The notes under the pieces were generated by a model. That model made no database searches, was not told where the DNA came from, and saw nothing but the letters and a program-made list of their open reading frames with translations. This document shows positions 1 through 62,021 of a DNA stretch of 62,021 nt, piece after piece. The DNA is from Methanoculleus sp. MH98A (lineage in GTDB: Archaea; Halobacteriota; Methanomicrobia; Methanomicrobiales; Methanoculleaceae). Location: assembly GCF_000691865.1 (NCBI RefSeq), contig NZ_JMIO01000037.1, positions 1 to 62,021 of the forward strand, given 5' to 3'. Each line of letters starts with the position of its first letter. Positions within the stretch are counted from its first letter, which is position 1. The translations under genes were made by a program, and so were the position numbers.

Positions 1-1
1 G

Positions 2-558
2 AATAGAGAATATACACCTCGCATTCGCTTCGAGAGATTGAAGCGAGAGTTCCCCATCGGCATTTACGGCTCGTTTTACCTGGAGAGAAAGAACGACCTG
101 ATCAGGCTGAGGGATGCCGTCAGGCAGTATGGTTACCACAATGCATGCATATCGGAAGACTTAGACGACAGACCTCAAGAAGCGCGAGATCCACCTGACC
201 CCATCTATGATCGTCACTTGAGCGTACAACTGATCGATCGGAGTGTGGCTCATGTCTTCGTCCTTGCAATGCCCGGGGACAGCGAACCGGCTAACCTGAT
301 ACAATCCGTCTCAATGGAACTGGAACGACTCACCGCTCTCATGGACCATAGAATAAAAGACCATCAGGATGTCATGCTTCTTGTCCATAATGGCTTATGG
401 ACTGCATCGCAGGGAGCGCCGGAAACGTGTGCAAAGGACTGATTGCCGAAAAGGAGTACCAATGGGATATCGAGTACTATACACAAATAGATACCACCTT
501 CAAACCGACGATCAACTTCTGTTATCGGTGTATTGAAAACCGGTGGGACCTATTATAA
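2..558 (+). pseudogene. Hypothetical protein, frameshifted, open at the window edge
   Basis: I do not recognise the family. The reading frame is open from the first bases, so the true start probably lies upstream; the first internal candidate is a TTG at 38. The frame stops at 440-442. The next frame (codons from 406, stop TAA 556-558) carries on with plausible sequence (IAGSAGNVCKGLIAEKEYQ... ending ENRWDLL). One missing base near 390-405 would join the two into one protein of about 170 or more residues. The first part has a glycine-containing beta start (GIYGSF), a run of charged helices and a hydrophobic strand (VMLLVHNG). That could be a Rossmann-like or nucleoside-deoxyribosyltransferase/TIR-like fold, but this is a guess. 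The frameshift may be a sequencing error or real decay. Confidence 0.5.
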
Positions 559-691
559 CGAACCCATCCGGGATGATCTGAGGGGCGTTGACGAGGCCAA
601 GGCCCGCCGCGTAGCAGGCCTTCAAACCCTCCGATTACCGATGCTATCGACTGGTGGAACAGGACGGCCCCCCGACCGGAGAAGACAATCT

Positions 692-1591
692 TTAAGCAAA
701 ACCCCCCTCTTCCATCAGCCGGGCGGCATTCCTCAACCCGTACGCGTCCAGAACCAGAAACGCGCCTGCCATGAGCACGATTCCGGCGAGCAGAATGACG
801 AGGAGATCGACCAGTTCCTCAGGCAGGGTCACGGCAAGAATCCCGAGAACCAGCGAACTCACGCCCAGCCCGAGCGTGTACCAGAAGCCGTTCGGTAAAT
901 TCCCCCGCTCCCGGATCACCCGCAGCAGCGTGACGGCGGCGCTGGAAAAGAACCAGATCACGAGAACCAGCAGGATGAGAACGAGATACAGTTCCCAGAA
1001 GACGAATAGAGCGACGCCTGCAACTGCCACGAGGCTCCCCCGGACGATATCCCTGTCCGCATGCTCCTTCCGGTCCCTCTGCCGGATGCCCCTGACGATC
1101 GTGAGAAGACCAATAAAGAGAACAAGAGAGGGCAGGATCAAGGCAAAGAAGGCCGTAACATCAGAGAACGCCAGGATGAGAAGGATCGTGGCTATCGCCC
1201 ACAGAAGCACTCCAAAGCCCATCCGGAGCTTCCAGCTCATATGCTGATCCGCAAGACGTTGCAGGGGGTCTTTCCGCGTTGCATCCCTGCCGGTTACGAG
1301 AATGGTATCCATAGTCTCGTAAACCATGAGCACCAGGGGGGCGTCGTCGATCAGGTGCATAAGAGGGTTCTTCTCGGGATCGTACCGGTCCATGTGAACA
1401 CGGTAATCCGACACCGTCTCGTGGGCATGGTACTGCCCCCTCCGGTAACTCGCGATGGTCCCGGCGCTCGGGACGTTGATGGGCGACCGTTTCCAGTCCG
1501 GCTCGAGCGGCTCGGTCACCAGGGCCTTCGGGACGACGACCTGGTAAACCCCCTGATGCAGTGCATCGAGATACGACTCAAGCGTGCTCAA
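692..1591 (-). CDS. Six-TM membrane protein with soluble N-terminal domain
   Basis: Function is unknown. The 299-residue protein has about 120 soluble residues, including YRVHMDRYDPEKNPLMHL, followed by three pairs of hydrophobic segments (about residues 125-165, 185-225 and 240-285). The repeated paired-helix arrangement resembles HdeD/DUF308-type membrane proteins, though I cannot confirm membership. The start is a TTG at 1589-1591 with a purine-rich stretch (gaggggga) upstream. It stands alone, facing a gene-poor stretch upstream. The long open frames on the opposite strand are GC-driven shadows. Confidence 0.75.
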   Translation of the reverse strand: MSTLESYLDALHQGVYQVVVPKALVTEPLEPDWKRSPINVPSAGTIASYRRGQYHAHETVSDYRVHMDRYDPEKNPLMHLIDDAPLVLMVYETMDTILVTGRDATRKDPLQRLADQHMSWKLRMGFGVLLWAIATILLILAFSDVTAFFALILPSLVLFIGLLTIVRGIRQRDRKEHADRDIVRGSLVAVAGVALFVFWELYLVLILLVLVIWFFSSAAVTLLRVIRERGNLPNGFWYTLGLGVSSLVLGILAVTLPEELVDLLVILLAGIVLMAGAFLVLDAYGLRNAARLMEEGGFA

Positions 1592-2502
1592 CCCCTCTCC
1601 CCCTCACGATTGTTTCATCCTCAGGACTCTCTCCGATACTGCTCTGGTTGTCTCCCTACAGGATTGACAGCCGGGCAATTGCACACACTCCGGGTTTAAT
1701 CGTATGAAATCACCTGCATACAACAAATCACCGCATTCGCCGCCGGGGGAACCCGGTCGGAGATATGGATAATAACGTGTTTAGCGGGTATGAATATAGC
1801 GCATTTTCGATGAGGTGCCTGCCCCGCCACCTCCATCCTAAACGACTGCCAAAGCCGATACGGACGGCAGCGGCCGCCGGGAGCACGGCCAGTTCTGCCG
1901 CTGAAGAGTCGTGGTTTCCAGAGGTGCCCCCGTTGATGTCGACAAAACGCCATCCGACCCCAATAACTCCGTAATTTTACTGTTATCTCAAAAAAAGACG
2001 AAATCGCAAAAATAGCAAATGGAAAAGATTATTATAAGGTGAGTCAAAGTGTTGTTGGCCTGTTGGTACGGTGTTCTCTGTTAGACTGGGTAACGCCCAT
2101 CAACATTCTCATCGCGGCCCTTCAGGCGATCGTTACAAACTTACCAGATAACAATATCAGATTGCGTCTCATTCCAACACATAACTGGTGTCTAATTATC
2201 AATTCGGTTCAATCCACAACATTACCCCCATTTTAACTTGCAGGGGCAAAGGGGGTGGAACAGGATGTCACCGGTCTCCAGAGCGGGGGATGACACGGCA
2301 CAACCCAAAAGGTTGTGCCTGACAGGAAGATGCTTTGCATCTTCCGTGCCCTGGAGACCGGTCCTCTACACATCTCTGTGACGCAGGTTTGCCCGGGCAG
2401 GAAGCCACGCCCTCCAGGACGCGGTAGTTCACATCTCAAGTATGCAGCAGCCATGCCCGGATAGATCGTTCTCCCGCGATTGAGGAGAACCGTCCGCCGG
2501 GG
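1592..2502. other. Gene-poor stretch with AT-rich core
   Basis: I see no convincing gene. Short open frames (1696-1953 minus, 1765-1974 plus, 2039-2236 plus) lack ribosome-binding sites and recognisable protein character. About 1970-2240 is clearly more AT-rich than the surroundings, which suggests a decayed or acquired segment. The part from 2266 to about 2460 holds a nested palindromic element (separate entry) and a sequence, read on the minus strand, of the form ctaccgcgtcctggagggcg followed by tggcttcctgcccgg. That resembles structured ends seen beside IS200/IS605 tnpB elements in archaea. No transposase remains. Confidence 0.5.
2270..2362. repeat. Nested palindrome with two internal hairpins
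   Basis: An outer perfect 12-bp inverted repeat (accggtctccag at 2270-2281, ctggagaccggt at 2351-2362) encloses a second pairing (cacgg 2294-2298 with ccgtg 2344-2348). Inside are two perfect 9-bp hairpins: ggcacaacc 2297-2305 with ggttgtgcc 2311-2319, and ggaagatgc 2325-2333 with gcatcttcc 2337-2345. The second pairing shares bases with both hairpins, so it is an alternative to full hairpin formation. The element could be the end or RNA part of a lost insertion sequence, a MITE, or a structured non-coding RNA. Confidence 0.6.
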
Positions 2503-3612
2503 TTATGCCGGAACCGGCGCAGCCTCTATCGCCACCGATTCCGCCACCCGTACGAGTTCATCTTTGCCGAGCATGCCGCCCGTGAGGTGGTAGGAGTATT
2601 CGCCGTCACGCCAGCGGAGCTGATCTCTCCCATCGGCAGAGACATACCCCGCCTCCCGGCCCCCGGAGAGGAGCACCACATCAGGCGTCCCGGGAAGAAC
2701 CGCTTCCTCCCGGTAGGGGTCGTGCAGCCGTTTCACGACCTCCAGGTCATTGCTGCCATCAGTGAACCGGAGCATCGTATAGCCGCCGGGGAGGTGCACC
2801 CCGTCAGCGAAGGCATACCCTTCCGGGAGATAGGACGGCATCTCCACACCATAGCGCCGGGCGTCTTGGATGCTCCAGAGGAAGAGCGGTGTGATCGCGG
2901 CCGTCGGCATCGGCCGGACCTCGACGCCTGCCGGCGGGTCGAAGACGAAGATGTCGTCCGGGAGCCCGGTGTTCGCCGAGGGATCGGTGTATTCGGCTGA
3001 GAGGATCAGGTTCCCCTCGTTGCCGTACATCTCCACGCCGAGGAGGAGCCAGGTTTCGGCGTCGATCCATACCCTGAAGCAGTGAACCGCCTCCCGGTAG
3101 CGGGTGGGCGCCTCGAAGGTCTTCGAGTCACCCGTGACTTCAAGGATATAGGCGGTGCGACCGCAGACGGACTCGGTGCCCCGGTACGAAGCGTTCTGCT
3201 CGGAAAGCGCTCCGGCGACCGTCTCCGCATACCCCCGGACTTCCTCCGCCCAGCCGGGGTAGGGAGGTTCGGAGAAGGCGGCCTGTATATACGGCCCCGC
3301 GACCGTCAGCGCCGTCCGGGTCGCCGGGTCGTAGCGCCACTTCCGGGTGCCGTTCGAGACGACGACCGTCCCCGCGAGGTCCGCGGGCTCGAGGAACTCC
3401 AGCCGGTAGTTCTCGGGGGCTTTCCGGAACAGCCTGAGGGTGACGTTCTCGGAACCGGCCGTTACCGCCACGGTGGCGGTGAAGTCCGTCGCCTGCTCCT
3501 CCGTCGCGATGAACCGGGCGGCAATCTCGTCCGCCGGCGGCGGATCCGCAGCGGTGTCGAGGCACCCGGCGGTGCAGGCGAGGAGGAGGAGAGCGAGTGC
3601 TAAATGCTTCAT
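2503..3612 (-). CDS. Lipoprotein with LolA-like and DUF4367-like domains
   Basis: The 369-residue exported protein starts with a lipoprotein signal (MKHLALALLLLACTAGC, candidate lipidated Cys17). Residues about 30-235 resemble the LolA/DUF2092 fold of lipid-binding beta proteins (FRKAPENYRLEFLEPADLAG, NGTRKWRYDP). Residues about 250-365 look like DUF4367 (PSYLPEGY, then LRFTDGSNDLEVV). It probably sits on the outer face of the membrane and may carry a hydrophobic ligand or sense envelope state; no activity can be assigned. It is the last gene of the five-gene operon from 7264 to 2503, and its ATG overlaps the stop of the preceding gene by 4 bp. Confidence 0.75.
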   Translation of the reverse strand: MKHLALALLLLACTAGCLDTAADPPPADEIAARFIATEEQATDFTATVAVTAGSENVTLRLFRKAPENYRLEFLEPADLAGTVVVSNGTRKWRYDPATRTALTVAGPYIQAAFSEPPYPGWAEEVRGYAETVAGALSEQNASYRGTESVCGRTAYILEVTGDSKTFEAPTRYREAVHCFRVWIDAETWLLLGVEMYGNEGNLILSAEYTDPSANTGLPDDIFVFDPPAGVEVRPMPTAAITPLFLWSIQDARRYGVEMPSYLPEGYAFADGVHLPGGYTMLRFTDGSNDLEVVKRLHDPYREEAVLPGTPDVVLLSGGREAGYVSADGRDQLRWRDGEYSYHLTGGMLGKDELVRVAESVAIEAAPVPA

Positions 3613-4151
3613 TTACAGGCCGCCCCCGTCACGATAAAGAGCAGTCCGACGAGCGGCATGAGGAGAAGAGTATACAGGACCATGGCAATCGCCATGAAAC
3701 CCGGCACAGGTGTCCCGGGAACAAGGGCGCAGAACGCGTTAGCGGCCAGGATGAGGGACAGGACGCTGACAAAGGCGGAGACGGCGATCGGCATCATTAC
3801 CCCGTTCCGGCAGTCATCCGGGAAAGAGTAGAAGAACAATGCTGCCGCCGGAGGAAGCAGGAATAGGAATACATGGTTCCCGATATCAGGAACCGTCACG
3901 ACCCACCTGGTGATTCCCGTCCAGAGCGCAAGAGCGGTGCAGACGGCCGCGAACGGGATGCCCCAGAACCACCGGGGCGACTCGTGCCGCATCGCCCGCA
4001 GGAACTGAACCGACCCGGCGAGCGAGACGAGCGAGAGCAGGATGATCACACTCCCGGTACCGATGGATCCATGGGATGCGAGCGTCACCGGCATGACTGC
4101 CCAGAGGAAGAAGAAGACCGCGCTCGCGGCGATGAGCGGGGCGAGTTTCAT
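3609..4151 (-). CDS. Multi-TM membrane protein of unknown function
   Basis: The 180-residue protein consists almost wholly of hydrophobic helices, about six of them. The first is FFFLWAVMPVTLA and the last LLLMPLVGLLFIV. I recognise no family. Its start overlaps the stop of the upstream gene (4148-4151), and its stop overlaps the start of the downstream lipoprotein gene (3609-3612), so it is translationally coupled on both sides. This suggests it works with the exported operon products. Confidence 0.7.
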   Translation of the reverse strand: MKLAPLIAASAVFFFLWAVMPVTLASHGSIGTGSVIILLSLVSLAGSVQFLRAMRHESPRWFWGIPFAAVCTALALWTGITRWVVTVPDIGNHVFLFLLPPAAALFFYSFPDDCRNGVMMPIAVSAFVSVLSLILAANAFCALVPGTPVPGFMAIAMVLYTLLLMPLVGLLFIVTGAACK

Positions 4152-4894
4152 CCCCGCCTCCCCGCTCGAACGGCGAGCAGCCCTCCCGCGAGCGCAAGGA
4201 TGCCCATCCCGGCGGAGAAACCGGGCGCGGTCCGGGCCTGCGGCGGCTCCGGCTCCAGTTCCAGGTCGAGCCGGTTGGTGGTGTTCTCAAAGACGACATC
4301 CCGGTGCAGGGAGAGGTAGCCCTCCTTCTCGACCGATATGTTCTGGGCGTAACCGAACGCGTTCTCGATCAGGTAGCCGCCGTCGCCGCCGGTTTCGGTC
4401 GTCACGGGATACGGTGCGCCGAAGAGCGGGAGGACTGACTCGAACCTCACCGTTGCGTCCGGGACCGGACGGCCGTCGATGTCCCTCACCGTCCCGATCA
4501 CGTAGATCCGGGGCGGCGGCGGGATATCGACGTTGACGTAGACGTGCAGCACCGCACTCGATCTCGCCCCCAGGTTGTCGATCAGGGTCACGGTGATCGT
4601 CTCGTTGCCCTCCGCGACCGGGACGGTGCAGGCGAAATTGGTCGCGTTCCCGCACGAGACCCTCCCGGCGCTGCTCTCGACCACCACGTCCCGTATCCCG
4701 TTCGAGGCCTCGGCCCTGCCGGTGACCGTGACCTTGGGCGGGACGAGATCGCTCCATACCGTCTCGTACTGCTTCGGTGAGATGACCGAGAGGAACGTCG
4801 AGGTCTCGACCGGTTCCTCCCCGGCGCTCGCCGGGGCTATAGCCGCAGAAAACAGCACGAGAATACTAAATATCGTCAGAAGGGTTCGTCTCAT
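4148..4894 (-). CDS. Secreted Ig/carboxypeptidase-regulatory-like protein with PGF-CTERM-like tail
   Basis: I chose the start at 4894 because MRRTLLTIFSILVLFSAAIA is a good signal peptide and aaggag lies 8 bases upstream; a longer frame reaching 5125 overlaps the upstream gene without such support. The 248-residue product has an Ig-like beta region (about 30-125), then a carboxypeptidase-regulatory-like module (about 130-210: VIGTVRDIDGRPVPDATVRF, with GGYLIEN). The end is Pro-Gly-Phe, a hydrophobic helix and RAGRRG, as in PGF-CTERM sorting signals cut by archaeosortase A. The protein is therefore probably anchored on the cell surface. No archaeosortase gene lies in the window. Confidence 0.8.
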   Translation of the reverse strand: MRRTLLTIFSILVLFSAAIAPASAGEEPVETSTFLSVISPKQYETVWSDLVPPKVTVTGRAEASNGIRDVVVESSAGRVSCGNATNFACTVPVAEGNETITVTLIDNLGARSSAVLHVYVNVDIPPPPRIYVIGTVRDIDGRPVPDATVRFESVLPLFGAPYPVTTETGGDGGYLIENAFGYAQNISVEKEGYLSLHRDVVFENTTNRLDLELEPEPPQARTAPGFSAGMGILALAGGLLAVRAGRRG

Positions 4895-4931
4895 TGCCCG
4901 GCTCCTTGAAAGAGCGATTGGGGAGGGGGGT

Positions 4932-5672
4932 TTATATCCTTTCTGTGCCGTTCGTCTCCGCGTACACAACCCTCTCCGCCAGGGCGATCTCCCGTGGGGC
5001 AAAGATGACCAGCGCTTCCGGGATCTCGTCGATCCGGCGTGAAGTCCGGTTATCGTTCGGATCGATCTCCGCAGGCTCGGGGAACGGGTAGATCTCGACG
5101 GTGTGCCAGACCTCGGGGGTTGCAAAGGAGATCTCCTTCAAGGGGCGGAGCGTGCCGTCGAGGGCGGCGTAGATGTTCCCGTAAGTGTCGTCGTAGGTCC
5201 GGTTCTCCTCGTGACAGAAGATATTCAGGTTCACCCCCCTCTTGCCGTAGGGGACCTCGTCGAACGGGATGCTGTCGACGGCAGTGAGAGCCCCCAGCGG
5301 GTGCGGGCCGGAAGCGGAGAAATCGATCCGCTGCGAGGAGAGGTAGGTGCTCCCGTTTCTGAGGACAAACGCGGAGTGAGCCCAGGGTTCCCCCTCCATA
5401 TCGGCGGTGAAACTGAACTGGATCACGTTGAGCGACCCATTTGCGTCGAAGCGCATATCAAACAGCATCAACCTCGCCGTCCGGTTGTCGAACGGGATCT
5501 GCTCTTCCATCGCCTCCCAGATCTCGAGGAGCGGGGGGTTGTGCTGTTCCGCCGGAAGGACCGGGACGGTCTCGTACTTGATCGTCTCGTAGCCGGGCGG
5601 GACGTAGAAGGCTCGCCAGAGGACGAAGACCACCACGATAACGATGCCGAGGATAAGCCACCGGTCTCTCAT
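4932..5672 (-). CDS. Exported or membrane-anchored protein, single N-terminal TM
   Basis: I do not recognise the family. The 246-residue product has one N-terminal hydrophobic helix (LILGIVIVVVFVLWRAF, about 6-22) followed by a soluble, mostly beta-type domain. It contains several N-x-S/T sites (NRT, NGS, NGT) that could be glycosylated outside the cell. The start overlaps the stop of the upstream gene by 4 bp (5669-5672), so the two are coupled. A 37-base gap separates it from the next gene of the operon. Confidence 0.7.
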   Translation of the reverse strand: MRDRWLILGIVIVVVFVLWRAFYVPPGYETIKYETVPVLPAEQHNPPLLEIWEAMEEQIPFDNRTARLMLFDMRFDANGSLNVIQFSFTADMEGEPWAHSAFVLRNGSTYLSSQRIDFSASGPHPLGALTAVDSIPFDEVPYGKRGVNLNIFCHEENRTYDDTYGNIYAALDGTLRPLKEISFATPEVWHTVEIYPFPEPAEIDPNDNRTSRRIDEIPEALVIFAPREIALAERVVYAETNGTERI

Positions 5673-7264
5673 GCGATCGTGCTCCCGGCGATGAGGTAGC
5701 CGCCGTCCGCCGTCCCGATGCCCCGGAACGAGTAGAAGTCGATCGGCTGCTCCTGCCGCCAGACCTCGCTGCCCGCAATGTCCCTGCCGACGAGCGTGAC
5801 ACCCTCATCTGCTGGGGCTACCAAGAGGTAACCGTTCTCCGACGCGACCACGACGCCGCCGTCGTCATCGACGGTATGGTAGTCCGTCACCTCCCCGTTC
5901 TCGTCGAGCGTAAAGAGGTAGCCGTGGTTGACCCGTTCGACACCGCCCCAGAAGTTTTCGGGGAAGGTCGTCGACCGGTAGAGGACGGCGAACCGTCCCG
6001 GAGCCGTCTCCCGGACACCCAGGAGTTCGTCGAGCCCGTCGCTGCCGAAGTCCCGCTTCCAGAGGACGGTGCCGTTCCCGTCCAGGCGGACGGCCTCCAG
6101 GTAAGTCTCGAAATGATCCCCGGAGAAGACGTGCTGCCCCTCTGCAACGACGAGAACGCCGCCCTCAGGGGCCGGGTAGATCGGGTGGTACTCGATACCG
6201 CCCGCGGAATCGAGCGAGGTCTGCCAGAGCCGGGTGCCGTTATCGCTGTAGCAGGCGACCCTGTCCTCCCACGCCGCGACGTAGCGACCGTCCTGAGCGA
6301 GGAGGGAGACGGGCACCATCCCCTGATCGTCTTCGACGAACGATCGCTCCCAGACCGCCTCGCCCCCGGCACCGACGCGGACAATCCCGGAGGTCTCCGT
6401 GGCCGCGAGGAACTCCCCGCCGGACGCCGGGACGAGCGCGGTCACGCGCCCATATCCGGCTTCGGCGATCACCCCGCCGCGGGCGTCCCCGTCTTCATCG
6501 TAGGTGAGGATATGCGCCGTGCTCCCTTCCCGGCCGTAATCCGTGACGGCGAGAGCGTAGCCGCCCGGGAGTTCGGCGAGGACGTCGGGACGGTCGTAGG
6601 CACCGATATCCGCCCGCGCCTCCCACTCGATATCGCCTGTGGCGGAGACCTTGACGACCAGGATATCGGTCTCCGGCGCGGGCTCGCCGCCGGAGTAGGG
6701 CGCGGGCGGGATGACGCCCGCGGCGATGCCGGCCGTCGCGAGGAGCGGCGGGGCGACGATGAACGCGACGGCGACCGCCGCAACCGGGAGAAGGTCGCGG
6801 TGCCCGCCCGAACGCTCAGGGTCGAGGAGCGACGCGACCAGCCCACCGAGCCCGGCGACCAGCATCGCGCCGCCGACGAGGAGGAGAACCTGCCCCCGGG
6901 TCGCGACGAGCGACTGGACGAGGTAGGCGGGGTTGCCCGCGAACAGCAGCGTCCGGGCGGCAATTCCGGCGACCGCACCGGCGAGGACGGCGGAGAGGAG
7001 CCGGGTGCGTCGCGAGGCGGTGCCGCTCGCGCATGCCGTAAGATACCCGGCGAAGAAGAGCACCAGCAGGATCGAGACGAACGTCTGCGTGATCTCCACC
7101 CCCAGGAGACCCTGGTTGTAGGCGGACGGGGCGCTCCAGCAGCGCGAGAGCCCCCCCACCACCCCGAGGGAGGCCGCCCCGGCAAGGAGCCCGATACCAA
7201 TCGAGACGGCGGTGATGCGGCGGCGCGACACCGGCGCAGGCGTTTCTTCTCCCGGATCCATCAT
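5669..7264 (-). CDS. Membrane protein with C-terminal beta-propeller (PQQ/quinoprotein-like)
   Basis: The 531-residue protein starts the five-gene operon. Residues about 15-190 contain four to five hydrophobic helices. Residues about 200-531 show repeated beta-propeller blades of the form GNGTVLWKRDF, DNGTRLWQTSL and GGYLIAGS, like PQQ or WD-type propellers. The propeller probably lies outside the membrane as a protein-interaction or sensing platform; no enzyme residues are evident. A TATA-like gtatataac sits 22-30 bases upstream of the ATG, so the mRNA may have almost no leader. Confidence 0.75.
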   Translation of the reverse strand: MMDPGEETPAPVSRRRITAVSIGIGLLAGAASLGVVGGLSRCWSAPSAYNQGLLGVEITQTFVSILLVLFFAGYLTACASGTASRRTRLLSAVLAGAVAGIAARTLLFAGNPAYLVQSLVATRGQVLLLVGGAMLVAGLGGLVASLLDPERSGGHRDLLPVAAVAVAFIVAPPLLATAGIAAGVIPPAPYSGGEPAPETDILVVKVSATGDIEWEARADIGAYDRPDVLAELPGGYALAVTDYGREGSTAHILTYDEDGDARGGVIAEAGYGRVTALVPASGGEFLAATETSGIVRVGAGGEAVWERSFVEDDQGMVPVSLLAQDGRYVAAWEDRVACYSDNGTRLWQTSLDSAGGIEYHPIYPAPEGGVLVVAEGQHVFSGDHFETYLEAVRLDGNGTVLWKRDFGSDGLDELLGVRETAPGRFAVLYRSTTFPENFWGGVERVNHGYLFTLDENGEVTDYHTVDDDGGVVVASENGYLLVAPADEGVTLVGRDIAGSEVWRQEQPIDFYSFRGIGTADGGYLIAGSTIA

Positions 7265-7285
7265 AATGGAATCTGGGACACGAAG

Positions 7286-7294
7286 TTATATACG
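7286..7294 (-). promoter_or_regulatory. TATA box for the 7264-2503 operon
   Basis: On the minus strand gtatataac lies 22-30 bases before the ATG at 7264, the usual archaeal distance from TATA box to transcription start. Transcription should begin at or next to the start codon. The 138-base gap is shared with the divergent regulator gene at 7403, which is well placed to act on this promoter. Confidence 0.5.
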
Positions 7295-7402
7295 GTTTCT
7301 GTGCCGGCCGTCTATTCACAAACCCCGGTTTCCCTGAAAAACGGCGGTGAGGGGCGCCGACAAAGCGCAAAGGTCAAGAGCCCGCACCCCTATTCCTGTA
7401 GC

Positions 7403-8161
7403 ATGCGACGCCGGACGGCTGCCGTACTCCTGATCATCCTTCTCACCGCTCTCCCCGCCTCTGCGGCCGCAACGGGGTATACGGTCAGCCCTGCCGGGAA
7501 CTACGTACCCGACCGTCCGCCACAGGATATGACGCCCATCGAGTGGTGGCAGGTCCCGCCCCAGGTTCTGATTACCAGCCTGCTCATCGGAACCGCCCCC
7601 GAACTCCTGGTCGTCGTCAACGTCCTCTTTCTCTTAAACGTCTGGCTCTTCTTCGGCTACCGCCGGATTGCAAAACGCGCCGCACTCGAACACGAGACCC
7701 GGACGGCGATCTACGACCACATCCGCGCCCACCCGGGCATCCGGCTCGGCACCCTCGCCGAGGACCTCGGGATAAACCGGGGAACGTTGCGATACCACCT
7801 CGGGAAACTGCAGGAGTTCGCGATGATCGCCAGCACCGCCGTCGGAGGACAGACGGGATACTTCGAGAACCGGCAGAAGTACTCGACTCTCGAAGAGAAG
7901 GTGCTCATCCACCTCAAAAACCCGAACACCCGGGAGATCCTCTTCACGCTGCTGGAGAGCCCGGGGGCGTCGCGGCCGGAACTTGCCGAACGGCTCGGGA
8001 TAACCGCATCGTCGGTCTCGTGGCACCTCCAAAGGCTGAAGGGCGACGGCGTCGTGCTCCGGGAGAAGGAGAGAGGAGACGTCCGGTATACCCTCTCGGG
8101 AGAGGCTGCGGCGTTTTTCGGGGAGCGGACGGGCGCCGGGGCGGCGGGGGCGGACGGGTGA
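7403..8161 (+). CDS. Membrane-anchored double winged-helix transcriptional regulator
   Basis: The start at ATG 7403 gives a signal-like N-terminus (RRRTAAVLLIILLTALPASA); the much longer upstream frame is antisense to the operon and rejected. The 252-residue product has a short outer segment (about 25-50), a TM helix (about 55-83, ELLVVVNVLFLLNVWLFFGY), then two winged-helix domains. The first is about 92-150 (GIRLGTLAEDLGINRGTLRY) and the second about 165-235 (RPELAERLGITASSVSWHLQ). Such membrane-bound wHTH proteins are common in methanomicrobial archaea. Its position, divergent from the envelope operon, suggests that it senses the envelope and controls that operon. Confidence 0.8.
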   Translation: MRRRTAAVLLIILLTALPASAAATGYTVSPAGNYVPDRPPQDMTPIEWWQVPPQVLITSLLIGTAPELLVVVNVLFLLNVWLFFGYRRIAKRAALEHETRTAIYDHIRAHPGIRLGTLAEDLGINRGTLRYHLGKLQEFAMIASTAVGGQTGYFENRQKYSTLEEKVLIHLKNPNTREILFTLLESPGASRPELAERLGITASSVSWHLQRLKGDGVVLREKERGDVRYTLSGEAAAFFGERTGAGAAGADG

Positions 8162-8257
8162 TCAGGGAGAAGAGACAGTACTGAGGGGAGTTTGATCAGA
8201 TCTCTCTGCCAAACACGGCACCTCCCGCGACCAACCCACAACAGATAAGGGCCACCC

Positions 8258-8830
8258 ATGAATACCCTTAACCAGGCTGTGATTGTAATGGAACCTATCC
8301 ACATCCGCACCGAACGCCTCGACCTGATCCCGGCAACGCTCGAGATACTTGAGGCAGACCGTGACGACCATCAAAAACTTGCCCGCCTTCTCGATGCCGC
8401 CGTCCCGGGTTCGTGGCCGCCGCCGCTGCTTGACAACGATACACGCGAGGCGTTCATCCAGATGATCTCCGGGGAAGACGACCCGCTCTTCGGCGCCTGG
8501 TACTGGGTGCTGGACGACCCCGCAGCTGGAGAGCGGACCCTCATCGGCACCGGGGGGACCGCCACGTCGCCCACGGCGGAGGACGCGGTGCTCATCGGCT
8601 ACTCGGTGCTCGACGAGTTCCAGGGCAGGGGCTACGCAACCGAGGCGATCCGGCACCTCATCCCCGCGCTCTTCTCCCTCCCGGGCATCCGGCAGATCGA
8701 GGCGGCGATCTATCCGGATCTTGGCGCACCCATCCGGGTGCTGGAAAAGAACGGATTCACCCGGGCAGGTGAGGGATTCGAGGAAGGAACAGTCAGGTAC
8801 GTGCTGAAGAAACCCGACGGTTCGGCCTGA
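8258..8830 (+). CDS. GNAT-family N-acetyltransferase
   Basis: The 190-residue protein is of the RimJ/RimL-like GNAT type, which transfers acetyl from acetyl-CoA to an amine. It begins with IRTERLDLIPATLEILE, typical of this group. The acetyl-CoA-binding motif is at about 120-135 (DEFQGRGYATEAIRHL). The end has the common VLEKNGFTRAGEG signature. The substrate cannot be told. An alternative start is the ATG at 8288 (EPIHIRTERL), 10 codons later; neither has a strong Shine-Dalgarno site. Confidence 0.85.
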   Translation: MNTLNQAVIVMEPIHIRTERLDLIPATLEILEADRDDHQKLARLLDAAVPGSWPPPLLDNDTREAFIQMISGEDDPLFGAWYWVLDDPAAGERTLIGTGGTATSPTAEDAVLIGYSVLDEFQGRGYATEAIRHLIPALFSLPGIRQIEAAIYPDLGAPIRVLEKNGFTRAGEGFEEGTVRYVLKKPDGSA

Positions 8831-9182
8831 GCCGGGGTGCCGGGGACGGCACCGGTAATGCGCACCGCACCGGGTTCGGGCGCACCCTAAAAAACCGCTT
8901 TTTACGGTCCTGGAACCCGTAACGTCACCTGCATGAACCCACCTTTCATGTATCAAGGCTGACCCGGGGACTGCCGGAACGAACCCGGTCCCCCCCCCAC
9001 CGCGCCTTACTCGCCTGTGCAGCGCATCGGCCGGCATAATCCCGGTGCACTCCACAGAGCCAAACACAGGGAAAAACCCGTCACTCCGGCAGGGCGGAGC
9101 CCCGCACAGGAACCTATATGATGTGCTCGCACCCTGTGAGCCTGCCGATACCGACAGAAGCGTGAGGCAGGAAGTGGGAACC
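8831..9182. other. Intergenic region upstream of hsp20
   Basis: No gene is visible in these 352 bases. An open frame entering the Hsp20 gene from 9045 has no ribosome site. A run of the form aaaaaaccgctttttacgg near 8890 could be a weak hairpin terminator for the acetyltransferase. A TATA-like element at 9113-9121 probably serves hsp20. Confidence 0.5.
9113..9121 (+). promoter_or_regulatory. TATA-like box upstream of hsp20
   Basis: cctatatga lies about 65-70 bases before the Hsp20 ATG at 9183. Transcription would start near 9145 and leave a leader of about 35-40 bases that includes the ggaagtggg ribosome-binding site. No clear heat-shock operator is visible. Confidence 0.35.
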
Positions 9183-9860
9183 ATGGCATGGAGAAGACCG
9201 TCGCGCGAGATCTGGGGCGAATTCGACCAGATGATAGGGGATATGCAGAAACAGTTTTCCGAGGTGATGGAGCGGCTCTCGGGAGCCGCACAGCAGGTGC
9301 CCATGCTCGGGGGAACCGGAACGGTGGTCGACGTCCTGGAGCACGATACGGACGTCGTGGTCGTTGCCGACCTCCCCGGCGTCGCGAGGGAGGGGATATC
9401 CGTCCGGCTCCTTGATGCGAGAACGCTCAGGATCACCGCCCGGCGGGAGGAGGCGAAGGAGGAAAGGCAGGCCGGCTACCACGTGCGGGAGCGGAGGTTC
9501 GGCGCGATCTCCCGGACGGTCTCCCTCCCCACCGACGTCCGCGACGAGGGGGCGACCGCCACGTTCAAGAACGGCGTCCTCGAGGTGCGGCTGAAGAAGG
9601 TGGCCGAGACCCGCGGAAAAGAGATCTCGGTGAGCGAAGAGGCCGCGAAGCAGCACAGAGAACAGGTGGAGGAAGGATACCGGGAGGCGCGGGAGAAGAT
9701 GGAGCCATCCGGCTACCCGCGATCCCGGGACGTGATGGAAGCGGCGGAGGGGATCGAACTCGAGGAGCGGGGGACCCCCAAAGAGCAGGAGACGGCCGCG
9801 AAGCTCCGCAAGCAGAAGGAGAAACTCTACGAGGAGGGGAAGAGGAAACTCGAGGAGTAA
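9183..9860 (+). CDS. hsp20: Hsp20/alpha-crystallin small heat shock protein
   Basis: A cytoplasmic ATP-independent holdase chaperone that binds unfolding proteins. The ATG at 9183 is chosen because ggaagtggg lies just upstream. In the 225-residue product the alpha-crystallin domain spans about 48-142: VVDVLEHDTDVVVVADLPGV starts it and the diagnostic ATFKNGVLEVRLKK ends it. The protein is unusual in its long, highly charged helical tail of about 80 residues rich in Glu, Lys and Arg (EQVEEGYREAREKM, KLYEEGKRKLEE). No C-terminal IxI/V motif is obvious, although ISV occurs just after the domain. Confidence 0.92.
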   Translation: MAWRRPSREIWGEFDQMIGDMQKQFSEVMERLSGAAQQVPMLGGTGTVVDVLEHDTDVVVVADLPGVAREGISVRLLDARTLRITARREEAKEERQAGYHVRERRFGAISRTVSLPTDVRDEGATATFKNGVLEVRLKKVAETRGKEISVSEEAAKQHREQVEEGYREAREKMEPSGYPRSRDVMEAAEGIELEERGTPKEQETAAKLRKQKEKLYEEGKRKLEE

Positions 9861-9865
9861 ACCGG

Positions 9866-10591
9866 TCATCCCGCAAGATCCCGGAGGAGCTCGAACCCCG
9901 ACTCGATGACATCCAGGTACCGCCGGTTGCGTCCGCCCGGGTAGGGCAGACAGAGAAGCCGGCTCTCTTCGAAGATCGCCTCCCGGGAGAGCCCGGTGAT
10001 CGTTCCGGCACCGGAAAGAACGCTCGCGTAGGGCTCGATATGGCGGAGGCCGGCAAGCGCCGTATTCCCGAGGGCGACGACGTATTCCGGGGCGAGGACG
10101 GCGAGCTCGGGCGCGAGGATCTTTCTGGCGCTCATCCGGATGAGATCGGCCGGGATGACCGGCTTGCGGTTCTTCCGAAAGACGCACCTGACCGTATCGA
10201 CGAGGAAGAGACCCTTCGCCGCGAAGAGGTCGAGGTTCTCCCGGCGCGAGTTGCCGTCGAACCCGAGCAGCGAGAAGAGGTTCTCCGCGAGCCCGCGGGA
10301 GAGGGGCGCGGCGCCGGGACGGCACGGTGCGTCGTAGCGGTCGTTCCAGAAATAGGGGTAGCCGGGGCTCCGGCAGTCGGCCGGTTCCGCGACCTCCCGC
10401 CGCCCGGCGGCCCAGGGCGGGGACTCGGCGACGAAGAGCACCTTCACGCGGCCGGGTCGCCGGGATGCGGCGTCGCAGGCGTCGTGGGGCAGGAGCCCCG
10501 GCAGGAGGATGCCGCACAGATCCGGGCGATCGAGCGCGTAGCGCCGGTAGGTCTCCCGCATCGCCGCTGGAGAATGTCGGGGATCCATCAC
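9866..10591 (-). CDS. Uracil-DNA-glycosylase-superfamily protein
   Basis: The 241-residue protein looks like a member of the uracil-DNA glycosylase superfamily (PF03167-like), enzymes that remove damaged bases from DNA. Seen: VLFVAESPPWAAG (about 50-62) in the place of the family motif with the catalytic acidic residue, VVALGNTALAGL (about 170-181), and LPYPGGRNRRYL (about 214-225) near the DNA-intercalating loop. No four-cysteine iron-sulfur pattern like that of family 4 is present, although several Cys occur. It might act on another substrate. It converges with hsp20. Confidence 0.65.
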   Translation of the reverse strand: MMDPRHSPAAMRETYRRYALDRPDLCGILLPGLLPHDACDAASRRPGRVKVLFVAESPPWAAGRREVAEPADCRSPGYPYFWNDRYDAPCRPGAAPLSRGLAENLFSLLGFDGNSRRENLDLFAAKGLFLVDTVRCVFRKNRKPVIPADLIRMSARKILAPELAVLAPEYVVALGNTALAGLRHIEPYASVLSGAGTITGLSREAIFEESRLLCLPYPGGRNRRYLDVIESGFELLRDLAG

Positions 10592-10648
10592 TGCAGGTTC
10601 GCCGCGATGACGGATATGTTTCGCGGGCGGATCCCGGCATGAGATGCG

Positions 10649-10658
10649 ACATATAAAG
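10649..10658 (+). promoter_or_regulatory. TATA box for the DEAD-box helicase gene
   Basis: acatataaag lies about 30 bases before the ATG at 10685. The predicted leader is therefore only a few bases to about 10 bases long. Purine-rich agaagtggaag just before the ATG could still help initiation. Confidence 0.5.
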
Positions 10659-10684
10659 AGGTCTCAGAACCAAGAAGTGGAAGA

Positions 10685-12268
10685 ATGGAGAAGAATATTA
10701 CCTTCCAGGAACTCAATATCTCGCCAAAGACACTCCGCGCAATAGAAGATATGGGATTTGAAGAGCCCACGCCCATCCAGATCAGCACCATACCGGCGAT
10801 ACTCGACGGACGCGACGTGACCGGCCAGGCACAGACAGGAACAGGGAAGACAGCGGCGTTCGGCGTCCCGGCGATCGAGCGCGTCGACACCGGCAGTCGG
10901 GAGACGCAGGTGCTCGTCCTCTCCCCCACCCGGGAACTCGCCATCCAGACTGCTGAAGAGTTTTCCCGCCTGGCGAAACACCACCAGGGCGTCAATATCC
11001 TCCCGATCTACGGCGGCCAGCCGATCGACCGGCAGTTCCGGGCGCTGCAACGCGGCATCCAGATCGTCGTCGGGACGCCCGGCCGGGTGCTCGACCACCT
11101 CGACCGGGGGACGCTCTCGTTTGGCGCGGTAAAGGTCGTTGTCCTCGATGAGGCCGACCAGATGCTGGATATGGGATTCCGGGAAGACATCGAAAAGATC
11201 CTCGACGATACCCCGCGGGACCGCCAGACGATTCTCTTCTCGGCAACCCTCCCAAAACCCATCCTCGAGATCTCGAAAAAGTTCCAGAAAAACCCCGAGT
11301 TCATCTCGGTCGCGCGCAAGGAAGTGACCGTCCCGCAGATCGAGCAGCTCTACCTCGAGGTGCGTAGCAGGGACAGGCTCGAGATCCTCACCCGGCTGCT
11401 CGACATGTACGATCCCGACCTGACCCTGATCTTCTCGAACACCAAGAGGGGTGTCGACGACCTGACCACTCACCTTCAGGCCCGCGGCTACTTCGCCGAG
11501 GGGCTTCACGGGGACATGAAGCAGACCCTGCGCGACCGGGTGATGGCGAAATTCCGGGCGGGGTCGATCGATATCCTGGTTGCGACGGACGTCGCCGCAC
11601 GGGGCATCGATGTCGAGGACGTCGACCTGGTCATCAATTACGACGTCCCGCAGGATATCGAGTACTACATCCACCGTATCGGCAGGACGGCACGGGCCGG
11701 GCGCACCGGGCGGGCCGTCACGTTCGTGGGCCCCAAGGAGTATTTCAAGCTCCGGACGATCCAGAACTATACAAAAATTAAGATCGCCCGGATCCCGCTC
11801 CCGACCCAGGGAGACGTCGAGGAGAGCCGGACGCGCAAACTCATCGACCGGGTACACCAGACCATCGACGAGGGCAATCTTGACCAGTACGCGAACCTCG
11901 TCGAGCGGATCATCGCCGAGGACTATACCTCGCTCGAGGTCGCCGCCGCCCTCCTGAAACTGGAACTCGGCGGGGTCGGCCAGGGCCAGCCGCAGGATAT
12001 CAGGCCTGCCCAGGGGCAGGCTCTTCTCAGGATCCCGGTCGGAAGAGAGCACCAGATCAGGCCGAAGGATATCGTCGGAGCGCTCGCGGGCGAGACCGGG
12101 ATTCCCGGCAGCGCCATCGGCGCGATCAACATCTACGACACCTACTCCACCGTCGACGTGCCCCTTGACGCCGCCGAGCGGGTCATCGAGGGGATGAAAG
12201 GAAAAACCATCGCACGGGTCCGGCTGACCCGGCCGATCGAGATCGTCGAGGCGGCCAGCGGGCGGTAA
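10685..12268 (+). CDS. DEAD-box RNA helicase with DbpA-type RNA-binding domain
   Basis: An ATP-dependent RNA helicase of the DeaD/CshA type, probably for rRNA and ribosome assembly or RNA unfolding. In the 527 residues all core motifs are present: Q motif (GFEEPTPIQ, about 20-28), Walker A AQTGTGKT, PTREL, DEAD, SAT, ATDVAARGID and HRIGRTARAGRTG. After a linker, about 435-515 matches the DbpA RNA-binding domain (RIPVGREHQIRPKDIVGAL), which in bacteria recognises rRNA. Similar proteins are often cold-induced. It is a single-gene unit. Confidence 0.95.
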   Translation: MEKNITFQELNISPKTLRAIEDMGFEEPTPIQISTIPAILDGRDVTGQAQTGTGKTAAFGVPAIERVDTGSRETQVLVLSPTRELAIQTAEEFSRLAKHHQGVNILPIYGGQPIDRQFRALQRGIQIVVGTPGRVLDHLDRGTLSFGAVKVVVLDEADQMLDMGFREDIEKILDDTPRDRQTILFSATLPKPILEISKKFQKNPEFISVARKEVTVPQIEQLYLEVRSRDRLEILTRLLDMYDPDLTLIFSNTKRGVDDLTTHLQARGYFAEGLHGDMKQTLRDRVMAKFRAGSIDILVATDVAARGIDVEDVDLVINYDVPQDIEYYIHRIGRTARAGRTGRAVTFVGPKEYFKLRTIQNYTKIKIARIPLPTQGDVEESRTRKLIDRVHQTIDEGNLDQYANLVERIIAEDYTSLEVAAALLKLELGGVGQGQPQDIRPAQGQALLRIPVGREHQIRPKDIVGALAGETGIPGSAIGAINIYDTYSTVDVPLDAAERVIEGMKGKTIARVRLTRPIEIVEAASGR

Positions 12269-12897
12269 GAGTGCATGGGCCGGCGGCGTGCGGAGCCGGA
12301 ATATAGAAAAAAATATTTTATCGGGCAGGCACAGCACGCCAGGATGCTTGAGGCGCACCGGAAGACCTGCAGAGCAGAATGGTCCTCGACCCGGAACGTT
12401 TTTCCCGAAGCCGAAGCATCGTCCGGTATGAACCGGCGGGATCACCGCATGGCAACCCGGAGGTGCGGGGGGATTCTCCGGGGTAGCGGCACCGGTCCCG
12501 TCCGGGGAAACGATTATATATCCTGATGCGTATTCTACACCGTCTGGGGGGTGGTGGCGTCAATAGGTACGGTACAATCTCTTATCTTCCGGAGTCTCAT
12601 CGCCATCGAAATAATCGAGAATTATCTGCCCTAAGACCCGCATATTAGTAAATAGCATATTTGCAAGATGGTGTGCTGCAAACTCCTGCCCGGGTTCGGC
12701 CGGCCATCTCTGCCACCTGCCCTGCATCGGGGAGCGCAACGGGCCGGGTTGCCCGTCGCACCCCCCTCCGGAAAAATCGGATCCCCGGACAATTCCACAC
12801 GAATCTGACGGACGGGAGCGGTCGTGGAACCGCTTTCACGGCCCACCCGCCCATAGGTGTATTGGGGGATTGAATTCTTTTTTGCGTTCCTCTGCCT
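12269..12897. other. Long intergenic region with a possible small ORF
   Basis: No ordinary gene is seen in 629 bases. After the helicase, an A-run then T-run (gaaaaaaatattttatc, about 12307-12322) may end its transcript. A strong TATA-like gattatata at 12513-12521 precedes a 26-codon frame (separate entry). The rest, 12640-12897, holds only short frames on both strands without support. Confidence 0.5.
12554..12634 (+). CDS. Possible 26-residue small hydrophobic protein
   Basis: A GTG at 12554 preceded by a G-rich run opens a frame encoding MASIGTVQSLIFRSLIAIEI followed by IENYLP, ended by TAA at 12632-12634. A TATA-like element lies about 35-40 bases upstream, a distance that fits a short leader. 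The product would be a single amphipathic or membrane helix. The G-run is not a typical Shine-Dalgarno sequence and chance cannot be excluded for a frame this short. Confidence 0.2.
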   Translation: MASIGTVQSLIFRSLIAIEIIENYLP

Positions 12898-14157
12898 TCA
12901 GGTATTCAGAACGCCAAGTTCCGTGTTCAGCATGTCCAGATAGTCGGAGAGGAGGCGGGTGATCAGGAAGTTCTGCCGGACGTGCTCCTTGCCGGCCCGG
13001 CCGAGCCGCTCCCCGAGGTCCGGGTTCTCGAGAACCTGCCGGATCCGCCAGGCAAACCCGTCGGTATCGGTCGGGTCGAGGAGGAAACCGGTCTCGCCGT
13101 CCTCGATCTGGAGCGGTATGCCCCCGATCCGGGACGCGATGACCGGCCGCCCCTTCCAGAGCCCTTCGGTGACGGTCAGGCCAAACCCTTCGCGGAGCGA
13201 CTTCTGGAGGATGACGCATGAAACCCGTTGCAGGGCGTTGACCAGCAGGTGGTCTTCGGCGGTGATCAGGATGACGTCACCGGCATCGATGAACTCCCGC
13301 GCCTTCTCCTCGACACGGCGGTAGATCGCCCAGCCTTCTGGGTCGTCGGGGGCCATGCTCCCGCAGAGCACCAGTCTGCAGTCGACGTGCTCGCGCACCC
13401 GGGCAAAGACGTCGATGACGCCTTCGGGGTCCTTCCACTTGTCGAACCGCGAAATCTGGGTGATCAGCGGCTTGTCGATCGGCACACCGTACTTCTCAAG
13501 AAGGCCTGCGATCTCCGCGTCGGTGAGATCGCGGTTCTTCTCCGAGAGGGGATCGATCGCCGGACGGCAGATCCACTGCTCCATCGACATCCCTTTGCGG
13601 TGGTACTCCTCGTGCGAGATAACCATCCGGTCGTAATCAAGAATGAAGTCCTTGAGGAACTCCCAGAGTTCCGTATCAGGGTTCGAGAGATCGACGTGGC
13701 ACCGCCAGACCCAGGGCTGGGTCTTTTCGTAGAACCGGATAAGGGGCAGGGGCTGCGGGTCGTGGATGACCACCAGGTCGTGGTCGATCTTCATCTGCCC
13801 GGAGAAGCATTCGTTCGTCCGGAGATAGAGCCCTTTCTCGTCGTCCGAGAACGATATCGTCTGCCCCTGCAGTGCGTTGTGGAAGTTCTTGGTGATGGTG
13901 AAGAAATCACCCTCGCCATTCAGGATATTCCACTGCGTCCTGACCCCGACGTCGTTCATGAGCGGAACGAGCGAGAGGATCATCTCCGCTACGCCGCCGC
14001 TCTGGTAGGTTGAGTTCACGTGAAGGACCCGCTTCCCCTGGAGGGCCTCCGCCTTGCGGTAGATCCCGGAGATGACATCGTCGCCGACGATGGGCCGGTG
14101 GTCCTCGAGCGTCCGGCCGTTGTCGCATATGCAGGTTATTCCGTCCATATAGGCCAT
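12898..14157 (-). CDS. GT4 glycosyltransferase, trehalose-synthase (TreT)-like
   Basis: A GT-B fold, family 4 glycosyltransferase most like trehalose glycosyltransferring synthases, which join a sugar nucleotide to glucose; the exact donor is not provable here. In the 419 residues: RVLHVNSTYQSGGVAEMILS (about 45-65) is the N-terminal nucleotide-sugar domain signature, HDPQPLPLI and VWRCHVDLSNPDTELWE are characteristic of the TreT group, and SLREGFGLTVTEGLWKGRPV is the C-terminal donor-site motif with the E-x7-E pattern. The start at 14157 follows gagggggag; a start 6 codons earlier is less well supported. Trehalose is a common compatible solute. Confidence 0.85.
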   Translation of the reverse strand: MAYMDGITCICDNGRTLEDHRPIVGDDVISGIYRKAEALQGKRVLHVNSTYQSGGVAEMILSLVPLMNDVGVRTQWNILNGEGDFFTITKNFHNALQGQTISFSDDEKGLYLRTNECFSGQMKIDHDLVVIHDPQPLPLIRFYEKTQPWVWRCHVDLSNPDTELWEFLKDFILDYDRMVISHEEYHRKGMSMEQWICRPAIDPLSEKNRDLTDAEIAGLLEKYGVPIDKPLITQISRFDKWKDPEGVIDVFARVREHVDCRLVLCGSMAPDDPEGWAIYRRVEEKAREFIDAGDVILITAEDHLLVNALQRVSCVILQKSLREGFGLTVTEGLWKGRPVIASRIGGIPLQIEDGETGFLLDPTDTDGFAWRIRQVLENPDLGERLGRAGKEHVRQNFLITRLLSDYLDMLNTELGVLNT

Positions 14158-14473
14158 CGCAGATCTCCCCCTCAAAGACAGTCTAGAGACTTACTGCACA
14201 CAGCATCTGTGCCCTCGAATTAATAAATATATGCATGTAAAAATAATTTGTTTCCAGCCAGATTTTACTCATAAAGTGGATAATAGTGACATAATATGGA
14301 TTTGCGTGGAGCAAAACAACGAAGATTATGACGAAAAAAGTTAATAAGGTGAAAAAATTCGGAGCCCGGGGGCGATGCGGATCTGAAGAGCGCGGGGACC
14401 GGATGGAGCGGCGCGCCACCAAAAAGAAGAAGAAATACCCATATAGAGAGGATTCCAAATCCTTCACGGTGCG
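14158..14473. other. AT-rich divergent promoter region
   Basis: No gene is visible in 316 bases between two divergent genes. On the minus strand a TATA-like catatatttatta lies at about 14221-14235, which would give the glycosyltransferase mRNA a leader of about 45 bases with its Shine-Dalgarno site. The AT-rich block 14220-14360 probably also holds the promoter of the methyltransferase gene at 14474. Confidence 0.45.
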
Positions 14474-15115
14474 ATGTATCGAAAGCACGCCGGAAAAAAC
14501 GGCATTGAACCCGGGCACACGCCCCTCTTTACCACCTCCGACGGCGTAACCTTCAGGAGGATGCCGCACGGGGCCGACGCCGTCTACGTCGTCGGCGAGT
14601 ACCGCTTCGCCGACATCCGGCCGGACGACATCGTCCTGGACCTCGGGGCCAACGTGGGCGCCTTCTGCATCCGGGCCGCCCGCCGCTCAAGGCACGTGCT
14701 GGCCGTCGAACCCATCCTCACGGAGGCACTCCGGGAGAACGTCGAGAGAAACGGCGGAGGTGTCACCGTGGTGGACGGAGCGCTCGGCACAGGGGAGAGA
14801 GTCCGGATCGCCTGGGGGGAGAGAACACTCGCCGTGGCAACCCGCACCCTCGGTGAGTTCGCCGCCATGGCCGGAGGATGCGACTTCCTGAAGTGCGACT
14901 GCGAGGGAGCGGAATGGCTCATCAGGCCACGAGACCTCGATACGGTGCGCCGGATCGAGATGGAACTCCACATGCCCCCGATCGGGGGGCCGGTGAACAG
15001 GACGCTTCTCGACTACATCGGGGAGCACTACGATTTTGAGATAGAGCGGACGCCCGGCTACGACGTGAAGGGCGTGATAGGGGTTCTGCACGCCGTCCGG
15101 AAGAACGGCAGATGA
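14474..15115 (+). CDS. FkbM-family SAM-dependent methyltransferase
   Basis: The 213-residue protein resembles FkbM-type methyltransferases. The SAM-binding motif I is VLDLGANVGAFCIRAA (about 55-70), and VLAVEPILTEALRENV gives the acidic residue that holds the SAM ribose. The characteristic FLKCDCEGAEW (about 137-147) corresponds to the family's DIEGxE motif. Such enzymes often methylate sugars or glycolipids, but the substrate cannot be read. No operon partner. Confidence 0.8.
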   Translation: MYRKHAGKNGIEPGHTPLFTTSDGVTFRRMPHGADAVYVVGEYRFADIRPDDIVLDLGANVGAFCIRAARRSRHVLAVEPILTEALRENVERNGGGVTVVDGALGTGERVRIAWGERTLAVATRTLGEFAAMAGGCDFLKCDCEGAEWLIRPRDLDTVRRIEMELHMPPIGGPVNRTLLDYIGEHYDFEIERTPGYDVKGVIGVLHAVRKNGR

Positions 15116-15218
15116 ACATCCGGCGACCGTCGCGGGACGGAAAGGTTTCGGTAATCCCAGCCGGGATAAAACGGCAGGTAAATTCCCTGAGATCCGGCTA
15201 ACCGCGACCCACCGGCAT

Positions 15219-15227
15219 GCATAAATA
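15219..15227 (+). promoter_or_regulatory. TATA box for the FKBP gene
   Basis: cataaatag lies about 36-44 bases before the ATG at 15263. The predicted start near 15250 leaves a short leader containing ggtggtgat as ribosome-binding site. Confidence 0.5.
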
Positions 15228-15262
15228 GGGACCGGCAACAACGCTCCCGGTGGTGATGCAGT

Positions 15263-15718
15263 ATGGCACAGGCTAAAGAAGGCGACACCGTAAAGGTGCA
15301 CTACACCGGAAAACTGGAAGACGGGACGGTCTTTGATACCTCCGAAGAGCGGGCCCCACTGGAGTTCATCATCGGCAGCGGTCAGATCATCCCGGGGTTC
15401 GAGCGCGCCGTGGTCGGCATGGAGCCGGGAGAGGCAAAGACAGCCACGATCCCGCCCGAAGAGGCATACGGCCCCCACCGTGAGGAGATGACCATTACGG
15501 TGGACCGGGAACAGTTCCCCGAGGATATCAACCCCGAACCGGGCCAGCAACTCCAGGTTCAGCAGCCGGACGGCAGGGCGGCCATCGTCGTCGTCAGCGA
15601 CGTCTCGGAATCGACCGTGACGCTGGACGCGAACCACCCGCTGGCCGGACGACCCCTGACATTCGATATCGAACTCGTGGATATCGTCAGCGCTGCTCAG
15701 GAGCAGGCAGCCGGATAA
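15263..15718 (+). CDS. FKBP-type peptidyl-prolyl cis-trans isomerase (SlyD-like)
   Basis: A cytoplasmic proline isomerase and folding helper. The 151-residue protein shows the FKBP start VKVHYTGKLEDGTVFDTS (about 9-26), the active-site stretch FIIGSGQIIPGFERAVVGM (about 34-52), and an inserted chaperone flap (about 70-120) as in archaeal short-type FKBPs. It then returns to the FKBP core (ANHPLAGRPLTFDIELV). There is no His-rich metal tail like that of E. coli SlyD. It converges with PolX, whose stop is only 3 bases away. Confidence 0.93.
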   Translation: MAQAKEGDTVKVHYTGKLEDGTVFDTSEERAPLEFIIGSGQIIPGFERAVVGMEPGEAKTATIPPEEAYGPHREEMTITVDREQFPEDINPEPGQQLQVQQPDGRAAIVVVSDVSESTVTLDANHPLAGRPLTFDIELVDIVSAAQEQAAG

Positions 15719-15721
15719 TCC

Positions 15722-17455
15722 CTACAATTGTAAAACCCCTTTTAACTCCGAAAGCGGGCGAGTGTTGACGATATCGCCGGCCGTCAGCCATCCCCGGCGG
15801 GCGGTCGCAACACCCAGCTCCATATACCGAAGGTTCTCACGGCGATGGGCATCTGAGCCGAGCGAGAACCGGACGCCCGCCCCGCGGGCCGAACGGGCGT
15901 TGACGTCGGAGAGGTCGAGCCTCCCGGGGAACGCGTTGATCTCCATAAGAACCCCGAGCGCTGCCGCGGCATCGAAGACCGCAGCGAGGTCGATCCGGTA
16001 GGGTTCGCGGGAGAGAAGTATCCGTCCCGTCGGGTGGCCGATGATATCGACGTGATCGTTGTGCATCGCCGTGAGCACCCGTTCGGTCATCTCTTTCTCG
16101 GACTGCTTGAACCCCGAGTGGACGCTCGCCACCACCACGTCGAGGTCGGCGAGAACGCTGTCCGGGAGATCGATCGTGCCGTCCATGCCGATGTTGCACT
16201 CGGTGCCGGAGAGGAGGGTGAATCCGCCGTCGTTCTCCCGGTTGATCCGCTCGATCTCCCGCATCTGGTCGGCAAGACGCGCAGGGGAGAGGCCACGGGC
16301 GATGCGGAGTCCCTCCGCATGGTCGCAGATGGCGATGTACTCGTAGCCGAGCGCCCGGGCAGTTTCTGCCATCTCCTCGATGGAATGAGCGCCCTCGCTC
16401 CAGGTGGTGTGGACGTGCAGATCGCCCTTGATCGCGTCGTAGCCGACGAGGTCGGGCAGGGTTCCGGCCCGGGCGGCCTCGATCTCCCCCCGATCCTCCC
16501 GGAGTTCCGGCTCGATCCAGGCGAGACCGAGGGCCCGGTAGATCCCGGCCTCATCCTCTCCCGCGACCGCCCGGCCGGTCGCAAGATCGACGAGCCCGTA
16601 CTCGTTCAGCCGCCAGTCCCTGGCGATCGCGAGCTTCCGCAGGGCGATGTTATGCTCCTTCGAGCCCGTAAAGTACTGGAGAGCGGCCCCGAAATGCCCG
16701 TCCTCCACCACCCGCAGATCGACCTGGATGCCGGTCGAGAGCACCACCGAGGTCTTCGTCGTCCCCCGGACGAGGACACGCTCGACTCCGGGGAGGGCGA
16801 CGAAGACCTCCATCACCTCCTCTGGAAGCGTCGAGGTCGCGAGGATGTCGACGTCCCCGATCGTCTCTTTTCTCCGGCGGATCGACCCGGCGAGGCTCAC
16901 CTGCCGGGTCGAAGGAAGCGAGGCAAGCCGCCGCTCGATATCCCGGGCGACGGGAAGGATCTGCCCGAGGAGGCGTCGCTCCTTTGCCGTCCGGCTCAAT
17001 TGGATGCTCGCGAGGATGTTCGCTTCGGTCTTCTCTGCAAAGCCGGGCAGATCGCGGATCCGGCCGGCCAACGCCGCCGCCTCCAGGTCGTCGACGGTCC
17101 GGACGCCGAGTTCACGGGAGAGGGCGATCGCTTTCTTCGGCCCGATCCCCTCGAGCCGGGTCAGGTACTGCACGCCCTCCGGGAGTTCTTCGCGGAGAGA
17201 GGAGAGGTACCCGAGGCTGCCGGTCTCGATGACCTCGCGGATCTTTTTGGCGATGCCCTTGCCCACCCCGGGGATCTCGTCGAGATCGCCTTCCCGTGCG
17301 ACGTCGGCGATATTCTCCGGCAGGGTCTCGATCGCCAGCGCCGCCCGCCGGTACGCCTGCGGCTTGAACCGGACACCCTTGATCTCCAGGAGATCGGCGA
17401 CCTCGTAGAGGATCGCCGCGACCTCGATATTCGTCACCCGCAAATGGTTCTCCAT
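15722..17455 (-). CDS. polX: Family X DNA polymerase with C-terminal PHP domain
   Basis: A DNA repair polymerase joined to a PHP phosphoesterase with likely 3'-5' exonuclease or 3'-phosphatase activity. In 577 residues: helix-hairpin-helix region (about 1-160; IPGVGKGIAKKI, LEGIGPKKAIAL), nucleotidyltransferase core with Gly-Ser at 190-191 and catalytic DVD at 201-203, third Asp at about 246 (IQVDLRVV), then the PHP domain from about 340 (GDLHVHTTWSEG, ICDHAEG, ASVHSGF, IIGHPTGR, GSDAHRR). The start at 17455 matches the family N-terminus; an upstream start at 17515 adds 20 unrelated residues. A degenerate paralogue lies at 35085-36716. Confidence 0.93.
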   Translation of the reverse strand: MENHLRVTNIEVAAILYEVADLLEIKGVRFKPQAYRRAALAIETLPENIADVAREGDLDEIPGVGKGIAKKIREVIETGSLGYLSSLREELPEGVQYLTRLEGIGPKKAIALSRELGVRTVDDLEAAALAGRIRDLPGFAEKTEANILASIQLSRTAKERRLLGQILPVARDIERRLASLPSTRQVSLAGSIRRRKETIGDVDILATSTLPEEVMEVFVALPGVERVLVRGTTKTSVVLSTGIQVDLRVVEDGHFGAALQYFTGSKEHNIALRKLAIARDWRLNEYGLVDLATGRAVAGEDEAGIYRALGLAWIEPELREDRGEIEAARAGTLPDLVGYDAIKGDLHVHTTWSEGAHSIEEMAETARALGYEYIAICDHAEGLRIARGLSPARLADQMREIERINRENDGGFTLLSGTECNIGMDGTIDLPDSVLADLDVVVASVHSGFKQSEKEMTERVLTAMHNDHVDIIGHPTGRILLSREPYRIDLAAVFDAAAALGVLMEINAFPGRLDLSDVNARSARGAGVRFSLGSDAHRRENLRYMELGVATARRGWLTAGDIVNTRPLSELKGVLQL

Positions 17456-17617
17456 GACGCTCACCGGGAACCGGAAGGCAGAGGATACGCGGTCTGCGAT
17501 TCCGAGTTTATTCATCGCCGGCGCCTACTTGAAGGTTGTGATCTGCCGGCGGCCGAAGACGTCCCGGCCGGTAAATCCATATGGTCGGAAGGTCTTTCAA
17601 TCTCCAGGAGGGATCGC

Positions 17618-18052
17618 ATGGGCGAACGCAAAAAGGAGTCGGTCGCCGAAGTCCTCGTCTCGAGAGTTATCGGGATCGTCGTCTTCCTGATCGCGCTCGG
17701 GGTACTCAATATCCTCGCGGGCGCCTACGTCCGGATACCGATCTTCCTTCAGGTAGTCGAGTTTCTCAACGCCAACCTCGGGCTGCTCATCCTGATATCG
17801 GTCCTCTTCCTCGTCGGCGACCTGTTCGGGGCCATTCCACTCCCCCTGAACCTCCCCGGCCCGATCTTCGGCGCATTCGGCGCCGTGCTCCTGGTCATCT
17901 TCATCGCCAGGTTCTTTCTGTTCTTCGCCGAGATCACCGGCCTCGGATTCTTCTTCGTCTTTGAGAGGGTGCTTTCGCTTCCGGTCTATCTCCTCGTCTT
18001 CATCATCGCGCTCATCGCGGGGTATATCGGGCTCTTTACGGATCGGGCATGA
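17618..18052 (+). CDS. Small membrane protein of unknown function
   Basis: The 144-residue protein has four hydrophobic helices: GIVVFLIALGVLNILAGAYV, LGLLILISVLFLVGDLFGAI, FGAVLLVIFIARFFLFFAEI and YLLVFIIALIAGYIGLF. ATG 17618 follows the good ribosome site ccaggaggg; the long frame reaching from 16034 is antisense to polX and rejected. I do not recognise the family. It is divergent from polX. Confidence 0.75.
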   Translation: MGERKKESVAEVLVSRVIGIVVFLIALGVLNILAGAYVRIPIFLQVVEFLNANLGLLILISVLFLVGDLFGAIPLPLNLPGPIFGAFGAVLLVIFIARFFLFFAEITGLGFFFVFERVLSLPVYLLVFIIALIAGYIGLFTDRA

Positions 18053-18059
18053 CCCGGGA

Positions 18060-18326
18060 CTACTCGAACCCTTCCGCCTCCTCGAAGGTGCTCACCACGT
18101 GGTCCCGGAGCCTTCCGGTCTTCGGGTCCATGTGAACCAGCACAAAGAGTTCGTGCTCACCGTTCTCCCAGAGAGCAAGGGCGGGTCTGTCCTCCTTTGC
18201 CTGGAACCCGAGAGCCCCGAGGGCTTCCCGAACCTCGTCGTAGGTGGGCTTCGCGGCGAGTTTCTCCCTGATCCGGGCCTTCATGGCCTCCTGCGCATCG
18301 CGGTCGATGGGTACCTGTTCCGGCAT
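18060..18326 (-). CDS. Small conserved-type protein, paralogue of 18477-18749
   Basis: The 88-residue cytoplasmic protein has no recognised domain. It begins with a charged helix (RDAQEAMKARIREKLAAKPT), then YDEVREALGALGF, then beta strands (ALALWENGEHELFVLVHMDP, GRLRDHVVSTFEEAEGF). The next gene upstream, at 18749-18477, has the same order: YADVREALRSRNF, VAIWVQPDLRIFVLLQMN and YRVAAYDDL. The two are therefore tandem paralogues. Function is unknown. Confidence 0.6.
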   Translation of the reverse strand: MPEQVPIDRDAQEAMKARIREKLAAKPTYDEVREALGALGFQAKEDRPALALWENGEHELFVLVHMDPKTGRLRDHVVSTFEEAEGFE

Positions 18327-18451
18327 ACGCCAACCATACCGCGTACGCCCGGATAAATCTGACCCGGCGGAGGCGATCGAAGAGTGAGCCTGCCGGCGGA
18401 TCCCGAAGAGAGAAGCCCTTTACCGGGCGTTGAAGCCGGCAGACTCCCCTC

Positions 18452-18465
18452 GCACCTAACGGTGC
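18452..18465. repeat. Isolated copy of the gcacc/ggtgc hairpin unit
   Basis: gcacc-taac-ggtgc followed by tcaagctcctg is the same unit found many times in the four non-coding islands of the window. Here a single copy lies just beyond the 3' end of the gene at 18477-18749. Confidence 0.6.
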
Positions 18466-18476
18466 TCAAGCTCCTG

Positions 18477-18749
18477 TCATTCTGGCAGTCGCACTTCGCG
18501 GCCTCCCAGGTCGTCGTATGCGGCCACCCGGTAGCCCGCGTACCCGCCCCCGAGATTCATCTGCAGGAGGACGAAGATCCTGAGATCGGGCTGCACCCAT
18601 ATCGCGACGTCGGCATCGTCCTGCTCCGGTATGAAGTTGCGCGAACGGAGCGCCTCCCTGACATCGGCATAATCGGGCGTCGACTGGATGATCTCCTCGA
18701 TCTCCACCATCACGGCCTGCCGTTGCAGAGTCTCGATATCTCCAAGCAT
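18477..18749 (-). CDS. Small protein, paralogue of 18060-18326
   Basis: The 90-residue product starting LGDIETLQRQAVMVEIEEII is preferred. The ATG at 18749 gives a length and layout like the 88-residue downstream paralogue, and a gagggcgg run lies just upstream; frames reaching 18782 or 18860 add unrelated residues. Shared features are (Y)(A/D)(D/E)VREAL, a hydrophobic strand ending in a charged pair, and a Gly-rich turn (LGGGYAGYRVAAYDDL). Function is unknown. A dispersed hairpin unit lies immediately downstream. Confidence 0.55.
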   Translation of the reverse strand: MLGDIETLQRQAVMVEIEEIIQSTPDYADVREALRSRNFIPEQDDADVAIWVQPDLRIFVLLQMNLGGGYAGYRVAAYDDLGGREVRLPE

Positions 18750-18915
18750 GCCGCCCTCGATCGCCCCCCTCGTATAAAACATGATCCGGGGTACGGTCGC
18801 CCATCGGGCGGTGTCGTTGCGGATGTGCCGGCACGGTGCGCCGCCCGTTGAGGGGCACAACCTTCATCAGAGACCTCGTTAAAACATACAGCAACGGAAT
18901 CCCGCACGAAAGCCT

Positions 18916-19716
18916 ATGACCGACGAAGACTCAAGGACGCTTATCCTCGATATCGACAACGACGACCTGCAGGAACTCTCCGAATACCTGGACGTGCTGA
19001 GCAGCAGCACGCGTTTGAAGATCCTGAAAGTCATCGAACGAAACCCGAAAGACGTTCGGCAGATATCGGCCGCGATCGAGACAAGTTACGAGAACACGAA
19101 AAAGCACCTCGACAAACTGATGAGCATCGGGGTCGTCCGCAAAGAGGCCGGTCTCTCGCGTCCGACCGCAAAGGGAGTCCACCCGGTCTGGAAATACTCG
19201 CTCGTACCCGGCGGACTCGAAGCGATCACGAGGAGCCTCGGGCTCTTCTCGAACCTGAAACTGACCCTCACGGACTCCGTGCTCGCGAAAAAACTCGCCG
19301 GCGTCCGGGAGACGTTCTCGGGAGAGTTCTCCGGGCAGCCCCCGGTCGTCATCATCCTCGGGGGTGCGGATGACGGCAGGGTCTTTGCGCTCGGCGAGGA
19401 CAGCATCGCCGTAGGCCGGGCGGACCCGGGAGCTCCCGAGCGGGGCGCGCAGGCAATCGTCCTCGGCGAGGCGTACGCGGCGGTCACCCGCGTCTCGAAG
19501 CCGCACGCCCGGCTCACCCGCCGCCGCGGGGACGGCGCCTGGCTCATCGAGGACTGCGGCAGCACGGGCGGCACCTTCGTGAACGGCACGCCGCTTGAGG
19601 CGGGCACGCGGCGGGAACTTCACGACGGGGACCTCATCGAACTCGCGAAAGGCGCACCGGGGGCAACCCTCGTCTTCGTCGTTCCCGGGGGGGTGCCGGT
19701 GCCGGATGCCGCCTGA
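18916..19716 (+). CDS. Winged-helix regulator with C-terminal FHA domain
   Basis: The 266-residue cytoplasmic protein joins an ArsR-like winged helix (about 18-95; LSSSTRLKILKVIERNPKDV and ENTKKHLDKLMSIGVVRK) to a forkhead-associated domain (about 165-258). The FHA signature residues are visible: VGRAD, SKPHARL, and GSTGGTFVNG with the Asn-Gly pair. FHA domains bind phosphothreonine. The next gene is a Ser/Thr kinase, overlapping by 11 bp. The simplest reading, an inference, is a regulator that docks on threonines phosphorylated by that kinase. Confidence 0.85.
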   Translation: MTDEDSRTLILDIDNDDLQELSEYLDVLSSSTRLKILKVIERNPKDVRQISAAIETSYENTKKHLDKLMSIGVVRKEAGLSRPTAKGVHPVWKYSLVPGGLEAITRSLGLFSNLKLTLTDSVLAKKLAGVRETFSGEFSGQPPVVIILGGADDGRVFALGEDSIAVGRADPGAPERGAQAIVLGEAYAAVTRVSKPHARLTRRRGDGAWLIEDCGSTGGTFVNGTPLEAGTRRELHDGDLIELAKGAPGATLVFVVPGGVPVPDAA

Positions 19717-20986
19717 CCGGGCCGGGCGGGCTGCCGTCCTGCTCCTCGTCGCCGCGCTCCTTCTCGCAGCCGCCGCTCCTGCCGTCTCGGGCGCCGGAGG
19801 GCCGCCCGAGCACGCAAACGCCTCCCCTCAGGGCATCGAATCCGCCGGAAAGAACCCGGACGAGGATAAGGATGCCGGCCCAGGTCAGAACAAGGGCAAG
19901 GCTACGCCGGAAGAGACCGCCACGCCCGAAAATACCCCGACGGTGGCGACGCCGGGTGCAACGGCAACCCCGACCGCCGGGGCTGTGCCCGAAGAGAACA
20001 ACGCGGCCGACGCCGACCCGTTCCCCTGGGCCGGGGCCATCCTGGTTCTCGTCCTCCTCGCAGGGGCCGTCGTTTTCGGCGCCCGGTACCTGACGGGACC
20101 GCCCAGAAAGGAGGCGGAGCCCGCCGCGACCATCCTTGCCGATGCATACCAGACAGTGCTCTCCCGGCCGGCAGGGTTCCCGCCCGAGCTTGCGGAGCGC
20201 TACGACCGGATTGCCTTTGTCGGGAGAGGAGGGCTCGGGCAGGTCTTTTCGGCGGTCAGGCGCGATGACCGTCGAACCGTAGCGGTGAAGATCCCGACCG
20301 CCTACGACGAGGCGACGGGGAAGACCTTCATGAAGGAGATGCGGTTCTGGGAAGACCTGGCTCACCCGAACATCGTGACGGTTCACTCGGTCAATATCCT
20401 CCCGGTACCGTTCGTCGAGATGGAGTACCTCCCCCGGACGCTGGATGACCTTGAAAAACCCCTCCCGGTGGAGACCGCCGCCCGCATCGCCGCGGGCATC
20501 GCCGCCGGGCTCGCCTACGCCCACGGAATGGGCGTGATTCACCGGGACATCAAGCCGAGGAACATCCTTCTCGACGACGACCTGACACCGAAGATCACCG
20601 ACTGGGGGATGAGCACGACGGTGGCGGCGAGCGGGGATACCGGTGTCGCCGGATTCACCCTCGCCTACGCGGCCCCGGAGCAGGTCGCGCCGGAACGGTT
20701 CGGCAGGCCCGATGCACGGACGGACATCTACCAGCTCGGCGCCGTCTTCTACGAACTGGTGACGGGGAAGGCTCCCTTTGCCCGCGAGAGTCTCGCCGGG
20801 CTGGCCGAAGCGGTCATCCGCGAGCAGCCCCCCCCTCCCTCAGAGATAGACCCCACGCTTGCAGCACTCGACCCGATCATCCTCCGGTGCCTTGCAAAAG
20901 ACCCTGCCGACCGCTACCGGTCCGCCGGAGAAGTGCTCGAGGCGATCGAGGCCGTGTTAGGCGACGCGGAAGAGGGGAGAGCGTGA
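19706..20986 (+). CDS. Membrane-bound eukaryotic-like Ser/Thr protein kinase
   Basis: The 426-residue protein has a signal-like N-terminus (about 9-30), an outer low-complexity Thr/Pro/Glu-rich segment (about 32-105), a TM helix (about 107-128, WAGAILVLVLLAGAVVFGA) and an inner kinase domain (about 166-420). Kinase residues seen: glycine loop GRGGLGQV (173-180), Lys195 in VAVK, Glu211, HRDIKPRNILL (279-289, catalytic Asp281), Asp299 in DWG where DFG is usual, and APE (323-325). There are no PASTA repeats. The ATG at 19706 overlaps the FHA gene; the K+ channel start overlaps its stop (GTGA). Confidence 0.9.
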   Translation: MPPDRAGRAAVLLLVAALLLAAAAPAVSGAGGPPEHANASPQGIESAGKNPDEDKDAGPGQNKGKATPEETATPENTPTVATPGATATPTAGAVPEENNAADADPFPWAGAILVLVLLAGAVVFGARYLTGPPRKEAEPAATILADAYQTVLSRPAGFPPELAERYDRIAFVGRGGLGQVFSAVRRDDRRTVAVKIPTAYDEATGKTFMKEMRFWEDLAHPNIVTVHSVNILPVPFVEMEYLPRTLDDLEKPLPVETAARIAAGIAAGLAYAHGMGVIHRDIKPRNILLDDDLTPKITDWGMSTTVAASGDTGVAGFTLAYAAPEQVAPERFGRPDARTDIYQLGAVFYELVTGKAPFARESLAGLAEAVIREQPPPPSEIDPTLAALDPIILRCLAKDPADRYRSAGEVLEAIEAVLGDAEEGRA

Positions 20987-21660
20987 AGAGCCTTCTCGCC
21001 CGGTATCTTGCCCGCGCCAGGGCGATGCAGTTCCACTACCTGCTCGCGTCGCTCGTCCTCCTGCTCGCCGTCTACCCCTACGTGAGTGCAGGGCCGAGCG
21101 GGGCGGCCGCCCTGAAGGTGCTCACGTCCTTCATCCTGATCACCGGCGTCTACGCCGTGAGCAACCGGCGGCGGCAGGTCGCGATCGCTGCCCTCTTCGC
21201 GGTCCCCGCCTTCGGCCTCGGCTGGCTCCACGTCATCACCGGGAACCCGGCACTCGGAAGCGCCGAGAGCATATTCACGCTCCTCTTCTACGCCTTCACC
21301 GCGCTTGTCGGCCTGTCAAGGGTGCTCGGGACACGCCGGATCACCACCGACACTATCTACGGCGCAGTCTCCGTCTACCTCCTCATGGGCCTCACCTGGG
21401 CGACGGCCTACAACCTTGTCGAGGGTATCGCCCCCGGATCGTTCTCGGCAGAGTCGGGAGCGGGTTTCACCTTTCCTGCGTTCATCTACTTCAGTTTCGT
21501 CACCCTTGCGACGCTCGGTTACGGCGACATCACGCCGGTCACCGATCAGGCCAGATCGCTCGCCCTGCTCGAGACCGTGAGCGGGACACTCTACATCGCC
21601 GTCCTGATCGCCCGCCTGGTGGCGGCGGCCGGATGGCGAACCGATGCCGCAGATGAGTGA
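20983..21660 (+). CDS. Potassium channel pore protein
   Basis: The 225-residue membrane protein has the K+ selectivity filter TLATLGYGDITP (about 179-190), preceded by a pore helix and followed by a last TM helix (LLETVSGTLYIAVLIARLV). Several further hydrophobic segments lie before it (about 18-40, 48-65, 72-88, 95-112 and 120-145), so it resembles the small six-TM class without a charged voltage sensor. The GTG start at 20983 overlaps the kinase stop by 4 bp, giving translational coupling. There is no cytoplasmic RCK domain. The kinase may regulate the channel; this is inference. Confidence 0.9.
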   Translation: MKSLLARYLARARAMQFHYLLASLVLLLAVYPYVSAGPSGAAALKVLTSFILITGVYAVSNRRRQVAIAALFAVPAFGLGWLHVITGNPALGSAESIFTLLFYAFTALVGLSRVLGTRRITTDTIYGAVSVYLLMGLTWATAYNLVEGIAPGSFSAESGAGFTFPAFIYFSFVTLATLGYGDITPVTDQARSLALLETVSGTLYIAVLIARLVAAAGWRTDAADE

Positions 21661-21710
21661 GCGGCGCAGAAATTTCAGAGCAAAACGACGGATTTCCCGA
21701 TTCGTCCGTT

Positions 21711-21738
21711 TTAAACTACGAAAAATCTCGTAGTTAAA
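21711..21738. promoter_or_regulatory. Inverted repeat upstream of the SIMPL gene
   Basis: ttaaactacg at 21711-21720 and cgtagttaaa at 21729-21738 form a near-perfect inverted repeat; aactacg/cgtagtt pairs exactly. It lies just upstream of the TATA-like gatatttat at 21743-21751. It could be an operator for a dimeric regulator or a weak terminator of the upstream operon. Confidence 0.4.
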
Positions 21739-21768
21739 GCAAGATATTTATTTTGACCGAATCAAGAG

Positions 21769-22518
21769 ATGATTGATACTATGCGAGGAAAAGCAGCACT
21801 TCTGGGGATCGCTCTCATGGTCCTCTGCGCCGCGGTGATCGGCAACGTCACCGCACAGTTGCCGGAGGAATCCAGGGACAAGCTGATCCACGTGTCCGGC
21901 ACGGGCAAGGTGACGACCACGCCTGATGAGGCCGTCGTCGTCTTCGCGGTCGAGACCGAGAACACCGACGTCAAGACAGCACAGCAGCAGAATGCGGAAA
22001 GAATGGACGCCGTGGTCAACGCGCTGAAGAGGGGCGGCGTTCCGGAGAAGGACATCAGGACCGCCGGCTACAACATCATCCCGATAACCGAGACCGACAG
22101 CAGGGGCCTGACAACCGCCAGGGTCAAGTACTACCGGGTCATCAACAGCCTCGAGGTCACGTTAAACGACGTCGACCGCGCCGGCGAGATTGTCGACCTC
22201 GCGGTAGAGAACGGCGCAAACAAGGTCAACCGGTTCTCGTTCACCTTGAGCGACGCAAAGCAGCAGGAGTTCCGCTCGCAGGCCCTGACCGCCGCGGTAG
22301 CACAGGCGCGGGGCGACGCCGATGCCGTCGCCGCGGCCATCGGCAAGACCATCGTCGACGTCAAAGAGGTCAACGTCGGGAACAACTACATCCCCCTGGT
22401 TTACGATACCCGCTACGACAGCATGGAGAAGGCGGCGAGCGGAGCGGCCTCGACACCGCTCGAAGTCGGCGAGATCGACGTGACCGCCACCGTCTCCATC
22501 TCCTACATCATCTCCTGA
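21769..22518 (+). CDS. SIMPL-domain (DUF541) exported protein
   Basis: The 249-residue protein has an N-terminal signal (RGKAALLGIALMVLCAAVIG) and then a SIMPL/DUF541 domain: HVSGTGKVTTTPDEAVVVF (about 43-61), AERMDAVVNALKRGGVPEKD, YRVINSLEVTL, ALTAAVAQARGDADAVAAAI and a conserved end VTATVSISYII. The family is found in cell envelopes and some members protect against oxidative stress; the mechanism is not established. An alternative start is the ATG at 21781, which sits better relative to the TATA-like element at 21743-21751. Confidence 0.88.
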   Translation: MIDTMRGKAALLGIALMVLCAAVIGNVTAQLPEESRDKLIHVSGTGKVTTTPDEAVVVFAVETENTDVKTAQQQNAERMDAVVNALKRGGVPEKDIRTAGYNIIPITETDSRGLTTARVKYYRVINSLEVTLNDVDRAGEIVDLAVENGANKVNRFSFTLSDAKQQEFRSQALTAAVAQARGDADAVAAAIGKTIVDVKEVNVGNNYIPLVYDTRYDSMEKAASGAASTPLEVGEIDVTATVSISYIIS

Positions 22519-22640
22519 CCGCACCTCAACCACCTCTTTTCGTCTGTAGGCCCGGGCTCCGATCTCCGGGCCATTCCCCCATCTCACGGCCTGCCCCATC
22601 GGGAAGCATAATCGTTTGCGAGGAGAGACCGGGTCTATCT

Positions 22641-23303
22641 ATGTTCACGATAACCGAAGTCTACAACAACATCCCCTGCCGGGAAGGGCTCACGACGGAC
22701 TGGGGGTTCTCCTGCCAGATAGAGGAGGCGGGACTGCTCTTTGACACCGGCGCGAAAGGAGACGTGCTGCTCTCGAACATGCAGGCGCTCGGCATCGATC
22801 CCGCAGGCATCCGGCGCCTCGTGCTCTCCCACGACCACTGGGACCATATCGGCGGCCTCGAAGCGGTTCTTGCCGCGAACCCGTCGATCGAGGTCTATGT
22901 CCACGACGCGTTCTCCGAAAAGACGCTTTCGCTGATCCGGGAGCACACCGAACCGCGGATAGTGGCCGAGTGGACGGAGATCGCGGACGGCATCGCCGTG
23001 ACCGGGCCGCTCGGGACCGATATCCGGGAGCAGTCGCTCGCGATCGCCGTGCCGAACGGCTACCTGGTCGTCACCGGGTGCGCGCACCCCCACATCGCCC
23101 GGATCGTCGCGAGGGTCTCGGAGGTCGGGCCAGTCCTGGGCGTCATCGGCGGGTTCCATAGTGTCTCCGGCGAGGACATCGAAGCACTCGCGGGGGTGGC
23201 GTACCTCTCGGCGTCGCACTGCACCGATAAGATAGCGGAACTCAAAGAGTGCTACCCGGGCTCGTTCCAGCCGGGGGGTGTGGGGAAGGTGCACCGGTTC
23301 TGA
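22641..23303 (+). CDS. Metallo-beta-lactamase-fold hydrolase
   Basis: A 220-residue metal-dependent hydrolase of the subfamily annotated as dihydropterin-ribofuranosyl-aminobenzene phosphate synthase-like, linked by homology to methanopterin synthesis; the substrate is not proven. The metal motif is SHDHWDHIGG (about 63-72). Further ligands are likely in TGCAHPHI (about 144-151) and GGFHS (about 170-174), with ASHCTD near the end. It is a single-gene unit whose 3' end adjoins a hairpin-repeat island. Confidence 0.85.
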   Translation: MFTITEVYNNIPCREGLTTDWGFSCQIEEAGLLFDTGAKGDVLLSNMQALGIDPAGIRRLVLSHDHWDHIGGLEAVLAANPSIEVYVHDAFSEKTLSLIREHTEPRIVAEWTEIADGIAVTGPLGTDIREQSLAIAVPNGYLVVTGCAHPHIARIVARVSEVGPVLGVIGGFHSVSGEDIEALAGVAYLSASHCTDKIAELKECYPGSFQPGGVGKVHRF

Positions 23304-23930
23304 AAAAAAGGGGGCGTTGGAACCCCACTGGTTGTTCCAGATGGCCGCACTCCGGGGTACGGCTTTCCACCGGGTTCGCACCTTCGCACCTCCGGTGCTT
23401 AAACTCCGTTCCCGAAACCCTTCCGGGTTTCTCCAGCTCCGATTCTGACGAACCGTCGCATCCTGAAGGAACGTCGTTCTTCGGTGCTCTAGCTCAGGTT
23501 CTCCGAACCATCGCTTATCGCCATGACTGCCCCCGCCCGCAGGAAGGGGGAGGAGCGCGAAGCGCGGGCGGGGTGGGGCCTGAGATATGCGGTTCTTCGC
23601 GCGAGACAGGGGAGGGGGAGACCCCCTCGCACCTATTGGTGCTCATGCTCCGTTCCTATCGGAACATCGCACTCCCCGTCAGCCCCTCCCCTGGGGCGAT
23701 ATCCCCTCGGAATCCACGTCTGGGACGCAATTTAAAGTCACGCGTGCGCACCGCAGGCGAGAATCGCAACGGTTCGTGAGTGCGACTGGCGTCCCGGCAG
23801 GAGCTTGTGCACCGAAGAACGACGTTCCGACAGGAACGACGCTCTGCAGGAACGGGGTTCGAGCACTGGAGGTGCGAAGGTGCGAGAACCGGAGCGCGGC
23901 CGGGAGAGGCCTCCAACAAGGTTAAAAAAG
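23304..23930. repeat. Non-coding island A of dispersed hairpin repeats
   Basis: No gene. The island is a mosaic of short palindromes also found in islands B, C and D: gcacc-tcc-ggtgc (23386-23398), gaaaccc-ttcc-gggtttc (23414-23431), gcacc-tatt-ggtgc (23629-23642), and a G/C-rich hairpin gaggggg-aga-ccccctc (23612-23628) preceded by gagacag. A phrase gactgcccccgccc followed by gaggagcgcgaagcgcggg is shared with island C. Open frames across it are repeat-driven. Confidence 0.7.
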
Positions 23931-24782
23931 TTATTCGTTCTTTTCTCCGGATCCGCCCTTCACCTCGAGCCCGTCCGCAAACCAGACGGTGCGCTGCGGG
24001 AAGGGCACCTCGATGCCGTTCTCTTCGAGCGCAACCTTGATCTTCCAGAGGAGATCCGTCCGGACCTCCCACCAGTTCCGGGCCGGCGCCCAGATGTAGG
24101 CGGTCAGGTTCACGCTGTAGTCTCCCAGGTTATCGACGAAGACCGACGGCGCCGGGTTCTTCAGCGCGAAGGGGTGGGTCTCGATGACCTCCTTTGCGAT
24201 CCGGATCGCCTCGTTCGCGTCGTCCTGATGCCGGATACGGATCTCGTATGTGAACCGCCGGGCCGCGTTGTGGACGTAGTTCGTGATGTTCGAGGTGAAG
24301 ACCTTCTCGTTCGGGATCCGGATGTAGATCCCGTCGTAGGTCTTGATGACGGTCGAGAGGACACGGATATCCTCGACACTGCCGGCGACATCGGCGACAT
24401 TGATGTTGTCGCCGATCCTGATCGGGTGCTCGAACATCAGGAAGAGACCGGAGATCAGGTTGGAAACGACACTCTGGCTCGCAAAACCAATGACGATACC
24501 GGCGACACCCCCGGCCACCAGGAGGCCGGAGAGGTCGAATTCGAGCTGCGGGAGAGCGACGACGAACGCCCAGACGATGATACCGTAGTAGACCAGTTTC
24601 GCGAGCAGTTCGCGCTCGTTCACGGGCAGCCGCTCGGCGAGGATCCTGCGGACGTTTATCGCGACGATTCTCGCGATTATGACGCCGACCGTGAGGATAA
24701 CGGCGAAATACAGGAGGCTCTCGACGGTGATATCGCCGACGCCGATGGGTATCTCCAGAACCTCCGTCACGTTGAACGCCAT
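23931..24782 (-). CDS. mscS: MscS-type mechanosensitive channel
   Basis: A small-conductance mechanosensitive channel that releases solutes when the membrane is stretched. In the 283-residue product there are three N-terminal TM helices (about 15-120), with the pore helix region GLLVAGGVAGIVIGFASQSV (about 85-104), then the beta domain (EHPIRIGDNINVADVAGSVE) and a C-terminal alpha-beta domain ending in a charged tail. The ATG at 24782 overlaps the upstream DUF432 stop (ATGA) and has ggag upstream; a start four codons earlier is possible. Confidence 0.93.
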   Translation of the reverse strand: MAFNVTEVLEIPIGVGDITVESLLYFAVILTVGVIIARIVAINVRRILAERLPVNERELLAKLVYYGIIVWAFVVALPQLEFDLSGLLVAGGVAGIVIGFASQSVVSNLISGLFLMFEHPIRIGDNINVADVAGSVEDIRVLSTVIKTYDGIYIRIPNEKVFTSNITNYVHNAARRFTYEIRIRHQDDANEAIRIAKEVIETHPFALKNPAPSVFVDNLGDYSVNLTAYIWAPARNWWEVRTDLLWKIKVALEENGIEVPFPQRTVWFADGLEVKGGSGEKNE

Positions 24783-25483
24783 CAGAAACCCCACTCCATC
24801 AGGTATCCGCGGTCGATAGCCGGGATCTTGCGGGCCGTGTAGAGCTCGACGGACTTCACCATCCCGGGCCGGAGCGGTGCGTCGACGAAGTCCGTCTCCG
24901 CCATAGTCTTGGTGAGAACTTTCATCGTGGCGGTGGCCGCCACGAAGTCACCATAGTAGATCTTCATATCGGTACTCTCAAAGACAACCCGGGACACCTC
25001 CACCCACTCGCGGCAGGAATTGTGGAGGGAGAGTTCCATCACCCCCTCGCGGAAGGGATCGACCTGAGGGATCTCCGGGTAGACCGCGCTCTCGTAGTAC
25101 CGGGCGATGATCCCGCTTGTCGGCGAGCCGTAGAGCGTGTACTTCTGGGTGCCGGAAGCAAAGACGTCCAGCACCTCGATATCCCGCGCAGACTCCACGA
25201 AAACACCGATCTCAACAGGAAACTTCAGGTAGACCGTCCGGGAGGCGCCGGGCTCGATCATCATCGGTGAGAACTCCACCAGCAGGAAGTCCGTGATCTC
25301 CCTGGGGAGGTTGACCGGCTCGACCGGATTGATGACCACCTCGCCCGTCTTCGAGACCAGAATCCGCTCGAACGTCTGGCCTTCGCACCTGCGCCGGTAG
25401 GTCAGGAGACCGTCGACACTCTCGGCTTCCACCAGAATATCACCGCATTCGCGGCGAAAAGTGCCCCTGTAACGTCCGAACAT
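24782..25483 (-). CDS. DUF432 family protein
   Basis: The 233-residue protein belongs to the archaeal DUF432 family as I recognise it (CEGQTFERILVSKTGEVVIN, VEFSPMMIEPGASRTVYLKF). It is predicted soluble and largely beta, with no signal peptide. DUF432 genes are often next to mscS in methanogens, and here the two are coupled by a 4-bp overlap, so a role in channel control is likely but untested. The ATG at 25483 has no ribosome site. A TATA-like ttaatattt about 25 bases upstream suggests a leaderless mRNA. Confidence 0.75.
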   Translation of the reverse strand: MFGRYRGTFRRECGDILVEAESVDGLLTYRRRCEGQTFERILVSKTGEVVINPVEPVNLPREITDFLLVEFSPMMIEPGASRTVYLKFPVEIGVFVESARDIEVLDVFASGTQKYTLYGSPTSGIIARYYESAVYPEIPQVDPFREGVMELSLHNSCREWVEVSRVVFESTDMKIYYGDFVAATATMKVLTKTMAETDFVDAPLRPGMVKSVELYTARKIPAIDRGYLMEWGF

Positions 25484-25868
25484 CAACTATGATCTGCAAA
25501 TACTCAAATATTAACCTACGCGATAGACGCGATCCGCCGGGGTCGCGTCACGCCACCCAATCCCGGAAGACGAATCAATACGGGTATTTATGCAGATACT
25601 CAAACGAAATAGAGTGGTTGCGGGGAACCAGTCTGATTTAAAAGGGAACAAACTGAGAAAGTATATATAATAAATCTTTTCGACAGTATATATCACAGAG
25701 GATAAATGGACACTCTTTTAACCGGCTGCTCCAGACACTTTTCCTGCGCGTTTGCTCCAAACAATAATAATCAGAGGGCGCCATATCGGCCGGCACGGAG
25801 GACTCACCCGGAAATCCGGGTAAGAAGACCTCCTCGCGGCATTGCGGGATGAGAACCGTTCCCGGGTG
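25484..25868. other. AT-rich divergent promoter region
   Basis: No gene is visible between DUF432 and the sensor kinase gene. TATA-like gtatatat occurs twice, at 25661-25668 and 25686-25693, directed to the right. A perfect small hairpin acccgg-aaat-ccgggt lies at 25806-25821, about 50 bases before the likely start of the kinase gene, inside the predicted leader. Confidence 0.5.
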
Positions 25869-27342
25869 ATGCGTTTGAAGACAGAACAGAAAAGAGTCAG
25901 AGAATCAATGAATCGCAGCCAGATACCCGTGAGTATTTTCGACCATCTCCAGCAGCCGGCGCTTGTCCTCGACTGCGAAGGGCGGGTGATCGTCTGGAAC
26001 GACAGCATGGAGCGGTACACCGGCGTTCCGGCAGAAGAGATCGTTGGAAAAGGGGATTACGCTCATGGAAAAGCGTTATTCGGCGAGGTGTGCCCTACAC
26101 TGGCCAAACTGCATCCTGACTCACGGCGAAGCCGGGAGCGGCCACTACTGCCTGCTGCATCACGAAGGCGAAGAGTTGCTTGCCGAGTCGCAGATCCCCG
26201 CACGACCCGGGAGAGTGGTCGTCTGTATGGCCGCTCCCCTCTACGACACCGGCGGTCGGCAGATCGGTGCGGTCGAGACCATCCGCGAGGGGCCACAGGA
26301 TAAGGCGGTCGACGAGTCCCGCGGCGCACCGGAAGAACAGGTGCGGATCCTGGCAAGCACTCTGCCCGACATGATCTTCACGCTCAACAGGGACGGCATC
26401 TTCACCCAGTTCTTCTGGACCGGCGGCTGGAACCAGGGCGTGAACCCCGAAGACGTCGTGGGCAGGACACCTCACGCCCTGTTCCCACCGGAGGAGGCCG
26501 ATTACCTGGCCAGGGCAGCGCACCGGGCTATCGAGACAGGGGAGGCCGTATCGGAGACCCGATCGTTTCCGTGGCGCGGGGAAGTGCGGTCGTTCCAGGT
26601 CGCCATCCACCCCCTGCACAACGCTTCCGGGGAGACCGTGGCCGCGACCGGGGTAAGCCGGGAGATCACCCGGGAGATCGCCGGCGAACAGGCCAGCCGG
26701 CTCTCCAGCCTCTACCTCGACCTGCTCGGCACCGACATCTACAACACCAGCATGGTTGCGGCAACGATCATCGAGATGCTCCGCGACCGCCTCTCCGGCG
26801 AGGAGGCGGAACTCGCCCAGAGGGTCAAGATCACGATCGAGCAGGGGATCAACGTCATCAAGAACGTCGAACTCCTGACCACGCTCAACAAACACCGCAT
26901 CCGCCTGGAACCGGCCGACCTCTCCGCCGCCATCCGCGACCAGATGCAGCGGTACGCGGGTATCGATATCGGGTATGAAGGAGGAACCTGCATGGTCTGG
27001 GCGAACCCCCTTCTCGAGCATATCATATCCAACCTGATCAGCAACTGCATCAAGTTCGGCGGCATGAAGGTCAGGATCGACATATCCGTCATGGAGACCG
27101 CAGATACCGTGATGCTCTCCGTAGCCGATACCGGCATCGGCATACCGGATCACTTAAAGCCGAACATTTTCGACCGTTTCAGCAGTGAGGGGAGCAAAAC
27201 CGCTTCCGGGAGCAGGGGGCTAGGTCTTCACATCGTCAAGACCCTCGTGAACCGGTACGGCGGACGCGTCTGGGCGGCCGACCGGGTTCCCGGCAAGCCG
27301 GGGGAAGGTGCCGCAATAAAGATCATCCTGCAGAAGTGCTAG
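25869..27342 (+). pseudogene. PAS sensor histidine kinase-like protein, frameshifted, lacking the acceptor His
   Basis: The N-terminal PAS domain (IFDHLQQPALVLDCEGRVIV, YTGVPAEEIVGKGDY) is in one frame; the rest, from ILTHGEAGSGHY on, is in the next. Removing one base near 26112 joins them into a protein of about 490 residues. The second frame holds the end of PAS1, a second PAS domain (ILASTLPDMIFTLNRDGIFT), a dimerisation helix region and an HATPase domain with N box NLISNCIKFG, DTGIGIP and GSRGLGLHIV. In related kinases the helix carries a His-Asp pair; here it reads LLGTDIYN, with Thr (codon 26731-26733) for His. The start (25869 or 25908) is uncertain. Confidence 0.7.
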
Positions 27343-27345
27343 TGG

Positions 27346-27935
27346 GATTTTTCGCGCCTACGGGTGCGGGCCGCCGTCCGGAGGATACGGGGTTCGGAGG
27401 ATGGATCCGGCTCGCTTTCCCTGTCGGCAGAACCTATCGCTTTCTCCCTGTAGCCCCCACCCAGCCCGGCCTTCGGCCTCCTCACCCGCACCTAACGGTG
27501 CTCAAACTCCTGCCGTTCCAGCAGCCGTTCCCCGCACCTTCGGTGCTCATGCTCCGGCCCCATGGCCCGTCGCACCCCGCCCCGAGGGGGCGGGGGCAGT
27601 GCATGACGATAGCCGATGGGAAGCCGTGCACGGTTTTTCTCCCGGGACTCCATCCGTCTCCAGCATCTTCCCATGCAGTGGACCGTGGGGGCATCGCCAC
27701 CGGGGGTGGGGCCGACGGGGAGGGGGCTTGCCCCCTCCCCTGTCTCTACTAACCCCAATCCAGCCGGATATCTATCTCCCGGCCCCGGACCCTCACAGCA
27801 CCACAAGAGGCACCGTCCGGGTGAAAAACCGGGCGGCACTCCTCTCCACCAGGCCCCTCTCCCCAACGCCCGGGGTACTCAGGTATATATCCCGCGAGCG
27901 ACTATATCATACCGCATCATTCCCATTGGGGACCG
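27346..27935. repeat. Non-coding island B of dispersed hairpin repeats
   Basis: No gene. It contains gcacc-taac-ggtgc (27488-27501) and gcacc-ttc-ggtgc (27534-27546), a G/C hairpin ccgccccgagggggcgg, and a 10-bp perfect palindrome ggggaggggg-cttg-ccccctcccc (27717-27740) followed by tgtctc. That is the same element as in islands A, C and D but in inverse orientation. Frames such as 27336-27752 are repeat artefacts. Confidence 0.7.
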
Positions 27936-27940
27936 CTTCA

Positions 27941-28381
27941 ATGATACGAACCATATGCTTTAAAGAACGAAGATATATCGAAGAGTTGAGAATTCTTACC
28001 CGGGCGACCGCGCTGGACTGTATCATCGACGAGCGCTTCGACCGCATAGTATACCTCATAAAAGAAGGAGACATGGGTCTCGCCATCGGTCGGAAGGGAA
28101 GTAATATCCGGAAGATGCAGAGGGTTCTCGGAAAACGTATCGAGATGGTCGAATATTCCCCCCAGATCGAGCAGTTCACGAAGAACGTCTTCAAGCCTGC
28201 CAGCGTCGTCGGCGTCGCGAAAGGAGATGACAGGAAACTCTCGGTGTATATCAGCCAAAACGACCTCGGCATCGCCATAGGAAAAGGCGGGTGCACCATC
28301 GAGAAGGCACGGCTCCTGCTTGCCCGGTACTTCGAGACCGAACTCGGCGAAGTGCTCGCAGGAGGTGACGCCCATGAATGA
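27941..28381 (+). CDS. nusA: NusA-like transcription factor with two KH domains
   Basis: The archaeal NusA homologue, an RNA-binding protein linked to transcription elongation and termination. The 146 residues consist of two KH domains with the expected GxxG loops: LAIGRKGSNIRKMQ (about 48-61) and IAIGKGGCTIEKAR (about 112-125). ATG 27941 gives the usual archaeal length of about 140-150; a frame open from 27401 runs through repeats and is rejected. In many archaea nusA follows the rpoA genes; here it is paired with hisE, overlapping it by 8 bases. Confidence 0.93.
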   Translation: MIRTICFKERRYIEELRILTRATALDCIIDERFDRIVYLIKEGDMGLAIGRKGSNIRKMQRVLGKRIEMVEYSPQIEQFTKNVFKPASVVGVAKGDDRKLSVYISQNDLGIAIGKGGCTIEKARLLLARYFETELGEVLAGGDAHE

Positions 28382-28667
28382 TTGGAACATCCTCGAAGAA
28401 GTCTGGCAGGTTATCCAGGACCGCGCGGAGCACCCGTCTGCTGAAAGCTACGTCAGTTCCGTCCTGACCCACCGGAAAGGAATCGACAAATCCCTCGAAA
28501 AGGTCGGCGAAGAAGCGGTCGAGTTCATCCTCGCCGCAAAGAACCAGGTGCCGGAGAGGACGGTCTCCGAAGCCGCCGATCTCCTCTTCCACCTTCTGGT
28601 GGCGCTCCGGGCATCGGGCACCGATGTCGGGGACGTGCTCGACGAACTCGCAGCACGCCGGAAGTAA
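28374..28667 (+). CDS. hisE: Phosphoribosyl-ATP pyrophosphatase (HisE)
   Basis: Second step of histidine synthesis: hydrolyses phosphoribosyl-ATP to phosphoribosyl-AMP and pyrophosphate. The 97-residue product is a typical all-alpha MazG-like HisE: SYVSSVLTHRKGIDKSLEKV, then GEEAVEFILAAKN and EAADLLFHLLVAL, with the metal-binding Glu and Asp residues in these helices. The ATG at 28374 lies within the end of nusA and has the excellent site caggaggtgac. No other his genes are nearby. Confidence 0.95.
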   Translation: MNDWNILEEVWQVIQDRAEHPSAESYVSSVLTHRKGIDKSLEKVGEEAVEFILAAKNQVPERTVSEAADLLFHLLVALRASGTDVGDVLDELAARRK

Positions 28668-29114
28668 TCAGAGATACTCCTTCAGGTCGACCATCCTCGG
28701 GAGATCATCCTTCTTTACCGCCGCCGTCTCCACGACCGTATCCTCGATCATGATCGGCGCACGGTAGCGCAGAGCGATGGCTATCCCGTCGCTCGGCCGG
28801 CAGTCCATTATCTCGGTGCGCGATCCCTGCCGGAGAAGGAGTTTGGCGTAGAAAACTCCCTCCTCCAGGGAATCGATGTGCAGGGAATCGAGTGCGATCT
28901 CAAAGTTCCGAAACACCTCGACGATGAGATCGTGGGTGATGGGACGGGGAAGCATCTCGCTGTTGAGCGCGTTGCTGATCGAGATCGCTTCCCAGAGTCC
29001 GACATAGATGGGTATTGTGCTGTCGCCCCCGGCATCCAGGACAACAGTCGGTGCCGCTCCCATCTCGCTCACCGACATGAACACACCCTGCACCCTGCAA
29101 CTTTGCGCCGTCAT
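28668..29114 (-). CDS. DUF151 (bifunctional nuclease-like) protein
   Basis: The 148-residue protein matches the DUF151/BFN family: IPIYVGLWEAISISNALN (about 40-57), RPITHDLIVEVFRNF and DCRPSDGIAIALRYRAPIMI. Plant members have nuclease activity; the archaeal role is unknown. The start at 29114 follows aggtgat; an upstream ATG at 29129 is an alternative adding five residues. Its stop abuts hisE on the opposite strand. Confidence 0.88.
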   Translation of the reverse strand: MTAQSCRVQGVFMSVSEMGAAPTVVLDAGGDSTIPIYVGLWEAISISNALNSEMLPRPITHDLIVEVFRNFEIALDSLHIDSLEEGVFYAKLLLRQGSRTEIMDCRPSDGIAIALRYRAPIMIEDTVVETAAVKKDDLPRMVDLKEYL

Positions 29115-29160
29115 GTGATCACCTGACATCAGTCTTCTGATTTTTAAACCTTGGGGTCAA

Positions 29161-30201
29161 TCACCGCTGTTTTTTGGCGCGGGCGAGAAACTCGCGCCGG
29201 ACAATGACGAGACTCGAAAGGAGACCGAGGAGGATGTTCAGGTAGTAGAAGATCAACCGCCAGAGGAGGACGAAGACGCCCACGATCGCCGACGGGACGA
29301 AGAGGCTGTAGAGCGACGTGGCGCCGATCTCCGCAACGCCCGAGCCGCCGGGGGTGAGCGGGATCATCATGATGATGGCGATGACGAGCTGGACGACGAA
29401 CGACTCGATGAGATACGCGGGCTGCCCGAGACCTATGAGAAGCAGCGACGCGATGACGAACTCCGAGATCCAGAAGAGCAGGGTGAAGAGCATCCCCCAC
29501 ACGAGGCCGCTCTTGCCGTGGTTCACGAACTTGACGAGCCCCCGGTTGAAGTTGTCCACCTCGCGGTCGATCGTCTCCAGCAGGTTCTCGAGCCGCTTTA
29601 AGTGCCAGCGGCGGTCGACCCACCGCGAGATCCCTTTGAGCGCCCGCTTGAGGTAGTCCGGGTTCTTGACGGAGTAGACGAAGACCAGCACGAAGAAGGT
29701 GACGAAGATCCAGGCGGCGTACATCATGGCGCTCAACCCGCTGAACCCCGAGGCGAGGCTGCTCCAGTAACTGCCGAGGAAGAGCATGGCGAAGGCCCCG
29801 AGTGCCCCGAGAACGATCCCATCCAGGATCCGCTCCATGATGACGACGGCGGTGGCGTCTCCGACCGGAACGCCCGCCCGGTAGAGTTCGTGGACTCTGA
29901 CCGGCTCCCCGCCCGCCTGGGACGGGGTTACCGCCGCAACGAGCATGTTCGCCAGTACCAGGTTCAGGCAGTGCTGCAGGTGTACCCGGTAGCCGAGCGA
30001 CGCCGACATCTTCTGGATGCGGAGCGCCCAGAACCCGAGCGAGAGGATGTGAAAGAGGACGGCAAGAACCAGATAGAGCGGGTTTATCCGGCTGAGGTAC
30101 TCGATCGTCGACTCGTCGACGGTGAAGTAAAGAACGCCCGCCATGACAAGAGCGCTAAAACTGAACGAGACGAGCAGCCACTTCCACTGAGACCTCTTCA
30201 T
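29161..30201 (-). CDS. UPF0104 flippase-like membrane protein
   Basis: The 346-residue protein belongs to the UPF0104/lysylphosphatidylglycerol synthase transmembrane family, with about eight hydrophobic helices. Characteristic stretches are LNLVLANMLVAAVTPSQAGG (about 80-99), GEPVRVHELYRAGV and IPLTPGGSGVAEIGATSLY (about 278-296). Bacterial relatives move or modify lipids; the archaeal function is not known. ggag lies just before the ATG at 30201. A 6-bp hairpin (tatcga-aaaa-tcgata, 30287-30302) lies in the gap upstream. Confidence 0.85.
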   Translation of the reverse strand: MKRSQWKWLLVSFSFSALVMAGVLYFTVDESTIEYLSRINPLYLVLAVLFHILSLGFWALRIQKMSASLGYRVHLQHCLNLVLANMLVAAVTPSQAGGEPVRVHELYRAGVPVGDATAVVIMERILDGIVLGALGAFAMLFLGSYWSSLASGFSGLSAMMYAAWIFVTFFVLVFVYSVKNPDYLKRALKGISRWVDRRWHLKRLENLLETIDREVDNFNRGLVKFVNHGKSGLVWGMLFTLLFWISEFVIASLLLIGLGQPAYLIESFVVQLVIAIIMMIPLTPGGSGVAEIGATSLYSLFVPSAIVGVFVLLWRLIFYYLNILLGLLSSLVIVRREFLARAKKQR

Positions 30202-30351
30202 CCTCTACACTCCCGGGCAACACCAGGGGGAAACACCCGAATTTGGATTAATAAAATATCGTGCGGCTACTATTTAACGATGGTTTTATCGAAAAATCGA
30301 TAGAAGCGGGAATCCGAGGGATACAGGCCAGGAAAGCGGGATAACCGGATC

Positions 30352-30921
30352 CTAGACGGTGAAGAGACCCCGTTCCCCGGTTATCCGAAACAGCCCCGCG
30401 CGGATGCCGGCATCGAGCCAGGCATAGCCGTAACTGAATCGGGCGAGGGCGGCGGCAAGGTCGCCCGCATCGAGGTATTCCACGCCTTCCGCATACCGGG
30501 TGCGTGCCGTCGAATAGAACTCCCCGGCTCCTGCGTGAAGCGGGCTCGCCTCGTCCGCCGCCGCTTCGACCGCTCCGAGGGCCGCATCGAGCATCCGCCG
30601 GTAGCGGTGCGTTTTCTCCTCGAGGCGGGCAGCCTGCGATTCCGGTATGCACGCGGCCACCGTGTCCGGAGGGTGAGCGCTGGAAGGCGCGAGCAGCCCG
30701 AGGCGCGAGCCTGCGTCAAGCCAGCCGAACCCGTAGGCAAACGCAGCGAGGGCATTCACCCGGTCGCCCCCCCGGAGAAACGCGAGCCCGTCGCTGTGGT
30801 AGGCGATAGCCATCTCGAGCACCTCCCCGGCCGCCCGGCAGAGGAGGGTGCCTTCCGGGACGGCGGTCCTGACCGGGGAAAGGGCCTCTCCATAGAGAGC
30901 GGCGTAGTCGTCGAGGTTCAT
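30352..30921 (-). CDS. Duplicated DUF357 protein
   Basis: The 189-residue helical protein contains two copies of one motif: [20 protein letters not shown] continuing [12 protein letters not shown] (about 38-72), and [20 protein letters not shown] continuing [10 protein letters not shown] (about 142-173). This matches archaeal DUF357. Its ATG overlaps the stop of dphB (ATGA), so the two are co-translated, which hints at a tie to elongation factor 2 modification or to RNA/protein handling. No activity is known. Confidence 0.85.
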
Positions 30922-31670
30922 AGGCCGGCGAAGGTCTCCAGGTACTCGCGCTCCATCGGGTGGAGGTCCGCCGGCACGGCGAGGATATGGAGCGGAGGGC
31001 CGAAATCCGTCTCTTTGAGGTTCGCGCCGGATCCGGCGGCAACCACCGGGTGCTCCGAACCCGCCCGGGCGATCCCCACGTAAAGCGCAGGGGGTTCGAT
31101 GCCGCGCTTCGCCGCCATCTCCTCGAGAACGGCGATCGCCTCCGGGACACGCATGTAGCGATCGTTCTGGATATCCAGGTAGACGAGCGTATGGAGGTTG
31201 AGCGCAAGATTCGCCGCGATCGTCTCGATGGGAGCCGTCGGGAACCAGCCTTTCGCGGGGAACGGCACCGAACAGGACTTCCCGAACCGGTAGTTCTGCA
31301 GGCCCGAGAGGCCCGAGACCGCGCTCGATATCGACGAGGCGTGGATGATTGAGGTCTCGATCCCGGCGGCGGCCGCCCGCATCCGCAGGTCGGCATGCGT
31401 CGTCGAGACCATGGGGTCTCCCCCGGTCAGGAACGCCACCCGGCCGGCAGCGGCGCAATCGAGGATCTCGCGGGGGTTCTGCTCGACGTCCTCCCGGCCG
31501 AGCACCCGGATCTCCTTTCCAAAGAACGCTTCCATCGCGGCGACGTCCGTTCCCATCAGCCGGGATGTGTACGCCTCTAAAAAGACGGCGTCGGCGTTTC
31601 CGACGTATTCGAGGCCTTTAACCGATATGTCCCCGAGATCGTAGAGACCGAGGCCAACGAACGTCAGCAT
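30918..31670 (-). CDS. dphB: Diphthine synthase (Dph5)
   Basis: A SAM-dependent methyltransferase that methylates the modified histidine of elongation factor 2 on the path to diphthamide. The 250-residue product is full length: [19 protein letters not shown] (about 2-20), [22 protein letters not shown] (about 82-94), and [23 protein letters not shown] 31670 gives the family N-terminus; the frame extending to 31745 is not supported. Deoxyhypusine synthase, modifying another translation factor, is at 47147. Confidence 0.95.
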
Positions 31671-31815
31671 GGGGTACCCACTCCGGAGACGGGGGGCACG
31701 GTGCAGCCGCGATACACCTGCAGAAGTCGCATCGTCATCTCTCAACTATCGGTGCTCCACCCTCGTAGAGGTAACGGATGGAAGGGAGAGGCGCCGCCCC
31801 CTCCCGGGCGGGGGC

Positions 31816-33666
31816 CTATCCCAGAAGATAGAAGAGAAGAGCCCCGACCAGGAGCCCGAGGGTGACCGTGTAGACCGTGATCGCGAGCGTGATCCGTGAC
31901 CCGACCTCGCGCAGGAGAACCGTTATCGTCGCAAGGCAGGGGACGAAGAGGACAGTCACGACCGCGAATATGTAGAGTTGCAGCGACGAGAGCACCGATC
32001 CGAGGTCGGCGGTGCCCGCGAGGATGGCAAGGGTCTCGAACGCCATCTCTTTTCGGAGGATCCCGAAGATGAGCGCCGTCGCCGAGTAGCCGGGAAGGCC
32101 GAGGAGAGCCATGGTGTACGGCTCCACAAGCCCCTGGACGAACGCCATGACGCCGAAGAATTCGAGCAGCCCGAGGACGACGCTTCCTACGAGGAGCAGG
32201 GGCATCGCGATGAAGAGGAACTCGGAGAGGCGCGACCAGGCCTTCTTCATCACCAGCTTCGGGTCCGGCCAGCGCAGCGGCACCATCTCCATGATCATCC
32301 CGAACCGCTCGCCGGGCGCCACCCGGGAGAGGACGAGCCCCGTCGCGAGGATCAGGACAAATACGATGGCGTACACGCTGAACGCTGCCGCGATGCCGAC
32401 GAAACTGGCAACGATCCCGGCGATGATGACCGTCCGGGCCGAGCAGGGAACCATCGTGACCAGGAACGAGGCGATGATCCGCTCACGCCGGGAGCGCAGG
32501 AGCCGGATGCTCATAATGGCCGGCACGTTGCACCCGAACGCCAGGGTGAGGGGGATGACCGCACCGCCGTGCATCCCGACCCGGTGCATCGCGTTGTCGG
32601 CGAGGAATGCCGCCCGGGTCATGTACCCGGAGTCCTCGAGGACGGAGATGATGATGTAGAAGAGGAAGACGTACGGGAACGCTATCCCGAGACCCGCCTG
32701 GAGTGCGAGCAGGACGGATACCCCCAGTTCTTCGGCGAGCGGGGGCAGCCCGAGCGCGACGAACGGCTGCATCGCGTAGACTTCGAAGAACTCCACGATC
32801 ATCTCCTCGAGGAACGATCCCGCGACGAAGACGAAGAGGAGCATCCCGACGAGGATACCGATGAGGATCGGCATCCCGGGAATGAGCCGCGTCAGGATGC
32901 TGTCCGGATCGGTCTGGGGGAGTTCCGTCTCCTCTTTTATGGTGAGGTCGGCGATCTTGTGCGCGAAGTTGTGCCGGTTGGCCGCGATGATCTGGGCGAC
33001 CGTCATCCGGTGCCGGGACTCGATCTCGTCGGAGATCGTCCGCGCCGCTTCGAGCTGTTCCGGGTTGTCGCCGAACCCGAGAAGCGCGCGGACGCTCTCC
33101 TTCCGGTCGGCATCGAACATCTTCCCGAGGCTCCGGACGGCCGCCTCGATGTGGTGGTCGTACGGGATCTCGACCATCGACGGGCTCGAGGCGGCAAGGG
33201 CCGCCGGGATGATCCGGTCGATGTTCTTCCCCTGCGACGCCGCCGTCAGGATCACCTCGACGCCGAGAAGATCCTGGATCGGGCCGGGATCGATCTCAAG
33301 CCCCCGTTTTGCGGCTTCGTCGGCCATGTTCAGCACGACGACCATCGGGAGACCGTATTCCGCCACCTGGAGGAGAAGGTAGAGGTTGCGTTCAAGGCGG
33401 GTGACGTTCACCACCACGATGACCGCATCGACGTCCTGCTGCTCCAGGAACCGGCGGACCAGGCCTTCCTCGTCAGAGTTCCCCTCCAGAGAGTAGACGC
33501 CGGGCAGGTCCACGAGTTCGAAGATCTCGCGCTGGAAACAGGTGTTGCCCCGTTGCAGCTCGACGGTGGTTCCGGGGTAGTTGCTCACCTCCACCCCGAG
33601 GCCGGTGAGCTGGTTGAAGATCAGGGATTTGCCCACGCTGGGGTTGCCGATCAGCGCGAACCTCAT
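31816..33666 (-). CDS. feoB: Ferrous iron transporter FeoB
   Basis: A GTP-dependent Fe2+ uptake protein in the membrane. In 616 residues the N-terminal G domain has GNPSVGKS (about 7-14), DLPGVYSLEG and NMADEA. It is followed by a helical spacer (about 165-255) and a membrane part with about eight helices, including the two Gate segments (VIPLTLAFGCNVPAIM and related). The ATG at 33666 overlaps the stop of the upstream FeoA-DtxR gene and has ggag 8 bases upstream; a GTG two codons earlier is possible. Confidence 0.95.
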   Translation of the reverse strand: MRFALIGNPSVGKSLIFNQLTGLGVEVSNYPGTTVELQRGNTCFQREIFELVDLPGVYSLEGNSDEEGLVRRFLEQQDVDAVIVVVNVTRLERNLYLLLQVAEYGLPMVVVLNMADEAAKRGLEIDPGPIQDLLGVEVILTAASQGKNIDRIIPAALAASSPSMVEIPYDHHIEAAVRSLGKMFDADRKESVRALLGFGDNPEQLEAARTISDEIESRHRMTVAQIIAANRHNFAHKIADLTIKEETELPQTDPDSILTRLIPGMPILIGILVGMLLFVFVAGSFLEEMIVEFFEVYAMQPFVALGLPPLAEELGVSVLLALQAGLGIAFPYVFLFYIIISVLEDSGYMTRAAFLADNAMHRVGMHGGAVIPLTLAFGCNVPAIMSIRLLRSRRERIIASFLVTMVPCSARTVIIAGIVASFVGIAAAFSVYAIVFVLILATGLVLSRVAPGERFGMIMEMVPLRWPDPKLVMKKAWSRLSEFLFIAMPLLLVGSVVLGLLEFFGVMAFVQGLVEPYTMALLGLPGYSATALIFGILRKEMAFETLAILAGTADLGSVLSSLQLYIFAVVTVLFVPCLATITVLLREVGSRITLAITVYTVTLGLLVGALLFYLLG

Positions 33667-34292
33667 GGACACGACTCCACGACGATGGATCTCGCGATCT
33701 CGGGGCTGATGGCGATATCGCAGCCTTTCACCCTGACGACGACGGACTTATTCGGGAGTTTGCGCCGGATCTGCACGATCTCGCCGGGGAAGATGCCGAG
33801 ATCGAGCAGCCGCCTGTGCCGCCGCTGGCCGCGCATCATCGCCACCCGGACGGTATCGCCTTCCTTGCAGTCGAGCAGCGTGCAGTCCCGCCCCCGGCAG
33901 CGCCCCATGCGCCCCGGCGGAGACTGGGCGCCGTCCATGTAGGAGGAGAGCCGCTCGATGGTCTCGTCGGAGATGCCGTGCTCGAGGGTACAGGCCTCTT
34001 TGTTCGCGGCGTCCTCGTCGACGCCGAGCATCTCCGTCAAAAAACACTGGAGAACACGGTGTTTCCGCGCCACCTTTGATGCCACCGCCGATCCCTTCCC
34101 GGTCAACCGGACGGCGTCGCCGCCCGCCCGCTCCAGGTATCCTTCCTCGACCAGAGAGGCGACGGTCGTCCCGGCGGTCTCCTTCCCGGTATCGAGGACT
34201 GCCGCTATTTCGTCCAGCGTCGCCGACTGCCCGCTGTTTTCCGTGATCGTGAGGATCGCTTCGAGATAATCCTCAAACGTGGAAGGAAGCAT
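33663..34292 (-). CDS. DtxR/MntR-type metal regulator fused to FeoA domain
   Basis: The 209-residue protein has an iron-dependent repressor winged helix (about 1-65; FEDYLEAILTI, ATLDEIAAVLDTGKETAGTT), the dimerisation and metal region (about 66-125; VARKHRVLQCFLTEMLG, LEHGISDETIERL) and a FeoA SH3-like domain (about 135-205; GQRRHRRLLDLGIFPGE). Cys residues at about 130-141 may bind metal. It is coupled to feoB by a 4-bp overlap, so it probably both represses the operon when Fe2+ is plentiful and supplies the FeoA partner. Direct repeats ctacaa lie upstream. Confidence 0.9.
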   Translation of the reverse strand: MLPSTFEDYLEAILTITENSGQSATLDEIAAVLDTGKETAGTTVASLVEEGYLERAGGDAVRLTGKGSAVASKVARKHRVLQCFLTEMLGVDEDAANKEACTLEHGISDETIERLSSYMDGAQSPPGRMGRCRGRDCTLLDCKEGDTVRVAMMRGQRRHRRLLDLGIFPGEIVQIRRKLPNKSVVVRVKGCDIAISPEIARSIVVESCP

Positions 34293-34293
34293 G

Positions 34294-34317
34294 CTACAAT
34301 CTCTTTTACTTCTACAA
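34294..34317. promoter_or_regulatory. Direct repeat upstream of the feo operon
   Basis: ctacaa occurs at 34294-34299 and 34312-34317, 18 bases apart, immediately before the start codon of the DtxR-FeoA gene. This may be an operator half-site pair for the regulator itself. There is no clear dyad symmetry, so the call is tentative. Confidence 0.25.
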
Positions 34318-34544
34318 GTTTATGGATTTGGGTCGCGCTATCGGGATCGGGTGCGATACGGGGAGAGCCATGCCACGTCGTGGCAGTGATCGAGCTCTCT
34401 GCCGGCCGAAAGACCAACGGGTTAAAAGCCGCCCAATCCGGAATCCTGAGCAAACCGACAGGGATACTGTTCTGAAAACAAACGGTCGCACGACGAGAGC
34501 AACCGTTAAGTGCCGGGAACGGGTTCAGGGAGGAGTGATGCTCC

Positions 34545-35000
34545 ATGTCGCTGGAAGGGAATAAAGCAATTGTTCGCAGTTTTATCGAAGCCTATAACGG
34601 CCGAAACCTGGATCTGTTCGACGAACTGGTAGTGCCGGACTACGTTGACCACACTCATCAACAGCAGGGCAGAGACAGCTTCAAACAGCTCTTTACGCTG
34701 GCTTTCACTGCCTTTCCCGATTGGCACGAACGTATCGAGGATATCATCGCCGAAGGGGATAGGGTGTGGGTTCGTGTTACCGCTACGGGGACGCATACCG
34801 GTGAATGGAATCTTTCCGGAGTTTCAATGCCTCCTACCGGCAGGAAGGTGACGATGACGATGGTCTTCATCTGGCGCATAGCCGGCGGCAAACTTGCAGA
34901 GGGATGGGAGGTCGATGAGGAACTGGATTTCCTCAAACAACTGGGCGTCATCGAATACACAAAAAAGGGGAAGGAGCTCTTTCCGGAAGATGCCGGGTAG
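34545..35000 (+). CDS. SnoaL-like ester cyclase/polyketide cyclase family protein
   Basis: The 151-residue protein has the NTF2-like SnoaL fold: NKAIVRSFIEAYNGRNLDLF (about 6-25), VVPDYVDHT, FPDWHERIEDIIAEGDRVWV (about 57-76), then TGTHTGEWN and KLAEGWEVDEELDFLKQLG. Such proteins include polyketide cyclases and many of unknown activity; His and Asp residues of the catalytic pocket are present. The good ribosome site ggaggagtg precedes the ATG at 34545. It is a single gene with no pathway partners, and transfer from bacteria is possible. Confidence 0.8.
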   Translation: MSLEGNKAIVRSFIEAYNGRNLDLFDELVVPDYVDHTHQQQGRDSFKQLFTLAFTAFPDWHERIEDIIAEGDRVWVRVTATGTHTGEWNLSGVSMPPTGRKVTMTMVFIWRIAGGKLAEGWEVDEELDFLKQLGVIEYTKKGKELFPEDAG

Positions 35001-35084
35001 AGAATATACTGTCCGTGCGTGTTTGCCGGAGCCTGCACCCGCCGGGTGTCAACGCCTATATGGTTTCGGGGGAGATCGGTGATC

Positions 35085-36716
35085 ATGGGATCCCCGGAGA
35101 GGCAGGTCACGAACAGGGATGTTGCCGAACGGCTCGCGTTCATGGCCCGCCTGCTCGGGATCGCAGGGGAGGATCGATACCGGATCGCCGCTTACGAACG
35201 GGCGGCACGGCAGATCGACCACCTCTCCTTCCCGGTCGCCGGGCTCGACGAGGAGGAACTCACCCGCATCCCGGGGGTAGGAGACCGGATTGCCGGACAG
35301 ATCAGAGAAATCGCCGCCACCGGAACGTTCGGGGAATTAGAAGACCTCGAGGCAGCCATACCCGGATCGGTCGTCGAGCTGCTCGGCGTTGCCGGGGTGG
35401 GGCCCAGGACGCTGCACGTCCTCTACAAGAGGCTCGGCATCCGGACCCTGGACGACCTGGAGCAGGCGGTGAAGGGGCACCGGCTCAGGGCGCTCTCCGG
35501 GTTCGGAGCAAAGACGGAGGAGGCGATCAAGAGAGGCATCGAGCAGTTCCGGCAGAGGTCGAACCGGATGACCCGCCCGCAGGCGGAAGCCGTGCTCGCG
35601 CACGTGGCGGCCGTCCTGCCGGACGGCCGGTATACGGTTGCGGGGAGTTACCGGCGGGGGTCGAGCACCGTGGGGAGGCTTGAGATCGTCGTTGCCGGGG
35701 ATGGAAGCGAAGCCGCAGACCGCATACCCACCGACGCCGGAGTGAACGTCCGGTTCGCCGGGGAAGACCGGTACGGCACGGCGCTCCTCTGCGCCACCGG
35801 CTCGGCCGGGTTCCTGGAAAGGCTTGGGCAGGTGGCGGCCGCGCGCGGCTACCGGCTCACGCCCGACGGCCTCACGGACTCTGCGGGCGGGCGGCTGCAT
35901 GAGTTCGCAAGCGAGGAGGAAGTCTTTTCGTTCCTCGATATGGAGACGATTCCGCCGGAACTGCGCGAGAACAGGGGCGAGATCGAACTCGCCCTCCGGC
36001 ACGCCCTCCCCGGTCTCGTCGATCTATCCGACATCAGGGGCGATCTCCATGCCCACACCACATGGAGCGATGGCCGCCAGTCGCTCGATGATGTGGCGGA
36101 GGCGGGGGATGCAAGGGGCTACGAGTACATCGTGATCACCGACCACTCTTCAAGGGTGCGGCCTGAGGCCCTTGCAAAGCAGCGGGCCGAGATCGAGCGT
36201 GTCAACCAGCGGCACGACTGCCGGCTCCTTGCCGGGAGCGAGGTGGACATCAAAAGCGACGGCACTCTCGGGTACGGGAACAGGATCCTCGCCGACCTCG
36301 ACCTGGTGATCGCCTCGGTCCACTCGGGGTTTTCCCAGGACCTGGACGTCATGACCCGGCGCATCCTCACCGCGATGGAGAACGAGCACGTCGATATCAT
36401 CGGCCATCCCACCGGCCGCCTGCTCGGCCGCAGACCGGCGTATGCCGTCGACCTGGAGCGCGTTATAGCGCACGCGGCGGATACGGGGACGGCCCTCGAG
36501 ATCAACGCATCGCCCCACAGGCTCGACCTTGAGGATATTTATATCTGGCATGCCAAGAAGGAAGGAGTGAAACTGGCTGCAGGAACGGATGCCCATAGAA
36601 TCGGCGAATTTGCAAACATGCGCTACGGAATTCTACTGGCGCGCCGGGGCTGGTGCGCTCCGGACGACGTCCTGAACACCCTCCCTCTATCCGCACTGCT
36701 GGAGTGGACGTCATGA
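35085..36716 (+). CDS. PolX-like protein with degenerate polymerase site and intact PHP domain
   Basis: A 543-residue paralogue of the PolX gene at 15722-17455, with helix-hairpin-helix regions (about 1-160; RIPGVGDRIAGQI, GVAGVGPRTL), a nucleotidyltransferase-like region and a PHP domain (from about 318). The Gly-Ser pair is kept (AGSYRRGSSTVG, 186-197), but the catalytic DVD is replaced by RLE (198-200) and the third Asp by Arg (about 223), so DNA synthesis is unlikely. PHP motifs look intact: GDLHAHTTWSDG, ITDHSS, ASVHSGF, IIGHPTGR and GTDAHR. ATG 35085 follows gggggag. The next gene overlaps its stop (ATGA). Confidence 0.9.
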   Translation: MGSPERQVTNRDVAERLAFMARLLGIAGEDRYRIAAYERAARQIDHLSFPVAGLDEEELTRIPGVGDRIAGQIREIAATGTFGELEDLEAAIPGSVVELLGVAGVGPRTLHVLYKRLGIRTLDDLEQAVKGHRLRALSGFGAKTEEAIKRGIEQFRQRSNRMTRPQAEAVLAHVAAVLPDGRYTVAGSYRRGSSTVGRLEIVVAGDGSEAADRIPTDAGVNVRFAGEDRYGTALLCATGSAGFLERLGQVAAARGYRLTPDGLTDSAGGRLHEFASEEEVFSFLDMETIPPELRENRGEIELALRHALPGLVDLSDIRGDLHAHTTWSDGRQSLDDVAEAGDARGYEYIVITDHSSRVRPEALAKQRAEIERVNQRHDCRLLAGSEVDIKSDGTLGYGNRILADLDLVIASVHSGFSQDLDVMTRRILTAMENEHVDIIGHPTGRLLGRRPAYAVDLERVIAHAADTGTALEINASPHRLDLEDIYIWHAKKEGVKLAAGTDAHRIGEFANMRYGILLARRGWCAPDDVLNTLPLSALLEWTS

Positions 36717-37303
36717 TCTACCGGTTCTACGAGAAGATCCTCCTCCGCGATCTCAGGATGCTTCCGGAGCACATCTGCTTCATGATCACCGAGCAGGATA
36801 TGCTCGATGCTCCCGGCAACCTCTACCTTGCCGCCCAGTGGTGCCGCGACCTCGGGATCGAAAGCGCCATGTTCCACATCAGCACCGGCGACCCCGCCCG
36901 GCTGGAGCGGTGCCTCCCGCGGATTCGCGAGGTATCCTCGATCGCGCGCCTGACCCTGCACTACCGCGACGAAAAGGAGGTCAGCGGCGAAGGCATGGAC
37001 GTGACGGTGGCGATAGGCAAAAGCGGCCGGGAGGAGATCGCCGGCTGCGTGCGAAGGATGGCCGAAGACGGTGTGGATCCGGCATCGGTCGACGAAGACC
37101 TGCTGGAATCGTACCTCACCTTCAACTACGAGCCCGATCTCGTCATCAAGACCGGCGGCGACCACCTGACCGACTTCCTCATCTGGCAATCGGTCTACTC
37201 CGAGCTCTTCTTCCTCGACGTCAACTGGGCGCTGCTCAGGAAAGTGGATTTCCTCCGGGCGCTCAGGGACTTCCAGTCGAGAGCCCGGCGGTTCGGACGG
37301 TAA
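36713..37303 (+). CDS. Degenerate cis-prenyltransferase subunit (NgBR/Nus1-like)
   Basis: The 196-residue protein aligns with undecaprenyl diphosphate synthases but lacks the catalytic N-terminal motif: where active enzymes have Asp-Gly-Asn-x-Arg it has MITEQDML (about 24-31). Its C-terminal half is well kept (IKTGGDHLTDFLIWQS, about 145-160; ELFFLDVNW) and it ends in RRFGR, containing the R-x-G signature (Arg193-Phe194-Gly195). This is the layout of the non-catalytic NgBR/Nus1 subunit. The catalytic partner candidate is the convergent gene at 37307-38086. It is coupled by ATGA to the degenerate PolX gene. Confidence 0.8.
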   Translation: MIYRFYEKILLRDLRMLPEHICFMITEQDMLDAPGNLYLAAQWCRDLGIESAMFHISTGDPARLERCLPRIREVSSIARLTLHYRDEKEVSGEGMDVTVAIGKSGREEIAGCVRRMAEDGVDPASVDEDLLESYLTFNYEPDLVIKTGGDHLTDFLIWQSVYSELFFLDVNWALLRKVDFLRALRDFQSRARRFGR

Positions 37304-37306
37304 CCC

Positions 37307-38086
37307 TCACGAACCCCGGGCCACGCGCTCTTTCAGGCGCATGCGCTGGTCGTAGACCCGCATCGCCCGCAACAGATCGATCTTCCTGAACGCCGGCCAG
37401 AAGGGGGCGCAGAAGTAGACGGCCGACTCGTGACCGTTCGCAAGCCAGGGAAGGAAGTTCGAGGTCCGGTAATCGTTGCCGGTACGGATGATCAGGTCGA
37501 CGGGGGGTATGGGCGCCCCCCGGTTGAGGTGGGCCTCAACGGCCTCCGGGTCGATGGCCGCCGGGTCGATGACACCCTGCCTGACCTCGCCGAGGATCGA
37601 CCGGGCGGCGTGCACGATCTCGTTTCGGCCGCCGTAGGCGAGCGCGATGTTGATGAAGTAATCGCTGTAGTCCCGGGTCGCCTCCTCCGCCGCATCGATG
37701 GTCGCGAGGAGGTCGGCAGGGAGGAGGGATCGATCGCCGATCATCTGCACCCGGATGTGGTTTCTATGCACCCGCTCGTCTTTGAGGATCGCGGCGAACT
37801 TCTCCCGGAAGAGGCGAAAGAGCGACTCAAGCTCGGCGCTGTCCCTGCGGAAATTCTCGGTGGAGAAGGTGTAGAGCGTGACGTGCTGCACGCCGAGCTC
37901 GCACGCCCAATCGAGAACCTGCTCCGTCGCGTCCGCCCCGAGCCGGTGGCCGACCGCCGTATCGAGCCCCTGCTCCCGGGCATACCGGCGGTTTCCATCC
38001 TGGATCACCGCAACGTGCCGGGGAACGTGTTTCACCTGCCACTTCAGGTAACGCTCGTAGAGAGGCTCAATCCCCGATCGCAGCAT
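37307..38086 (-). CDS. uppS: cis-Prenyltransferase (undecaprenyl/polyprenyl diphosphate synthase family)
   Basis: Extends allylic diphosphates with isopentenyl diphosphate in cis, to make polyprenol/dolichol glycosyl carriers. In 259 residues: HVAVIQDGNRRYAREQG (24-40) with catalytic Asp30, TLYTFSTENFRR, ALAYGGRNEIVHAAR, and IIRTGNDYRTSNFLPW. Its C-terminus (RVYDQRMRLKERVARGS) lacks the usual R-x-G signature seen at the end of the neighbouring 36713-37303 product, a split typical of the catalytic subunit of heteromeric enzymes. The start at 38086 overlaps the stop of the radical SAM gene (ATGA). Confidence 0.92.
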   Translation of the reverse strand: MLRSGIEPLYERYLKWQVKHVPRHVAVIQDGNRRYAREQGLDTAVGHRLGADATEQVLDWACELGVQHVTLYTFSTENFRRDSAELESLFRLFREKFAAILKDERVHRNHIRVQMIGDRSLLPADLLATIDAAEEATRDYSDYFINIALAYGGRNEIVHAARSILGEVRQGVIDPAAIDPEAVEAHLNRGAPIPPVDLIIRTGNDYRTSNFLPWLANGHESAVYFCAPFWPAFRKIDLLRAMRVYDQRMRLKERVARGS

Positions 38087-39096
38087 CAGAGCGGTGTCAC
38101 CTCGACCACCATGCCGCCGTTCGGGTAACGCTCGACAACGTACTTCCTGCCCGGCAGCCCGGCACCGTGCTCGGCAAGCACCCACCACGCCATCTCGATC
38201 CGCCCCTCACAGACTGCATACTCATCTTCATCAAAACCCTCCAGGAATCCGTCGACGGCACCCTCCGGCTCGAGGACCCCGTATACGACGGTTCCGTCAT
38301 CCGTCACCTCCTCGAACGGACGCGCAGTATTGGCAGCGATCCGCTTTAACCGTTCCCGTAACTGGACCGAGTCCTTGAAGACCGATGAGCAGAAGTGGAC
38401 TTTCGGGTCGCCGACGAGTTTCTCCGCCCACTGGCGGGCACCCTTCACCGCATTGTGCAGCCCGTCATCGAGCTCGAACCCACGTTCGCGCATGGCAGCG
38501 GCGCAGGTCTCGCCCCACTCCAGCTCGTTGATGTTGAGGAAGTCGAGGAGCGGGAGGGCGGCGGCAAGGTCCTCGATTCCCGGGAGCGACGGCACCTCGA
38601 TGCCGATCAGAAACCCCATCCGCCGGGCGAGGACGGCTGATCCGGCGAAGTCGGTCTCGAGGATCTGCGGCCAGACCTCATGAGGCGGGTGCAGCCGGAG
38701 CTCGTCAACCAGCCCCTGCAGGCGCCGGAGCATGGTTTCGTCCGGCGCAAGGCCGGTGTAGAGGTGGATCTGGTGATCCGGGCCGAAGTGCTCCTTGAGA
38801 GCCCGGCAGTAGTCCACCACCCGCTCGATCTCGAGCAGCGGTTCGCCGCCGGTGACGCCGGTCCCGAGAGCGCTCATGCTCTCCGCAACCTCGATGGCTT
38901 CGGAAGGCGACGAAACCTGCCGTTCGTTTGCAAACACCACGTCCCGACCTTTTCGCTCACGCGAGAGCGGGCAGTACCAGCAGGTGCGGCGACACCGACC
39001 GGTCACGAAAAGGACCATCTTTGCTCCCTGGTGGCAGAGGACGCATCCCGGAGAGAGGAACGGCCCGCCGGGGGATACTCCCGACTCTTGCGACAT
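38086..39096 (-). CDS. Radical SAM protein of unknown function
   Basis: The 336-residue protein has the iron-sulfur motif CRRTCWYCPLS (about 35-45; Cys-x3-Cys-x2-Cys) and a further Cys pair near the N-terminus (GCVLCHQG). GTGVTGGEPLLE is the radical SAM GGE motif that contacts SAM. It resembles pyruvate-formate-lyase-activating-like archaeal proteins; the substrate is unknown. It is coupled to uppS through a 4-bp overlap, so a link with lipid-carrier or translation-related chemistry is possible. The ATG at 39096 is chosen as the first Met. Confidence 0.85.
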   Translation of the reverse strand: MSQESGVSPGGPFLSPGCVLCHQGAKMVLFVTGRCRRTCWYCPLSRERKGRDVVFANERQVSSPSEAIEVAESMSALGTGVTGGEPLLEIERVVDYCRALKEHFGPDHQIHLYTGLAPDETMLRRLQGLVDELRLHPPHEVWPQILETDFAGSAVLARRMGFLIGIEVPSLPGIEDLAAALPLLDFLNINELEWGETCAAAMRERGFELDDGLHNAVKGARQWAEKLVGDPKVHFCSSVFKDSVQLRERLKRIAANTARPFEEVTDDGTVVYGVLEPEGAVDGFLEGFDEDEYAVCEGRIEMAWWVLAEHGAGLPGRKYVVERYPNGGMVVEVTPL

Positions 39097-39260
39097 AGTT
39101 GTAGTATTTATGGGATGGCGGAAGTGAAAAGGTTTGATGGTGACGCCGGGGACGGGAAGAGGTGCAGATAGCAGCAGGAGAGATTGCAGGATCCGCCGTA
39201 AAGAGAAGGGATGCCGGGCAGGCGGTAGCGGGGAAGGACAGGGTCGCCCCAGAACTCTAC

Positions 39261-40421
39261 CTACGCCAGATCCTGTGGCTCCCTCACCCTTCCTTCATCC
39301 ACCAGTTCCGTGTAGTCGTCGAACCAGTAGGCCTCCGGGTTGCTCTTATAGACCATGAACCGCCCGAGATCCTCCGGGTTTGCCGCCTGGTTGTACTTGA
39401 AGTAGGTGTACCTGTCCGTCTTCCCGAGAACCTCGATCTTCCCCGTCGCATGGGATATCACGAACCGGGCCCGCTTCGCAAGCCCCGAGCAGATCGTGCG
39501 GGCCTGCTCGAATATCCGGTAGGACTCCTCCACCGGCACCGCGAACGTCTTGTTGCCGATTGCCGGGCGGCACTGGAAGACGTAGTAAGGGTTCGCGCCG
39601 ATGAACGAGAGTTTATCGAAGAGCGCGGCAAGCACCTCCGGGTCGTCGTTGATGCCGCGGATCAGGGGCGTCTGATTCATGACGACCGCTCCGGCCTCCT
39701 GCAGGAGAGCGACCGCCCGGCATGCGGCATCGGTCAGTTCCCTCGGGTGGTTGAACTGTGCCATGATATAGATACGCTTCTCGTCCATACTGTAGTCCCG
39801 GATCATGTCGAGCAGCGCCGGATCGTTGATGATCCGGAACGGATTGTATGCAGGCATCTTCGTCCCGATCCGGATGATCCCGACATGATCGATCTCGCGG
39901 ACCTGCCGGACGATATCGAGCAGCCGGTCGGTCTCGAGGATCAGGGGATCGCCCCCGGTGAGCAGGACGTTCGTAATCTCCGGATGATCCCGGATGTAGG
40001 CAAGCCCCGCGGAGATGTCCTTATTCACCTCGCGCGCCTCCTCGATGAAGAGGCGCTTGCGGAAACAGTAGCGACAGAGACCGCCGCAGAGGTCGCTGAC
40101 CAGCATGAGAGCGGTTTCACGGTATTTATGCTGCAGCCCCGGAGCCCGGGTATACCGGTGCTCCGACGACGGGTCGAGATGCCCCCAGGGCTCAAGCTCC
40201 TCGACGGTCGGCACGATCAGCCGACGAATAGGGTCGGCCGGATCGTCCCAGTCGATCAGCGAGAGGTAGTAGTCGTTCGCACGGAACGCAAAGAGGTCGG
40301 TCACCTCCGCGAGGCGGGTGCGCTCTTCCGGATCGATACCGGGTACCGAATCGAGCGATGAGACATAGATCGGTTTTTTGGTGCTCCCGATCGTGTTTCG
40401 GATATCGTATGTCGTGTTCAT
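39261..40421 (-). CDS. KamA-family radical SAM aminomutase
   Basis: The 386-residue protein belongs to the lysine 2,3-aminomutase family, which moves an amino group using SAM, a 4Fe-4S cluster and PLP. The cluster motif is CGGLCRYCFRKRLF (Cys-x3-Cys-x2-Cys), and LLTGGDPLI is the SAM-contact motif. SHATGKIEVLG near the end could hold the PLP lysine. In methanogens AblA of this family makes beta-lysine for the osmolyte N-epsilon-acetyl-beta-lysine, but the acetyltransferase ablB is not adjacent, so the substrate is open. The start at 40421 follows ggaggt; the longer frame to 40529 is not supported. Confidence 0.85.
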   Translation of the reverse strand: MNTTYDIRNTIGSTKKPIYVSSLDSVPGIDPEERTRLAEVTDLFAFRANDYYLSLIDWDDPADPIRRLIVPTVEELEPWGHLDPSSEHRYTRAPGLQHKYRETALMLVSDLCGGLCRYCFRKRLFIEEAREVNKDISAGLAYIRDHPEITNVLLTGGDPLILETDRLLDIVRQVREIDHVGIIRIGTKMPAYNPFRIINDPALLDMIRDYSMDEKRIYIMAQFNHPRELTDAACRAVALLQEAGAVVMNQTPLIRGINDDPEVLAALFDKLSFIGANPYYVFQCRPAIGNKTFAVPVEESYRIFEQARTICSGLAKRARFVISHATGKIEVLGKTDRYTYFKYNQAANPEDLGRFMVYKSNPEAYWFDDYTELVDEGRVREPQDLA

Positions 40422-40620
40422 GGAGTACCTCCCAGGCGACACTCTCCAGTGCAGGATACAATCCGTTACCAGTCGGGGACAGGTGCATGAGAGATCGATA
40501 ATGAAATCCGATCTGCGCAAAGGGTTCATGAGAGTTTCATGTTCTCATGCAGGAAACCGTCGCTCCGACATGCGTCATTGAGTGTCGGATTACGTGTTGT
40601 ACCTCAAAAGGGTCCTAAGG

Positions 40621-40630
40621 ATATTTATAT
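40621..40630 (-). promoter_or_regulatory. TATA-like box far upstream of the KamA-family gene
   Basis: On the minus strand gatataaatatcc lies about 200 bases before the ATG at 40421, which would give a leader of about 170-180 bases. A hairpin (gggcgcaatgctgc-aaaa-gcagcgccc, 40641-40667) lies between it and the 3' end of oapC and may end the upstream transcript. Confidence 0.4.
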
Positions 40631-40697
40631 CTTCGGTTGGGGGCGCAATGCTGCAAAAGCAGCGCCCGCCCCTCAATTTAAAGCAGTGGATATCGAA

Positions 40698-41075
40698 TCA
40701 CTTTTTTTTCTTGGCCATGGAGAGGATATCCACAACGTATTTTCCTTCGTTTTCCAGTCCGACAACGACCTCGTCCGATCGGGCCAGCTTCTCGATATTC
40801 AGTTCGTACGACCCGGGACCAAGGATGCGGATGCTCTCAATCCTTTCAAAGACCTCGATCTCCTCTTTTTTTCGACGATCCGGCTTGACCTCAAGCACGT
40901 CCTCGCCTGTATCCCGGACAATTTCGTCGATGGTCTTCTCCTTCAGCACGTCGTCGTGCCGTTCGGCCTCACGGATGTAGAGAAACTTCTTCCCGCCGCA
41001 GCTCGGACATCCCTTCAGTATCTTCGTCGAACCGTCCTCGAACTCTCTGCCGCATTGCGTGCACTTGTGAGGCAT
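40698..41075 (-). CDS. OapC-like zinc-ribbon protein (DUF2072)
   Basis: The 125-residue protein begins with a zinc ribbon (CTQCGREF... CPSCGGKKF, Cys pairs at about 5-8 and 23-26). A helical, highly charged segment (about 45-75) and a C-terminal beta part (GPGSYELNIEKLARSDEVVV) follow, with a terminal lysine run. It matches the archaeal DUF2072 family named OapC. It follows the OapB-like and ArvA-like genes after a 20-base gap, so all three form one operon. Confidence 0.82.
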   Translation of the reverse strand: MPHKCTQCGREFEDGSTKILKGCPSCGGKKFLYIREAERHDDVLKEKTIDEIVRDTGEDVLEVKPDRRKKEEIEVFERIESIRILGPGSYELNIEKLARSDEVVVGLENEGKYVVDILSMAKKKK

Positions 41076-41095
41076 GTATCACCTCTGATATCCGT

Positions 41096-41473
41096 TCATC
41101 TCGAAGAGGAGACCCATGCGCTGATGAGATCCTTCTCCTTCTTGAGCGTCCTGAGCTGGTTGGCGGGCCCGATCACGGTCAGCCGGGTCTCGGAACGCTT
41201 CCCCCCGAGAAGTTTCGCCAGGAACCCGTTCTGGGCATCCCTGATGGGATAGGTCTCCATCTCGATCCCGGAGAATCCGTCCGGGGCGATCTCCCGCATC
41301 GTGATCTCGATGAGCTTGCTCTGCTCTTCCGGCGCGAGACCTTTCTCCAGGATAACGATGTTCCCTTCCATGACGTCATCGAGAATCAGGCGGATCTTCT
41401 CCATCGCTGTGAGACGATCGAGACGTTCCGCAGAAATCAGGTCTATCTGTACACCCTGTATCATCTCAATCAC
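41096..41473 (-). CDS. OapB-like protein (DUF2073)
   Basis: The 125-residue protein matches archaeal DUF2073 (named OapB, operon-associated protein): QIDLISAERLDRLTAMEKIR (about 9-28), VILEKGLAPEEQSKLIEITM and the basic C-terminal LLGGKRSETRLTVIGPANQL. No enzyme motif is evident. Its start overlaps the stop of the GTPase gene by 4 bp (41470-41473), which argues that the two proteins act together. The conserved neighbourhood is the main functional clue. Confidence 0.82.
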   Translation of the reverse strand: MIEMIQGVQIDLISAERLDRLTAMEKIRLILDDVMEGNIVILEKGLAPEEQSKLIEITMREIAPDGFSGIEMETYPIRDAQNGFLAKLLGGKRSETRLTVIGPANQLRTLKKEKDLISAWVSSSR

Positions 41474-42111
41474 CCGAAATATGCCGTCATCTGCTCGTAC
41501 AGCTCATCCACGTTGTTCCCTTCGAGACCCGATATGGAGATCACGGGGTGCTGGGGAAACGCGCTCTTGATCCGCGCGGGAGACGCGTCGGGGAGATCGT
41601 TTTTGTTTGCGACGATCAGAACCGGAAGCTTCCGGCTTTCGATGATCCCGACAAGCATGATGTTCACCTGCTGGAACGGGTCCAGCGTGGAGTCGAGCAT
41701 GTAGATGACGCCGTCGATATCCTCGCGGAGCCAGTGCATCGCCTCGGCAACACCCTCGGTCGCCTCCCGCGCCCGCTTGACCGCTTCTTCCTTCTCGATG
41801 CCGTACTCGACGAACTCGTTGTAGTCGATCTTGGTCGTTACGCCCGGCGTATCGACGATGTCGATGGTGATCGAGCTGCCGTTCTGGCCTGTGATGGTGA
41901 TGTCTTCTTTGCGCCGGACGCGCCGGGTTTCGTGAGGCACCTCGCTGACCGGGCCGACCGCATCACCGACCCAATCCCGCACGATCCGGTTCGCAAGCGT
42001 CGTCTTGCCGGCATTGGGAGGGCCGTAGATCCCGATGCGGCAGGTCCGCTTCTTAAAGAGCGTCTTCAATAGCCCCGAGATCTTTTTTTTCGTACGAACT
42101 AAGAACGTCAT
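41470..42111 (-). CDS. ArvA-like small GTPase (Era/Ras-like)
   Basis: The 213-residue GTPase has all G motifs: G1 GPPNAGKT (about 30-37), G3 DTPG (about 88-91) and G4 NKND (about 170-173), preceded by a basic, possibly membrane-binding N-terminus (RTKKKISGLLKTLFKKR). Its linkage to DUF2073 and DUF2072 genes matches the operon described for ArvA, which I recall as a small GTPase required for extracellular vesicle formation in Haloferax. By orthology it may drive membrane remodelling here; that is inference. A gtgag/ctcac inverted repeat lies in the promoter gap at 42149-42166. Confidence 0.85.
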   Translation of the reverse strand: MTFLVRTKKKISGLLKTLFKKRTCRIGIYGPPNAGKTTLANRIVRDWVGDAVGPVSEVPHETRRVRRKEDITITGQNGSSITIDIVDTPGVTTKIDYNEFVEYGIEKEEAVKRAREATEGVAEAMHWLREDIDGVIYMLDSTLDPFQQVNIMLVGIIESRKLPVLIVANKNDLPDASPARIKSAFPQHPVISISGLEGNNVDELYEQMTAYFG

Positions 42112-42245
42112 TAAGCTCCCTCAGGTAGGCCGATTTGCCTATACGTAAGTGAGTTGTGGCACTCACAAATAAATATAATTATATGTTCCGTCCGGCGCAT
42201 TCTCTCCATTTTGCAGACAAACAACATTCCCGGAGTGAGAGAATT

Positions 42246-42254
42246 CTTTTATAC
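42246..42254 (+). promoter_or_regulatory. TATA-like box for the CBS-protein operon
   Basis: cttttatac lies about 70-75 bases before the ATG at 42322. Transcription starting near 42278 would leave a leader of about 45 bases with the ribosome site aggag. No other strong promoter is visible before 46249, which supports one transcript for the five genes. Confidence 0.45.
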
Positions 42255-42321
42255 TGTTGAAACCTAGATAGACTTGCACCAGGAGAATTGGCTCAAATTG
42301 CGGCCAGATTAGGAGAATCCC

Positions 42322-42885
42322 ATGATGAAAAATAGCGATGCCATCCGCTTCGAGACACGCATACCAGTCAGGGAGGTCATGCAGAGTCATCCAACAACTA
42401 TCGATGTTGGTGAGACCGTCGCCCGGGCGGCGCAGATCATGTGCCGCGATGAGGTCGGGAGTTGCATCGTGCTGCAGAACAACCTGCCCACCGGGATCGT
42501 CACGGAGGAGGATATCAACTGCAAAGTCGTGGCTAAAAATTTAAAGCCGGGTGATATTCACGTCAGCGAGATCATGAGCACGCCCCTCATCACGATCGAT
42601 GCCGACAAGCTGGTCGGGGACGCCGCAGCAATGATGGTGAAGCACCGTGTCCGCAGGCTCCCCGTCGTTGAGGACCAGATGGTCATCGGGATCGTGACTG
42701 TTCGGGACATCCTCACCGTCGCGGCCGAAGTGAACGAGCTGCTGGCGGATCTCATAGAAATCAACCGCGAAGAGGAGTACGCCATGGGGGTCTGCGACCG
42801 GTGCGGGAACATCTCCGACGACTTATCAAGGGTCGACAACCTTATGCTCTGCCCCGCCTGTCGGGAGGAGGAGCAGTTGCTATGA
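42322..42885 (+). CDS. CBS-pair protein with C-terminal zinc ribbon
   Basis: The 187-residue protein has two CBS domains (about 12-65 and 72-125; VREVMQSHPTTIDVGETVAR, VSEIMSTPLITIDADKLVGD), a short helix and a zinc-ribbon-like end with two CxxC pairs (CDRCGNI and CPACREEE, about 155-185). CBS pairs bind adenine nucleotides and control partner proteins. It is the first gene of a five-gene operon of CBS proteins; the metal-binding tail suggests binding to a nucleic acid or protein partner. Its stop overlaps the next start. Confidence 0.88.
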   Translation: MMKNSDAIRFETRIPVREVMQSHPTTIDVGETVARAAQIMCRDEVGSCIVLQNNLPTGIVTEEDINCKVVAKNLKPGDIHVSEIMSTPLITIDADKLVGDAAAMMVKHRVRRLPVVEDQMVIGIVTVRDILTVAAEVNELLADLIEINREEEYAMGVCDRCGNISDDLSRVDNLMLCPACREEEQLL

Positions 42886-43637
42886 AGGTTGCCTCTAACC
42901 TGATGGTAGAGATTCCCACCCTGCATTACGACGATTACGTCACAAAAGCAAGGAGCATCCTCCGGGACGACGTCTTTCGCGAACTCTACATTGTGGACGA
43001 AAAGAACCGTCTGAGAGGGTATCTCGATATCTCCGATGTCCTGCGAATCATGGACACCAAGTCGAACGTCACGATCAATGGGTTTGTTCGGGAGGCAGCC
43101 CGGGTTTCCCGGAATACCCCTCTTACAGAGGCAGGCATCGCTATAATGAATGCCCGTACAAACAGCGCTGCGGTAGTCGACGAAGACGGCGTGTACCAGG
43201 GAGGGGTGCTCTTCTCCGAACTCTTCCCCGTCCTGATCTCCCGTCGCACCATCCCCGGCAGGGTCGGGGACGCCATGTCGCGAGAGCCCGTCACCTGCAC
43301 ACCGGACGAACCCGTACACCGCGTCTACAGCCTGATTGTCGCGAGCGGATTCACCGCGTTTCCGGTGGTGCAGAAGAAAGAGACTATCGGCATAGTCTCC
43401 CGCCGGGATCTCCTGCGCGCCGGGAATCTCCGCACATCGGTGAAGAACCAGGCAGACACCACCGTCGAGCGGGTGATGACGACACCCGTCATCTCGGTGA
43501 CGCCGGACGACACCATAGCAGCGGCGAGCCGGCTGATGGTCGAACACGACGTCAGCATGCTCCCGGTCATCGACGAGAAAAAGCACCTCGTCGGCGTTAT
43601 CGACCGTCATGACGTCCTCAGTGGCCGCTTGCCCTGA
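42882..43637 (+). CDS. Four-CBS-domain protein
   Basis: The 251-residue protein consists of four CBS domains (about 1-58, 65-120, 125-185 and 192-250). The last two are the best conserved (VGDAMSREPVTCTPDEPVHR, VERVMTTPVISVTPDDTIAA, ending LPVIDEKKHLVGVIDRHDVL). There is no catalytic or membrane domain. Four CBS domains make two Bateman modules, which would form a nucleotide-sensing disc. The ATG at 42882 overlaps the previous stop. Confidence 0.88.
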   Translation: MKVASNLMVEIPTLHYDDYVTKARSILRDDVFRELYIVDEKNRLRGYLDISDVLRIMDTKSNVTINGFVREAARVSRNTPLTEAGIAIMNARTNSAAVVDEDGVYQGGVLFSELFPVLISRRTIPGRVGDAMSREPVTCTPDEPVHRVYSLIVASGFTAFPVVQKKETIGIVSRRDLLRAGNLRTSVKNQADTTVERVMTTPVISVTPDDTIAAASRLMVEHDVSMLPVIDEKKHLVGVIDRHDVLSGRLP

Positions 43638-43676
43638 GGAAGACTCCAAATACCACAATTTCAAAGGAGTGATAGG

Positions 43677-44623
43677 ATGCAACCCAACTCGAATAACTCG
43701 GATAAGAAACCGGCCGACAGGCTCCTGAAGATGCCGGGCAGACGCGAACGCGGGCCGGTCGACTTCAAGTCAAAGATCGCCGAACATGAAGGCGAGATCA
43801 TGGCGATCGCCACGAGAAACGTTGTTGTGGCGCAGCAGACGACCACGATCATCCAGCAGTCGGGATCATGACCCGGGAAGGGTTCCGCAGACTGCCGGTC
43901 GTCGACGCGGGGACGCACCATCTTCGGGGGATCGTGACCGTCGGCGACATCATCAACTTCATGGGCGGCGGCGATAAGTTCAACCTCGTTCAGGTGAAGC
44001 ATGGAGGGAACTTCCTCGCGGCCATCAACGAGGGGCTCCGCGAGGTCATGACTCCGCACCTGGTCACCATGCCCTTAACCGGCACCATCGCCGACGCGGT
44101 CGATATCATCGTCAACAAAAATATCGGCGGAATTCCCATCACCGACACGGAAGGGGGACTGAAGGGCATCGTGACCGAGCGCGACGTGATGAAGGTGCTC
44201 ACCACCGAGCACTCGGGCCGCAAGGCGGAAGATATCATGAAATCTTCAGTACGCGTCACCGGCCCCGACACCTCGATCGGCAACGTCTGCCGGGAGATGG
44301 TGAAATGCCGGTTCAGGCGCCTTCCGGTCGTTGCCGACGACGTCCTCTGCGGGATCGTCACCGCCACCGACATCATGAGTTATCTCGGGAAGGGCAAGGC
44401 GTTCGAGCAGCTGACGACCGGGGACTCCGCAGAGGTCATGGGAGCGCCGGTGAGGTCGCTCCTCTCCGGGGAACTGCACACCATCACGCCCGACCGGAAC
44501 ATCCATGACATCGCTCTCGAGATGATCCGGCGGCGTGTCGGGGCGTTCCCGGTCATAGAAGACTCGCACCTTGTCGGTCTCGTGACGGAATACGACCTTG
44601 TGAAAGCATTTTCTGAGGAGTGA
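43677..44623 (+). pseudogene. Four-CBS-domain protein with single-base frameshift
   Basis: The first frame starts at ATG 43677 after the fine ribosome site aaaggagtgat and stops at 43871 in the first CBS domain. The second (from 43868) continues TREGFRRLPVVDAGTHHLRG. Adding one g after 43856 (cag-gca-gtc) restores IIQAVGIMTREGFRRLPV without a break, giving about 315 residues: a basic N-terminal segment (about 1-45) and four CBS domains (for example REVMTPHLVTMPLTGTIADA, AEDIMKSSVRVTGPDTSIGN). It is the middle gene of the operon. A sequencing error is the simplest explanation, because flanking coupling and both halves are intact. Confidence 0.8.
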
Positions 44624-44630
44624 TGCGAAG

Positions 44631-45470
44631 ATGCGGGCCATTGATGTGATGGCATCTCCGGTGTACGTCGTTGCACCGGAGGATAACGTCGCCTATGCGC
44701 GAAATCTCATGCTCAAACACCGGGTATCGAGGCTGCCTGTCATGGAAGGAGACAAACTCCGGGGCATCCTTACCAAGAAGGATATCGCTTACCGGCTCAG
44801 ACAGACTGAACCGATGTGGCGGCGGCGCCCGATCGACCGGATTCCGGTCAGCGTCCTGATGGCACCGGAGCCGATCACGGTAGCGCCGGAGACCACCATC
44901 CGCGATATCGCAACCATCATGCTCGATAAAGACATCTCCGGGATTCCCGTGATTGAAGACGGCAGGGTGAGCGGCATCGTCACCAAACTGGATGTGATGC
45001 GTTCGGCCCATATCCGGGGACTCACCGCAAAGGTCAGCGAGATCATGGAGGATGCGGCCACGGTCAACCGGTATCACTCGCTCGATCACGTCATCGACAC
45101 GATAAAGGGAAAAAACGATAAACTTATTGTCGTAAACGACAATGGGAGCCTTGCCGGCATAATTACGGAGAGTAACCTCGCATTTTACGAGTATCTGGAC
45201 GAGCGAATGAACCTGCCCAAAAAGGATGTTACTCACCTCAGGAAAGAGGGGCCGGCGGGGCAGAAACGCTTCAGATACGTCGTCGAGGTATCGGCAGTTG
45301 CAGAAGACATCATGAGCCGCCCGGTCATCACCGTATCCCCCGATGCATCCCTCCAGGATGCCGTCGGGTTGATGCTGGAGCACCAGATCAACAGCCTCGT
45401 CGTCGTGGAGAACGGTGATATCCGCGGTATGCTCAAGAGAGATGATATCATCAAGGAAGTGGCAAAATGA
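44631..45470 (+). CDS. Four-CBS-domain protein
   Basis: The 279-residue protein has four CBS domains (about 1-57, 70-128, 132-190 and 218-279): AIDVMASPVYVVAPEDNVAY, VSVLMAPEPITVAPETTIRD, VSEIMEDAATVNRYHSLDHV and AEDIMSRPVITVSPDASLQD. A linker of about 25 residues with a KKDVTHLRKEGPAGQKR segment separates the last two. ggagtgatgcgaag precedes the ATG, 7 bases after the previous stop. Its own stop overlaps the next start. Confidence 0.9.
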   Translation: MRAIDVMASPVYVVAPEDNVAYARNLMLKHRVSRLPVMEGDKLRGILTKKDIAYRLRQTEPMWRRRPIDRIPVSVLMAPEPITVAPETTIRDIATIMLDKDISGIPVIEDGRVSGIVTKLDVMRSAHIRGLTAKVSEIMEDAATVNRYHSLDHVIDTIKGKNDKLIVVNDNGSLAGIITESNLAFYEYLDERMNLPKKDVTHLRKEGPAGQKRFRYVVEVSAVAEDIMSRPVITVSPDASLQDAVGLMLEHQINSLVVVENGDIRGMLKRDDIIKEVAK

Positions 45471-46249
45471 GCGACAGATTTCAGGTACTCGTCAAAGACG
45501 TGATGGCGAAACCGATCACCATCGCGAAGTCCGCCTTTGTCAGCGAAGCGCTCGATAAGATGCTTGGCGAAGGCGTCGATCCGCTTATCGTGACCAACAA
45601 CGGCACGGTCATCGGAACGACGTCCCGCGCGGCAATCGCTGAGACGCTCGGGAGCAGGAAGACCCAGGCGCTGAAGGCCACATCCATTCATGTCGCGAAC
45701 ACGGTCGAGGAAGACTTCACCTCCGCGTATCCCGACCAGAGCATCGACATTCTGGTGCCGCTGCTCCAGCACTACAAGCTGGTCGTGGTCTTCGATGCCG
45801 AGCACCGCCTGATCGGGCAGGTGACGGCGGGCGACCTCTTGAAGGTGCTCCGCCCGCCGGGCGGCATCCTCGACGTCATGGAGCCGGCGCACACCATTCA
45901 GGGCGAGGAACGCGCCGTCCATCTCCGCCGCAGAATGCTTGACGGCGAGATCGACCGGTTCATCGTCGAGGACGGCGATAGAGTCCTAGGCATCGTCACG
46001 GAGACCGATGTCGCAAAGGCGCTCCATGCGTTCAAGGATCTCGTGGAGGGGACGCACCAGGACTACCGGATCAGGAACCTCCTCGTGCGTGACATCATGA
46101 CCGCGCCCCTGATCGCAGTGGACGCGGATACGGACGTCTCCGACGTCATCGACCTGATGCTCAAGAAGAACATCAGTTCCGTCCCGATCAAACAGAACGG
46201 CAGGATTACGGGCGTCGCGACCCGGAACTCACTCGTCCAGGCCCTGTGA
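45467..46249 (+). CDS. Four-CBS-domain protein, last of the CBS operon
   Basis: The 260-residue protein contains four CBS-like repeats. The first and last are clear (VKDVMAKPITIAKSAFVSEA, VRDIMTAPLIAVDADTDVSD); the middle two are more divergent (PDQSIDILVPLLQHYKLVVV, GEIDRFIVEDGDRVLGIVTE). There is no added domain. The ATG at 45467 overlaps the previous stop (ATGA). After it comes repeat island C, so the operon ends here. Confidence 0.88.
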   Translation: MSDRFQVLVKDVMAKPITIAKSAFVSEALDKMLGEGVDPLIVTNNGTVIGTTSRAAIAETLGSRKTQALKATSIHVANTVEEDFTSAYPDQSIDILVPLLQHYKLVVVFDAEHRLIGQVTAGDLLKVLRPPGGILDVMEPAHTIQGEERAVHLRRRMLDGEIDRFIVEDGDRVLGIVTETDVAKALHAFKDLVEGTHQDYRIRNLLVRDIMTAPLIAVDADTDVSDVIDLMLKKNISSVPIKQNGRITGVATRNSLVQAL

Positions 46250-46254
46250 AGGAA

Positions 46255-47140
46255 CCTGAAACCAACTCTTTTTCGGCGGGGAGCTTGATGCTCCGGGTCT
46301 AAATCTCAAAGTGTAGACTTGCGGGAACTCATTGAAGGGCGACTCATTGGATGTCCTTCAGACCATCGCTCATCGCGTACACGGATTCCCATCGGATATC
46401 GCCACGCACTGCCCCCGCCCCTTTGGGGCGGGGTGCGACTGCTGGAACAGCAGGAGTTTGAGCACCGTCAGGTGTGAGTTGCGACGGGCCACGGGGCCGG
46501 AGCATGAGCACCGAAGGTGCGATTGAGGAGCGCGAAGCGCGGGTGGGGTGGGGGGTTACAGGTATTGTTGTATCTGGTGGAGACAGGGGAGGGGGGATGC
46601 TCCCCCCTCCCCGTCAGCCCCACCTCGCACCTTCGGTGCTCGAACTCCTGTCCGAAACCCTTCGGGTTTCTCAAGCTCCGGCCCTGCGGGCCCTCGCATC
46701 CTGCGGACAGTCGTTCTTCGGAGCGTCGTTCCCCCAATGGCGATAGCCCCACGGTCCAGCGTACGGGGCTTTGTCCTTGCATCTTGAATATCCCTGCTTC
46801 TGCAAGACCATAACCACCTCTCATGCTCTCGCCGCGACCCGCCCCCTCCCCATCCTCACATAATGCTAGTGCCGAAATCTCCATCCGCCCCGTTCGCTCG
46901 CACCTGACGGTGCTCGAACTCCTGCCGTTCGTAGGCGCATCTCCGGTGCTCCTGCTCCGCTCCTCGCACCTAACGGTGCTTACGTTCGCTATCGCTCACG
47001 CCTCGCACGTAACGGTGCTCACGCTCACTACGTTCGCGCCTCGAAGACCTTCGGTCTTCTCGAACTCCTGCTCTACGGGCAGTCATTCCGTCCCCCCGTG
47101 CCAATTATTAATACCCCACAACCAGAAACGGTATCTCGAT
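46255..47140. repeat. Non-coding island C of dispersed hairpin repeats
   Basis: No gene. It holds the richest set of hairpins: gcacc-ttc-ggtgc (46627-46639), gaaaccc-ttc-gggtttc (46654-46670), gcacc-tgac-ggtgc (46900-46913), gcacc-taac-ggtgc (46966-46979) and gaagacc-ttc-ggtcttc (47043-47059). A perfect 12-bp G/C palindrome at 46586-46612 (loop tgc) follows gagacag. Copies on the other strand occur at about 46420-46530 (gagcaccgtcaggtg). Frames such as 46823-47146 are repeat artefacts fused to dys. Confidence 0.75.
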
Positions 47141-47146
47141 ATTTCC

Positions 47147-48112
47147 ATGAAACCTACGCAGCCAGTCAAACCAAACAGCGATATAACGGCCCTCTTAGAG
47201 TCCATGAGCAAGACCGGCTTTCAGGGGAGAAAACTCGGAGAGTCGCTCGGCATCTGGACCAGGATGGTCGCCGATCCGGACTGCACGATATTCATGGGAC
47301 TGTCGGGCGCGATGATCCCGGCAGGTATGCAGAACGTGCTCATCGAACTCGTCAAACATCGCTACGTCGACGTCATCGTCTCGACGGGCGCGAACATCTT
47401 CCACGATACCTGCGAGCACCTCGGGGTCCGGCACTACCTCGGCCACCACCACGCGGACGACGAGGCGCTCTTTAAAGAGGGGATCGACCGGATATACGAC
47501 GTCTTTGCCTACGAGGAGGAGTTCCGGAGCATTGATGCAGAGATTTCGCGGTTCGCCGACACCATAGCGCCGTTCCGGGGTTCGTCGCGGGAGTTCATCC
47601 GGCTCCTCGGGGACTGGCTCCGCGAGCAGCGGCCGGAGGGACAGTCGCTCGTCGCCACCTGCACTGAGTACGGCGTCCCGATCTTCATCCCCGCCCTCTG
47701 CGACTCGTCGATCGGGATCGGTCTCGTGATGGCCCGCCGGCGCGGGGTCGACGTCGATATCGACCAGCTCGCCGATACCGACGAGATCACCCGTATGGTC
47801 GAGGACGCGCAGAAGACCGGCGTCATCTACGTCGGCGGCGGCGTCCCGAAGAACTTCATCCAGCAGACCCAGGTCATCGCGTCGATCCACGACCAAAACC
47901 TCGGCGGGCACGCCTATGCCATCCAGTACACCACCGACGCCCCCCACTGGGGCGGTCTCTCCGGGTGCACGTTTGAAGAGGCAATCAGCTGGGGCAAGGA
48001 GGCGCCTGCGTGCCCGCGCGTCCAGTGTTTCTGCGACGCCACGATCGCGCTTCCCATCGTTGTATCGGGGCTGATCGGGAGCGGTATCGAGCGCGCTCGC
48101 CGGTCTCCCTGA
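47147..48112 (+). CDS. dys: Deoxyhypusine synthase
   Basis: Uses spermidine-derived aminobutyl and NAD to modify a lysine of translation factor aIF5A, the first step of hypusine formation. The 321-residue product is full length for the archaeal family: LLESMSKTGFQGRKLGESLG (about 15-34), MGLSGAMIPAG, VSTGANIFHDTCEHLG (NAD site region), TCTEYGVPIFIPALCDSSIG, and EAISWGKEA, whose Lys is the catalytic residue. ATG 47147 gives the proper start; a longer frame runs through repeats. Confidence 0.93.
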   Translation: MKPTQPVKPNSDITALLESMSKTGFQGRKLGESLGIWTRMVADPDCTIFMGLSGAMIPAGMQNVLIELVKHRYVDVIVSTGANIFHDTCEHLGVRHYLGHHHADDEALFKEGIDRIYDVFAYEEEFRSIDAEISRFADTIAPFRGSSREFIRLLGDWLREQRPEGQSLVATCTEYGVPIFIPALCDSSIGIGLVMARRRGVDVDIDQLADTDEITRMVEDAQKTGVIYVGGGVPKNFIQQTQVIASIHDQNLGGHAYAIQYTTDAPHWGGLSGCTFEEAISWGKEAPACPRVQCFCDATIALPIVVSGLIGSGIERARRSP

Positions 48113-48181
48113 ACACCACAATCATTATTAATTGACGGAGCCAAAATTAGTAGGCACAAGTCATAGAATGCTGTGTCTGGA

Positions 48182-48200
48182 GCAACACATCGCGTGTTGC
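48182..48200. promoter_or_regulatory. Hairpin upstream of tRNA-Ser
   Basis: gcaacac-atcgc-gtgttgc is a perfect 7-bp stem with a 5-base loop. It lies 27 bases before the tRNA-Ser 5' end and after the AT-rich promoter-like segment near 48120-48150. It may be in the leader of the tRNA/ribosomal transcript or form a processing signal. Confidence 0.4.
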
Positions 48201-48226
48201 GAGTGTCGAAAGATGCGAAGTTCTAT

Positions 48227-48311
48227 GTTGAGGTAGCCAAGCCTGGTATGGCGCAGGTTTGCTAAACCTGTGTCCCCCTGGGACTCGAGGGTTCAAATCC
48301 CTCCCTCAGCG
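48227..48311 (+). tRNA. tRNA-Ser (anticodon GCT)
   Basis: An 85-base class II tRNA with a long variable arm. Acceptor gttgagg pairs with cctcagc (48304-48310), discriminator G at 48311. The anticodon loop ttgctaa gives GCT, reading AGC/AGU serine codons. The T arm gaggg-ttcaaat-ccctc is perfect. There is no intron and no encoded CCA. It directly precedes rps13, so it may share the transcript of the ribosomal operon. Confidence 0.95.
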
Positions 48312-48345
48312 CTTTCACCGACAACGTCGATGATGAGGCGATCAC

Positions 48346-48795
48346 ATGGATGAAGAAGAGATAAAGTACTTTGTTCGAGTCAGAAACACTGATCTCGACG
48401 GCACCAAGGCAGTGCATATCGCACTGACCGGGATCAAGGGCATTGGTCCGCACACGTCGCGCACCATCACCGCCCTTGCCGGCGTGGACCCGCATGCCAT
48501 ACTCGGCAAGCTGGACGACGAATCCGTCGGACGGATCGCAAACGCCGTCGACACGTATACCGAACAGGTGCCCGACTGGATGGTCAACCGTCCTAAGGAC
48601 GTCTACACCGGAGAAGTCCGCCACCTCCTCGGGGCGGACCTCTCCATGATGAACGACGACGACGTCAACCGCATGAGGAAGATGCGGAGTTACCGCGGCA
48701 TCAGGCACGAGACCGGGCAGAAGGTCCGCGGCCAGCGCACCAAGTCCACCGGAAGAACCGGCACGACCGTCGGCGTCAAGAGGAAGAAAGACTGA
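48346..48795 (+). CDS. rps13: Small ribosomal subunit protein uS13
   Basis: A ribosomal head protein that contacts the P-site tRNA. The 149-residue product shows the helix-two-turn-helix [12 protein letters not shown] (about 26-37) and the basic C-terminal tail [20 protein letters not shown] that reaches into the decoding centre, of archaeal length. It is the first protein gene of the rps13-rps4-rps11-rpoD cluster. gaggcgatcac precedes the ATG. Confidence 0.97.
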
Positions 48796-48806
48796 ACGGT
48801 GATTGA

Positions 48807-49355
48807 ATGGGATATCCAGGAAAAAACCACAAGCAGTACGCGACGCCCAAGCGGCGGTTCGAGAAGACCAGACTTGAGGACGAAAAGCGGCTCATCATCG
48901 ATTACGGCCTGCGGAACAAGCGCGAACTCTGGAAAGCCCAGAGCGTGCTGCGGAAATACCGCGCCGCTGCCCGTGAACTGGTGGCGCTGCGCTCGGGTGG
49001 ACTCAGCACGGAGGACTACCAGAAGAAGAGAGACCAGCTCGTCAACCACCTGTACCGCTACGGTCTCGTCGGCGAGAACGCCGATGTCGGTGACGTCCTC
49101 GCGCTCAAAGTCGAGCAGCAGCTCGACCGCCGGCTTCAGACGCTGGTTCTCCGCAGGGGGTTCGCACGATCCCCCAAGCAGGCGCGCCAGTTCATCACCC
49201 ACGGCCACATCGCGATTAACGGCCGCCGCGTGACCATCCCGGGTTACCGGGTCGAGAGAGCCGAAGAGGCCGAGATCAGCTACTACGGGCCCTCCCCGCT
49301 CACGAACGAGGTTCACCCCGAGAGAAGCCGCATTGCTCGCGCAGGAGTGAGGTAA
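48807..49355 (+). CDS. rps4: Small ribosomal subunit protein uS4
   Basis: A primary 16S rRNA-binding protein. The 182-residue archaeal form starts [18 protein letters not shown] and contains the S4 RNA-binding domain (about 105-165; [20 protein letters not shown] then [15 protein letters not shown]). Spacing to rps13 is 11 bases; rps11 follows after 4 bases. No zinc-binding cysteines are present, as usual in archaea. Confidence 0.97.
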
Positions 49356-49359
49356 AACC

Positions 49360-49749
49360 ATGGCAGAAGAGAAATGGGGCATCGCGCACATCTATGCCTC
49401 CTTCAACAACACCATCATCACCGTCACCGACCTCTCCGGAGCGGAGACGGTCACCAAGAGCAGCGGCGGCATGGTCGTGAAACAGGACCGGAACGAGAGC
49501 TCGCCGTACGCAGCCATGCAGATGGCGATCCAGGTCGCGCAGAACGCACGGGACAAGGGCATCACCGGTGTCCACGTGAAGGTCCGCGCACCCGGTCGGG
49601 GCAAGCAGCGGAGCCCGGGGCCCGGCGCCCAGGCAGCGATCCGCGCCCTTGCCCGTGCAGGGATGAAGATCGGCCGCATCGAAGACGTCACCCCGGTGCC
49701 TCACGACAGCATCCGCGGCAAAGGCGGCCGGAGAGGAAGGAGAGTGTAA
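49360..49749 (+). CDS. rps11: Small ribosomal subunit protein uS11
   Basis: A platform protein near the E site. The 129-residue product includes [20 protein letters not shown] (about 7-26), the conserved [20 protein letters not shown] region, and the basic tail [12 protein letters not shown]. gaggt lies before the ATG. Its stop overlaps the rpoD start by one base. Confidence 0.97.
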
Positions 49750-50579
49750 TGGAGATAGCGTTTTCTCGACTGGATGAGAGAGTCGCCAAATTCACCCTGA
49801 GCGGCGTTTCGACGTCGTTTGCCAATATGTTCCGGCGGGCGATGATCAGCGAAGTGCCGACGCTCGCCATCGAGGATGTCCGCATCTACGACAACACAAG
49901 CGTTCTCTTCGACGAGATGCTGGCGCACCGCCTGGGACTCATTCCGCTCCGGACGGACCTCAAGGTCTACAAACCGCGCAGCGAGTGCTCCTGCGAGGGC
50001 GTCGGATGTTCGGCCTGCACCGCGACCTATACGCTCTCCGTCGAGGGGCCGAAGACCGTCACCTCAAGCGACCTGATACCGCAGGACCCCGACGCCGCAC
50101 CGGCGGAGGCGGAGATCCCCATCATCGAGCTCGCAAAAGACCAGAAGGTCGTGCTCGAAGCGCAGGCAGTCGTCGGCACCGGAAAAGAGCATGCCAAGTG
50201 GCAGGCGACGACCGCCTGCGGCTACAAGAACTACCCGGTGATCGCCATCGACGCGAGGTGCGACGGGTGCGGCATGTGTATCGACGAGTGCCCGAGGAAC
50301 GTTCTCGAGCCAGCACAGGGCAAGGTCCGGGTCGTTGAAGGGCGGCAGGAACTCTGTTCCCTCTGCAAGCTCTGCGAGCGGGCATGCCTTGCCGGCGGCA
50401 TCGGCGACGAGCCGGCCATCCATATCAGCACCGATGCGGAGAGATTTATCTTCGTGGTGGAGAGCGACGGCTCGATGCCCGTCCGCGAGATCATCGAGAG
50501 AGCGCTACAGTATATCCAGAAATCATCAGACGACCTGGTAGACGTGATGAACGAGATTACGGGAGAGGGGACTGAATGA
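49749..50579 (+). CDS. rpoD: RNA polymerase subunit D (Rpo3) with 4Fe-4S domain
   Basis: The archaeal counterpart of bacterial alpha and eukaryotic Rpb3, scaffold for polymerase assembly. In 276 residues the alpha-like dimerisation parts lie at about 1-50 and 225-270 (FANMFRRAMISEVPTLAIED). Four Cys at about 78-90 (CSCEGVGCSAC) lie in the insert. A ferredoxin-like domain at about 175-220 has two complete motifs, CDGCGMCIDECP and CSLCKLCERAC, enough for two 4Fe-4S clusters. Overlaps rpl18e by 4 bp. Confidence 0.97.
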   Translation: MEIAFSRLDERVAKFTLSGVSTSFANMFRRAMISEVPTLAIEDVRIYDNTSVLFDEMLAHRLGLIPLRTDLKVYKPRSECSCEGVGCSACTATYTLSVEGPKTVTSSDLIPQDPDAAPAEAEIPIIELAKDQKVVLEAQAVVGTGKEHAKWQATTACGYKNYPVIAIDARCDGCGMCIDECPRNVLEPAQGKVRVVEGRQELCSLCKLCERACLAGGIGDEPAIHISTDAERFIFVVESDGSMPVREIIERALQYIQKSSDDLVDVMNEITGEGTE

Positions 50580-50944
50580 AGAAGACAACCGAGAATAAAT
50601 CGAACCCCCGGCTGACCGCCCTCATCATGACGCTCAAAGATGCGTCACGCGTGCATGAGGCGGGTATCTGGCGCGAGATTGCAAAGAGGCTGGATGCACC
50701 CCGGAAGAACTACGCAGAGGTGAACCTCAGCAAGATCAACCGGTACGCGAACGAAGGCGAGACGATCCTGGTGCCGGGCAAGGTGCTCGGCAGCGGCGCG
50801 CTCAGCCTGCCGGTGAAGATCGCCGCACTGGACTTCTCTGAGGCGGCGGTGAGCAAGATCACCGGCGCAAACGGGACGTGCATGACTATCGAGGACCTCG
50901 TTCGGGACAACCCGAAGGGGAGCAGGGTACGGATCCTCAGGTGA
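50576..50944 (+). CDS. rpl18e: Large ribosomal subunit protein eL18
   Basis: An archaeal/eukaryotic-specific ribosomal protein of the uL15 fold. The 122-residue product includes [20 protein letters not shown] (about 9-28), [20 protein letters not shown] and [19 protein letters not shown], as expected. It overlaps rpoD at its start and ends 5 bases before the rpl13 ATG. Confidence 0.96.
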
Positions 50945-50949
50945 GACGA

Positions 50950-51372
50950 ATGGTTACAGTTATCGATGCAGACGGATTACTGCTCGGAAGGATGGCCAGC
51001 ATCGTCGCGCAGCGTGCGCTTGCCGGCGAGGAGATCGCCATCGTGAATGTGGAAAAGGCAATCGTCTCCGGAAACAAGGCGCAGGTGCTCGCGAATTACA
51101 CCACGAAGCGCGAGCGCGGATCCCGCGAGGGCGGCCCGTTCTTCCCGCGCAGGCCCGACCACATCGTCAAGCGCACCATCCGCGGGATGCTCCCGTACAA
51201 ACGCGAGCGCGGTATCGCGGCATTCAAGCGGATCAAGACCTACGTCGGCGTTCCAATGGAGTTCGACGGGATGGAGACGGAGACGCTCGAAGCGGCCCAC
51301 GTCGACCGGCTGGGCAGCACGAGATACGTGACGATCGGGGCGATAAGCAACAACCTCGGAGCAAAATACTAA
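50950..51372 (+). CDS. rpl13: Large ribosomal subunit protein uL13
   Basis: An early-assembling 23S rRNA protein. The 140-residue product includes [20 protein letters not shown] (about 4-23), the family VVNVEKA-like strand ([14 protein letters not shown]), and [20 protein letters not shown]. The ATG at 50950 follows aggtgag; a GTG three codons earlier overlaps the rpl18e stop and is less likely. Confidence 0.96.
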
Positions 51373-51385
51373 ATGAGGTGATGAA

Positions 51386-51787
51386 ATGGCAAAGATCATC
51401 AATTCAAGCGGTAAGAGAAAGACGGCAATCGCCCGCGCGACCTTAAAGCCCGGCAGCGGCCGGGTCCGCATCAACTCCGTGCCCCTGGAGATCTACGGGA
51501 CGGAGTTGCTCCGTCTGAAGATCGCCGAGCCGCTGCTGCTCGTTCCGAACGCGCTCGACGGCGTCGACGCAGCGATCGACGTCTCCGGCGGCGGGACGAT
51601 GGGACAGGCAGAAGCAGTCCGGACGGCGCTCGCGCGCGGCATCGTGGAGTGGCACAACGACCCTCAGATAAAGGACGCATTCCTTGCATACGACCGGACA
51701 CTGCTCGTAAACGACTCGCGGCAGAAAGAGAGCAAGAAACCGCACGGCCCCGGCGCACGGGCGAAGTTCCAGAAGTCCTACCGGTGA
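51386..51787 (+). CDS. rps9: Small ribosomal subunit protein uS9
   Basis: A protein near the P site. The 133-residue product includes [20 protein letters not shown] (about 7-26), [19 protein letters not shown] and the conserved basic end [17 protein letters not shown], whose terminal Arg contacts tRNA. A gaggtgatg site precedes the ATG. Confidence 0.97.
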
Positions 51788-51821
51788 GCAAAAGAGATAT
51801 AAGGGATACTGGACCATTATT

Positions 51822-52010
51822 ATGATACCCGTACGATGTTTTACATGCGGTAAGGTCGTCTCTACAGCCTGGAAGGAGTTCAAGGAGCGGCGGGATGCAG
51901 GCGAGGATCCAAAACGGATCCTCGACGATCTCGGTCTGGAGCGTTACTGTTGCAGGCGAATGCTGCTGACGCACAAGGAAACAGTGGAGGACCTGAATCC
52001 GTACCAATGA
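51822..52010 (+). CDS. rpoN: RNA polymerase subunit N (Rpo10)
   Basis: A 62-residue zinc-bundle subunit (Rpb10 homologue) that holds subunits D and L in the polymerase. The zinc ligands are CFTC (about 6-9) and the CC pair in [11 protein letters not shown]. The N-terminus [11 protein letters not shown] is nearly invariant in archaea. The tRNA-Pro gene begins on the base after its stop codon. Confidence 0.97.
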
Positions 52011-52084
52011 GGGGTCGTGGGGTAGCCTGGCCATCCTATGGCGTTCGGGATGCTGTGACCTGAGTTCAAATCTCAGCGACCCCA
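52011..52084 (+). tRNA. tRNA-Pro (anticodon CGG)
   Basis: The 74-base gene has a perfect acceptor stem (ggggtcg 52011-52017, cgacccc 52077-52083), discriminator A at 52084 and anticodon loop ttcggga, giving CGG for proline CCG codons. The T arm ctgag-ttcaaat-ctcag is perfect; the anticodon stem uses several G-T pairs. No CCA is encoded and no intron is seen. It lies between rpoN and rpoK without a gap from the rpoN stop and is almost certainly cut out of the operon transcript. Confidence 0.95.
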
Positions 52085-52114
52085 TTTTATCATTAATGAT
52101 TTTGAGGCTGCACG

Positions 52115-52282
52115 ATGGAATCATATACCCGGTATGAACGGGCGCGAATTATAGGGGCTCGTGCTCTCCAGATCTCGATGGGTGCTCCTGTTCTGGTCAA
52201 AACACCAAAAACAGAGCCGCTCGAGATCGCACTTGAAGAGTACGATCAAGACATGATCCCTATAACGGTGAAGAGAAAGTAG
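52115..52282 (+). CDS. rpoK: RNA polymerase subunit K (Rpo6)
   Basis: The 55-residue Rpb6/omega homologue stabilises the large polymerase subunit. The product reads [20 protein letters not shown] (about 4-23), the invariant core of the family, followed by [20 protein letters not shown] and a basic end. It is short, like other euryarchaeal versions without the acidic N-terminal tail. ttgagg lies upstream of the ATG; eno follows after 7 bases. Confidence 0.95.
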
Positions 52283-52289
52283 TGATCAG

Positions 52290-53477
52290 ATGACGACCAT
52301 CGAACAGATTGCCCTGAGAACGATCCTGGATAGCCGCGGAAACGAGACCGTCGAGGCTGAAATCTACACGGATTGCGGCTTCGGGCGGGCTGCGGCACCC
52401 AGTGGTGCCAGCACCGGAACCTATGAAGCAAAGGTGCGGCCGCCGCGCGAGGCTGTCGAGGACGCGCGGAAAAACCTGATTCCATCGCTCATCGGTGAAG
52501 ACACCCGTGATCAGATCACGTTCGACGCACTGCTCAGAGAGAACGACGGAACAGCCGACTTCAGTTCGATCGGCGCAAACGTCGCCGTAGCACTCTCACT
52601 TGCGTGTGCAAAGGCGGCTGCGTCGTCTCTCGACCTGGAACTCTTCCGCTACCTCGGGGGCGCATTTGCCGCCGAGACGCCCCTGCCGCTCGGCAACGTC
52701 ATCGGCGGAGGCGCACACGCCCCCAACGCCACATCCATCCAGGAATTCCTGGTGGTTCCCACCGGGGCTTGCGGCGCGACGGAAGGCGTCTTCGTGAACG
52801 CTGCCGTTCACAGGACCGTGAAAAAGATGCTGCAGGAGCAGGGCAAACTCTCCGGGAAAGGAGATGAAGGCGCCTGGGCACCTGCCGTCTCCGACATTGA
52901 GGCGTTCGAGATCATCAGCGAGGCAATCGACACCGTCTCCGACGAGACGAATGTCGAGGTCCGGATGGGGATCGACGTGGCGGCAAGCGAACTCTGGAAC
53001 GGCGAGCAGTACCGCTACAAGGACGCGGCACGGAGCCGGGAGGACCAGGTCGCCTACATGGCGGATCTCGTCGACCGCTACAACCTCATCTACATCGAGG
53101 ACCCCCTCTTCGAGGAGGACTTCGAGGCGTTCGCCGACCTGACCGAACAGGTGGGCGACCGTTGCCTGATCTGCGGCGACGACCTCTTCGTGACCAACGT
53201 CGAGCGGATTACGAAGGGCACCGAGACGGGCGCGGCAAACTGCGTCCTGATCAAACCAAACCAGATAGGGACGCTCACCGATACCTTCGAGGCGATACGC
53301 CTCGCCCAGGAGAACGGTATGGAGACCGTCATGAGCCACCGTTCCGGAGAGACGACCGACGCGACGATAGCACACCTTGCAACCGCGTTCGGGTGCATCT
53401 TCCTCAAGACCGGCGTGGTCGGCGGTGAACGGATAGCCAAACTGAATGAACTGATTCGCATAGAGGAGCTGATCTAA
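52290..53477 (+). CDS. eno: Enolase
   Basis: Converts 2-phosphoglycerate to phosphoenolpyruvate, mainly in the gluconeogenic direction in methanogens. In 395 residues: [17 protein letters not shown] (about 8-24), [12 protein letters not shown], metal-ligand region [14 protein letters not shown] with its Asp, [19 protein letters not shown] with the catalytic Lys, and [16 protein letters not shown]. It is somewhat shorter than bacterial enolases. Its place between rpoK and rps2 is a common archaeal order. Confidence 0.97.
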
Positions 53478-53478
53478 C

Positions 53479-54096
53479 TTGACAGGAAACGAACTTGAGA
53501 TTGAACTGAAAGAACCGCTGTTGCCCGTTGAGGAATACCTCGCGGCAGGTGTGCACATCGGCACCCAGCAGAAGAGCAAGGACATGATGAAGTTCATCTA
53601 CCGCGTGCGCGGAGACGGACTCTATATCCTGGACATCCAGGCAACCGACGAACGGATCAAGACTGCTGCGAAGTTCCTTTCGCAATACGAGCCTTCGAAG
53701 ATCCTGGTCGTCACTTCCCGGCAGTACGGCCAGTACCCGGCAAAGAAGTTCGCCGACGCCGTCGGCGGCATGGCCGTCATCGGCCGGTTCATCCCCGGGA
53801 TGCTCACCAACCAGCGCTTACATGGCTTAAATAAGTACATCGAGCCAGACGTGGTCGTGGTGACCGACCCCATCGGCGACTCCCAGACGATCGCCGAGGC
53901 TGTCCAGGTGGGTATCCCGATCGTCGCTCTCTGTGACACCAACAACATGACGAAGTACGTCGATGTGGTCATCCCGACGAACAACAAGGGGCGGAAGGCG
54001 CTCTCGGTGGTCTACTACCTCCTGACAAAGGAACTGCTCCGCCTGCGCGGCGTGACCACATCGCTCACGCCCGAAGACTTTGAGACAGAGTTATAA
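53479..54096 (+). CDS. rps2: Small ribosomal subunit protein uS2
   Basis: A late-assembling small-subunit protein. The 205-residue archaeal form includes [20 protein letters not shown] (about 14-33), [19 protein letters not shown] and RFIPGMLTN followed by [20 protein letters not shown]. The start is TTG at 53479, one base after the eno stop, with gaggagctgat as ribosome site. Confidence 0.96.
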
Positions 54097-54123
54097 GATC
54101 CGAAGCACAAGAGCTCAACCTTG

Positions 54124-54913
54124 ATGGATATGCGCCCATGCAGTGTAGCGGGAATGTTCTATCCTGCCGAGCCCAGGCATCTGGAGCAACTGCTGGAGAC
54201 ATTCTTCCAGAAGAAGGGTCCGGGGATTCAATCCCTGGGGCATCGTCTCTCCCCATGCAGGATACGTATACTCGGGGGAGACCGGAGCCTGTGCATTCTC
54301 TACCATACCACCTGATTTTGACGGCACGTTTCTGGTCATCGGCCCGAGTCATCGTGGGTACATGACCTGTGCCTCTGCCGTACCGTGGGAGACGCCGCTC
54401 GGGATCGTCGATGTCGATACGGAGTTCATCGACGCGATGGATATCGAGATAGACGAAGCATCGCACCGGAGCGAGCACTCGATCGAGGTGCAGATGCCGT
54501 TCATAAAATACCGGTTCCCGAGAGCAAGGGCCGCACCCGTTCTCATGGGAGAACAAACCTACGAGGCGGCAATAGGTCTCGCGGAGCACCTGCTCCAGGC
54601 AATCGAGCACACGAAGCGAGACGTACGGATCGTCGCCTCAAGCGACTTCTCCCATTACGTCCCGGACGAGGTGGCCCGCAAACAGGACCTCTACGCGATC
54701 GAGGCGCTCAAAACCCTGGACCTACCCGAGTTTTACCGGCGGCTCCAGGAGACACGTGCCACGGTCTGCGGCTACGGCCCGATCGCGACCATGTGCATCG
54801 CATGCCGGTCACTCGGTGCGACGAGAGGGGAACTCTTGCGGTATACGACCAGCGGCGATGTGACGGAGGATTACAATCAGGTAGTGGGGTATGCGGCGAT
54901 AGCGGTGGTGTGA
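54124..54913 (+). pseudogene. MEMO family protein with single-base frameshift
   Basis: The AMMECR1-linked MEMO family resembles extradiol dioxygenase class III folds; function in archaea is unknown. The first frame has RPCSVAGMFYPAEPRHLEQL, the conserved N-terminus. It leaves register in the run gggg at 54237-54240; with ggg the protein continues GIVSPHAGYVYSGETGACAF, then LVIGPSHRGY and ASSDFSHYVPDEVA, typical of the family, to the stop at 54911-54913 (about 262 residues). The gene sits between rps2 and mvk as in many archaea. A homopolymer sequencing error is more likely than true loss. Confidence 0.85.
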
Positions 54914-55783
54914 TTGGCAACGTGGAGCGCGCCGGGCAAGGTATTCCTGTTCGGCGAGCATGCAGTGGTCTACGGAAAACCGGGGGTCGCGATGGCGATC
55001 AAACCCCGTGTCTTCGTCACGGTGAGGAAATCCCGCAACCCGACACGTGCGAAGTCGCCCTACATCGACGAGTGTTTCAGGATGATGGGGGTCCGGGGCA
55101 GCGTCTACGTCCACTCCCAGCTCCAGAGTTCGTCGGGGCTCGGGTCGTCGGCCGCGGTGACGGTGGCAACGCTCTCTGCGATCAACGATGAGTTCAACCT
55201 CGGGCACACCCGCGAGTACGTCGCCGAGACGGCGTTCGCCATCGAAAAGAAGGTCCAGAAAGGGCGGGCAAGCCCCACCGACACCTACGTCTGTGCAAAC
55301 GGCGGGATGGTGCTCATCACGGGGAACTCCAAACGGAGACTGCCGCCCGAGAACCTGCAGGTCGTCGTGGGGAACACCCTGGTGCCGCACAGCACCGCGA
55401 AGATGGTGGAGCAGGTCGGGAACCTGCGGCGGAAGCACCCCGAAGTCGCGAATCCGATCCTGGATGCCATCGGGGCCGTGACGCTTGCAGCCCTCCATAA
55501 CATCGGCAACCCGAAAGAACTCGGGCAGTATATGGACATGAACCATGCCCTCCTGGAGGCGCTCGGCGTGGGGCACCCGGTGAGCAGCAAACTCGTGCTT
55601 GCGGCACGGGCAAGCGGGGCCTACGGCGCGAAGATCACGGGGGCCGGAGGCGGCGGGTGCATCATCGCCCTCTGCCCGCGGCGTGCGAAAAGCCGGGTTG
55701 CCGGGGCCATCGAGGCCTGCGAAGGAAGAGCAATCATCACGACGATAGATACGGACGGCGCGAGAAAAGAGAAGCATGACTGA
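54914..55783 (+). CDS. mvk: Mevalonate kinase
   Basis: Phosphorylates mevalonate with ATP, the entry to archaeal lipid synthesis. The 289-residue GHMP kinase has APGKVFLFGEHAVVYGKPGV (about 6-25), the ATP loop SSSGLGSSAAVTVATL (about 72-87), the catalytic Asp/Lys region RASPTDTYVCANGG, and the C-terminal motif KITGAGGGGCIIAL. The start is TTG directly after the MEMO stop. Its end overlaps ipk by 8 bases. Confidence 0.95.
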   Translation: MATWSAPGKVFLFGEHAVVYGKPGVAMAIKPRVFVTVRKSRNPTRAKSPYIDECFRMMGVRGSVYVHSQLQSSSGLGSSAAVTVATLSAINDEFNLGHTREYVAETAFAIEKKVQKGRASPTDTYVCANGGMVLITGNSKRRLPPENLQVVVGNTLVPHSTAKMVEQVGNLRRKHPEVANPILDAIGAVTLAALHNIGNPKELGQYMDMNHALLEALGVGHPVSSKLVLAARASGAYGAKITGAGGGGCIIALCPRRAKSRVAGAIEACEGRAIITTIDTDGARKEKHD

Positions 55784-56534
55784 GAGAGTGGTACTGAAAC
55801 TGGGGGGGAGCGTGATCACCGACAAGTCGGGAGAGTGCGTCATCGATCACGCCCGCCTGCGCGACATTGCGGAGGAACTCGCCGCACACCCAGAGACCGC
55901 TCTCGTGCTCGTCCACGGTGCGGGGTCATGCGGGCATCCCGAGGCCCGGCGTTACCGCATCAACGACGGCCTCACCGGAGATAACGTCCCCGGTGTCTAC
56001 GAGACGCATACCGCCGTCTCGAGCCTGAACGCGGCGGTCGTCGACGCCCTGCGGGACGCGGGGGTCGAGGCGATCGGCATCCACCCTCTCGACCTCGGCC
56101 TTGCCGAAGACGGGCGCCTGGTCTCGTTCGAGACCCGCCACATCGCCGAAATGACGGACCACGGCATTGTGCCCGTGCTGCACGGCGACGTGGTGATGGA
56201 CCGTCTCCGGGGCTCCTGCATCGTCTCGGGCGACCAGCTCGTGACCCGTCTTGCCGCCGCTCTCGCGAGCCGGCGCGTGGGCCTTGCAACGGATGTGACC
56301 GGGGTGCTGCAGAATGGGGTTGTCGTCCCGCGCATCGACCGGAGCACGGTAGAGTCGCTCGATGTCGGCGGATCGGGAAACACCGACGTGACCGGGGGCA
56401 TGCAAGGCAAGATTGCGGAGCTTCTGGCACTGGCCGATGCCGGCATCGATTCACACATCTTCCATGTCTCGAAGATCGGCCGGTTCCTGGACGGCACCGG
56501 GCATGGCGGAACAACGATAACCGCAAAGGAGTAA
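55776..56534 (+). CDS. ipk: Isopentenyl phosphate kinase
   Basis: Makes isopentenyl diphosphate from isopentenyl phosphate, the last kinase of the archaeal mevalonate branch. In 252 residues of amino-acid-kinase fold: VLKLGGSVITDKSG (about 5-18) binds phosphate, and VHGAGSCGHPEA carries the conserved substrate-binding His, with Cys where many members have Phe (GSFGH). VSGDQLVTRLAAAL and DVTGGMQGKIAEL complete the ATP site. It overlaps mvk and is followed 3 bases later by fni. Confidence 0.95.
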   Translation: MTERVVLKLGGSVITDKSGECVIDHARLRDIAEELAAHPETALVLVHGAGSCGHPEARRYRINDGLTGDNVPGVYETHTAVSSLNAAVVDALRDAGVEAIGIHPLDLGLAEDGRLVSFETRHIAEMTDHGIVPVLHGDVVMDRLRGSCIVSGDQLVTRLAAALASRRVGLATDVTGVLQNGVVVPRIDRSTVESLDVGGSGNTDVTGGMQGKIAELLALADAGIDSHIFHVSKIGRFLDGTGHGGTTITAKE

Positions 56535-56537
56535 ACC

Positions 56538-57590
56538 ATGAAGAAAGAGACCGCCACGTCCTCGAGAAAACGGGATCACCTGCAGATATGCTGCGACCAG
56601 CCCGTCGAGGCCGGCGACGCCGGATTCGGGGACGTGCGCCTGGTTCATAACGCTCTTCCTGAGTGCGATATGGACGCGATCGAGACGAAAACACGGTTCC
56701 TCGGTAGAGCACTCGGCTCCCCTCTCTTCATTGCAGCGATGACCGGAGGACATCCGGATACCCTCGAGGTGAACCGGCGGCTGGCACGTGCCGCCGAACG
56801 GTATAACCTCGGCATGGGTGTCGGTTCTCAGCGAGCGGCACTGGAGAAGCCCGAACTGGAGGGAAGTTTCACCGTCGTGCGGGAGGAAGCGCCGCATGCG
56901 TTCCTCTGCGCGAACCTGGGAATCATCCAGCTCCGCGACCACGGCATTGAGTGGGCGGAGCGGGCTGTCGAGATGATCGATGCACAGGCGATCGCCATCC
57001 ATATCAATTCGCTTCAGGAAGCGATTCAGCCGGAAGGCGATCACAACGCAGAGGGGTGCATCGAAGCGCTGCGCAACCTCTGCAACGAGTTCTCCTACCC
57101 CGTCATCGTGAAGGAGACGGGTTCCGGCATATCGGCCGGAACCGCAAGGGTTATCCGGGGTGCGGGAGCAAGCGCCATCGATATCGGGGGCTACGGAGGC
57201 ACGTCGTGGGCGAAGATAGAACGCCTGCGGGCGAGCGGCTCCGAACTCGCCGATCTCGGAGAGGCATTCCTCTCGTGGGGCATACCGACGGTGGTGAGCC
57301 TCCGCGAGGTGCGGACGGCAGGAAGCCCGATCATCGCGACGGGCGGACTGCGGTCGGGGATCGATATCGCGAAAGCCGTTGCTCTCGGGGCGGACCTCGG
57401 GGGCATGGCGCTCCCTCTCTTGAGACCGGCCATGGAGAGCGATGATACTCTCTCTGCGGCTATCGAGGCGATGCACCGCGAACTTCGCGTGGCGATGTTC
57501 CTGACGGGATCCAGGTCTATAGCGGATCTCCGGCACGCCAGGACGTATATAACCGGCCTAACCCGGCAAATGATTGAAAACAGCGATTAA
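56538..57590 (+). CDS. fni: Type 2 isopentenyl-diphosphate isomerase
   Basis: An FMN- and NADPH-dependent enzyme that interconverts isopentenyl and dimethylallyl diphosphate. The 350 residues form a TIM barrel: RKRDHLQICCDQPVEA (start), PLFIAAMTGGHPDTLEVNRR (about 55-74), MGVGSQRAALE, HINSLQEAIQPEGDHN with the catalytic Gln, IVKETGSGIS, DIGGYGGTSWAKIE and ATGGLRSGIDIAKA (FMN phosphate). Part of the mvk-ipk-fni-rnj-idsA run. Confidence 0.96.
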   Translation: MKKETATSSRKRDHLQICCDQPVEAGDAGFGDVRLVHNALPECDMDAIETKTRFLGRALGSPLFIAAMTGGHPDTLEVNRRLARAAERYNLGMGVGSQRAALEKPELEGSFTVVREEAPHAFLCANLGIIQLRDHGIEWAERAVEMIDAQAIAIHINSLQEAIQPEGDHNAEGCIEALRNLCNEFSYPVIVKETGSGISAGTARVIRGAGASAIDIGGYGGTSWAKIERLRASGSELADLGEAFLSWGIPTVVSLREVRTAGSPIIATGGLRSGIDIAKAVALGADLGGMALPLLRPAMESDDTLSAAIEAMHRELRVAMFLTGSRSIADLRHARTYITGLTRQMIENSD

Positions 57591-57617
57591 CAACGGAAAA
57601 CTCTACAAGGAGGCTAC

Positions 57618-58955
57618 ATGGATATTGAGATCATAGCAGTGGGCGGATATAACGAAGTCGGCAGAAATATGACTGCCGTCCGCTGCGGAAAAGAGATTGT
57701 CATCTTTGATATGGGTCTTAGACTCGACCAGGTGATGATCCACGAGGATGCTGATATCGAGAATATGCATTCCCTGGACCTGATCGAGATGAAGGCCATT
57801 CCTGATGACACCATCATGAATGCGGTCGAGGGGAGCGTCAAGGCTATCGTCTGTTCGCACGGACACCTTGACCATATCGGTGCGATCCCGAAACTGGCGC
57901 ACCGCTACAACGCCCCGATCATCAGCACGCCCTACACCTCGGAACTGATCAGGCAGCAGATCGCAGGCGAACAGAAGTTCGGGGTGAACAACAAGCTCTT
58001 TGCCCTGAAAGCCGGGCAGCGCTATACCATCTCCCCGCACCTGACACTTGAGTTCGTGCGTGCCCAGCACTCGATCATCGACACCATCTTTCCGGTCCTG
58101 CACACGCCGCGGGGCGCGGTCGTCTACGCAAACGACTTCAAACTCGACCGGACGCCGGTGCTCGGGGAGCCGCCGGACTTCGCCCGACTGCGGCAGATCG
58201 GGAAGGAGGGCGTCATCGCTCTCATCACGGAGAGTGTCAACATCGCCGACAAGGGGCGCTGCCCGAGCGAGAAGATCGCGCGGGATCTGGTGCGGGACAC
58301 CATCACCAGTTACGAGGACGACAAGAGTGCTCTCTTCGTCTCGACGTTCTCGTCGCACATCTCCCGTGTGAAGACCATCGCCGAATGTGCCCACGAGATC
58401 GGCAGAAAGCCGGTCCTGCTCGGGCGGTCGATGGAGCGCTACAGCTCGGCGGCCGAACAGCTCAAACTGGTCGGGTTCCCCGAGTCGCTCTCGATGTTCG
58501 GCAACCGCCGGACCGTTGATAGGACACTGCGGCGGATCATGAAGACCGGGAAGGACAAGTTCCTCCCGATCGTCACCGGCCACCAGGGCGAGTCGGGCGC
58601 CATCCTCACGAGGATCGTGATGGGCGATACTCCCTACAAGCTCGAGAAAGGCGACAAGATCCTCTTCTCGGCGAAGGTGATCCCGAACCCGATGAACTAC
58701 GGGCAGCGCTACCTGGTCGAGGCCCGTGCGAAGATGGCGGGCGTGCGGATCTTCGACGAACTGCACGTCTCCGGCCACGCCTACCGGGAGGACCACTACG
58801 AGTTCCTCCACCTCTTGAACCCGCAGCACGTCATTCCGTCGCACGGCGATATCGGAATGACCGGCGAGTACGCGAAGTTCGCGGAGGAGATCGGGTATAC
58901 GCTCGGCAACGACCTCCACATCATGAGGAACGGAAAGAGTATCCTGATAAAGTAG
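57618..58955 (+). CDS. rnj: RNase J family ribonuclease
   Basis: A metallo-beta-lactamase/beta-CASP ribonuclease, usually a 5'-3' exonuclease for mRNA decay in euryarchaea. The 445-residue product has GGYNEVGRNMTAV (about 8-20), metal motif SHGHLDHIGA (about 80-89), later ligands AQHSIIDT and YANDFKLD, and the beta-CASP end motifs VSGHAYREDHYEF and VIPSHGDIGM. aaggaggct precedes the ATG. Its place inside an isoprenoid gene run is conserved in related methanogens as far as I recall. Confidence 0.95.
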   Translation: MDIEIIAVGGYNEVGRNMTAVRCGKEIVIFDMGLRLDQVMIHEDADIENMHSLDLIEMKAIPDDTIMNAVEGSVKAIVCSHGHLDHIGAIPKLAHRYNAPIISTPYTSELIRQQIAGEQKFGVNNKLFALKAGQRYTISPHLTLEFVRAQHSIIDTIFPVLHTPRGAVVYANDFKLDRTPVLGEPPDFARLRQIGKEGVIALITESVNIADKGRCPSEKIARDLVRDTITSYEDDKSALFVSTFSSHISRVKTIAECAHEIGRKPVLLGRSMERYSSAAEQLKLVGFPESLSMFGNRRTVDRTLRRIMKTGKDKFLPIVTGHQGESGAILTRIVMGDTPYKLEKGDKILFSAKVIPNPMNYGQRYLVEARAKMAGVRIFDELHVSGHAYREDHYEFLHLLNPQHVIPSHGDIGMTGEYAKFAEEIGYTLGNDLHIMRNGKSILIK

Positions 58956-58965
58956 GAGAGAGTGC

Positions 58966-59931
58966 ATGACGACGCTTGAAGACTACCTGGAGATGAATAC
59001 CGAGCGGATAGACAAGGCGCTCCACCGTTACTTCGGAGATGTCCACGGCGACCTCTTCCGGGCGAGCGCCCACCTGCTGCTTGCGGGCGGCAAGCGCCTC
59101 CGCCCGGCGGTCGTCATCCTCGCTGCGGATGCGGTGAGAAAGGGGAGCTCCGACGACCTGCTCCCGGCGGCCCTTTCGCTCGAACTGACCCACAACTTCA
59201 CCCTCATCCACGACGACATCATGGACGGCGACGCCGCCCGGCGCGGCGTGCCGACGGTGCATACGGTCTGGGACGAGCCGACGGCGATTCTTGCCGGGGA
59301 CGTCCTCTACGCGAAGGCGTTCGAGTTCATCTGCTTCTCGGAAGCCGCGGACGCCGCCAAGATCCGGGCGGTGAAGATGCTTGCCCGGACGTGCACCGAT
59401 ATCTGCGATGGGCAGAGCATGGACATGGCGTTCGAGAAGCGCGACGACGTCCTGGAGATGGAGTACCTGGAGATGGTCAGCAAGAAGACCGGCGTCCTCT
59501 ACGGGGCATCCGCCGCCATCGGCGGAATCCTTGCCGGAGCGAGTCCCGTCCAGGCCGACGCCCTCTACCAGTACGGGGTGAACAGCGGTATCGCGTTCCA
59601 GATCCAGGACGATCTCATCGATCTCCTTGTGAGCAGCGAAGCGAGCGGCAAGGACCGGGCGTCGGACATCCGGGAAGGGAAGCAGACCCTGATCGCCATC
59701 CGGGCACGCGAGAAGGGGATCGACCTCGCCCCGTACCGGAGAGAACTCTCCGGTGCCGAGATCGACGATCTGATCACCCGGCTCCGGGAGGCCGGGGTCA
59801 TCGACCAGGTCAGGGCGGTCGCCGTCGAACGGGCCGCCGTCGCGAAACAGGCGCTCTCGGTTCTCCCGGACACGGAGGAGAGGCGGCTTCTTGAGGAGAT
59901 CGCCGATTTCTTCATCGCTCGAGGCAACTGA
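58966..59931 (+). CDS. idsA: Geranylgeranyl/farnesyl diphosphate synthase
   Basis: A trans-prenyltransferase making the C15/C20 diphosphates for archaeal ether lipids. In 321 residues: LLLAGGKRLRPAVVILAADA (about 37-56), first Asp-rich motif IHDDIMDGD (about 83-91), second motif FQIQDDLIDL (about 210-219), and GKDRASDIREGKQTL. ggagagagtg precedes the ATG at 58966. Its product is the likely primer for the cis-prenyltransferase pair at 36713-38086. Confidence 0.95.
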   Translation: MTTLEDYLEMNTERIDKALHRYFGDVHGDLFRASAHLLLAGGKRLRPAVVILAADAVRKGSSDDLLPAALSLELTHNFTLIHDDIMDGDAARRGVPTVHTVWDEPTAILAGDVLYAKAFEFICFSEAADAAKIRAVKMLARTCTDICDGQSMDMAFEKRDDVLEMEYLEMVSKKTGVLYGASAAIGGILAGASPVQADALYQYGVNSGIAFQIQDDLIDLLVSSEASGKDRASDIREGKQTLIAIRAREKGIDLAPYRRELSGAEIDDLITRLREAGVIDQVRAVAVERAAVAKQALSVLPDTEERRLLEEIADFFIARGN

Positions 59932-59935
59932 TACC

Positions 59936-61621
59936 ATGGACGCCGATATCGAGCATCTGCTCTTTATCTACGCTCTGCAGAACGCGGTGAAGCACGATAG
60001 CGCCCCGAAGAGCGGGACGGTCATCGGCACGGTGCTCGGCAAGCACCCCGAGTTCCGGAGCCGTGCACGGGAGATCGGGGCGCTCGCGGGGAAGGCGGTC
60101 GCACAGGTGGCGCAGATGAGCGCGGCGGAGAGGAAGAGCCGGCTCAAAGAACTCGCGCCCGAACTTCTCGCGGAACTCACCGAGACGCACGAACACGTCC
60201 GGGAACTCCCCGCCCTCGAGGGGGCGGAGAACGGCGTGGTGATGCGGTTCGCGCCGAACCCGAGCGGGCCGCTCCACCTCGGGCATGCCCGCGCCTCCAT
60301 CTTAAACGACTACTACGTCAAACGCTACGGCGGCCGGTACGTTCTCCGCGTCGAGGATACCGACCCGAAACGGGTCGATCCCGATGCATACGCGATGGTG
60401 CTCGAGGACGTCGAGTGGCTGGGGCTCGGGATCACCGATATCGTCTACCAGAGCGACCGCCTTGATATCTACTACGATTGGTGCAGGAAACTCATCGAAC
60501 TCGGCGGCGCCTACGTCTGCGTCTGCGACTCCGAACGCTTCCGCGAACTCAAACTCAAGGGGAAGGCATGCCCCTGCCGGGAGAGGACCGTGGAGGAGAA
60601 CCTGGAACTCTGGCAGCAGATGCTTGATGGGGAGTTCTACGAGGGCGACGCGACCGTCCGGGTGAAGACGGATCTCGCCCACCCCGATCCGGCGATGCGG
60701 GACTACTCCGCGATGCGGATCGTGAACGCGCCTCTCCACCCGCGGGTGGACGCTACGGTCTTTCCGCTGATGAACTTCTCGGTCGCGGTGGACGACCACC
60801 TCCTCGGGATCACCCACGTCATCCGCGGCAAGGACCACATCGCGAACACGAGACGGCAGCGCTACATCTTCGACTACTTCAACTGGAAGCCGCCGGTTTA
60901 CCGCCACTACGGCCGGATGGGGATATCGGGCGTCGTCCTCTCGACGTCGGGGATGCGCGAAGGGATTAAGAGCGGTCTCTACACCGGCTGGGACGACATC
61001 CATCTCGGGACGATGCGGGCGATCGCGCGCCGCGGCATCGAGCCGGAGGCCGTCCGGAACGCCATGGTCGATATCGGGATCGGGGAGACCGACATATCGT
61101 TCTCGTGGGAGAACCTCTACTCCCGGAACAAGGAACTCGTCGATCCAAGGGCGAACCGCTACTTCTTCGTCCCCGACCCGGTCGAGGTGACCGTCGAGGG
61201 CGCCCCGCGCCGCGAGGCCCACGCAGCCCTCCATCCGAACGATCCCTCCCGGGGGGTCCGCACCCTTATCGCCGAGGGAGCGATCCTCCTCCCGCGGGCG
61301 GATATCGAAGGGCGGAGCATGGTCCGCCTAAAAGACCTCTACAACGTGAAGATCGCGTGGGACGGCAATACGCCGCGGGTATCCTACGCGGGCGACTCGC
61401 TCGAGGAGGCCCGGCGCGAGAAGGCGCCGATCATCCAGTGGCTGCCGGCGGACGCGAAACTCCCCTGCATACTTCTCCGGCAGGACGAGAACCTCGAAGG
61501 GTTCTGCGAGCCGCCGGTCGCCGGGGAGACCGGCAGCGTCGTCCAGTTCGAGCGGATCGGGTTTGCCCGGATCGATTCGACGGACGGCGGCCGGGTGAGC
61601 GCCTACTTCGCGCACCGGTGA
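59936..61621 (+). CDS. gltX: Glutamyl-tRNA synthetase (archaeal type)
   Basis: A non-discriminating archaeal GluRS that charges tRNA-Glu and, together with an amidotransferase, supplies Gln-tRNA. The 561-residue product has an N-terminal helical extension (about 1-95), the HIGH-type motif in FAPNPSGPLHLGHARAS, Zn/acceptor region CVCDSERFRELKLKGKACPC, the class-defining VVLSTSGMREGI in place of KMSKS, and a beta-barrel anticodon domain of the GlnRS type. ATG 59936 lies 4 bases after the idsA stop. Confidence 0.96.
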   Translation: MDADIEHLLFIYALQNAVKHDSAPKSGTVIGTVLGKHPEFRSRAREIGALAGKAVAQVAQMSAAERKSRLKELAPELLAELTETHEHVRELPALEGAENGVVMRFAPNPSGPLHLGHARASILNDYYVKRYGGRYVLRVEDTDPKRVDPDAYAMVLEDVEWLGLGITDIVYQSDRLDIYYDWCRKLIELGGAYVCVCDSERFRELKLKGKACPCRERTVEENLELWQQMLDGEFYEGDATVRVKTDLAHPDPAMRDYSAMRIVNAPLHPRVDATVFPLMNFSVAVDDHLLGITHVIRGKDHIANTRRQRYIFDYFNWKPPVYRHYGRMGISGVVLSTSGMREGIKSGLYTGWDDIHLGTMRAIARRGIEPEAVRNAMVDIGIGETDISFSWENLYSRNKELVDPRANRYFFVPDPVEVTVEGAPRREAHAALHPNDPSRGVRTLIAEGAILLPRADIEGRSMVRLKDLYNVKIAWDGNTPRVSYAGDSLEEARREKAPIIQWLPADAKLPCILLRQDENLEGFCEPPVAGETGSVVQFERIGFARIDSTDGGRVSAYFAHR

Positions 61622-61624
61622 AGC

Positions 61625-61830
61625 CGGTTCGCCGGACGGGGTAGGGACCCCCTTCTCCATACAACCTTTTTGAAACGACCAGTCGAGCGAGGGCGACCCA
61701 CTTCCGCGTTGGAGACAGGGGAGGGGGGTTGCACCCCCCTCGAAGACCGAAGGTCTTCTCATGCTCACTACGTTCGCACTTCAAAGGCCTTCGGCCTTCT
61801 CGTGCTCCGTTCCTGTCGGAACATCGCACC
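61625..61830. repeat. Non-coding island D of dispersed hairpin repeats
   Basis: No gene follows gltX. The island has gagacag followed by an aggggggt-tgc-acccccct palindrome (61722-61740), then gaagacc-gaa-ggtcttc (61742-61758) and aaggcc-ttc-ggcctt (61784-61798). It passes directly into the 37-bp tandem array. Confidence 0.7.
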
Positions 61831-62021
61831 TCGCACCTCCGGTGCTCACGCTCACTGCGTTCGCGCCTCGCACCTTCGGTGCTCACGCTCACTGCGTTCG
61901 CGCCTCGCACCTTCGGTGCTCACGCTCACTGCGTTCGCGCCTCGCACCTTCGGTGCTCACGCTCACTGCGTTCGCGCCTCGCACCTATCGGTGCTCAAGC
62001 TCACTGCGCTCGCGCCTCGCA
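61831..62021. repeat. 37-bp tandem repeat array running off the window
   Basis: The unit starts tcgcaccttcggtgctcacg and continues ctcactgcgttcgcgcc, 37 bases. Copies start at 61831, 61868, 61905, 61942 and 61979, and a sixth begins at 62016. The first and fifth copies vary in the hairpin loop (tcc; tatc) or at single bases, while the gcacc/ggtgc stem is kept. There are no unique spacers, so this is a minisatellite and not a CRISPR array. Confidence 0.85.

Follow-up and report, generated by a model that had tools for sequence, protein, structure and literature searches.

Heteromeric cis-prenyltransferases (cPTs) are an enzyme kind already known from eukaryotes and from Methanosarcina mazei. 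In the human enzyme, the inactive subunit NgBR (NUS1) dimerizes with DHDDS, and its C-terminal R-x-G tail reaches across the dimer interface into the active site of DHDDS, where D34 holds Mg2+; a helix-turn-helix domain of DHDDS makes this enzyme a tetramer (PMC7573591). The yeast Rer2/Nus1 pair has the same division, i.e., a subunit with an Asp-Gly-Asn (DGN) motif but no R-x-G and an inactive subunit with the C-terminal motif. Homodimeric bacterial UppS has the same fold and catalytic residues, but both features are found in one chain. In M. mazei, as related in PMC8131916 from Emi et al. 2019, MM_0618 and MM_1083 constitute a heteromeric cPT that makes C45-50 and needs both subunits. Another archaeal cPT, M. 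mazei MM_0014 (which makes C25-40), is a distant paralogue.

We analysed a 62,021-nucleotide stretch of the Methanoculleus sp. MH98A genome (contig NZ_JMIO01000037.1; here called the window), for which an earlier note had proposed a split cPT encoded by two adjacent convergent genes. The two genes probably encode the subunits of one heteromeric cPT (probability, about 0.93). This is by far the best reading because of the phylum-wide complementary loss of motifs, the near-obligate co-occurrence of the genes, the matches to DHDDS and NUS1, and the M. mazei example. The Methanosarcina enzyme mentioned in the note is the one published as MM_0618/MM_1083, according to PMC8131916. It is likewise a two-subunit archaeal cPT, from the same phylum, and our survey of that phylum suggests that the present pair is orthologous to it.

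Two predicted subunits with complementary motifs

The catalytic, DHDDS/UppS-like subunit (259 amino acids; 37307..38086, minus strand) matches Pfam family PF01255 over profile positions 1 to 216 of 219 (3.1e-66). Human DHDDS is its best PDB match (5e-44), with MM_0014 also matched (E value, 5e-15), and its top fold match is 6w2l_A (human DHDDS), with bacterial UppS chains close behind. No MM_0014-type paralogue was found in the source genome. The protein has the motif VIQDGNRRYA and keeps D30-G31-N32, R34, H47, F74, N78, R81, R201, R207, and S209, positions taken from an alignment with E. coli UppS (D26, N28, R30, H43, F70, N74, R77, R194, R200, and S202); this is the full residue set of an active cPT. 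The C-terminus reads RMRLKERVARGS and contains no R-x-G. Sequence and alignment thus agree with the earlier description of this product as retaining Asp30 and lacking the R-x-G end. Only about 10 residues follow the cPT domain and no C-terminal helix-turn-helix tetramerization domain is present; the median length of this tail is 10 residues in the order Methanomicrobiales versus 53 for the sampled members of the phylum outside the order.

The degenerate, NgBR/Nus1-like subunit (196 amino acids; 36713..37303, plus strand) matches PF01255 at 1.2e-23 over profile positions 107 to 219 of 219, i.e., the C-terminal half only, and both matches exceed the curated cut-off. In line with a Methanoculleus-like genome, the protein shares 96% identity with its counterpart in Methanoculleus sediminis. 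The protein ends in RARRFGR, with an intact R-x-G (R193 and G195), and has no Asp-Gly-Asn. The substrate-binding residues are also altered, a lysine standing at the R194 position and the R200 equivalent being missing (UppS numbering). The earlier note was right about these motifs, but its description of the product as the C-terminal half of the family was too narrow. Residues 27 to 219 of human NUS1 align with residues 12 to 196, nearly the whole length, and the AlphaFold model has a whole but shortened cPT domain, weak at residues 151 to 164. A diverged N-terminal half is therefore still present, and identity as a bare C-terminal half was ruled out by the NUS1 alignment and the model. Fold matches of the model are moderate (TM, about 0.6 to 0.7) and include NUS1 chains, which rank side by side with chains of DHDDS and of bacterial UppS. 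The most conserved parts of the protein are R-x-G and the C-terminal half, the half that forms the subunit interface in cPTs.

The likeness to NgBR/DHDDS pairs is therefore upheld at both ends, by the best PDB match of the catalytic protein and the end-to-end NUS1 alignment of the degenerate one. Relative to DHDDS/NgBR, however, the degenerate subunit lacks the N-terminal membrane domain and the catalytic subunit lacks the C-terminal helix-turn-helix. A further partition between the subunits, of a Glu213-type residue, was considered and dropped, as the alignments disagree by two positions.

The complementary loss was examined by column counts in 139 degenerate and 141 catalytic unique homologues. 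The catalytic aspartate is present in 140 of the 141 catalytic sequences (the remaining one has a gap) and in none of the degenerate ones, while the arginine of R-x-G occurs in 137/139 degenerate sequences (the exceptions have one T and one K) and no catalytic sequence combines R with G in the alignment columns of R-x-G. A lone DGN string among the degenerate sequences sits in a variable loop. R-x-G look-alikes (such as ARRG) in some catalytic tails were rejected, being shifted in position and lacking conservation. A UppS homodimer has DGN and R-x-G together in each chain, which is true of neither product here; each lacks one set, leaving a DGN chain without R-x-G and an R-x-G chain without the catalytic aspartate, as in enzymes of the DHDDS/NgBR type. 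The complementary loss claimed earlier is thus borne out; it is not due to chance and holds across these homologues. A PF01255 search of the whole genome returned these two products only. Since both homologues lie at this locus, a complete third cPT elsewhere in the genome was ruled out.

Distribution and gene order in the phylum

The survey across Methanomicrobiales proposed in the earlier note found PF01255 in 144 of 150 genomes, nearly all with exactly two matches, and the degenerate-protein profile matched 143/150. In the phylum as a whole, this profile matched 287 of 295 genomes, and 233 of the 235 of good quality, at a threshold that also admits catalytic subunits. For that reason, a cleaner count is that of 26 genomes from 25 families outside the order, all 26 of which have one full-length and one C-terminal-half PF01255 match. 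Both cPT genes are absent from a few genomes, including five of family f12 (G155, G164, G173, G182, and G189; completeness up to 91%), in which there is no PF01255 match. This family was considered as a lineage missing the degenerate subunit alone, which would provide a reciprocal test, and was ruled out, being without any cPT match.

A tree built from the C-terminal half that both kinds share has one branch dividing catalytic from degenerate sequences (support, 99/90; to be read with caution, as only 112 columns were available). Within the one archaeal phylum that tree and survey covered, this fits a single catalytic/degenerate split preceding the radiation of the phylum. A scan of genome contigs returned Methanomicrobiales-type loci only. 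A few genomes also have a third, distant cPT paralogue ending in DVTLGG or DITLGG (L168, 1492-2409; L199, 1489-2187), which stands clearly apart from both subunits in the tree.

The stop codons of the two genes, TAA on the plus strand and TGA on the minus strand, are separated by 3 bp (37304..37306). The ATG starts at 36713 and 38086 agree with aligned relatives, whereas longer GTG open reading frames do not. Among the 139 genomes of the order with both genes, 127 have them on the same contig, and 124 of these 127 pairs are convergent; by domain coordinates, the two genes are at most 100 bp apart in 72 cases and at most 2 kb apart in 111. Outside the order, 11 families (f7, f11, f13, f16, f17, f19, f21, f23, f27, f29, and f33) also showed convergent pairs, separated by no more than about 3 kb. 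The adjacent convergent layout noted earlier is accordingly real but not peculiar to this genome, being the rule in the order and recurring in no fewer than 11 further families; the phylum also has several families, by contrast, whose two cPT genes lie far apart. In one family of the order (L005, L006, L007, L009, L013, L030, and L032), the convergent 3' ends overlap by about 20 bp.

Proposed mechanism and competing explanations

The residues are partitioned as in DHDDS/NgBR, which makes the mechanism of that enzyme the best explanation here. Substrate binding (allylic primer and isopentenyl diphosphate), Mg2+ binding, and the sole active site would fall to the 37307-38086 protein. The 36713-37303 protein, its own active site lost, would dimerize with it through the ordinary cPT interface and, in the manner of NgBR with DHDDS, reach with its C-terminal R-x-G into the active site of its partner. 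The short catalytic tail and the lack of a membrane segment on the degenerate subunit make a heterodimer likelier than a tetramer. The product is most likely a polyprenyl diphosphate precursor of a glycosyl carrier, which would be converted into a dolichol-type sugar carrier for glycosylation of the S-layer and other proteins; two STT3-family matches in the genome exceed the cut-off. Binding, activity, product, and product length are in this way predicted from the sequences and the described enzymes.

Alternatively, the catalytic protein could be active as a homodimer that does without R-x-G, with a decaying or repurposed paralogue in the degenerate protein. Human DHDDS alone is indeed a weakly active homodimer (PMC6921004), but the complex is about 400 to 500 times faster (PMC6921004, PMC7573591). 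Moreover, the two archaeal genes co-occur almost constantly, the degenerate protein keeps exactly the motif that is missing from its partner, and purifying selection is stronger on the degenerate than on the catalytic gene (median dN/dS among close relatives, 0.087 versus about 0.18). A dN/dS value of about 0.09 indicates a working gene under strong purifying selection, and together with the conservation it rules out a decaying pseudogene. We consider the homodimer very improbable. Less probable still is a degenerate protein that binds the catalytic subunit as a regulator or membrane anchor with no role in the active site. In the human enzyme, NgBR does indeed bear the membrane anchor as well (PMC7573591), but the 196-residue protein consists of cPT domain from its very start and has no separate membrane segment, and its conservation peaks at R-x-G and in the interface-forming half. 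Least probable of all is that the degenerate protein serves some other function, one with no relation to the catalytic gene next to it. The overlap of the degenerate start with the stop of an upstream PolX gene might point that way, but families in which PolX is not adjacent still have both cPT genes, in convergent order.

The heteromeric cPT would thus pass from a single report in M. mazei to what is apparently the standard sugar-carrier-lipid enzyme of a whole archaeal phylum. In a literature search whose reach did not include Emi et al. 2019, we found no report of a phylum-wide distribution or a conserved convergent order; the near-universality in the phylum, the conserved order, and the catalytic subunit without a tetramerization domain are possibly new. 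The archaeal pair also raises a testable question about the origin of the eukaryotic pair. A tentative and rather unlikely answer is that one split before the radiation of the phylum gave an ancestral convergent pair that was the source of, or had a common source with, eukaryotic DHDDS/NgBR. If the split was single and ancestral, Methanomicrobiales would hold a minimal heterodimer with neither tetramerization domain nor membrane anchor. Such a small pair, with neither anchor nor additional domain, would be well suited as a model of the human enzyme, mutations of which cause retinitis pigmentosa, epilepsy, and glycosylation disorders.

Neighbouring genes

The two cPT genes are not in one operon, and each is coupled to another gene. 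Upstream of the degenerate gene lies a gene for a PolX-like protein with a PHP domain (35019..36716, plus strand; NCBIfam PolX, 4.9e-128), whose stop codon overlaps the degenerate start in an ATGA (36713..36716, plus strand), making translational coupling likely. Comparison of the palm motif indicated that the PolX proteins of Methanoculleus-like genomes have lost the polymerase carboxylates, with GRLEIV (as here) or GRIEIV instead of GDIDIV, while the metal-ligand motifs of the PHP domain look intact. The dead PolX with which the degenerate subunit had been said to be co-translated is therefore real, as is the overlap, but the loss is restricted to some lineages. Many relatives keep GDIDIV and have the same gene order, so that the dead PolX is a lineage-specific feature outside the mechanism.

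Upstream of the catalytic gene, a radical-SAM protein is encoded (38086..39096, minus strand; PF04055), for which no specific NCBIfam family scored above the cut-off. Its stop overlaps the catalytic start in a TGATG (38084..38088, minus strand), and translational coupling is again likely. The degenerate gene is immediately preceded by PolX in 90/139 loci of the order and the catalytic gene by the radical-SAM gene in 116/128, counts that include close relatives and repeated loci as well as some loci too short to show the neighbour.

A trans-prenyl synthase, which could supply the primer, is encoded about 21 kb from the pair in the same window. It belongs to an isoprenoid gene run (54914-61621, plus strand) encoding a GHMP kinase, an amino-acid-kinase-fold protein (probably isopentenyl phosphate kinase), an FMN-dependent protein (probably type 2 isopentenyl diphosphate isomerase), RNase J, the trans-prenyl synthase, and Glu-tRNA synthetase.
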